A stretch of DNA of 33,704 bases from IMG/VR virus record IMGVR_UViG_3300021371_000059, positions 1-33,704 of that record, one strand, 5' to 3'. This document shows, piece by piece, positions 1 through 33,704 of the stretch. Made by a program: the position numbers and the translations under genes. How positions within the stretch are numbered: position 1 is the stretch's first letter; every line of letters begins with the position of its first letter. The DNA comes from a virus. Below the pieces are notes generated by a model. That model saw only the letters and a program-made list of their open reading frames with translations. It was not told where the DNA came from and did no database searches.

Positions 1-6285: not shown

Positions 6286-6306
6286 AATTTCTCCAATAAC
6301 TCTAAA

Positions 6307-6322
6307 TTAATTCTATAATTAA
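6307..6322. promoter_or_regulatory. Palindromic operator candidate in the divergent control region
   Basis: TTAATT-CTAT-AATTAA, perfect 6-bp arms. It lies 22 bp upstream of the HTH start and just downstream of that gene's -10 candidate, so a bound dimer would block its transcription. A related AT-rich palindrome lies at 12763-12777 near another promoter candidate. Confidence 0.5.
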
Positions 6323-6323
6323 G

Positions 6324-6352
6324 TAGATATTATTTTTTTGTTGCAAAGTCAA
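6324..6352 (-). promoter_or_regulatory. Promoter candidate for the minus-strand HTH unit
   Basis: Read on the minus strand: TTGACT (6352-6347), 17-bp spacer, TATCTA (6329-6324). The -35 matches sigma70 at five of six positions; the -10 is weak. The same TTGACT with a 17-bp spacer is found at 12752-12724. The predicted start falls inside the palindrome at 6307-6322. Confidence 0.45.
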
Positions 6353-6369
6353 ACGCTATCGATTAATTA
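6341..6369 (+). promoter_or_regulatory. Weak promoter candidate for the plus-strand early unit
   Basis: TTGCAA (6341-6346), 17-bp spacer, TAATTA (6364-6369), on the strand that reads into the HNH gene. It overlaps the minus-strand promoter candidate, so the two could exclude each other. Match to consensus is modest; the evidence is mostly that an operon of about 5 kb starts here. Confidence 0.25.
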
Positions 6370-6395
6370 TGGTTTATAACTTTTGGAGAGTAAAA

Positions 6396-7001
6396 ATGAG
6401 AAGTATAGCAACTGAATTTAAAAGATTAGGTGTAGACCACCCAGATAAAGGGTTTGTTTCAGTATGGACAAGGCAATTATCAAATGATGAAAAGTCTCGA
6501 TTGCGTTCTGAGTTTCGTGAAAATTTAATGTATAGCCAAATGAAATGCTGTCAAATAACAGGTTCGAGAATAGCTTTAGTAGCTAGTCACATAAAGCCGT
6601 TTGACCACTGTGCTGATGAAGTTGAAGCGGTCACTTATCTAAACGGTTTATTGCTGAGAAGAGATATAGATTATCTTTTTGACAAAGGCTACATATCGTT
6701 TGATAGCAAAAGAAGGCTTATGATTTCTAGTAAAATCAAAGAAGCTCTTGGATATAAATGGGCTGAACAGATGGATATTGCTCTAGGGAAAGGCGCGATG
6801 AAATCTTGGGCAGTCGGTGGTGAGAAAAGCAAGATTAAGCCTCTCATACTTCCAATAAACGACAGGTTTTCTGGCAATACCCCAACAAATTTACTTAAAA
6901 GGCACTTAAAAAACCAAACAAAAGCAAATGAAAAAAGAGAAGAATATATGGATTATCATAGACGGCATATATTCAAGTCACCAGAAATTCAAAACAATTA
7001 G
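6396..7001 (+). CDS. HNH endonuclease (HNH_2 type)
   Basis: 201 aa from ATG 6396, which has TTGGAGAG in place as ribosome binding site; an earlier in-frame ATG at 6369 lacks one. The central region has the HNH_2 pattern: KCCQITGSRIALVASHIKPF (Cys pair and His), then NGLLLRRDIDYLFDKGYISF (the N and second-H-equivalent region). This fold is common in restriction-type and phage nucleases that cut DNA with one metal ion. Both flanks are charged and not recognised. It is the first gene of the plus-strand unit, ahead of the recombination module. It could be a homing, restriction or host-DNA-degrading enzyme; sequence does not decide. Confidence 0.8.
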   Translation: MRSIATEFKRLGVDHPDKGFVSVWTRQLSNDEKSRLRSEFRENLMYSQMKCCQITGSRIALVASHIKPFDHCADEVEAVTYLNGLLLRRDIDYLFDKGYISFDSKRRLMISSKIKEALGYKWAEQMDIALGKGAMKSWAVGGEKSKIKPLILPINDRFSGNTPTNLLKRHLKNQTKANEKREEYMDYHRRHIFKSPEIQNN

Positions 7002-7009
7002 AGTGAAAT

Positions 7010-7846
7010 ATGAGCCAAGCATTAACAAACTTTGCAGAGTTGGGGCTAGACCATTTTAGCCCCTCTCAGCTTAATAAGCCTCTAGCTGTATGGATGTTTC
7101 AGTATGTGGCTTTAACCAAAGAGGATAGGCGGCAAATCAAAGTCGGCTATCCTGCTATTTATGGCACGGCAGTTCACAACGGCACTCAGCACTATCTCTG
7201 TGATGGGCTGGTGCTAGAGGATGCTGTTGAAATGGCTCTGACAAGCTACGACTTACAGCAAGTCAAAGACACTGACGAGGAGCGCAACACAGCCTACAGA
7301 GATAAGATACAGCTAGCAATCGAGCAAGGTATCGAAGTTCTTGGTGATACTTTCGATAACGCAGAATCAGAGAGGCACGTTAGCTTAGAGTTGCCAGATG
7401 TAGTTCTTCCAATAATCGGATATGTAGATTTTATAAAAGATAATGTGCTGTGTGAGTTTAAGACCAAGATAGGCAGAATGAACCAGCCCAAAAAGGACGG
7501 TACAAGGTCACTAGGCAAGGCTCAGATTCCAGATGAGCCTCAGCAAGCTCACGTTGAACAGGTAGCTGTCTATAGCAAGGCTACTGGTGCTATCCCATCC
7601 ATAGCTTACGTAAGCCATGACAGGGCAGTGAGGTTTGACCCATTCAACTGTCAGGCACTTCGGGCTGATAACATCGATAAAGCGATTGAGCGAGTGCGTC
7701 AGAAGGCTCTAAAGCGTCAGAACCTAATAGCGTACTCCAATGACCCAATGGTGCTTGGCGGTATCTTAGAAGCCGATTTTAGCCACCCATTCTACTGGGA
7801 TGACCCAGACAACATCGAATATGCAAAGGAGATATTCAAGGTATGA
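7010..7846 (+). CDS. PD-(D/E)XK exonuclease (Cas4/RecB-like)
   Basis: 278 aa. RecB/Cas4-type nuclease motifs are seen in order: YGTAVHNGTQH with His56, IIGYVDFIKDNVLCEFKTK with Asp140, Glu149 and Lys151, and QQAHVEQVAVYSK with the conserved Gln. The N-terminus has SPSQLNK, the usual start of this family. In phages these enzymes resect dsDNA ends to produce ssDNA for an annealing protein. The next gene, overlapping by 4 nt, is exactly such an annealing protein, so the pair works like lambda Exo and Bet. No Fe-S cysteines typical of Cas4 are obvious. Confidence 0.85.
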   Translation: MSQALTNFAELGLDHFSPSQLNKPLAVWMFQYVALTKEDRRQIKVGYPAIYGTAVHNGTQHYLCDGLVLEDAVEMALTSYDLQQVKDTDEERNTAYRDKIQLAIEQGIEVLGDTFDNAESERHVSLELPDVVLPIIGYVDFIKDNVLCEFKTKIGRMNQPKKDGTRSLGKAQIPDEPQQAHVEQVAVYSKATGAIPSIAYVSHDRAVRFDPFNCQALRADNIDKAIERVRQKALKRQNLIAYSNDPMVLGGILEADFSHPFYWDDPDNIEYAKEIFKV

Positions 7847-8439
7847 GTAAACTATTCGCAACCATGTCACAGATTGACATATCCAAAATGACTGAGCGTA
7901 AAAACGGCTTTACTTATTTAAGCTGGGCGCACGCTTACAGATTATTGAGGCAATACTGCCCAGAAGCTGAAATAGTAAAATCAGTATTTGCTATGCCTGA
8001 CGGCAGACGGCTACCGTATATGGTGGATGAAGCTGGTTATGCTTATGTGCAAGTAACCGTGATTATCGAGGACTACACTTGCGTTGAAGTCATGCCTGTC
8101 TTGAACCACGCTAACCGCCCAGTGCAGAACCCCGATAGCTTTGCTGTAAATGCCAGCCTACAGAGATGTATGGCTAAGGCTATCTCAATGGCAACAGGAT
8201 TGGGTATCCATTTATATGCTGGCGAGGATATGCCTCAGCAAACAAGTGGGTTGGCTACAGAAGCACCTTTGGCACCTCAGCCAGTAAAGAAATTAGATAC
8301 GAGTACGCTTGTGTCTCTTGATGCACAGCTAGAAAACTGTGTGGATATAGAAGCCTTGAAGGAGTTGTATAACTCCAGATTGGATTGGACTAAAGAACAA
8401 ACAGGATTATTCTCAGCCAGAAAAAAGGAGCTAATGTAA
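7843..8439 (+). CDS. Single-strand annealing protein, DUF1071/Sak3-like
   Basis: 198 aa, overlapping the exonuclease stop (ATGA). The N-terminal domain has the DUF1071 signature: TYLSWAHAYRLLRQYCPEAE, then YAYVQVTVIIEDYTCVEVMP, then FAVNASLQRCMAKAISMATG and LGIHLYAGEDMP. As I recall, DUF1071 proteins are RAD52-like phage recombinases (Sak3 group) that coat ssDNA and anneal complementary strands. The C-terminal 60 residues are a linker plus a small helical segment and vary in the family. Works with the exonuclease just upstream and the SSB-like protein downstream. Confidence 0.85.
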   Translation: MSKLFATMSQIDISKMTERKNGFTYLSWAHAYRLLRQYCPEAEIVKSVFAMPDGRRLPYMVDEAGYAYVQVTVIIEDYTCVEVMPVLNHANRPVQNPDSFAVNASLQRCMAKAISMATGLGIHLYAGEDMPQQTSGLATEAPLAPQPVKKLDTSTLVSLDAQLENCVDIEALKELYNSRLDWTKEQTGLFSARKKELM

Positions 8440-8682
8440 ATGGCATATGATAATGAAATGACTGGGGCTATGTTCCCAAATGATAAAGGCGATAATCCAA
8501 AACGCCCAGACCATCGAGGTGATATAACAATCGGTGGCGTAAAGTATTCGCTATCCGCTTGGAACACCACCGCTAAGAATACTGGGAAGCCTTATATTTC
8601 AATTAAGGTATCTGAGTACGTTGAGCGTCAGCCTCAACAGCAACCAGCACAGCAATCGCTCGTTGATGAAATACCGTTCTAA
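8440..8682 (+). CDS. Small single-stranded DNA-binding-like protein (80 aa)
   Basis: 80 aa, beginning MAYDNEMTGAMFPNDKGDNP, then a beta-rich core DITIGGVKYSLSAWNTTAKN and KPYISIKVSEYVE, a Gln/Pro linker, and the tail VDEIPF. The first part matches the YDNxxxGxxFxNDKxxxxxxPDxxG pattern of small phage proteins that I recall near recombination genes. The acidic tail ending in Ile-Pro-Phe is like the C-terminal tip by which bacterial SSB recruits partners. SSB function is inferred from these and from position after the annealing protein. It starts immediately after the preceding stop. Confidence 0.7.
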   Translation: MAYDNEMTGAMFPNDKGDNPKRPDHRGDITIGGVKYSLSAWNTTAKNTGKPYISIKVSEYVERQPQQQPAQQSLVDEIPF

Positions 8683-8860
8683 AAAAGAGCAAAAACTAGC
8701 CGCTACCCCAGTTTCAAGATTAGACACTTGTAGCTGGTGTGGCGGTACTTTTAACTGGCAAACAGAGGGAACAGTAAATGCAAATGGGGATATCTTCTGC
8801 ACAGATAAGTGCTTTGATGCCAAAAGGCACAACAAACCAGCAAGTTTTGAAGAACTTTAA
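8666..8860 (+). CDS. Zinc-ribbon small protein (64 aa)
   Basis: I choose ATG 8666, inside the tail of the SSB-like gene, over the frame opening at 8621. The 64-aa product has CSWCGG then CTDKCFDAKRH: two CxxC/CxxxC pairs about 25 residues apart, a treble-clef or zinc-ribbon layout. Flanks are basic (MKYRSKKEQK). Such small Zn proteins often bind DNA, RNA or a partner enzyme. No strong ribosome binding site is seen, so translation is probably coupled. Overlaps the next gene by 83 nt. Confidence 0.65.
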   Translation: MKYRSKKEQKLAATPVSRLDTCSWCGGTFNWQTEGTVNANGDIFCTDKCFDAKRHNKPASFEEL

Positions 8861-9344
8861 ACTTATATTAAGGGCTGTATCGAAAGCATCTGACATTTTT
8901 GAAGAGCAGATTTTAGGCGATAATCGTCAGCATGAAATTTCGAGAGCAAGGCGTGTGCTAGCTTATTTAGCGGTGACTAACCTTAAAGTTTCTAATAGGA
9001 AAATTTCAATACTTATGGATTTAGATAATAGTAGTGTTTTGTATATGGTGAGAAAGGTAGCGCAAGATTTAAAAAAATGTGATATTTTGACTGTAGATTT
9101 ATTGAATAAATCGATTGCAGAATATAAAAATATTAATGTTAAGAATTTCACCATGAGCCGAAGTAAGCATTATAAATCAATGGTTTTGTTAGGAATGTAC
9201 GATGATGGTATGTTGATTACCATCGATGGCGAAAGTATATTTAAAGAAATGAACAGCCAGCAGATGATAGGGCTAGCCATAGAGCTTCTCGAAAGGGCGC
9301 AAATTAGTGCGAATTTACCGCAGAAAGAATCGGATTTCCAATAA
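8778..9344 (+). CDS. Stand-alone DnaA domain IV-like DNA-binding protein
   Basis: 188 aa from ATG 8778, which has AGGGA about 8 nt upstream; starts at 8784 or 8817 are possible. Residues about 41-97 align with the DNA-binding domain IV of DnaA: basic and helical HEISRARRVLAYLAVTN, then VSNRKISILMDLDNSSVLYM and VRKVAQDL, corresponding to ARxxAMxLA, the HTH and the DHTTVxxA signature (here DNSSVLYM). There is no Walker motif, so no AAA+ ATPase. The C-terminal 90 residues (SKHYKSMVLLGMYDDGMLIT, FKEMNSQQMIGLAIELLERA) are not recognised. It may bind DnaA boxes in host or phage DNA, as initiator, competitor or regulator. Confidence 0.65.
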   Translation: MQMGISSAQISALMPKGTTNQQVLKNFKLILRAVSKASDIFEEQILGDNRQHEISRARRVLAYLAVTNLKVSNRKISILMDLDNSSVLYMVRKVAQDLKKCDILTVDLLNKSIAEYKNINVKNFTMSRSKHYKSMVLLGMYDDGMLITIDGESIFKEMNSQQMIGLAIELLERAQISANLPQKESDFQ

Positions 9345-9543
9345 CAACAAGTGCGTCAGGTTCTTGTTTGATGAATTGCATAGACAACGCTGTACTGAAA
9401 TAGATTTCAGTGAGCGCACTGGCATATATAGAGGTACGCTTAGAAATTGGAGAACTTGCTCAAACCCCAGAGTAAATGATTTGGATTTTGCTTTGAACGT
9501 GCTTGGCTACGAAATTGTAGTGCGCCCCATAAAACATGAATAG
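9307..9543 (+). CDS. Small helix-turn-helix protein (78 aa)
   Basis: The frame starts with GTG at 9307 and overlaps the end of the DnaA-like gene by 38 nt. The core FDELHRQRCTEIDFSERTGI and YRGTLRNWRTCSNPRVNDLD followed by FALNVLGYEIVVRP is a Cro/C1-type HTH with the usual last helix, as in phage transcription regulators. The first 15 residues are basic. It is the second HTH regulator of the phage, transcribed opposite to the one at 6076-6285. Roles in early-to-late switching are possible; the start is not certain. Confidence 0.65.
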   Translation: MRIYRRKNRISNNNKCVRFLFDELHRQRCTEIDFSERTGIYRGTLRNWRTCSNPRVNDLDFALNVLGYEIVVRPIKHE

Positions 9544-9997
9544 ATTTCTAGCTGAAAGATTGAGCCATTCAAGTTACGGACTTGTAGGCGAGTGCATCGC
9601 TATGGCGGCAATACTACAGAGAGGCTGGGGTTGTGCAATGGCACAGCAGGATTCTGTGGACTTGGTATGCTGGAATATTGAAAACGGTGATAGCTATTTA
9701 GTGCAAGTAAGAAGCTGTCAGGAATCAAGACAGCATAAGAACCGCCTATATTTTCAGATGGGTTTGGGCGGCAAAAAAGATGTTGATGGCATTAAAAGAA
9801 AACGGATGCCAACCAGAAATGATTTTGATATATTAGCCCTTGTTGCCACCGAACAGCGCACCTGTTTTTTTATGCCTGTGGTTGGTATCAATCAGATAAA
9901 AATAACCAAGCAACCCAGCTTCTTTGATAACCCAGAAATCGAATCAGAAAGCTGGCGAAAAACCATAGAGGTACTAAATGACTATCCCAAATCGTAG
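9536..9997 (+). CDS. PD-(D/E)XK endonuclease-like protein
   Basis: 153 aa, overlapping the HTH gene by 8 nt. The N-terminal half has a nuclease-like layout: SYGLVGECIAMAAILQRGWG with Glu19, QQDSVDLVCW with Asp42, then SYLVQVRSCQ where the family has QVKS; here Lys is replaced by Arg59. This resembles group-I-intron-type and resolvase-like PD-(D/E)XK proteins. The Lys-to-Arg change may lower or end catalysis. The second half contains FDILALVATEQRTCFFMPVV, typical of such folds. Role unknown; it is between the regulators and lysis genes. Confidence 0.55.
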   Translation: MNRFLAERLSHSSYGLVGECIAMAAILQRGWGCAMAQQDSVDLVCWNIENGDSYLVQVRSCQESRQHKNRLYFQMGLGGKKDVDGIKRKRMPTRNDFDILALVATEQRTCFFMPVVGINQIKITKQPSFFDNPEIESESWRKTIEVLNDYPKS

Positions 9998-10196
9998 ACC
10001 ATGTATAACCACTGATATCGGCTCAAACCTAGCCGTAACGGTTTCCTTCCACCCTCAGACTAATGAAGCTGTGGAAGTCTTTATGACCAAGCGTGGCAAT
10101 AAGGCTGGCGAATCAGAGCTTGACGATGCCATGTATAAATTAGGCGTTACTGCCTCAAAACTAATGCAAGGAGAGGGTTTAGATGAACTTGGATAA
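9978..10196 (+). CDS. Small conserved phage protein, TSCPD-like (72 aa)
   Basis: 72 aa, overlapping the preceding gene by 20 nt. It reads MTIPNRRPCITTDIGSNLAV, then TVSFHPQTNEAVEVFMTKRG and DDAMYKLGVTASKLMQGE. The RRPCxTxxxxxxxxxVSxGFHPxTxxxxEVFxTKR pattern with LGVxASxxMQ is like the TSCPD domain found at the C-terminus of class II ribonucleotide reductases and as free small proteins in marine phages. No reductase is present in the window, so a metabolic role is not supported. Function unknown. Confidence 0.6.
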   Translation: MTIPNRRPCITTDIGSNLAVTVSFHPQTNEAVEVFMTKRGNKAGESELDDAMYKLGVTASKLMQGEGLDELG

Positions 10197-10671
10197 ACTA
10201 CAAGCCGAAATCACGGCTGATGAGGGCAGGGTAGATGAGATATACTTATGCTCTGAGGGGCATCCAACATTCGGCATAGGTCATCTCATTGTGCAGTCAG
10301 ACCCCGAATATAAATCATTATGCTTAGATAGCTTTGTTGGCATTAAAGTGTCTGAGACAAGGGTGAGAGAGGCGTTTGAGGCTGATATATCTGTAGTTCT
10401 AAAAGACTGTGAGATACTATACCCAGACTTCTACGAGCTACCAGAGGAAGCCCAACACATTATAGCCAATATGTGCTTTCAGCTTGGCAGACCTCGGCTC
10501 TCTAAATTCAAGATGATGAAGGCGGCTGTTGATGCCAGAGACTTCAAAGAGGCGGCTAAACAGATGCTAAATTCACGATGGGCTAAACAGACACCTAACA
10601 GGGCTAAGAGGCTGGCTAATAGGATGAAAAACTTGGCTATGGAGCAAACAAATGGCACAGAAAAAGTTTGA
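10183..10671 (+). CDS. Endolysin, T4-type lysozyme (GH24)
   Basis: 162 aa, about T4 lysozyme length, with GGAGAGGG before ATG 10183. It cleaves the glycan strands of peptidoglycan at lysis. The active site region reads ADEGRVDEIYLCSEGHPTFG followed by IGH: Glu14 corresponds to T4 Glu11 and Thr29 to Thr26, but the Asp20 position is Cys23. The C-terminal part SRWAKQTPNRAKRLANRM matches T4 SRWYNQTPNRAKR almost exactly. There is no signal peptide, so it needs a holin for export. It is the first gene of the lysis cassette, overlapping the TSCPD-like gene and the EF-hand membrane protein. Confidence 0.93.
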   Translation: MNLDKLQAEITADEGRVDEIYLCSEGHPTFGIGHLIVQSDPEYKSLCLDSFVGIKVSETRVREAFEADISVVLKDCEILYPDFYELPEEAQHIIANMCFQLGRPRLSKFKMMKAAVDARDFKEAAKQMLNSRWAKQTPNRAKRLANRMKNLAMEQTNGTEKV

Positions 10672-10972
10672 AGAAGAAACTGTTTATTATGAGTATGACC
10701 TCGATGGCGATGGGATTATCTCTGATGAGGAACTGGAACACGCCAAAGACATAAAGTCAGCCGAAGCTGAATACCGCAAAATGAAGGCGCAGAGAAGAAT
10801 GGCTACGGCTGTTCTGATATTTATGGCTCTTTACACTACCGCCATGTTTCTGCCGATAATCCCAGACGCTAGGATTAAACTGCTAACAGACCTATCTAAC
10901 CTACTCTATATAACTGGTGGCGGTATTGTGGGGGCTTATATGGGCGTTTCTGCTTGGATGAGCAAGAAGTGA
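10652..10972 (+). CDS. EF-hand protein with two membrane helices, holin-like
   Basis: 106 aa, overlapping the lysozyme end. Residues 16-27 (DLDGDGIISDEE) form a canonical 12-residue EF-hand calcium loop: Asp16, Asp18, Asp20, Ser24 and Glu27 at positions 1, 3, 5, 9 and 12. A charged helix follows to about residue 49. Two hydrophobic segments come next, about 51-70 and 83-102, ending SKK. Two membrane helices, small size and place between lysozyme and a holin suggest a holin or antiholin. The EF-hand would make it calcium-sensitive, which is inference. It could instead be a small membrane protein with another role in lysis. Confidence 0.75.
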   Translation: MAQKKFEEETVYYEYDLDGDGIISDEELEHAKDIKSAEAEYRKMKAQRRMATAVLIFMALYTTAMFLPIIPDARIKLLTDLSNLLYITGGGIVGAYMGVSAWMSKK

Positions 10973-11100
10973 TGCCAGAATGGTGGGAAGCACTCCTGTT
11001 GGGGCTTATAGGGCTTAATACAGGCATTAATGTATATCGCTGGCGAGAAGATGTAATAAGGAGAAGAAATGATACAGGCTCTAATTGCTCCTGCAACTAA
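10972..11100 (+). CDS. Possible 42-aa membrane peptide overlapping the holin gene
   Basis: ATG 10972 overlaps the EF-hand gene stop as TGATG. The product reads MPEWWEALLLGLIGLNTGIN then VYRWREDVIRRRNDTG and ends SNCSCN. The first 22 residues could cross the membrane, followed by a basic cytoplasmic-type stretch. Its last 32 nt overlap the start of the 3-TM holin gene in another frame. It fills the gap between two lysis genes and looks like a small membrane protein, perhaps antiholin-like or spanin-like, but no family is recognised. Confidence 0.5.
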   Translation: MPEWWEALLLGLIGLNTGINVYRWREDVIRRRNDTGSNCSCN

Positions 11101-11443
11101 GTTGCTGGATAAATTCATTGAAGATAAAGACCAGAAGAACCAGCTAGCACATGAGCTAGCTACAATGGCTGATAATCACGCTCAGGAGCTTGCTCTACAG
11201 CAAATAGAAGTGCTGAAGGCTGATGCTAAGGGAAATTGGTTTCAAGCCTCTTGGAGACCCCTTATAGGCTGGATATGCGGCTTATCTCTGGGTATCAACT
11301 ACATGGTTAGCCCGATATGCGCTGGCTTTGGAATTGTGATTCCTCAAGCGGATATGAGTGTAATGATGCCGCTATTATTCGGGATGCTGGGTCTAGCTGG
11401 TATGAGAAGCTACGACAAGGGTAAGAAAACAGATACAAAATGA
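11069..11443 (+). CDS. Holin, 3-TM family
   Basis: 124 aa, with AAGGAGAAG just upstream of ATG 11069. The N-terminal 60 residues are charged and helical (MIQALIAPATKLLDKFIEDK). Then comes the hallmark WFQASWRPLIGWICGLSLGI, followed by two hydrophobic segments (about 61-84 and 88-111) and a short basic tail. The WxxAxWRPxxxW motif is that of the family named holin of 3TMs, for gene-transfer release. It would form lesions in the inner membrane to let the lysozyme out. Last gene of the plus-strand unit, followed by a hairpin terminator. Confidence 0.8.
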   Translation: MIQALIAPATKLLDKFIEDKDQKNQLAHELATMADNHAQELALQQIEVLKADAKGNWFQASWRPLIGWICGLSLGINYMVSPICAGFGIVIPQADMSVMMPLLFGMLGLAGMRSYDKGKKTDTK

Positions 11444-11444
11444 A

Positions 11445-11481
11445 AAGCCCCCAGCGGCTAGGGAGGAAACGCTGAGGGCTT
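11445..11481. terminator. Hairpin terminator between convergent units
   Basis: Left arm AAGCCC-C-CAGCG (11445-11456) pairs with CGCTG-A-GGGCTT (11470-11481): eleven base pairs with one C/A mismatch and a 13-nt loop. It lies one base after the holin stop and 20 nt before the end of the minus-strand gene at 11502. On the minus strand it is followed by TTTTCATTTT, a fair U-tract; on the plus strand the tract is poor. Most likely it ends both units. Confidence 0.8.
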
Positions 11482-11501
11482 AACAGGAGAGTGTTGATTC
11501 T

Positions 11502-11675
11502 TTATGAGGCTTCACGCTCCTTTTGTAAAGGGCTTTGTAGCCTACTTCTATATAATTTATCGTAGGCACTGAGAAGGTCTTTTCTAGCCCCCTCGCTCAC
11601 CACATCTTTATATTGCAGATACACGTTGATAGCATCTGTGACCTCAACGATTTCCTTTGCTGTTAGCTTATCCAT
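11502..11675 (-). CDS. Small helical hypothetical protein (57 aa)
   Basis: I put the start at ATG 11675, which overlaps the stop of the 55-aa gene (TAATG) and has GGAGAG upstream; the frame itself opens at 11696. The product starts MDKLTAKEIVEVTDAINVYL and looks all-helical, with a basic C-terminal part (YDKLYRSRLQSPLQKEREAS). No family recognised. Last gene before the shared terminator. Confidence 0.6.
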   Translation of the reverse strand: MDKLTAKEIVEVTDAINVYLQYKDVVSEGARKDLLSAYDKLYRSRLQSPLQKEREAS

Positions 11676-11842
11676 TAATCTCTCTCCACATCGCAATCTG
11701 TGCTAACCATATATAGCTCTGGGTTAGCTCCCACTTGAACGCTAGCCAACTCAGCCGCGCTATCATCACTGAAAGCTGATACGTTTACCTTGTACGTCTG
11801 ATAAATCGTAACCGTGTAGCTTTCTTCTCGTCTTTCTAGCAT
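11675..11842 (-). CDS. Small hypothetical protein (55 aa)
   Basis: ATG 11842 follows the stop of the 81-aa gene with no gap; TAA at 11675-11677 overlaps the next ATG. The product reads MLERREESYTVTIYQTYKVN then VSAFSDDSAAELASVQVGAN: beta-strand-like with regular alternation, acidic C-terminus (DCDVERD). No family recognised. A second ATG at 11846 is out of frame. Tight packing on both sides is the main support. Confidence 0.6.
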   Translation of the reverse strand: MLERREESYTVTIYQTYKVNVSAFSDDSAAELASVQVGANPELYMVSTDCDVERD

Positions 11843-12088
11843 TCATCTCTCCTTGCTAAAATTGTAATCAAATATATTTTCTGGCAATACCTTCACCTTG
11901 AATAGTTTGTTATCAGGGTATCTTTGCTTGACGTAATAAAATCTATCGAAGGCTAGCCGCTTACACAGATATCTGTATTGCTTCACATCATCTGTCTCAT
12001 ACAAATCACCATAGTTCGTAGTACGCATAGCGTAATCCATTGTGCTTGTATCTTTGAACATAATGGGTATTCCGTTTCTAACTACCAT
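11843..12088 (-). CDS. Hypothetical protein, Tyr-rich (81 aa)
   Basis: 81 aa from ATG 12088, with AGGAG six bases upstream. It starts MVVRNGIPIMFKDTSTMDYA and has many aromatic and basic residues (YRYLCKRLAFDRFYYVKQRY). The composition suggests a folded nucleic-acid or protein-binding domain, but I do not recognise it. It lies in the short minus-strand unit with its own promoter candidate, away from virion genes, so a host-takeover or regulatory role is possible. Confidence 0.65.
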   Translation of the reverse strand: MVVRNGIPIMFKDTSTMDYAMRTTNYGDLYETDDVKQYRYLCKRLAFDRFYYVKQRYPDNKLFKVKVLPENIFDYNFSKER

Positions 12089-12097
12089 CAGCCTCTC

Positions 12098-12190
12098 CTA
12101 TAAAATAAAAACAAACATCATTACCAAGTAAACAGTTACAAACAGCATAGCTGTAACGATAAACTCAGCGAAAATCTCATACCATTTCAT
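12098..12190 (-). CDS. 30-aa single-span membrane micro-protein
   Basis: ATG 12190 has AGGGAGAAG upstream; TAG is at 12098-12100. The product starts MKWYEIFAEFIVTAMLFVTV and continues YLVMMFVFIL: a short amphipathic start followed by about 22 hydrophobic residues, so it is a single membrane helix. The good ribosome binding site and the fit between two genes support it. Small phage membrane peptides of this kind can inhibit host envelope enzymes or act in lysis; nothing specific can be said here. Confidence 0.6.
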   Translation of the reverse strand: MKWYEIFAEFIVTAMLFVTVYLVMMFVFIL

Positions 12191-12204
12191 GTGCTTCTCC
12201 CTTC

Positions 12205-12225
12205 GGGGCGGCTTATGCCGCGCCC
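12205..12225 (-). other. GC-rich hairpin spanning a stop codon
   Basis: GCGGC-ATAA-GCCGC on the minus strand, extended by GGG/CCC around one bulged C. The tetraloop contains the TAA stop of the 156-aa gene. There is no U-tract, so a classical terminator is unlikely; it may be an mRNA-stability element or may affect translation of the micro-protein 15 nt downstream. Confidence 0.5.
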
Positions 12226-12683
12226 TTTGTAATTGAATTAACTTTGATTAATGTGCGTTGATGAAGGCATTGAATGTCGTAACCGCCAGCCCAAATTGTG
12301 TGGATAGATACCAAACAATCACCAATTATAAATGTTCCTTCGTATCCATCGCCAACGTGTTTGATTTCAAAATCATTGATTTCAAAAATACCTTTTTTCT
12401 GTAAAGCTGTAATGATGCGGTCATTTCTTTTTTGAATCATGTTTGCAATATTTGTTTCAATCTTTGCAGAGACCATTTGTTTGGTTGAGCCATAAAAAAC
12501 TTTATACCAAGTATTACCACCAGAAATTTCTATTGCACCTTCACAAAAACCACCCATTGTTTTGTGGTCATAATTTTTCTGATATTCACTAAGCGCATCC
12601 ATTCTGCCCATTGCCCATTCCATTTGTCTCTCAAGCATAAGTTGGTCAATTTCTGAAAATGCCTTTGTAAGTTTGTTAATCAT
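12213..12683 (-). CDS. Hypothetical protein, first gene of a short accessory unit (156 aa)
   Basis: I choose ATG 12683, with GGAG six bases upstream, rather than ATG 12695. The first third is helical (MINKLTKAFSEIDQLMLERQ; MEWAMGRMDALSEYQ), then a mixed region with NTWYKVFYGSTKQ, then a beta-rich end HVGDGYEGTFIIGDCLVSIH and TIWAGGYDIQCLHQRTLIKV. I recall the last motif from other phage unknowns, with no function. It sits behind a sigma70-like promoter candidate and a small hairpin in the leader. Cytosolic by appearance. Confidence 0.7.
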   Translation of the reverse strand: MINKLTKAFSEIDQLMLERQMEWAMGRMDALSEYQKNYDHKTMGGFCEGAIEISGGNTWYKVFYGSTKQMVSAKIETNIANMIQKRNDRIITALQKKGIFEINDFEIKHVGDGYEGTFIIGDCLVSIHTIWAGGYDIQCLHQRTLIKVNSITKGAA

Positions 12684-12701
12684 TTCACTCTCCATAATTG
12701 T

Positions 12702-12717
12702 GTAGGAACATCCCTAC
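12702..12717 (-). promoter_or_regulatory. Leader inverted repeat before the accessory unit
   Basis: GTAGGGATGTTCCTAC on the minus strand: arms GTAGG and CCTAC, with one further partly matching pair inside. It lies between the promoter candidate at 12724-12752 and the ribosome binding site of the 156-aa gene, so it may be an operator or a small leader hairpin. Confidence 0.35.
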
Positions 12718-12723
12718 TCTATT

Positions 12724-12752
12724 AAAGTACACTTAATACAATAGACAGTCAA
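12724..12752 (-). promoter_or_regulatory. Promoter candidate for the minus-strand accessory unit
   Basis: On the minus strand: TTGACT (12752-12747), 17-bp spacer, TACTTT (12729-12724). The -35 is strong, the -10 weak. It falls in the only sizeable gap (12684-12777) between minus-strand genes of this region, directly upstream of the 156-aa gene. The same TTGACT plus 17-bp spacing occurs before the HTH gene at 6352-6324. Confidence 0.45.
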
Positions 12753-12762
12753 GCACTAAATG

Positions 12763-12777
12763 TTAAATTATATTTAA
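12763..12777. promoter_or_regulatory. AT-rich palindrome upstream of the accessory promoter
   Basis: TTAAAT-TAT-ATTTAA, perfect 6-bp arms, ending 10 bp before the -35 candidate. It resembles the palindrome at 6307-6322 (TTAATT-CTAT-AATTAA) in arm length and composition. An activator or repressor site is possible; AT-rich palindromes also arise by chance in such gaps, or it may act as a weak terminator for the gene ending at 12778. Confidence 0.35.
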
Positions 12778-13224
12778 TTAATTTTGGGAGTAATAAATGA
12801 GAGCTACTACGCCAGCTAGAACAACCAGCCCTAAGATGATAAGCACCGTAACCAGTATGCCTACCACAATATCGTGGACACGCTTCTTGCGCTTCTTCTC
12901 TTCTTCCTGCCGCCTCTTACGCTGGTCAGCTTGGAAACGCAACCAATCATCCCACAAATGCCAGCGTCCGTACAGCATCATAAATTCTTTTAGCTCTTGT
13001 TCGTTTTGCTTAATCTTCTCTAACGCCATGAACTCTTCAAGGTCATGGTCAGCACTACCGCCAAACAAGCTATTTCTTTTTTTGTGGAGTTTCTTTTCTA
13101 AGTCAGCCTTGCCATTAACAAAATTGGCAACCGCCTCACCGCAATCAGCAATAGATTTGCCGTTGGCACAGGCTTGCTTGATAATACCGAAAGCCGCATT
13201 ACAAGCCGCCAGTTCTGCTAACAT
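12778..13224 (-). CDS. C-terminally anchored membrane protein with charged coiled coil (148 aa)
   Basis: 148 aa from ATG 13224. The N-terminal part has spaced Cys (MLAELAACNAAFGIIKQACA, then ADCGEAVANF), the middle is a long charged helical region with RWHLWDDWLRFQADQRKRRQ, and residues about 120-143 (VVGILVTVLIILGLVVLAGV) form one membrane helix near the C-terminus. I recall this type of protein as a common unknown in marine podoviruses, found after the fibre genes. It may serve lysis or membrane interaction. Last gene of the long morphogenesis unit. Confidence 0.75.
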   Translation of the reverse strand: MLAELAACNAAFGIIKQACANGKSIADCGEAVANFVNGKADLEKKLHKKRNSLFGGSADHDLEEFMALEKIKQNEQELKEFMMLYGRWHLWDDWLRFQADQRKRRQEEEKKRKKRVHDIVVGILVTVLIILGLVVLAGVVALIYYSQN

Positions 13225-13226
13225 TG

Positions 13227-13445
13227 CTACCTCGTCATGCTGTCTAGCTTTGCCTCGATTCGGTCAAGTGCTGAGTAAATCCTGTCCATCTCAGACTTGC
13301 TATCAATCTTGCTGACATATTCCTCTCTGGTTTTGTTCAGAAGAATTTGTATACGTTTTATCTCTTGCGACTGAGAGTGCAGAAACCATGAGCCGCCAGC
13401 CAGAACAATACCAATTAGAATATCAAATAAACTAGCCATGTCCAT
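13227..13445 (-). CDS. Small membrane-anchored coiled-coil protein (72 aa)
   Basis: 72 aa; the start may be ATG 13445 or ATG 13439. One membrane helix at about residues 4-22 (SLFDILIGIVLAGGSWFLHS) is followed by a heptad-like helical tail (KRIQILLNKTREEYVSKIDS; RIYSALDRIEAKLDSM). An N-terminal anchor with a periplasmic or cytoplasmic coiled coil is the layout of i-spanins, but no o-spanin lipobox gene is nested in it, so the name is not supported. Adjacent to another membrane protein gene with a 2-nt gap. Confidence 0.7.
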   Translation of the reverse strand: MDMASLFDILIGIVLAGGSWFLHSQSQEIKRIQILLNKTREEYVSKIDSKSEMDRIYSALDRIEAKLDSMTR

Positions 13446-13447
13446 TT

Positions 13448-14251
13448 TTATAACTCTATTGCTATAATGTTTGCATTTTCTGGTACGATATCTGACATTA
13501 ATTTGTAATTTATCTGGCTAGTTGTGCTTGGCTCATCCAGCCAAAATGTTGAAAAAGAACCATTTGCACTAGTATTAACTCCATCGCCCCTGATTTCACC
13601 AAACCTATTTCGTCTCATCGAACCTGTCAAAACTGTGCTATCACGTTGAATTTCTATTTCAGCGGCTGTGTTTGAACTAGCATCCCATAGTGAAGCCATA
13701 ATTAATATCTTAGCAGATGTGCTTGTAGGAGTAATATTTACAGATGTTCTTTCAGTCAAACCAGAGCCAACAACAGTTCCTGTTGTACCTTGAAAGGCTT
13801 GATTTGTTACGCTACCAAAGCTGAAAGAACCATCTCCGTCAGATAATAAAGCCTGACCAGATGTTCCGTTACCTACAACATTAATCTCTGTAGCACCAAT
13901 AGAATCAGCGGCTACTGATGTTAAAAATGTTCCAAAAGATAACGCACCAGACCCATCGGTTTTTAATGCTTGACCATCTGTGCCATCGCCATTAGGAAGG
14001 GTAAACGTAGTGGTTGTAGTAACCGTTGCTGGGGCTTGGAGCTTGATAGAGGCACTTGCGTCATCATCTTGTAGGTTTAGAACATCAATCCCAGTAGTGC
14101 CGTTTGCAAAGTCCTTTAAATGGCTCATCTGCTCTCTGAAAGCATTATTAATGTCAGAGACTTGCATACCACCTTCAGCCAACGACACACCGCCAATATC
14201 TGTGTTTGAGGCGGCAGTTGCGCTATAGTCGGTTAATTTATCCTTTGCCAT
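13448..14251 (-). CDS. Tail fibre-like protein (267 aa)
   Basis: 267 aa. The N-terminus (VSDINNAFREQMSHLKDFAN) is a common fibre attachment-type start in marine phages. Two related units of roughly 45 residues follow: GDGTDGQALKTDGSGALSFG and GNGTSGQALLSDGDGSFSFG, a repeat seen in many fibre shafts. The C-terminal 110 residues (TSVNITPTSTSAKILIMASL) look like a beta-sandwich tip. It may be a minor or side fibre. It is far from the main fibre genes, next to ejection-type proteins, and is followed by two membrane proteins. Confidence 0.75.
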   Translation of the reverse strand: MAKDKLTDYSATAASNTDIGGVSLAEGGMQVSDINNAFREQMSHLKDFANGTTGIDVLNLQDDDASASIKLQAPATVTTTTTFTLPNGDGTDGQALKTDGSGALSFGTFLTSVAADSIGATEINVVGNGTSGQALLSDGDGSFSFGSVTNQAFQGTTGTVVGSGLTERTSVNITPTSTSAKILIMASLWDASSNTAAEIEIQRDSTVLTGSMRRNRFGEIRGDGVNTSANGSFSTFWLDEPSTTSQINYKLMSDIVPENANIIAIEL

Positions 14252-14261
14252 TTCTTAATCC

Positions 14262-15833
14262 TCAATCTGTTAATAGGTATTGGCTACCTTCGGGTCTTAC
14301 TGTTATTCGGAGTGGCATATCGCTAGCTTGAGCAGATGGTATCATATCGCTTTGAGCTAATAAACCAGCTACAGCAGGAGAGCGCATAGTAGCCCCACCA
14401 TAAGGTATAGCAATATTACGCATAGCTTGTTGCCCTAAAGGAGTGTAAATACTAGATAATCCTGCACCTAACAACGCTCCTTCTAACGGCATCCCAAAAC
14501 CTGTCCCACCAGCTAAACCTAATGCCATATTAGCCGCAACATTTCTGGTTGCTGTACCGCTATCAGGAAGGTCTTTACCTAATATTTGCCTACCTGTTCT
14601 GGCGATAGGTTGCATGGCTAACTCACCTCTAGCCATTCTAGTTGCTTGCCTTTTCCCCTCTTGAGTAACGGCAGTACCTAGTTGCGCTGGGCTAAATACG
14701 CCTTCAGTTGCTTCTGCTTTTGTAACGGCTCGCCTTACTGGGACAATTTTGCTATATGCCTCATCTGCTTGTGCTAACTTTTGAGCCACTACTGGCTTTT
14801 GTTTGGCAAGCTCAGAGGTTATATCAAAAACTACACCGTTCAACGCAGAGCCTAAATCTTGAACATAATATTCACTAGACGTAGAGGCTTTATACGCTTC
14901 ATCTCTCAAAGCACTTTGCGCCTGTTTGAATTTTTCTCCTGTTAATTTACCATTTTCAATTCTTGGCATTAACTGTTTATCAATTAAATTTTTTAATTTT
15001 TTTAGCTCTGGGGGATTTAATTCTGAGCCATATTTAGCAACCAATTCGTCCGTAGTTTTAGTAAATGTAACTCCAACACCACCCAATGCTTCTTTATAAG
15101 AATCTCCAATAGCATCTATAGCTCTTTTAAACGCTTCACTGCCAGTAACGGTAAGAGGTATTTGCTTACCTATTGGCTTTAATGCTTCGTTCATAACAAC
15201 AGGGTTGAATGTTTCTACAGCTTTTTGCTGTGCAGATTTAACTACACCACCAGCAATCGGTATGCCCGATAAAGCCTCTTCAAAAGTTTTGTAACCACCA
15301 CCCAGAGCCTGACCTATAGTTACTGGCACACCCTTGCCCATAAGTTGTTTTGCTCTGTCGCTAATTGCAGGAGATACTCTCTGCAAACCAGCACCTAATA
15401 CACCACCAGCTACTGCCTCTGGTAATCTCTCAGGTAAAGAACCCTCAGCCGCACCAGCACCATAACCAGCACCCATTATGCCAGCTTTTAGAACAGGGCT
15501 TGCTAGTCTTGCGGCTGTTAAAACCGCACCACCAACAGAGGCAGAAGGTATTGAGGCGGCTATTTCTGTGCCGTAAGCAATAAATGGGCTATCTTCTCTA
15601 AACTGCTGTAAGTTATCTCTAATAGCCTTAATTGTTTTGTCTTTATCACCACCAAAAAATTGCGCCCCAAAACCAGCTAACTCATCGGCAGTGCCAAATG
15701 TAAGACCTTGTGAAATGGCATTAGCAAAACCAGTCAGAAAAGATATTGTCTCATCTTTAGTGGGCAAAACAGTGCCTCTATCGTTATCTTCTTCAACACT
15801 ATCAGGAGAACCTGTTAAAAATTTAATGCTCAT
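14262..15833 (-). CDS. Large internal virion-type protein (523 aa)
   Basis: 523 aa, with its start overlapping the previous stop as ATGA. The N-terminus ISFLTGFANAISQGLTFGTA, then DELAGFGAQFFGG, is a typical marine podovirus internal-protein motif. Gly/Ala-rich hydrophobic stretches follow (GAVLTAARLASPVLKAGIMG; AGYGAGAAEG), then a long helical middle part and another Gly-rich end (NMALGLAGGTGFGMPLEGAL). Such proteins are packed in the head and form the DNA ejection conduit through the cell envelope; this role is inferred from composition and position with 395-aa and 257-aa partners. Confidence 0.65.
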   Translation of the reverse strand: MSIKFLTGSPDSVEEDNDRGTVLPTKDETISFLTGFANAISQGLTFGTADELAGFGAQFFGGDKDKTIKAIRDNLQQFREDSPFIAYGTEIAASIPSASVGGAVLTAARLASPVLKAGIMGAGYGAGAAEGSLPERLPEAVAGGVLGAGLQRVSPAISDRAKQLMGKGVPVTIGQALGGGYKTFEEALSGIPIAGGVVKSAQQKAVETFNPVVMNEALKPIGKQIPLTVTGSEAFKRAIDAIGDSYKEALGGVGVTFTKTTDELVAKYGSELNPPELKKLKNLIDKQLMPRIENGKLTGEKFKQAQSALRDEAYKASTSSEYYVQDLGSALNGVVFDITSELAKQKPVVAQKLAQADEAYSKIVPVRRAVTKAEATEGVFSPAQLGTAVTQEGKRQATRMARGELAMQPIARTGRQILGKDLPDSGTATRNVAANMALGLAGGTGFGMPLEGALLGAGLSSIYTPLGQQAMRNIAIPYGGATMRSPAVAGLLAQSDMIPSAQASDMPLRITVRPEGSQYLLTD

Positions 15834-17017
15834 TTTACAATACCTAATCTACCATTTAAGCTAATATAAGAACCCTTCGGTAAATCATCAGCCTCTGACT
15901 TGTCCTTAATTTCGTGAGGATTAATAATAGAACCTAATTTTGGAAGTTTTGATATAACAACTTGTGAAGGTGTTAATCCGTAAGAATTTGTTAAATTAAT
16001 AAAATTTTGCTCTTTTTCCTCTTGCATATTTAACTGCCCCTCAAAAAGACTTTTAGAAACATTTACAAAATTTTCTCTTTGCGGTTGAGTTAATCGTGTA
16101 CCTGTTAAGGCTCTATTATAAATAGTTCTTAACTTACCTGATACGCCAGCAGTATTTTCGGCTGTAGCAAATTCACCCTCTCGAACAACGGAATTAGGGT
16201 CTAAAACTTTCATATAACCAAAAACCAATGCAACATCACTAGCACCAGTTGGGTTAGGGTCTAATCCAGCAGTCAAGACTTTTTCTAAACCAATTCTAGC
16301 CTCAATAAAATCTTTTGATTGTGAATCAAATTCTTTTCTTAAATCTTTTTCATTCCCAAACTCTGCAATTTTTCTTGCCCTCATAGCCTCTTGCATTTGT
16401 TTATTTATTTTTAATTCTTCCATAAACAGGTTTAGTTGGTCTTGTTGTTTTTTATATTCAAACTCTCTCTCTGCTTTTTCTCTCTCATATGCCATTTGTT
16501 CAGCTTGTTGCTCAAGAGCCTTGCCACCCATGTAACCCTCTCTAGCCGCCCCCAGAGCCTCTCCAAATATCTGTCCAGTAGTTCTAGGCACAGGTGAGTA
16601 CCCAGACTGCTGTAGCAAGCTCTGAGCCGCACTATCAAGTGCCATACCCATAGGGCTGGTAGGTGATGCACCTAAGCCAGAACGAATCTTGGCTAGCATT
16701 GATGATTGCGGTGTTTGAGGTGGTGTTGGCTGTTCTTGACGTTGCCTTAGCCCTTGGATGCCGCCTAAGCCCATTGGTACTGTGGGAGCTGTCTGTTTTG
16801 CATAAGGCACTCGAAATGGTATACCACCATAGGTTTCAGTCCCAGCTTCAGCCATTCTTTCCCCTTGGCTAGTTGCTGTAATACCAACTCTAGGCTCTAC
16901 ATAAGACCTAGCACTTGGGTCTACGCCAGAATTTGCGCCTAATAATCTCTCACCCAATATTTGCCTTCTCTGTTGGGCGTAAGGATTTAAGCCTATATTT
17001 AAAGGTAATCTTGCCAT
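15830..17017 (-). CDS. Internal virion/ejection-type protein (395 aa)
   Basis: 395 aa; the start overlaps the upstream stop as TAATG. The first third is Pro/Gly/Gln-rich (MARLPLNIGLNPYAQQRRQI). The middle is a long charged coiled coil (YEREKAEREFEYKKQQDQLN; MQEAMRARKIAEFGNEKDLR). The last third is folded, with LNMQEEKEQNFINLTNSYGL and an SYISLNGRLGIVK end. I recognise the type from marine podoviruses, where it lies in a set of three genes between nozzle and fibre genes and is taken as ejection protein. No enzyme motif seen. Confidence 0.6.
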   Translation of the reverse strand: MARLPLNIGLNPYAQQRRQILGERLLGANSGVDPSARSYVEPRVGITATSQGERMAEAGTETYGGIPFRVPYAKQTAPTVPMGLGGIQGLRQRQEQPTPPQTPQSSMLAKIRSGLGASPTSPMGMALDSAAQSLLQQSGYSPVPRTTGQIFGEALGAAREGYMGGKALEQQAEQMAYEREKAEREFEYKKQQDQLNLFMEELKINKQMQEAMRARKIAEFGNEKDLRKEFDSQSKDFIEARIGLEKVLTAGLDPNPTGASDVALVFGYMKVLDPNSVVREGEFATAENTAGVSGKLRTIYNRALTGTRLTQPQRENFVNVSKSLFEGQLNMQEEKEQNFINLTNSYGLTPSQVVISKLPKLGSIINPHEIKDKSEADDLPKGSYISLNGRLGIVK

Positions 17018-17790
17018 TAAGCCATTCCCCCTAACAACCCACCGCCAAGGGCGTAAGGCAATACGCTAGCCATACCAGAGCCTTCTCCCTGTGCCATTGA
17101 TGCCAATCTACCAGCACCCAGCGCACCACCCAAGAAACCAGCCGCAGGACTAGCATACATCGGGGTAGCTTGCTGTTGACCTAATGCGCCAGAACCACCC
17201 TGCACCAAGGTCATATAGTCAGCTAACTTCTGTAGCGGTAAGTTTTGCCCATAAGTAAAGCGTTCTATATCTGCCGCTAGTTCTGCCTGTTCCTGAGCCT
17301 CTCTAGCCGCACCTACACCAGCTAACATCTGCGCTGGGGCTAAACCAAACTGGTAAGCACTAGGAGCTTGCGCTATCGCCTGTTGCTGTGCTTGTAGTGC
17401 CAGAGGTGCTAATGACTGAGCCATTGCTTGCGCCCCATACTGAGAGCCATACCGCCCTGCCTTACCTAACGTACTCTCGACTTGCTCAAGGGCTGGTCTG
17501 AAAGCCGCAGATTGAAGAGGGTTAGTACCCATCAAGTTCTGCATCACAGCTTGCTGTACGCCCTGCACCAACGGATTAGGTTGCATCGCATAGTCGCGTG
17601 TTGCACTCAGAGCCATCTCAGATTCGGGGCTAAAACCAACAACCGTACTCTCTGGGTAATATTGCGGAGTAGGGCTTTCATAAAGCCTCTTAGCTTCCTC
17701 AACTCCAAACTTCAAAAACGGCTGTGCAAACGGTGTTGCGCCTGTTGTTGAAGTAATGGTTCTTGTTGAACCACCGCCACCTTTACTCAT
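17017..17790 (-). CDS. Gly/Gln/Ala-rich virion protein (257 aa)
   Basis: 257 aa. It starts MSKGGGGSTRTITSTTGATP, then has a conserved-looking YYPESTVVGFSPESEMALSA segment that I recall from many podovirus virion proteins. A Gln/Ala-rich helical centre follows (ALQAQQQAIAQAPSAYQFGL) and a Gly-rich hydrophobic end (SVLPYALGGGLLGGMA). The C-terminal glycine stretch may insert into membrane during ejection. Its stop overlaps the next start (TAATG). Role as a DNA-ejection or internal protein is inferred from the cluster. Confidence 0.65.
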   Translation of the reverse strand: MSKGGGGSTRTITSTTGATPFAQPFLKFGVEEAKRLYESPTPQYYPESTVVGFSPESEMALSATRDYAMQPNPLVQGVQQAVMQNLMGTNPLQSAAFRPALEQVESTLGKAGRYGSQYGAQAMAQSLAPLALQAQQQAIAQAPSAYQFGLAPAQMLAGVGAAREAQEQAELAADIERFTYGQNLPLQKLADYMTLVQGGSGALGQQQATPMYASPAAGFLGGALGAGRLASMAQGEGSGMASVLPYALGGGLLGGMA

Positions 17791-17791
17791 T

Positions 17792-18172
17792 TTATAATTC
17801 CTTCACTAAAACTATTGAAGTCGGCTGATATTCTTTTAACACTTTTTGCCAACCTTTTCTGCCTATAATCTCCATGCCGTGACAGCCTAAGCTCTTAGCC
17901 CAATCCGATACTATCTTCTCGCCCTCAAGAAGTTCATCCATATCACCACCAGCTAACCATATTCTACAAACAGACCTGTTCGGATAATCTACTATTTCTG
18001 TGACTATAGCAGATTTCTCGAACGGAAAAAACTGGGCTGTGCCTTCCTCAACGGACTGGCGTACATCTGCCAAGCTATGACTATCATGTGCATATCCAAG
18101 TGCCGCCTCTATATACGGAGCGCAACGCTCCCACGTTTTATCCAATGATGAGGTATGCGAATGGTGCATCGT
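17792..18172 (-). CDS. GNAT-like small protein in the virion gene cluster (126 aa)
   Basis: I use ATG 18172 with AAGGA at 4-5 nt; the frame opens at 18187. The product has DKTWERCAPYIEAALGYA, FFPFEKSAIVTEIVDYPN, RIWLAGGDMDELL and AKSLGCHGMEIIGRKGWQKV. This matches the short acetyltransferase-fold proteins that occur among structural genes of many podoviruses. The typical acetyl-CoA loop (RxxGxG/A) is not visible, so it may use the fold without the reaction. It overlaps the preceding gene by 35 nt and is followed by the ejection-type genes. Confidence 0.65.
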   Translation of the reverse strand, partial: TMHHSHTSSLDKTWERCAPYIEAALGYAHDSHSLADVRQSVEEGTAQFFPFEKSAIVTEIVDYPNRSVCRIWLAGGDMDELLEGEKIVSDWAKSLGCHGMEIIGRKGWQKVLKEYQPTSIVLVKEL

Positions 18173-18461
18173 GTCCTTGATTGTCATGGTTAATCACCAT
18201 TGTTCCATTTGTACTACTGCCGTCAATATAAGGATTATGATGCCAAGGGTCATGGTCAACTCCTGTGAAAAACACCAAACTTTGAACATTGTACCTTGGC
18301 TCAGAAACTGTTGTCTGTGTTGAATTTGCTGGAAAAGTAACATATCCAACGCTATTTAAGCCACCGTCAATCGTGCGGTTTAAAACCTCTGCTATTTCGC
18401 GTGTTGTAGCTGTAACAGGGTTTAAAGTCCTAAAGTTGGTTTGTCTTTGCTCAATAGCCAT
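18138..18461 (-). CDS. Hypothetical virion-region protein (107 aa)
   Basis: 107 aa, with its ATG overlapping the nozzle stop (TAATG). It starts MAIEQRQTNFRTLNPVTATT and includes REIAEVLNRTIDGGLNSVGY, then a beta-rich end with YNVQSLVFFTGVDHDPWHHN. The N-terminal part resembles short tail proteins seen between nozzle and ejection genes. No family recognised. The ending DNQGHDAPFAYLIIG overlaps the next gene. Probably a small tail or head-neck component. Confidence 0.65.
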   Translation of the reverse strand: MAIEQRQTNFRTLNPVTATTREIAEVLNRTIDGGLNSVGYVTFPANSTQTTVSEPRYNVQSLVFFTGVDHDPWHHNPYIDGSSTNGTMVINHDNQGHDAPFAYLIIG

Positions 18462-19918
18462 TATCTACCCCCGACTGCCGTAGCATCTATATCAATTCCT
18501 AACGCGGTACTCCAAGACCCAGATATGCTTATCTTAGCTCTATGATACCTACCTTGAGCGCGGAAAGGAGCAAACCCATCCGTATTTGGAGATATAGCTG
18601 ATGTAAATGTTGGCTGGTCTACTTGGTTGTTTCTAGTGCCTATTTGAACGGTTAAATCACCGCCCTCGTAATATGGGTAAATTCTAGTAACAATCGAGTG
18701 CTTACCTACGGTCAAAGGAACTTCTGCCGTTTCTATTGTACCTGTCAATGGCGAGCCAGTGAAGGAATATATTTTATCACCGTAAGCACCCCCAAACACA
18801 TATTGACCGCCCTTGTATAATCTACTGTCAACGGCTGTGTTAATATTATCTACAAGTGAATTAATTGATGCTAGCCCATCTGTCGTATAACCAGCCGCAA
18901 AAAAAGGTGCTAAATAATCAGCTTCTATTGATAACAAAGACCACTTGTTCAAAACATAATTATAAACGATTATCTTGTCTGGCTGACCTGATGGTGATTG
19001 TGTAGAAGTATAGCTCCACATCGCTATCTCTCTATTCGGGTCAACAGATGCAGACATCCGTATATCATAAGTAGAATCAAAATCATTGAAGAAAAAGTCG
19101 TTTACTTTTTCAGTGCCAATCGGTGTGGCTTTCTGCCCATCGAAAGCGTAGAACCCATCGTCTGATAAGTAAAAGACAAGGCTACCAATATTACAAACAG
19201 AGTGCTTAAAAGCGCACCCCTTCTGACCCTCAACTTTGTCAAATTGCCAGACCAAAGGCAAGCCAGAATAAGTGGCTCTAAAGACGGCTCTTTCTGTAAG
19301 GATTGTGCAATATTCGCCCCCAACTAGCCCAGTAATAGCACCAGAATCAGGCAAATCTTGAAAGTCAGATTGGTCAGTGCCAGCAGTCCAACTATCAATC
19401 GCGTTAAACCCACTCCACTGGCATCGAAATGGTATCCTACCTGTTCCGCTATCTAAATTAGCTACCCAGATAAAATCTCTAACAGCCACTATAAAGTCAG
19501 CCTTTGGGGGCGAGCCACCTAGATTAGAAAATGCTGATGAAGTTCCTAATTGGAAAGACTGTAATTCCTCACCGACACCACCAGCGGCTATCACATATTC
19601 GCCAAACTCTATAAACCGCCAACGCTCATCCGTTGTTAAATCATAAGCTGGTGTGCCAGCCTTACTAACATCGTCTAAGTTGTTGGTGGCACTATTATGC
19701 TTGTAAAGTTTACCAGCATCACCAGCAAATAAATTAGCATTGCTAGCATCGTCTTTTGCCGCAAAAATTCCTTTTATGGTGCTGTCAGCCGCATTAGAAT
19801 ATTCCACAAACTGAGGCATACTTCTGTAGCCCTGTGCCGCAGGAATTAAATTAGTGGCAGTAATTGTGCCAGATGCTATCGGGGGCTGGTCAGGTAGCCA
19901 TTCGCTAAATTGTATCAT
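18461..19918 (-). CDS. Tail nozzle / hub protein, beta-propeller (P22 gp10-like)
   Basis: 485 aa, start overlapping the upstream stop as ATGA. It opens MIQFSEWLPDQPPIASGTIT and then NLIPAAQGYRSMPQF, the shared N-terminus of podovirus nozzle proteins. A series of blade-like segments follows (GIFAAKDDASNANLFAGDAG; DERWRFIEFGEYVIAAGGVG; FIVAVRDFIWVANLDSG; SLVFYLSDDGFYAFDGQKAT), then a beta-rich end. The nozzle closes the short tail below the adaptor ring and opens on infection. Length and motif order fit SU10/phiEco32-type nozzles. Confidence 0.85.
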   Translation of the reverse strand: MIQFSEWLPDQPPIASGTITATNLIPAAQGYRSMPQFVEYSNAADSTIKGIFAAKDDASNANLFAGDAGKLYKHNSATNNLDDVSKAGTPAYDLTTDERWRFIEFGEYVIAAGGVGEELQSFQLGTSSAFSNLGGSPPKADFIVAVRDFIWVANLDSGTGRIPFRCQWSGFNAIDSWTAGTDQSDFQDLPDSGAITGLVGGEYCTILTERAVFRATYSGLPLVWQFDKVEGQKGCAFKHSVCNIGSLVFYLSDDGFYAFDGQKATPIGTEKVNDFFFNDFDSTYDIRMSASVDPNREIAMWSYTSTQSPSGQPDKIIVYNYVLNKWSLLSIEADYLAPFFAAGYTTDGLASINSLVDNINTAVDSRLYKGGQYVFGGAYGDKIYSFTGSPLTGTIETAEVPLTVGKHSIVTRIYPYYEGGDLTVQIGTRNNQVDQPTFTSAISPNTDGFAPFRAQGRYHRAKISISGSWSTALGIDIDATAVGGR

Positions 19919-20385
19919 TGCTCAGTCCAAACCTCATCACCAGTGCCAACAATAGTCCATGTTTCATCACCGCCAGATACAATCGTAAATGTCTCCGCTG
20001 GAGATATATCATCTTCCCACAATATCTCACCTAAGACGCTTGTTTGCAAGTTACTGGATATTGTCTCAGAACTGTTAAATGTAGCATTGCCATGAGTGGT
20101 TTTATCGAACTGCATTGAAGCATCAGAGCTAAGCGATAGCACCGCATTGCCATCTGATGTTTGCGTGAAGTTGGATGATTTTTCAGCACTAGCTCCGTGT
20201 ATTAATGTTTGTGTGGATGTCTTAGTAAAGTTACTGCTTATAGAAGTAGAGCCAGATAAAACACCTATACCTACAGATGTTTTGCTACTAGTACCAATCA
20301 TTTCAGCTACGCCTTCAACTGTAATATCAGCGGCAAAATTAGAAAAGGCTATTGTTGCAAATGGAGATGTGGCGAAAATACTCAT
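19915..20385 (-). CDS. Repeat-containing hypothetical tail protein (156 aa)
   Basis: 156 aa built of Ser/Thr-rich degenerate repeats of about 20-22 residues: SSNFTKTSTQTLIHGASAEK, SSNFTQTSDGNAVLSLSSDA, SMQFDKTTHGNATFNSSETI, then SSNLQTSVLGEILWEDD. The C-terminus duplicates an 11-residue unit: FTIVSGGDETW and WTIVGTGDEVW, ending TEQ. This suggests a repetitive beta structure, possibly a shaft or a short fibre. No family recognised. It lies directly before the nozzle gene and after the main fibre gene. Confidence 0.7.
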   Translation of the reverse strand: MSIFATSPFATIAFSNFAADITVEGVAEMIGTSSKTSVGIGVLSGSTSISSNFTKTSTQTLIHGASAEKSSNFTQTSDGNAVLSLSSDASMQFDKTTHGNATFNSSETISSNLQTSVLGEILWEDDISPAETFTIVSGGDETWTIVGTGDEVWTEQ

Positions 20386-20422
20386 TTAACAATACCTTAA
20401 AATTTAATTGGGTCTATTTGCA

Positions 20423-20824
20423 TTATGCAAACTTTCTGGTTGGTGTTGCTGGTGGGTCAATTACAAGGTCAGCATCTTCTAACGTTTGTATTATACTATC
20501 TGCCTCATCGCGCATTTTACGCAAATTTAAATGATAGCCATTGACCGCTGTTATTTCTGGATATTCGTTTCCCTCATCGTCAACGAGCGTGTTACCAGTA
20601 GGCGCGTAGATAGTGCCAACTTCATCAACTCCAATAGCTTTATTACCGCTTAGAAACTGATTGCCATCTTCATCCGTATGCAAAATAGATGTGCCGTTCA
20701 ATGCAGTAAGTAATGCTTCTCTATCATCTGCTTTTACGAAATAGTCGTTTAATATATCAATAGATTCTTCAGCTACATCAAACTGAACATCAGAAGAAAA
20801 ACCATTTAATAATTCATCAGTCAT
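20423..20824 (-). CDS. Hypothetical protein after the main fibre (133 aa)
   Basis: 133 aa, acidic. It starts MTDELLNGFSSDVQFDVAEE, has a beta-rich middle (ILHTDEDGNQFLSGNKAIGV; YAPTGNTLVDDEGNEYPEIT), a helical part NGYHLNLRKMRDEADSIIQT and ends PPATPTRKFA. I recall the NTLVDxEGNEYPE...GYHxNLR...PTRKFA pattern from marine phage genomes at the same place, without known function. A chaperone for fibre folding or a small tail protein is possible. Confidence 0.7.
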   Translation of the reverse strand: MTDELLNGFSSDVQFDVAEESIDILNDYFVKADDREALLTALNGTSILHTDEDGNQFLSGNKAIGVDEVGTIYAPTGNTLVDDEGNEYPEITAVNGYHLNLRKMRDEADSIIQTLEDADLVIDPPATPTRKFA

Positions 20825-20826
20825 TT

Positions 20827-23361
20827 TTATCCGTCCCTTATTGCCTCTAAAGTTGCGTCTGATAATCTGCGTGGGTAATATCGAAAATAAGCAAATATTT
20901 GAGAGCTAACATTTGTTCCAGTATCAGGTCTACATCCAAGACCAAACTCATCTATTCCGTCCAGAATAGCAACAGATGTATCATTATAACCATCTGTAGA
21001 AATAGTGCCGTCTCTGTCTCTTAATCTGCGAATAGCCACATCGTTTTCTTTATAAGCAAACATATGGATAAACTTGTCTCCTATTTCAGAATTAAATTGG
21101 TCAAATGATAATAAGTTACCATCTACAGCGTCGACATAATTTTCAAATATTCCACTAGAATTAGAATTAACATTTACACCAAATCGGTCACTGTTATTTA
21201 GTTGAAAGCAATAAACTCTAGAAAAAGTAGTTCCTAATCCAACAAACTCAAACTTAGTTTCAATAGTCCCTTCAGATTGATTGTAGCCAGTGAACGGCAA
21301 ACTGCCAGTTGACATCGTAGCCAAGTCAGCAGAACGTGTTACGGCTGAGCCGCTAGTTGGTATGTAGCTTGTAGGGAATGCGCCTTGTTCTACTTGTGCG
21401 CCCCAAACGTAAATGCTATCGTTTGCAGTAGGGGTGTGAATAACAGTTACATCGTCTGCATCATTAAGAAATATATTGCAATTCATATTTGAAGTAGATG
21501 TAGTAATAGCTGTTATAAAGCATCTAAACCAACCATTTCCATAATCCTCAACTTGAGTGCTAGAGTCGCTTCCTGTGATTATATTGCCATTTTCTAAATC
21601 AACACCGCCTTTAATTTGTGGAAATATAGCAGTGTCAAACCCAAGAACAGCGTATCTTTGTTGTCCTTTTTTTAAAAAACATGAGAATGTATAGGTTTCT
21701 CCAGAATTTACGCTAACTTGGTCTTGCACCTGATGAGTACCAGATGCTGGTGTTCCAGTAACTTTGACCTCATCTGCATTTACAGAACCATCTGGGGACA
21801 AAATTTGATTTGCTGTAACAGCTATAGTAAGACTTTTATTCCAAGACGCATTGTCAAGTTCTTCTGAATAAGGAAGTGAGTTCACCCGTTGCTCTTCAAT
21901 CAGCAAACCATTCTGCGTAGCACCGCCACCGTAGTATTCAAGTCCGTTTGTTTGGTTGTAAGTTGTAGCTGTTGAGCCTACTTCTACTTGTGCGCCCCAA
22001 GCATAAAAACCATCCCCAGTTGTATTTGTACTGCTTGTAAAAAATACATGAGGTCTTACAACAAAAGTTCCAGTGCCTGTGTTTGCTGACATTATGTATT
22101 TGTACCAACCATTTCCGTAATCTTCGCTAGTTACCGTAAATGTGTCATTTGATGGCGAACCAGCAGTAGATGTACCAGTAACTTCACCAGTGTCTAAATT
22201 TAGACTTCCAATTAAATATGTTCCGTCAGAATCTCTCTGTCTTATTCTTATTGAAGCCGTATTCAATTCTGCTGATTTTAAAAATATGCTAAATGTAACA
22301 TCTTCATCATTTCCAAAGCTAGTTATAGTGCCGTCAAAAATATGATGTGCGCCAGTTTGATTATCAGATTCAATTTTATCAGCAGTTGTAGTGCCATCTG
22401 GAGCCGCAATTTGGTTTGTTGCTACTGTTATTCTGCTCTTGCTCCAGTTTGTATTAAAGTCTTCACTTTGGACAACCAAATTCTGCGGTTGTTCAGCACT
22501 CAGGAAATACCCAGCCTCATGGTCTAGCCTTGCACCATAGACAGCGGCAGATGTCGTTTTAATGTAGGGATTGCCAACAGGCACAAACTTGTGTTGGCTT
22601 AACTGTGCGCCCCATATGTGAATACCAGAACCTGTTGTACCAGCGTAGCTAATGCTAGACCCACTAGAAGATGGCCCTGTTATAAACTTTAACTGATTAA
22701 CTCCACTAGCATTCATCTGAACAACAACAGATGCTCTTACCCAACCATTACCAGCATCAACTATAGATGCAGTAATAAGAGTAGGAGCAGTCCCAAAACC
22801 GCCAAAACTTTCTACAGTCTTATTATCAATGTCAAATATTTGAGTAAAGCCACCAACGAACACACCACTATTTAAAACCTCTGGTCTAATGTATCCAAAA
22901 GTTCTTTCGTCAGATTTTAAATAAACAGACATGACATAAACAGTGTTAGCACTTGCATTTACTTGCTGTATTACACCATGTATTCCAGATGCAGTATCTT
23001 CCCCAAACTTATCAGCAGTTGTCAGCCCATCGGGGGCAGTTGTGTCGTTGACTGTAACCGTGCCTCTAGTAGCTGTCCAAGTTGTACTTATGTCCTCTGA
23101 CTGTAGGATAAGATTATGCGGTGCGTACTTAACTAATCCATCGCTGTCAGTAAAGGTAGCCTGAGATGCACGACTAAAATCAATCGCATCGTCAGGGGCG
23201 GCATTAGCACCTATAGTCGCATTATTAACAAAGTTTAAATCTAAAACTTTGTCAGATGGAAAATTACCAGCCGCTTGATGTTCCGCTATATCGTTTAAAC
23301 GAAACAATCCTTTTGCAGATGTTTTAGATACTGCGCGTGGTGTTGCAGAAATCAACGCCAT
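20827..23361 (-). CDS. Tail fibre with three binding modules and a lectin-like C-terminus (844 aa)
   Basis: 844 aa. Residues 1-80 are an attachment-type N-terminus. Three copies of one module follow at about 83-255, 294-462 and 494-662. Each has N-L-x-x-Q/Y-S-E-(D/E) with a following Trp, then a (S/A)PDGxxxAD motif, an (Y/A)GNGWxR/K segment and a WGAQ(L/V)E/S end. This is a carbohydrate-binding-type jelly roll common in phage fibres. Residues about 695-840 form a LamG-like domain ending YYPRRLSDATLEAIRDG. No catalytic site is seen, so it is probably receptor recognition, not degradation. Confidence 0.8.
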   Translation of the reverse strand: MALISATPRAVSKTSAKGLFRLNDIAEHQAAGNFPSDKVLDLNFVNNATIGANAAPDDAIDFSRASQATFTDSDGLVKYAPHNLILQSEDISTTWTATRGTVTVNDTTAPDGLTTADKFGEDTASGIHGVIQQVNASANTVYVMSVYLKSDERTFGYIRPEVLNSGVFVGGFTQIFDIDNKTVESFGGFGTAPTLITASIVDAGNGWVRASVVVQMNASGVNQLKFITGPSSSGSSISYAGTTGSGIHIWGAQLSQHKFVPVGNPYIKTTSAAVYGARLDHEAGYFLSAEQPQNLVVQSEDFNTNWSKSRITVATNQIAAPDGTTTADKIESDNQTGAHHIFDGTITSFGNDEDVTFSIFLKSAELNTASIRIRQRDSDGTYLIGSLNLDTGEVTGTSTAGSPSNDTFTVTSEDYGNGWYKYIMSANTGTGTFVVRPHVFFTSSTNTTGDGFYAWGAQVEVGSTATTYNQTNGLEYYGGGATQNGLLIEEQRVNSLPYSEELDNASWNKSLTIAVTANQILSPDGSVNADEVKVTGTPASGTHQVQDQVSVNSGETYTFSCFLKKGQQRYAVLGFDTAIFPQIKGGVDLENGNIITGSDSSTQVEDYGNGWFRCFITAITTSTSNMNCNIFLNDADDVTVIHTPTANDSIYVWGAQVEQGAFPTSYIPTSGSAVTRSADLATMSTGSLPFTGYNQSEGTIETKFEFVGLGTTFSRVYCFQLNNSDRFGVNVNSNSSGIFENYVDAVDGNLLSFDQFNSEIGDKFIHMFAYKENDVAIRRLRDRDGTISTDGYNDTSVAILDGIDEFGLGCRPDTGTNVSSQIFAYFRYYPRRLSDATLEAIRDG

Positions 23362-23723
23362 TAGCTAATCTCTTCATACGCAATAACAATTTCTAAGTCA
23401 CTCGCTGTTAGCGCACCGCCTCGCAAGCTGTCACCCTCTTCGAGATAGATGTTGGTGTTCTTGTCCAAAACAATTACTGAGGCATTTGTTGGCACAGTTA
23501 CTGATTTAATTATTCTGTAACCAGTTGTTCCATTGTGATAATCTAGCGTCGCGTCTGCATCCACCGCTCCGTCTACATTGGATATTATGACTGTGTTTAC
23601 TTTAAATACTTTTCCGCTTGATGCGGCATTTGTTAGCAAAGCTGTCGTTGTCGTTGTGGTTAAAACTGCACCAACAGTTTTACCTGTTATGGTCGATACG
23701 TTGACTATGTTCGGGGCGGTCAT
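23361..23723 (-). CDS. Small beta-rich virion protein (120 aa)
   Basis: 120 aa with AGGAG upstream of ATG 23723. It starts MTAPNIVNVSTITGKTVGAV and has a Thr-rich stretch (LTTTTTTALLTNAASSGKVF), then VNTVIISNVDGAVDADATLD and LDKNTNIYLEEGDSLRGGAL. This is the pattern of small all-beta proteins that I recall in marine phage tail clusters, possibly decoration or fibre-connecting proteins. It lies between the two large fibres. Function not established. Confidence 0.75.
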   Translation of the reverse strand: MTAPNIVNVSTITGKTVGAVLTTTTTTALLTNAASSGKVFKVNTVIISNVDGAVDADATLDYHNGTTGYRIIKSVTVPTNASVIVLDKNTNIYLEEGDSLRGGALTASDLEIVIAYEEIS

Positions 23724-23732
23724 GTTTTTCTC

Positions 23733-25742
23733 CTATCCGAATACTAATGAAAATGCGATTGCTTTGGACGTAGCGTCAGAGGTCATTGCGACAGTGCCTG
23801 ACTTGTCGGGTAATTGAATGGTGTTATCGCTTGTGGGGTCAATGACTGTTAGGGTTGTTTCGTTGTTATCGCCTGTAGAACCTTCAAATATAAGATTTCT
23901 TCCAGTGCCAATTTCAACGTCTCTGAAGAATGCACTTTTACCCGACTTCATCTGTAAATATGTAGTTTCAACTCCAGAACTTAAACCTTTAAATTCTAAC
24001 CTCATGTCCTCAGTGCCATCACTGACATCTGTTATGCTTGTAAATATTCTAGAATAGGTTACATCTTCTGCCGCATCATTTTTCCCAACAAACGCAATTT
24101 CGCCAATTATATCATTATCTGCTGGACTAGCACTGTTTCTAAAAAGTTTTAAAGTCGGGTCTTCTGTATCACCGCCATCTAGTGAGGTAAGAGTGAGGTC
24201 TCCTGTAATGCTTTGGTTGCCTGTGTCTAACAGCACAGTTCCAGTGGCATCGGGCAATGAAATGGTGCGGTCTGCTGTAGGGTCGATGACGGTTAGGGTC
24301 GTTTCGTTTGCATTAGATGTTGCACCCTCAAAAATAAGATTAATGCCAGTGTCTAATCTTACTTGAAAGTTTTGAAACCTCACTTCGTTACTAGTGCCAT
24401 GAATGTTGATAGCATTTGTTATTGTACCAGCTTTTATAACCCCCATCCTAAGTTGACCATATTCGTTGCCATCAGTTTCGCCAAGAATAGAACCCCTTGT
24501 GAATGCGTATTGTCTTTCTGTGTCAGTTGAAGAATTGCCATTAAAACCTAAAGAACCAAGACTATCACCTGCTGTTGGACTAGCACTATCTCTGAATAAA
24601 ACTAACGATGGGTCTGTTGTAGCACCAGCGTCTGTTGAGGTGATGGTTAAATCGCCAGTAATTGATTGGTCACCAGTATTTAGGAGAACAGTTCCTGTCG
24701 CATCAGGTAAAGTAATGGTGCGGTCTGCGGTGGGAGTGGTAGGTGAAATAGTAACATCAAAATTAGTAGTATTAGGATGCATTAATTTTAATGCGCTGTT
24801 TCCTGTTACTGCAAAAATAGGATTTCTTGTACTGGTCGACACTTGAAAATCCACAAGTCCGAATATTTCACTATCAACTCCAGCCTTTGTGTCCAATAAA
24901 TACATTTCATTTTCTGTTGTACCAGAAACATTTTTTAAGACTATATGACCATTAAATTGTGGCGAAAATACTGGAGGTGCAGTATTGTCAATTTGTGCTA
25001 ATTCACCGTGGTCATCTCCACCGAAGTGTATTTGTCCACTTGCTTCTAGCGTTCCTGTCACTGTCGCGCCAGTGCTAGTTGTTTCTAGCTTTTTAACATT
25101 ATCATAACGAAAACTAACACCTAAATCAGGTTTAAAAATAGCAGAAATTTTAGTGTTAGCGGCATCCTTTATATTAACCGCGTCACTTGCTCTTAGCTGT
25201 AATACACCTGTTCCGCTATCTTTAATGATACTATTTGCGCCATCGTGAAATATCTCTAAATCACTACCAGTGCCAAACACTGCCTTAACATTATCGCTAA
25301 AGGTTAAATCACCACTGGTCTTTGTATCTGCGGCATCACTGCGTAAAAACTGGGTGCTGTCTAGGCTGTCAAGAGTGGCGGCATCTACATTAGTCAGATT
25401 ACGCCCATCTAATGCAATTATATGACCACTCGCATCTCTAAACACTGCCTTCTCTGCTGGCTGGCAACAGAATATAGTCTTAGTACCACTAGACCAACTC
25501 ACAGCAGAATCTGAGTTACTGGATTGTAAGATTGTTGTTCTGGCAAGGGTAGTGCCACTTGCTGTGTATGTGCCTATACCAACCTCAAAGTCAGTGCCGT
25601 CAGTACAAGCGTAATAAGTCGTATTGCCATCACCAATAGATGCAAAACTCTCAAAACCTGTTGATGCACCAGCCAGCGTGTAAGTAGCTGTACCAGTGGT
25701 AGTTGTTGTTTCTTTTACGCGGTCAGCTAATACTAATGCCAT
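23733..25742 (-). CDS. Tail fibre with 150-residue repeats (669 aa)
   Basis: 669 aa. The N-terminal 100 residues (MALVLADRVKETTTTTGTAT; SIGDGNTTYYACTDGTDFEV) form a fibre head domain widespread in marine phages. It is followed by FRDASGHIIALDGRNLTNVD and a shaft region with SDLEIFHDGANSIIKDSGTG. Three repeat units end in ADRTITLPDATGTVLLNTGD (about 339-358), ADRTISLPDATGTVLLDTGN (490-509) and SDNTIQLPDKSGTVAMTSD (638-656), spaced 150 residues. It ends without a recognised chaperone or lectin domain (ATSKAIAFSLVFG). Probably a shaft or side fibre. Confidence 0.8.
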   Translation of the reverse strand: MALVLADRVKETTTTTGTATYTLAGASTGFESFASIGDGNTTYYACTDGTDFEVGIGTYTASGTTLARTTILQSSNSDSAVSWSSGTKTIFCCQPAEKAVFRDASGHIIALDGRNLTNVDAATLDSLDSTQFLRSDAADTKTSGDLTFSDNVKAVFGTGSDLEIFHDGANSIIKDSGTGVLQLRASDAVNIKDAANTKISAIFKPDLGVSFRYDNVKKLETTSTGATVTGTLEASGQIHFGGDDHGELAQIDNTAPPVFSPQFNGHIVLKNVSGTTENEMYLLDTKAGVDSEIFGLVDFQVSTSTRNPIFAVTGNSALKLMHPNTTNFDVTISPTTPTADRTITLPDATGTVLLNTGDQSITGDLTITSTDAGATTDPSLVLFRDSASPTAGDSLGSLGFNGNSSTDTERQYAFTRGSILGETDGNEYGQLRMGVIKAGTITNAINIHGTSNEVRFQNFQVRLDTGINLIFEGATSNANETTLTVIDPTADRTISLPDATGTVLLDTGNQSITGDLTLTSLDGGDTEDPTLKLFRNSASPADNDIIGEIAFVGKNDAAEDVTYSRIFTSITDVSDGTEDMRLEFKGLSSGVETTYLQMKSGKSAFFRDVEIGTGRNLIFEGSTGDNNETTLTVIDPTSDNTIQLPDKSGTVAMTSDATSKAIAFSLVFG

Positions 25743-26171
25743 TTACTTCAACTCTATTGTTAGGTTTCCTGCATTGATTCTAAAAATATCGCCAGTTTGA
25801 ATTGTCTTATTTGTATCCAAAGCCCCCACAAACAGAATATTACCGCTACTAGCCGCATCTGCTATAAATGCGTGTGTAATTGTATTATCAGTTCCTGTTG
25901 AAGCTGACCATTCTATGTTAGCCGCATTAGTAACTGTCTGAGCGTCTGTAGCACTGCTAGCAAGCGTCCAGTTAGCCGCTGTGACCTGTTGCCTAGAATA
26001 AGCCCCAAAGTTAGCCTCTGTTAAGCTCCCAGCCTCTGCATCAGATACAGCAGTTGCTAACCCCACATAAATGCTATCGCCTAAAGTGGTTAAACCACCA
26101 GCATTATTTTTAAAGAGAAAACTTAGAAGTTTATTTTCTAAGTAGGTGGTTGCCGCATTGGTTGTTGCCAT
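25743..26171 (-). CDS. Tail fibre/appendage protein (142 aa)
   Basis: 142 aa from ATG 26171, preceded by GGAG. It reads MATTNAATTYLENKLLSFLF, then GDSIYVGLATAVSDAEAGSL, EANFGAYSRQQVTAANWTLA and FVGALDTNKTIQTGDIFRIN with a short end. This is a common small protein of tailed phages next to the adaptor or fibre genes (pattern YLExxLLxxLF, YVGLxTAxxDAxxGxLxEA, YxRQxVTxxxW), annotated as tail fibre or tail protein. It lies between adaptor and fibre genes. Likely structural. Confidence 0.8.
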   Translation of the reverse strand: MATTNAATTYLENKLLSFLFKNNAGGLTTLGDSIYVGLATAVSDAEAGSLTEANFGAYSRQQVTAANWTLASSATDAQTVTNAANIEWSASTGTDNTITHAFIADAASSGNILFVGALDTNKTIQTGDIFRINAGNLTIELK

Positions 26172-26180
26172 AACTAGCTC

Positions 26181-26819
26181 CTAATTAACTAACGAATCTT
26201 GCCGTGAATATACAGATTTAATTTGCAGTGAGCCAGTACCGTAATGACTACGCTGTTCGTCTACCTTAACCTCTTCCATACCACGGCTGAATTTCTGGTC
26301 ATAAACTGCCGCCCTCTGCTCATCTAAAAGATAAATGTAAGCCTCAGATAAAGCACCATACAAATATAACTCAGGAGAGCGACTAAACAGTATTGGCGTA
26401 GTGCTATCAGATATTGCTGGTAATGTGCCAATATAGACAATTTCCATTTGATATGCGCTATCTGGTATTGGTCTTACTTTCATCTCAGAGCCAACAATGC
26501 TGAAACCTTGCGGTCTGCCTGTTGAATTAGTGCCATAAGTTTGGTCTAAGTTTGTGGGGCTAAAGTAGCTTAGAACCTTAACAGGGTCTGTGTTTAGCTT
26601 TGCCTCTCGCACTTCCCTAAAGTCAGTCGGCAAAGTTACATACTGGTCATTAGCTGTGAGATTAGTTGTAGCTCTTTTTTCTTGCTCTCGCGTTTCTAAC
26701 TCGCGGCTCATTCTGCCTTCCGCAAGCTGGATAAATGTAGGTATCTGAGTTGTTAAATCATCTCTGGCTAGAAAGTCAGCTATGGTACTCTTTAACTCTG
26801 CGTAAGTGCTAATGCTCAT
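26181..26819 (-). CDS. Head-to-tail adaptor (SU10-type)
   Basis: 212 aa, with its ATG overlapping the upstream stop as ATGA. It opens MSISTYAELKSTIADFLARD, then TTQIPTFIQLAEGRMSRELE, the N-terminal helices typical of podovirus adaptors (gp11 of phiEco32/SU10, gp6-like). The middle has LPTDFREVREAKLNTDPVKV and QGFSIVGSEMKVRPIPDSAY, then EIVYIGTLPAISDSTTPILF and SPELYLYGALSEAYIYLLDE, all in the usual order. The ring of adaptors joins portal to nozzle. Its spacing to the nozzle (about 6 kb, with fibres between) is unusual only in having fibres inserted. Confidence 0.87.
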   Translation of the reverse strand: MSISTYAELKSTIADFLARDDLTTQIPTFIQLAEGRMSRELETREQEKRATTNLTANDQYVTLPTDFREVREAKLNTDPVKVLSYFSPTNLDQTYGTNSTGRPQGFSIVGSEMKVRPIPDSAYQMEIVYIGTLPAISDSTTPILFSRSPELYLYGALSEAYIYLLDEQRAAVYDQKFSRGMEEVKVDEQRSHYGTGSLQIKSVYSRQDSLVN

Positions 26820-27130
26820 ACTATGCCGCCACCTGTTCTAAATGCCCTGTTTTCGCTATCGTTTAGCCACTGCTTCCAAGCCTTCGGATTTTCGGCTGGT
26901 CTGCCAAATTTATTCAGTAACTCATTATATATGATATTTGGTATTTCTGCTACATGAGCCATGTGCTTCTGAGTACCCATCATCTGCCCCTTTTGCCAAT
27001 CATCAGCCATATGCTTGTTTAGCTTTATAAGGGGGTCAAAACTTTGGGTCTGTACAATACGCTGTGAGCCATCAGTATCTGTGACTAAATCTACCGCCTT
27101 ACCAGCCTCATTTTTAATAGTGCGCTTCAT
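26816..27130 (-). CDS. Small protein between capsid and adaptor (104 aa)
   Basis: The frame opens at 27187 inside the capsid stop, but a strong hairpin (27148-27171) lies within it, so I choose ATG 27130 with GGTGG upstream. The product starts MKRTIKNEAGKAVDLVTDTD, includes IVQTQSFDPLIKLNKHMADD and HMAHVAEIPNIIYNELLNKF, and ends NDSENRAFRTGGGIV. It matches proteins I recall between capsid and adaptor genes of SU10-like marine phages. No named function; probably a head-neck component. Confidence 0.75.
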   Translation of the reverse strand: MKRTIKNEAGKAVDLVTDTDGSQRIVQTQSFDPLIKLNKHMADDWQKGQMMGTQKHMAHVAEIPNIIYNELLNKFGRPAENPKAWKQWLNDSENRAFRTGGGIV

Positions 27131-27147
27131 ATTCCACCATAAGGTTA

Positions 27148-27171
27148 GGGAGAGAGCTTCTGCCCTCTCCC
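27148..27171 (-). terminator. Strong hairpin right after the capsid gene
   Basis: On the minus strand GGGAGAGGGC-AGAA-GCTCTCTCCC: a 10-bp stem with one G-U pair and a GNRA-like AGAA tetraloop. It starts 9 nt after the capsid stop and ends 18 nt before the next start. No U-tract follows, so it is either a leaky terminator or an mRNA 3'-protecting stem that keeps capsid transcript abundant. Confidence 0.7.
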
Positions 27172-27179
27172 AAGTTACA

Positions 27180-28127
27180 TTAAGCACCTGATAGGTCTAG
27201 TACCATTGCGTGTGCTTTTGGAGCAGTTACTTTTAACGCCCACTCAGTCACAAGCTGGAACTTCTCTGCATCACCAGTTGGAGCGATTTCGTTCTCTGCG
27301 AAGTTACGTCCGTTTAGTGTGCAAATAGAAGCGAAGTCAGGGTCAATCAAGAAAGTACGGTCATTGCCCATAAATCTTGATGGAGTAGCTTCTAAAGTAC
27401 CGAAATCAGTTAGATAAACTGAGGTAGAACCAACATATGTTGTTTCCTTAGCCGCAGTCATATTTACCTGATTTTGCACCAAGTTGTTTGACACTGTTAG
27501 GTCTGAGAAGTTTGCACGATTAGTAGCACTCATCACCATAAGTGAAGGGTTTCCACCATCTGTCCAAGCATCCTGCATTGCATCGTCAATTAGTGCCAAT
27601 GTTAATGCGCGGTCATCACCACCAGTTACTGTGTCTGTGCCGTCACCAGTAGCAAAAGCACCAGCAGTTGCACCAACGGAACCGTTTGTAATCCAGCATG
27701 ATAGTGATGCTGATTTACGAGGCTCAGAAGCTGAACGAGCAACATCTGTGTCACCAACCATCTTCTCGATGTCTCTGCGAAGCTCTAAACCCTTTAGAAC
27801 CTTCTGGTATTGAACCTCACGGTCACGACCAGCTTTTTCTACTGCATCAAGGGTCTTTGAAACTGCTACAGACTTCTCAGAAATCTGATGGTAGTTACCA
27901 AGCCTTGTTGTAGCTGTAGGTGTTCCGAAGCTAGAATCAGCACCCTCTGTGGCGTAGTTAGTTGCCGCAGTCGCTAATTCTTGAACTTGCCACTCGGTAA
28001 AAATACCGTTTGAAGTTTCTTTTTTTAGGTTAGAGAAAAGGGGTGTTTCTGTCGGGTCAATACGATAGATAACATCCGCTAGCTGTTCGCGTTCGCCAAC
28101 AGCAGTTGTTGTAGTATGAGTAGCCAT
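27180..28127 (-). CDS. Major capsid protein (SU10-type)
   Basis: 315 aa. It starts MATHTTTTAVGEREQLADVI, then YRIDPTETPLFSNLKKETSN, the characteristic start of the SU10 major capsid family (DUF5309). Later segments are also in place: EWQVQELATAATNYATEGAD, then RLGNYHQISEKSVAVSKTLD, AVEKAGRDREVQYQKVLKGL, and near the end RNFAENEIAPTGDAEKFQLV with TEWALKVTAPKAHAMVLDLSG. It has the HK97 fold in the family. It has the best ribosome binding site seen here (AGGAGG) and a hairpin after its stop, fitting a highly expressed gene. The scaffold gene lies just upstream. Confidence 0.92.
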   Translation of the reverse strand: MATHTTTTAVGEREQLADVIYRIDPTETPLFSNLKKETSNGIFTEWQVQELATAATNYATEGADSSFGTPTATTRLGNYHQISEKSVAVSKTLDAVEKAGRDREVQYQKVLKGLELRRDIEKMVGDTDVARSASEPRKSASLSCWITNGSVGATAGAFATGDGTDTVTGGDDRALTLALIDDAMQDAWTDGGNPSLMVMSATNRANFSDLTVSNNLVQNQVNMTAAKETTYVGSTSVYLTDFGTLEATPSRFMGNDRTFLIDPDFASICTLNGRNFAENEIAPTGDAEKFQLVTEWALKVTAPKAHAMVLDLSGA

Positions 28128-28132
28128 TTAAA

Positions 28133-28138
28133 CCTCCT
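28133..28138 (-). promoter_or_regulatory. Consensus Shine-Dalgarno for the capsid gene
   Basis: AGGAGG on the minus strand, five bases before ATG 28127. It is the full consensus, and stronger than the sites of neighbouring genes, which mostly depend on stop-start overlaps. It fits the high copy number of the capsid protein. Confidence 0.85.
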
Positions 28139-28144
28139 ATAGTT

Positions 28145-29146
28145 TTATCGGCTCATTAAGAAATCGACAGCAGAATCAATGGAACGCTCTTTATTGAGCC
28201 TCTGCATTGCCTGTTGCCTTGAACGACTTGCAACCTGTTGCTTAGTCTTTGGAGTTCCTGCCTTAGCCATCTTCGGAGCTTTCTTTGTGCGTTTTTTCGC
28301 ATCTGGGGCTTTTTGCTTCAGCTTGTCCATTTGCCACGCCATGTGGAGTAAATGTATTGCTCTTGCGTCTGACGCATTTGCTACTTCCTCTTCTGAGAAA
28401 CCCATTCTGTTTGCGAACTTAATTACCTCAAGTCGCTCACTATTACGCCTCTCATCATCTTGCCACTGGGGTATGCGATTTAGCATATCCTGCCTTTGCG
28501 CTTCCAGATGCTCACGCATCTTTTGCTGGTTCTCAGCGGCTTGCTCCTGAGCTATTCTCTGTTGCTCTTGCTGAATACGGACAACTTCCTGCTGGTTCTT
28601 GTCGTACTCGGCTTTCGCTAGGAATAATTCCTTCTCGGAATAACCCTGTTCTGCTAATGCTCTCCAGTCAGGCTCTGCTTGAGTTGTCTGCTGGATTTGG
28701 TTCTTCATCAACTCTAGTTGCTGTGCGTAAGCATCCCTATATTGCCTTGCTTGCTCTGCCTCTGCTTCCAGTGCTTTGCGTTGCTCGGCTAGTTCCTGCT
28801 GACGCTTTGTAAATACTGATGTCCTAGAATAACCATTCTGAAGTTCGTCAAGCGTGACCTCAAGTTCCTCACCATCTACTTTGACGGTGTATAGCTGGGG
28901 TTGCTCTTCTTCAACTTCTTCCTCGTCATACTCCTCTTCAGCATCTTCAGCTTCATAAACTTCATCTTCTTCATCAATCTCAGGCTCTTGCGAGTTATCC
29001 TCGATTTCAGCTTCCGCTTCAGTCTCCACTGGTTGAGCCATTTCTGGCTCTTGTCGCTCTTCTTGTGCCGTGTCCGTCTGGGGGCTTAGAAGGCTATCTA
29101 CTGCATCGTTTATTGAAAATCCATTCTCATTTGAGTTGTTGGACAT
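28145..29146 (-). CDS. Scaffolding protein
   Basis: 333 aa. It opens MSNNSNENGFSINDAVDSLL, then a very acidic stretch (DEEDEVYEAEDAEEEYDEEE), YTVKVDGEELEVTLDELQNG and YSRTSVFTKRQQELAEQRKA, followed by a long coiled coil rich in Glu, Gln and Ala, and a basic C-terminus (KRTKKAPKMAKAGTPKTKQQ). Acidic start, VxVDGEExxVxLxELxxGYxRxxxFTxK motif, coiled coil and basic tail is the usual layout of SU10-like and other podovirus scaffolds. The basic tail would bind the capsid protein. It lies just before the capsid gene. Confidence 0.9.
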   Translation of the reverse strand: MSNNSNENGFSINDAVDSLLSPQTDTAQEERQEPEMAQPVETEAEAEIEDNSQEPEIDEEDEVYEAEDAEEEYDEEEVEEEQPQLYTVKVDGEELEVTLDELQNGYSRTSVFTKRQQELAEQRKALEAEAEQARQYRDAYAQQLELMKNQIQQTTQAEPDWRALAEQGYSEKELFLAKAEYDKNQQEVVRIQQEQQRIAQEQAAENQQKMREHLEAQRQDMLNRIPQWQDDERRNSERLEVIKFANRMGFSEEEVANASDARAIHLLHMAWQMDKLKQKAPDAKKRTKKAPKMAKAGTPKTKQQVASRSRQQAMQRLNKERSIDSAVDFLMSR

Positions 29147-29164
29147 TTTTATATTTTCCTTTTA

Positions 29165-29440
29165 TCAAAATTTGCGGTTAGTTTTCAACCCCTCTAGGGC
29201 TGATTGAGCCAGCTTGCCATCTTCAACCGCACTTTTGAGATAATTCTTGACGGCTGAAAGGTTCTGGCACAATAAATACAATCTCTCGCGAGCTTGCGAA
29301 TCTTCCACGGCACTCTGTTTCCATGCACTTGTAAATTCACTCTCCAGATAATCAAATGCTTCTTGTAATAATTCATTGCGGAGCAGTGTCTCCGCTTTAG
29401 CTCCTCTATCAATTTTATCACGCGCTTTACCCTCATTCAT
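29165..29440 (-). CDS. Small helical protein between portal and scaffold (91 aa)
   Basis: 91 aa; the start overlaps the previous stop by 4 nt. The product reads MNEGKARDKIDRGAKAETLL, then LQEAFDYLESEFTSAWKQSA and ARERLYLLCQNLSAVKNYLK, all helical. I recall this kind of protein (AxxLLxxxLLxEAFxxLExxxxxAWxxxxxxDxxxRExLYxLxxxL) at the same place in many podoviruses, with unknown function, perhaps assembly. Two overlapping plus/minus shadow frames at the same position are not used. Confidence 0.8.
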   Translation of the reverse strand: MNEGKARDKIDRGAKAETLLRNELLQEAFDYLESEFTSAWKQSAVEDSQARERLYLLCQNLSAVKNYLKSAVEDGKLAQSALEGLKTNRKF

Positions 29441-30117
29441 ACAAGTCTCACTCTTGGCATACCATAATTAAAATCCATTGGCTGTCCAAACATCGGGGCT
29501 ACATCTAGCAAGCCTGATGGTTGGTCTAATAATGTTGGTGATGGTGTATATGTCTCATAATTAAATGCTGTTGGTACTTGGCTAGCAAATACTGGCATAC
29601 AAGCCTGAGCGTTAGCATCATAGGTGTAACCAGCAGGACACTGACCAGTAACAGGGTTTGGCGGTACAGCCTCTTCCTCTGGTCTGTCTCTCTCTGGTCT
29701 AGGCGGTGGGGCAAATGGGTTAAAATCGGGTCTGCCTGTGTAAACTTGGCTACCAAATAAACCACCGTGCGTAACCCCAACAACTCTACCAGTTCTAGGG
29801 TCTATAATTGGCTCTGAACCATCACCACCTAATAAATTCATAAGACGATTGCCTAATCTTTGAGAGCCGTAATCTTGCAATCTATCCAGCGCATAATAAT
29901 CTGATATATCAGATATTGGCTTATCTAATCTAGCTGTGGAATCAGCAATTTGTTTCTCTAATCTTTTTGTAAGAGCTTGCTTTCTTGTTAAGCCTTGTTC
30001 TGGAACACCTCTTTTTTTGCGCTCTTTCCTAGTGCGATTATATGCTTTACGCATTTCACCAGATTTATCTTCTTTAATCTGTTGCTTTAAAGTTTGTTCA
30101 TCAGGTGCAAAAACCAT
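29437..30117 (-). CDS. Pro-rich protein with chitin-binding-like Cys motif (226 aa)
   Basis: 226 aa. The N-terminal third is basic and helical (EDKSGEMRKAYNRTRKERKK). The middle has RVVGVTHGGLFGSQVYTGRP and a Pro/Glu-rich linker (FAPPPRPERDRPEEEAVPPN). A CPAGYTYDANAQACMP motif follows, like short Cys pairs in chitin-binding-type phage proteins. The C-terminus is Tyr/Pro-rich. The next ORF overlaps by 4 nt. It sits between portal and scaffold; maybe a virion protein with a folded Cys knot. No specific role can be given. Confidence 0.7.
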   Translation of the reverse strand: MVFAPDEQTLKQQIKEDKSGEMRKAYNRTRKERKKRGVPEQGLTRKQALTKRLEKQIADSTARLDKPISDISDYYALDRLQDYGSQRLGNRLMNLLGGDGSEPIIDPRTGRVVGVTHGGLFGSQVYTGRPDFNPFAPPPRPERDRPEEEAVPPNPVTGQCPAGYTYDANAQACMPVFASQVPTAFNYETYTPSPTLLDQPSGLLDVAPMFGQPMDFNYGMPRVRLV

Positions 30118-30119
30118 AT

Positions 30120-32153
30120 CTAAACCCTCGGTAAGTTAGTGCTTATTTGTGAATCAGTGACTGCCTTTGCAACCCTTAGCTCTGATTCCATCTGTAACTC
30201 TTGCTGGCGAAGTTGCATTTCCATTTGCATCTTCTCACGCTCTAGCTCTATATCAGCTAACATCTTCTCACGCTTCAGTGCCAACTCTGCCTCTGCTTGC
30301 TGTTGCTTTAACTGCATCTCAGCTTGAGCTTGCATCTGGGCTGGGTCAGGCTGTGGTGGTTGTTGAGCCGCCTGCGCCTCTGCCATTGCCATTTGCTGAG
30401 GATTGTTAAAGAACATATCCGCATCCTTGAACCCACCGACTTCAGCAATACTTCTCAAGGTGTTGACGTATTGCCCCATGGTAACCAAAGGATTGTTAGC
30501 CCCCATCTGCATAAGTATCTGCTCTTGCTTTGCCGCAATCTGCGTCAAGAAAGCAATCTTCTGCTCATCGTCAGCAGTCCCCAACCCAACTTGAACAACA
30601 ACATCAAATTCAGATGTCCACTCTCTAGGGTCAATCGGTACAAAACTATTTCTGAGCCTTACAATGCGAGGCTTGTTATCATATTTGGTCACTAGGTGCA
30701 GTAAGCCCTTAAACAAGCTCTTCACGCCTGTTTCTGCCATATTGCGGGCATAACTCTCTAACTTGACCTGTGCGCCTCTCACAGTAGCTGAAATCGCGCT
30801 AGCGGTGGTGGATTGAAGTGCATTAGCATCTAAGCCCATCGAGGCTTTGCTCATGCCAGTTCTCTGCTCCTTAATCTCATCCACATAATCCATTAGCGGT
30901 CTAACCTCACCACCAACAGGTGTGCCAGTAATCGGGCGAACAGCACCACTCTGACGAACCCTGATTATGGAGCCAGCAGTCCCATCTAGTACGTCATCGA
31001 TATTAGCCATGCCCTCTAAAACTTCCATGCGAGGCAGGGTGCTAGTGTAAACGCTGTCTAAGTATTGGCGTAGAAGGGTGGATTTAATAACTTGCAAGTC
31101 CTTGGTCATATCAAAGATAGACCGCCCGATTAATCGGTGTTGCATTAATATCGGGCTAACAACAGCAAATGGTACATGGTCAAATGGCTCATTATGTAAG
31201 ATATGATTTCCATCTGCGCCAATAGCACAAATACGTCTGCGCTCTGCAATGCCGTCACCATCAACATCGATGTTCATTATGCACTCATAGTACATAACCT
31301 CACGCAGTGTCGGGTCAGCCGCATCAATGCCTGTTGTAGCCTCAATGTCTCCGAAGCGATTGGTTCGCTCCTCGTCAACATCTAAATCAGATTCTCCAGC
31401 GTGTGCCTCTACCTCTTCACGGTCATAGCCCATAGCCACCAAATCGGATACGGTCATTGATGTTCTGTGGCAGACGAAATACGCATCTTCTAAGCTAGTT
31501 GCCCTGCGATTTACCAGAAACTCCTCTGGCGGTATGTTGGCTATCTTTATTTTGCCCTCGCGCTCAGTAATCCTAACAACAAGGTCATAGGTGCTATTAA
31601 GTGGCATAAGTTCGCCAGCTTCATCCATATATGTTTCTGTGACTATTTCTTCCTGAGAGACAATCTCAACATCTGGGTTTTGCAGTAATAGGATTAGCTC
31701 AGGCTCTGTTAAGCCGTAATACTCTTCCTGATTTACCCTTTCCTCTTCCTCATAGTAGAACTTGACCACACCAAGCCTAAACATGAGCGCATCTTTAAAC
31801 CAATCATGCAGAATACGGTAGCCCTCATTATCGTGATTGATAATGTAGTTCACATAATCGGATATCTGGTCAGCCTTCTCAACATCTTCCTCTGTTCTGG
31901 CATTGAACCGAACATACTTATCATTTGCTGTGAAAACTCGCATAAGTGACGGCATAATGGATTCCACTGTATCCGCAAACTCGGTAGATACAACGGATGA
32001 GCGACCCTCGACTTCATTGCCAAGCTCCTCGCCCATGTAATAATCCTGAGCTTGTAGCCTGTCCTCAGAATACTGGCTATCGAAATGGTTCAGCGCATCT
32101 GTAATCTCAGAGGATACAATGCTTTTTATTTTGTATTCATCCATTTCTGCCAT
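30120..32153 (-). CDS. Portal protein
   Basis: I put the start at ATG 32153, with AAGGA about 9 nt upstream; the frame opens at 32201. 677 aa, as expected for large podovirus portals. It opens MAEMDEYKIKSIVSSEITDA and has ALNHFDSQYSEDRLQAQDYY, then EGRSSVVSTEFADTVESIMP, SLMRVFTANDKYVRFNARTE and GYRILHDWFKDALMFRLGVV, all family hallmarks. It ends in a long Gln/Glu coiled coil (ELALKREKMLADIELEREKM). Twelve copies form the DNA entry ring at one head vertex, to which terminase docks and below which the adaptor binds. Confidence 0.93.
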   Translation of the reverse strand: MAEMDEYKIKSIVSSEITDALNHFDSQYSEDRLQAQDYYMGEELGNEVEGRSSVVSTEFADTVESIMPSLMRVFTANDKYVRFNARTEEDVEKADQISDYVNYIINHDNEGYRILHDWFKDALMFRLGVVKFYYEEEERVNQEEYYGLTEPELILLLQNPDVEIVSQEEIVTETYMDEAGELMPLNSTYDLVVRITEREGKIKIANIPPEEFLVNRRATSLEDAYFVCHRTSMTVSDLVAMGYDREEVEAHAGESDLDVDEERTNRFGDIEATTGIDAADPTLREVMYYECIMNIDVDGDGIAERRRICAIGADGNHILHNEPFDHVPFAVVSPILMQHRLIGRSIFDMTKDLQVIKSTLLRQYLDSVYTSTLPRMEVLEGMANIDDVLDGTAGSIIRVRQSGAVRPITGTPVGGEVRPLMDYVDEIKEQRTGMSKASMGLDANALQSTTASAISATVRGAQVKLESYARNMAETGVKSLFKGLLHLVTKYDNKPRIVRLRNSFVPIDPREWTSEFDVVVQVGLGTADDEQKIAFLTQIAAKQEQILMQMGANNPLVTMGQYVNTLRSIAEVGGFKDADMFFNNPQQMAMAEAQAAQQPPQPDPAQMQAQAEMQLKQQQAEAELALKREKMLADIELEREKMQMEMQLRQQELQMESELRVAKAVTDSQISTNLPRV

Positions 32154-32319
32154 TTGACTTTTTCCTTTTTGCCTTTGCACCGTGGATGCACTTGCACTCA
32201 TCTTGGCACATTTTTCGCGTCACGCATCTGCCACAGTTACTAAACTTCTTTACTGGCTCTTCGACTGCCACTGGCTCTACAACCCTCGGCACTCTCGGAC
32301 GCATCATTACTGTTACCAT
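32137..32319 (-). CDS. Small Cys-rich, basic protein before the portal (60 aa)
   Basis: 60 aa from ATG 32319. It starts MVTVMMRPRVPRVVEPVAVE, then has FSNCGRCVTRKMCQDECKCI with five Cys, and ends in a Lys/Arg tail (AKAKRKKSNGRNG). The Cys spacing C-x2-C-x5-C-x3-C-x-C suggests a zinc-ribbon-type or disulfide-bonded core. The gene overlaps the portal start by 17 nt. A related Cys motif occurs in the protein at 32485-32673. Function unknown. Confidence 0.65.
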   Translation of the reverse strand: MVTVMMRPRVPRVVEPVAVEEPVKKFSNCGRCVTRKMCQDECKCIHGAKAKRKKSNGRNG

Positions 32320-32320
32320 G

Positions 32321-32488
32321 TTACTCTGAATAATTTCCTAATATCTGGTTCATTACTTTTTTGCTAGGGCGCGGTTTTGGTGATTTAGTCGGCATAGCTG
32401 ATGGTGCAGGACGCATAGGGTTGCCCATCATTTCATTCATATCACCAAACTTAGGGCGCGGAGTAGGGGATTTACCTTTGTAATTCAT
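32321..32488 (-). CDS. Pro/Met-rich small basic protein (55 aa)
   Basis: ATG 32488 overlaps the upstream stop as ATGA; TAA at 32321-32323 is one base from the next ATG. The product reads MNYKGKSPTPRPKFGDMNEM, then MGNPMRPAPSAMPTKSPKPR, with repeated SPTPRP/SPKPRP elements. It is basic and probably disordered. The coupling shows it is part of the chain of small proteins that leads to the portal gene. Function unknown. Confidence 0.65.
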   Translation of the reverse strand: MNYKGKSPTPRPKFGDMNEMMGNPMRPAPSAMPTKSPKPRPSKKVMNQILGNYSE

Positions 32489-32673
32489 TTCTTGCTAGCC
32501 TTCCTTTTTTTAGCTGTGCCTGTCTTGCCAGTAGTGCCAATACCGTAAGTTGTCTTAACAGGCACTGGCTTTGGTTGTGGTAACTCAGGAGCTACCGCAC
32601 CTATCTTATACACGATACACCTGTCCTGATTCAAACACTTGGTAGGATAGGGGCAGTTTTCACATGGGGTCAT
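32485..32673 (-). CDS. Small Cys-motif protein with basic tail (62 aa)
   Basis: 62 aa starting MTPCENCPYPTKCLNQDRCI: four Cys in the first 19 residues (C-x2-C-x5-C-x5-C), then a Pro-rich linker (LPQPKPVPVKTT) and a Lys-rich end (KKRKASKK). I recall the CxxCPxPxKCxxxxxC start from uncultured marine phages near the portal gene. It starts 3 nt after the stop of the polyvalent-type gene. Could bind zinc; unknown function. Confidence 0.7.
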   Translation of the reverse strand: MTPCENCPYPTKCLNQDRCIVYKIGAVAPELPQPKPVPVKTTYGIGTTGKTGTAKKRKASKK

Positions 32674-32676
32674 TTT

Positions 32677-33704
32677 TTACTCCGATAAAAGAGAGCGTGA
32701 CATAATTGTGTCTACAAGCTCTTGGTCTACATATTGCATGGGGAGGTCTAATCTAAACTTATAGTCTTTCATGCTAGGTGTTTGCAACTCACCAGATTTT
32801 GTTTTAGCCCCCTCTAATGCTTTATAAAAATCTCTAAAAACAACTTCTTTAGGTTGAGTTTCTAATAGACCACCAACATACTGACCTCTTAATTGAGTGT
32901 CGTAAGTTGAGTGAGGATATAAAGGATTTTCTACAATAGGGTTTTCTAAATCCATTCTGGCAATGCTTCTGCCAGTTTCTCCTGCTAAAGCATCTCTAAG
33001 TTCAGAATCTGTTACAGCGTAACGAGTTTTGCCAACGTGAGGAAAGCCAGCCCTTTGAGCTTTTTGACTGTCCATAAGACGAACAAATGCTTTTCTAACT
33101 TTTGAGGGCGTAGATTGTTTTCCAAGATATTCTTGTAAATCTGGGCTATCAAGACCCACCCAATCTGGGTCTCCAGTGTAAGGCTTGTCTTTTTCAAAGC
33201 CCCTAACAACACCGCCCTCTTTCATAATTTTATCAAATTCTAATCTATTTTTAATTGGAATTTTTGAATATGGGATTTGAGCCGCTAATGCTTCTGCTGG
33301 GAATGTCGCAAAATCCACAGAATCCTTCCCCATTGCGGTGTAAATCATATTTACTGGCAAACCTAATTCTTCGGATGCTTGCTCAACTCTGTTTTTTACA
33401 TCTGATATAACACTTTGCCCAGATGCCCAAACAGCACTGTCATCAGATTGAGCCGCCTTAGCTCTCATAAAGTTGTAACCACCACCTAATTCAACAGGCG
33501 TGTCAAATTTTACATCATCAATACTTACTAACTTCTGCGCTGTTGCGCTTTGGTCACCCATCAGGGGAAACAACAAAGAACCTTGTAAATCTTCAATGGT
33601 TAAAAAGTTTTGAGGAGCTAATTCATAATCTGTAACAGTCTCAAACTGTGTATTAGATGCATAATCAGGAAATGCTATATTACCATAGCCTAGAGGGTCT
33701 TTTT
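32677..33704 (-). CDS. C-terminal part of a large phage protein (cut by the right edge)
   Basis: The frame is open from the right edge to the stop at 32677. No start is required at 33576, where an ATG-less frame begins, because the frame continues upstream with KDPLGYGNIAFPDYASNTQF. Motifs: LLFPLMGDQSATAQ, VELGGGYNFMRA, MIYTAMGKDSVDFATFPAEA, TRYAVTDSELRDALAGETGR and DLPMQYVDQELVD. I recall these as the C-terminal domain of large polyvalent-type marine phage proteins. Joined to the left-edge fragment with one shared base, it makes a 467-aa protein. Mechanism unknown. Confidence 0.7.
   Translation of the reverse strand, partial: KDPLGYGNIAFPDYASNTQFETVTDYELAPQNFLTIEDLQGSLLFPLMGDQSATAQKLVSIDDVKFDTPVELGGGYNFMRAKAAQSDDSAVWASGQSVISDVKNRVEQASEELGLPVNMIYTAMGKDSVDFATFPAEALAAQIPYSKIPIKNRLEFDKIMKEGGVVRGFEKDKPYTGDPDWVGLDSPDLQEYLGKQSTPSKVRKAFVRLMDSQKAQRAGFPHVGKTRYAVTDSELRDALAGETGRSIARMDLENPIVENPLYPHSTYDTQLRGQYVGGLLETQPKEVVFRDFYKALEGAKTKSGELQTPSMKDYKFRLDLPMQYVDQELVDTIMSRSLLSE

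Follow-up and report, generated by a model that had tools for sequence, protein, structure and literature searches.

A stand-alone DnaA domain IV protein as a fixture of a podovirus lineage, with two forms of the DNA-reading head

The window analysed in this work is a virus record of 33,704 bases, whose source phage is known from environmental DNA only. A run of genes on its forward strand encodes a PDDEXK-like exonuclease, a Sak-type single-strand annealing protein and a single-strand DNA-binding protein (SSB), followed by a small protein with cysteine pairs, by the 188-aa protein that is the subject of this study and by a small putative helix-turn-helix (HTH) protein (Table 1). The ORF of the 188-aa protein, which had been picked out from the sequence in an earlier note, is present as described there. 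Profile matches to the exonuclease, the annealing protein and the SSB confirm its place in a recombination unit, and it does not lie beside the initiator-like gene, since the O-like initiator is located about 4 kb away on the other strand.

Table 1. Features of the DnaA domain IV (DnaA-IV) locus and of the initiator region in the window
Feature	Position	Strand	Basis
Stand-alone DnaA domain IV-like protein, 188 aa	8778..9344	+	ORF; PF08299, 37.3 bits; fold
DnaA domain IV fold, residues about 25-120	8850..9137	+	Superposes on 3pvp (model 25..120) and 1j1v (25..118)
Start of recognition helix, DNSSVLYM, residues 83-90 (E. coli DHTTVLHA)	9024..9047	+	Alignment to E. coli K-12 DnaA
Unrecognised module at the C-terminus, beta-beta-beta-alpha, residues about 136-178	9183..9311	+	Model of residues 117-188 alone
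Probable ribosome-binding site of ATG 8778, GAGGGA	8765..8770	+	L001-L004 also G-rich here
Small protein with CxxC and CxxxC pairs, putative zinc finger	8666..8860	+	ORF; overlaps the DnaA-IV start by 83 nt
Single-strand DNA-binding protein (SSB)	8440..8682	+	phrog_18154, E 4.9e-11
Sak-type single-strand annealing protein	7843..8439	+	PF06378, E 2.6e-37
PDDEXK-like exonuclease	7010..7846	+	PF12705, E 0.0099 (below cut-off); phrog_1706, E 3.4e-8
Downstream gene for a small putative HTH protein	9307..9543	+	ORF; divergence dip
O-like/DnaD-like replication initiator	4109..4891	-	phrog_186, 428, 270 and others, E 1.6e-11 to 2e-10
Putative phage origin with three 15-bp iterons, within the initiator gene	4550..4594	.	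Repeat family D1

The overlap of the DnaA-IV gene with the preceding ORF is probably real, because four close relatives in viral contigs (L001-L004) keep both the ATG and a G-rich box at the equivalent position; ATG 8817 is an alternative start. The overlapped small protein had no significant Pfam match, and its homologue in phage C72C1 (OQ984150.1) gave sub-threshold matches to DUF2256 and zf-FCS. In C72C1 and L020 the DnaA-IV gene likewise begins inside this ORF, which eight of the 11 covering records have as a separate overlapping frame. The other three are distant relatives (L014-L016), in which the DnaA-IV ORF itself opens with the MKYRSK start of the CxxC protein. Downstream, homologues of the small putative HTH protein matched HTH_Tnp_1 below threshold only. 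The next gene (9536-9997) encodes a phrog_5018 protein with a sub-threshold PDDEXK_5 match, which recurs downstream in L020 and, from a reading of the ORFs, apparently also in C72C1. Upstream of the exonuclease, a cargo slot at 6369-7001 holds an HNH endonuclease gene; in L001, L002 and L004 the slot is taken by a gene for a 300-aa protein, which in L001 belongs to phrog_5931, and there is a difference in the promoter-proximal block as well. A search for tRNA genes found none.

The Pfam profile Bac_DnaA_C (PF08299) matched residues 29-94 of the 188-aa protein over positions 3-69 of its 69, with 37.3 bits (E 2.9e-9) against a curated cut-off of 31.5 bits, and it matched at this one place only within the 33,704-base record. 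The NCBIfam models of full-length DnaA matched through their C-terminal part alone, the best of them reaching 38.9 bits against a cut-off of 410. An AlphaFold2 model, built on 20 lineage sequences, has a mean pLDDT of 62.6 over the whole protein and block means of 74-86 over residues 21-100. This model superposed on the DNA-binding domain of Mycobacterium tuberculosis DnaA (3pvp; Z 13.8, rmsd 1.9 Å, 95 residues) and on that of E. coli (1j1v; Z 13.4, rmsd 1.9 Å, 93 residues). The top six entries of the structure comparison were all DnaA, and the seventh dropped to Z 6.3. Both the profile comparison and the superposition, which the earlier note had named as checks, thus gave the similarity and the fold expected of domain IV, and the protein is, by profile and fold, a DnaA domain IV without an ATPase. 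The DnaA DNA-binding layout predicted in the note was borne out as to the presence of the domain, but its span by structure is wider than the residues 41-97 given there.

No Pfam family besides Bac_DnaA_C matched the protein at E 1 or better, neither an AAA+ ATPase domain III, for which the full-length DnaA models gave no match either, nor a HuH transposase domain. The absence of an AAA+ domain and of any recognised family in the remainder of the protein, as originally claimed, therefore stand. A search of PHROGs at E 1 or better returned no match, and hence none to an O-type or DnaD-type initiator family, and PADLOC did not match the protein either. Behind the domain, a second module was predicted when residues 117-188 were modelled alone (block pLDDT 80-90 over that model's own residues 21-60). 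The module had no Pfam match, resembled PDB entries only weakly (Foldseek E 0.66; Z up to 4.5, to COMM-domain proteins) and gave two tblastn matches only, at E 7-8. This beta-beta-beta-alpha tail perhaps serves for dimerisation.

The proteins of L001-L004 are 66-72% identical to that of the window. Those of L014-L016 are 33-34% identical; they have both the domain and the C-terminal module, and their gene occupies the same slot, behind the SSB. Phage C72C1, whose portal protein is 76.5% identical to that of the window over 85%, carries in this slot a short form of 116-117 aa (gene at 26306-26656), as do L019 and L020, and the C-terminal module is absent from this form. PF08299 was matched in 10 of the 13 records examined, and the non-matching contigs (L017, L018 and L021) stop about 0.9 kb or less past the exonuclease match, before the slot. 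With the window included, all 11 records that cover the slot have the gene, behind an exonuclease, a middle gene and an SSB, and it is a fixture of this podovirus lineage.

Eight of these records have Sak as the middle gene (by profile in the window, L001, L019 and C72C1; by ORF lists in L002-L004 and L020), and L014-L016 have a phrog_11717-like one; L014, the one tested of these three, matched phrog_11717, of unknown function, and had no Sak match. Among the relatives, two unrelated SSB types alternate in the slot at 8440-8682: a phrog_18154/7364 type in the window, L001, L004, L020 and C72C1, and a PF00436 type in L014 and L019. The DnaA-IV proteins of L019 and L020 are 80% identical, while their SSB types differ. 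Two pattern-based scans of genome contigs, one with the window form and one with the short form, found no relatives outside phages, and a plasmid search found none either. The tblastn search of 50,697 phage records with the window protein at E 1 had no match. Scans for the short form returned 29 and 31 loci, with 29 contigs common to both. In the sequences used, L014-L016 begin two codons before the ATG and several short forms lack the initial Met, which leaves the domain unaffected.

The bases of the DnaA box TTWTNCACA are read in E. coli DnaA by R399, P423, D433, H434, T435 and H439 (PMC7561715). In the alignment to E. coli K-12 DnaA, the window protein has R50, R74, D83, N84, S85 and Y89 at these sites, and DNSSVLYM replaces DHTTVLHA just as the earlier note had written. 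R399 and D433 are therefore kept exactly and the change of T435 to S is conservative, while P423 (R74) and H434 (N84) are lost; at H439, M. tuberculosis DnaA also has Y. None of the eight window-form sequences (window, L001-L004 and L014-L016), the form with the C-terminal module, keeps P423 or H434, and this clade presents N, P, R or I at H434 and R, T or S at P423. The short form was represented by 32 proteins (24 distinct), which comprise 29 scan loci together with L119, L121 and C72C1. D433 and H434 are kept in all 32 and P423 in 31; residues 435 and 436 are each S or T, and residue 439 is Y, in every one of them. Because the base-reading residues are retained in nearly all of these proteins, the short-form reading head looks constrained. 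L121 (3001-3342) encodes a divergent short form, 46% identical, with the motif CDHSTVYYA, in which P423 is replaced by S and the remaining reading residues are retained. In the window's clade the head varies although DnaA boxes are conserved widely, which speaks against these boxes as the sites that it binds at present.

Nucleotide identity between the window and L001-L004, taken in 200-base segments, falls to 64-76% across 8801-9200, against mostly 84-98% in the flanking segments. A second dip (76-83%) lies at 9301-9600 in the downstream HTH gene, and others were seen at 6369-7001 in all four comparisons, at 5001-5600 in L002-L004 and at 8101-8400 in L002 and L003. Over residues 29-97, dS was 1.02-1.48 and dN 0.29-0.40 (dN/dS about 0.2-0.4), while over residues 126-187 dS was 0.20-0.65 and dN 0.04-0.05. 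The low dN/dS suggests that the domain of the window is under purifying selection and has been maintained. Diversifying selection on the reading head was considered as the cause of the dip and rejected on these values; the raised dS suggests instead that the DNA-binding domain was exchanged with a diverged allele. A simple picture of domain exchange is complicated by the linker (residues 98-125), where dN slightly exceeds dS in window/L001 and window/L003; by the overlapping first 28 codons, where dN exceeds dS in many pairs; by the near-identical pair L001/L003, which has no dip; and by three pairs with L004 that are saturated in the domain, so that dS is not computable. Site numbers are small throughout.

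Genes of this kind are found in other phages. In BFVD, 24 of the best 50 matches are named 'Chromosomal replication initiator, DnaA C-terminal' (92-290 aa), the best match of that name having an E of 1.1e-4. Six INPHARED genes were inspected, from the Rhizobium phage RHph_N28_2, the Microcystis phage Mae-JY35, the Bradyrhizobium phage ppBeUSDA76-2, MW202613, MW202483 and MW462191. The stand-alone gene adjoins a replisome organiser in MW202613 and a DUF1376 gene in RHph_N28_2; a DUF1376 gene lies about 1.1 kb from it in ppBeUSDA76-2, and in MW202483 the distance to a gene for virulence-associated protein E is about 0.7 kb. No annotated replication gene is adjacent in Mae-JY35 and MW462191.

The window contains 3 DnaA boxes against 3.72 expected, and C72C1 contains 3 against 2.40. 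Five other phages with a stand-alone DnaA-C gene have 1, 0, 1, 0 and 6, the last being MW202483, with 2.0 expected (the scan of RHph_N28_2 covered 50,000 of its 52,336 bases). No cluster of boxes was found in the seven phage genomes scanned, with a maximum of one box per 500 bp. In MW202483.1 (L075), a podovirus whose stand-alone DnaA HTH gene encodes 98 aa, three of the six boxes lie within a stretch of replication genes (32444-37437). Avoidance of DnaA boxes was also considered and set aside: the 29 short-form loci have 6 boxes against 14.1 expected, but form a redundant set, and the 11 non-redundant loci, C72C1 included, have 5 against 8.1, which is not significant (11 of 40 shuffles gave a count that low, as did 16 of 60 permuted motifs).

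The iterons inside the initiator gene adjoin an AT-rich stretch at about 4471-4545, and together (4471-4594) they form a putative phage origin. The 184 bases around the iterons are 90-91% identical at the DNA level in L014-L016; in L014, the one of these three that was profiled, most other aligned segments are about 40-75% identical. Two natural swaps bear on the relation between this region and the DnaA-IV gene. In C72C1 and L053 the DnaA-IV proteins are 99% identical and the first 95 aa of the initiators 18% identical; in L039 and L037 the corresponding values are 100% and, for the initiator N-termini, 22%. The iterons switch between a 24-bp and a 15-bp period together with the initiator N-terminus. 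Both swaps involve the short form; as all four records but one are metagenomic contigs, either pair may reflect a chimeric assembly. These comparisons, with that of L019 and L020, show the short form to be uncoupled from the phage initiator, the iterons and the SSB type. Since the swaps leave the short form intact and DnaA boxes occur at chance in the window and in C72C1, the DnaA-IV protein is probably not an origin-iteron binder. The earlier suggestion that it brings host factors to the phage origin is weakened, as the short form stays 99-100% identical while the N-terminal half of the initiator and the iterons are replaced, and also as the window has no excess of DnaA boxes.

We propose, tentatively and at somewhat less than an even chance, that the protein is a host-directed DNA binder that ancestrally competed with DnaA and whose target has shifted in the window's clade, the role of the host being the part that we infer. 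The domain IV made by the phage would bind duplex DNA at specific sites. As it lacks domains I-III, the protein should not bind ATP, form a DnaA filament or load a helicase. Its sites would lie outside the phage origin, most likely on the host chromosome. The short form, with its intact head, would sit on host DnaA boxes at oriC and at DnaA-controlled promoters as a competitor devoid of ATPase, which would keep the host from starting further rounds of replication and leave the replisome to the phage. The form of the window's clade, with a changed head and a tail that is perhaps dimerising, would be retargeted and occupy a different sequence. A more specific version is possible but rather doubtful: that the protein is a decoy which takes over host DnaA boxes and stops initiation, and that the window's clade, having gained a new head by domain exchange as well as a tail, acts on another control sequence of the host.

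Phage genes aimed at DnaA have precedents in lambda P and YfdR (PMC4776307). The host-directed reading is further favoured by the domain and its fold, by the constrained head of the short form, by the uncoupling of this form from initiator and iterons with DnaA boxes at chance, and by the purifying selection that the dN/dS suggests in the window's domain. Against it stand the variable head of the window's clade, with DnaA boxes so widely conserved; the two of six other phages with the gene beside a replisome-organiser or DUF1376 gene, and the third with DUF1376 at a distance; the box count of MW202483; and the possibility of chimeric assembly in the swaps. The notion of the earlier note that the protein occupies DnaA boxes to block host initiation fits the short form, which keeps the reading residues, but does not readily fit the window copy, which has lost two of them.

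The main rival, also unlikely though possible, is a regulator of phage transcription, in which domain IV would be the operator-binding head and the tail would dimerise, switching phage or host genes between the early stage and the late one. A regulator is favoured by the nature of domain IV, which binds DNA through a helix-turn-helix, and by the role of DnaA as a regulator of promoters. The downstream gene also encodes a small putative HTH protein, and identity dips in both regions, as would be expected if the DNA targets changed between lineages. On the other hand, the window and L001-L004 hardly differ in the early divergent promoter region (6286-6345), and the variable promoter block ignores the DnaA-IV allele: the window and L003 share the block and differ in their heads, while L001 and L003 have the same head and differ in the block. 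In addition, no 9-10-mer recurs among more than two of the intergenic stretches of the window, repeats being found in pairs only. Control of phage genes, which the earlier note had also offered, thus keeps some probability, lowered by the one early-promoter block examined, which did not covary with the protein.

It is improbable that the protein is a replication accessory, which would bind in or close to the phage origin and, with the O-like initiator, assist its melting or the loading of the host helicase. This explanation keeps weight because the gene adjoins or lies near replication genes in several of the six phages inspected (MW202613, RHph_N28_2 and ppBeUSDA76-2, three of the six), and the TTTTTC/TTTTCC core of the window iterons, read by eye, resembles half a DnaA box. 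It is opposed by the two swaps, in which the same short form goes with wholly different initiator N-termini and iterons, by the window and L001, whose iterons are nearly identical and whose reading heads differ, and by the lack of a box cluster in the seven genomes. Least probable is an accessory of recombination, an adaptor that would keep the annealing protein or the SSB attached to duplex DNA and, in the window's clade, have little sequence specificity. The fixed slot, which follows the SSB immediately or nearly so in all 11 covering records, and the two base-reading residues lost from the window head fit this, but the neighbours are exchanged (L014 has no Sak match and a PF00436 SSB, and L019 and L020 differ in SSB type) and the short form retains base-reading residues for which a non-specific binder would have no use.

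Many phage genomes have an annotated gene for a stand-alone DnaA domain IV, and this lineage offers an unusually clean test of their role, in that the short form keeps the reading residues and the long form has lost two, while initiator, iterons and SSB have seemingly been swapped by nature around a nearly unchanged protein. If the host-directed reading holds and the protein acts as a DnaA decoy, phages would have in it a simple and general means to stop replication of the host chromosome; if it has been retargeted, the lineage would be a natural experiment in changing the specificity of domain IV.

In the open-access papers searched we found no work that assigns a function to a stand-alone domain IV from a phage, and no mention of phage C72C1. 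An inovirus survey screened for the Bac_DnaA_C domain (PMC6813254), and PMC6293099 mentions DnaA in relation to helicase recruitment. A domain IV parted from the DnaA ATPase is also known in TnpA-REP, whose subclass 2.1 carries a C-terminal domain like Bac_DnaA_C (PMC6006769). Its authors consider that the domain may have evolved to recognise a new target, and the flanking repeats are unlike DnaA boxes (PMC6006769); there, however, the domain is fused to a transposase, which is absent from the window protein. Lambda P and the prophage product YfdR hinder host DnaA by binding the DnaA protein and so are phage products directed against it, but that source, where consulted, does not describe them as copies of domain IV (PMC4776307).

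Compared with DnaA itself (PF08299; 1j1v and 3pvp), the window protein is alike in fold, in the order of helices and in the equivalents of R399 and D433 (R50 and D83). It differs by P423 to R74, H434 to N84, T435 to S85 and H439 to Y89, by having no domains I-III that could be found and by its C-terminal beta-beta-beta-alpha extension. The DnaA C-terminal proteins of uncultured Caudovirales in BFVD (for example, A0A6J5KJ76) likewise have domain IV in a short phage protein. The same is true of the six INPHARED proteins, but the alignment showed no clear counterpart of the C-terminal module in them, and two of their genes adjoin replisome-organiser or DUF1376 genes, unlike the window gene behind its SSB. 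The short form of C72C1 agrees with the window protein in the slot, the overlapping CxxC neighbour and the domain, whereas it and its IMG/VR relatives, with 116-117 aa, have an intact head and no C-terminal module. The stand-alone phage DnaA-C protein is a kind already annotated, and the retargeted, tailed form is a variant of it.
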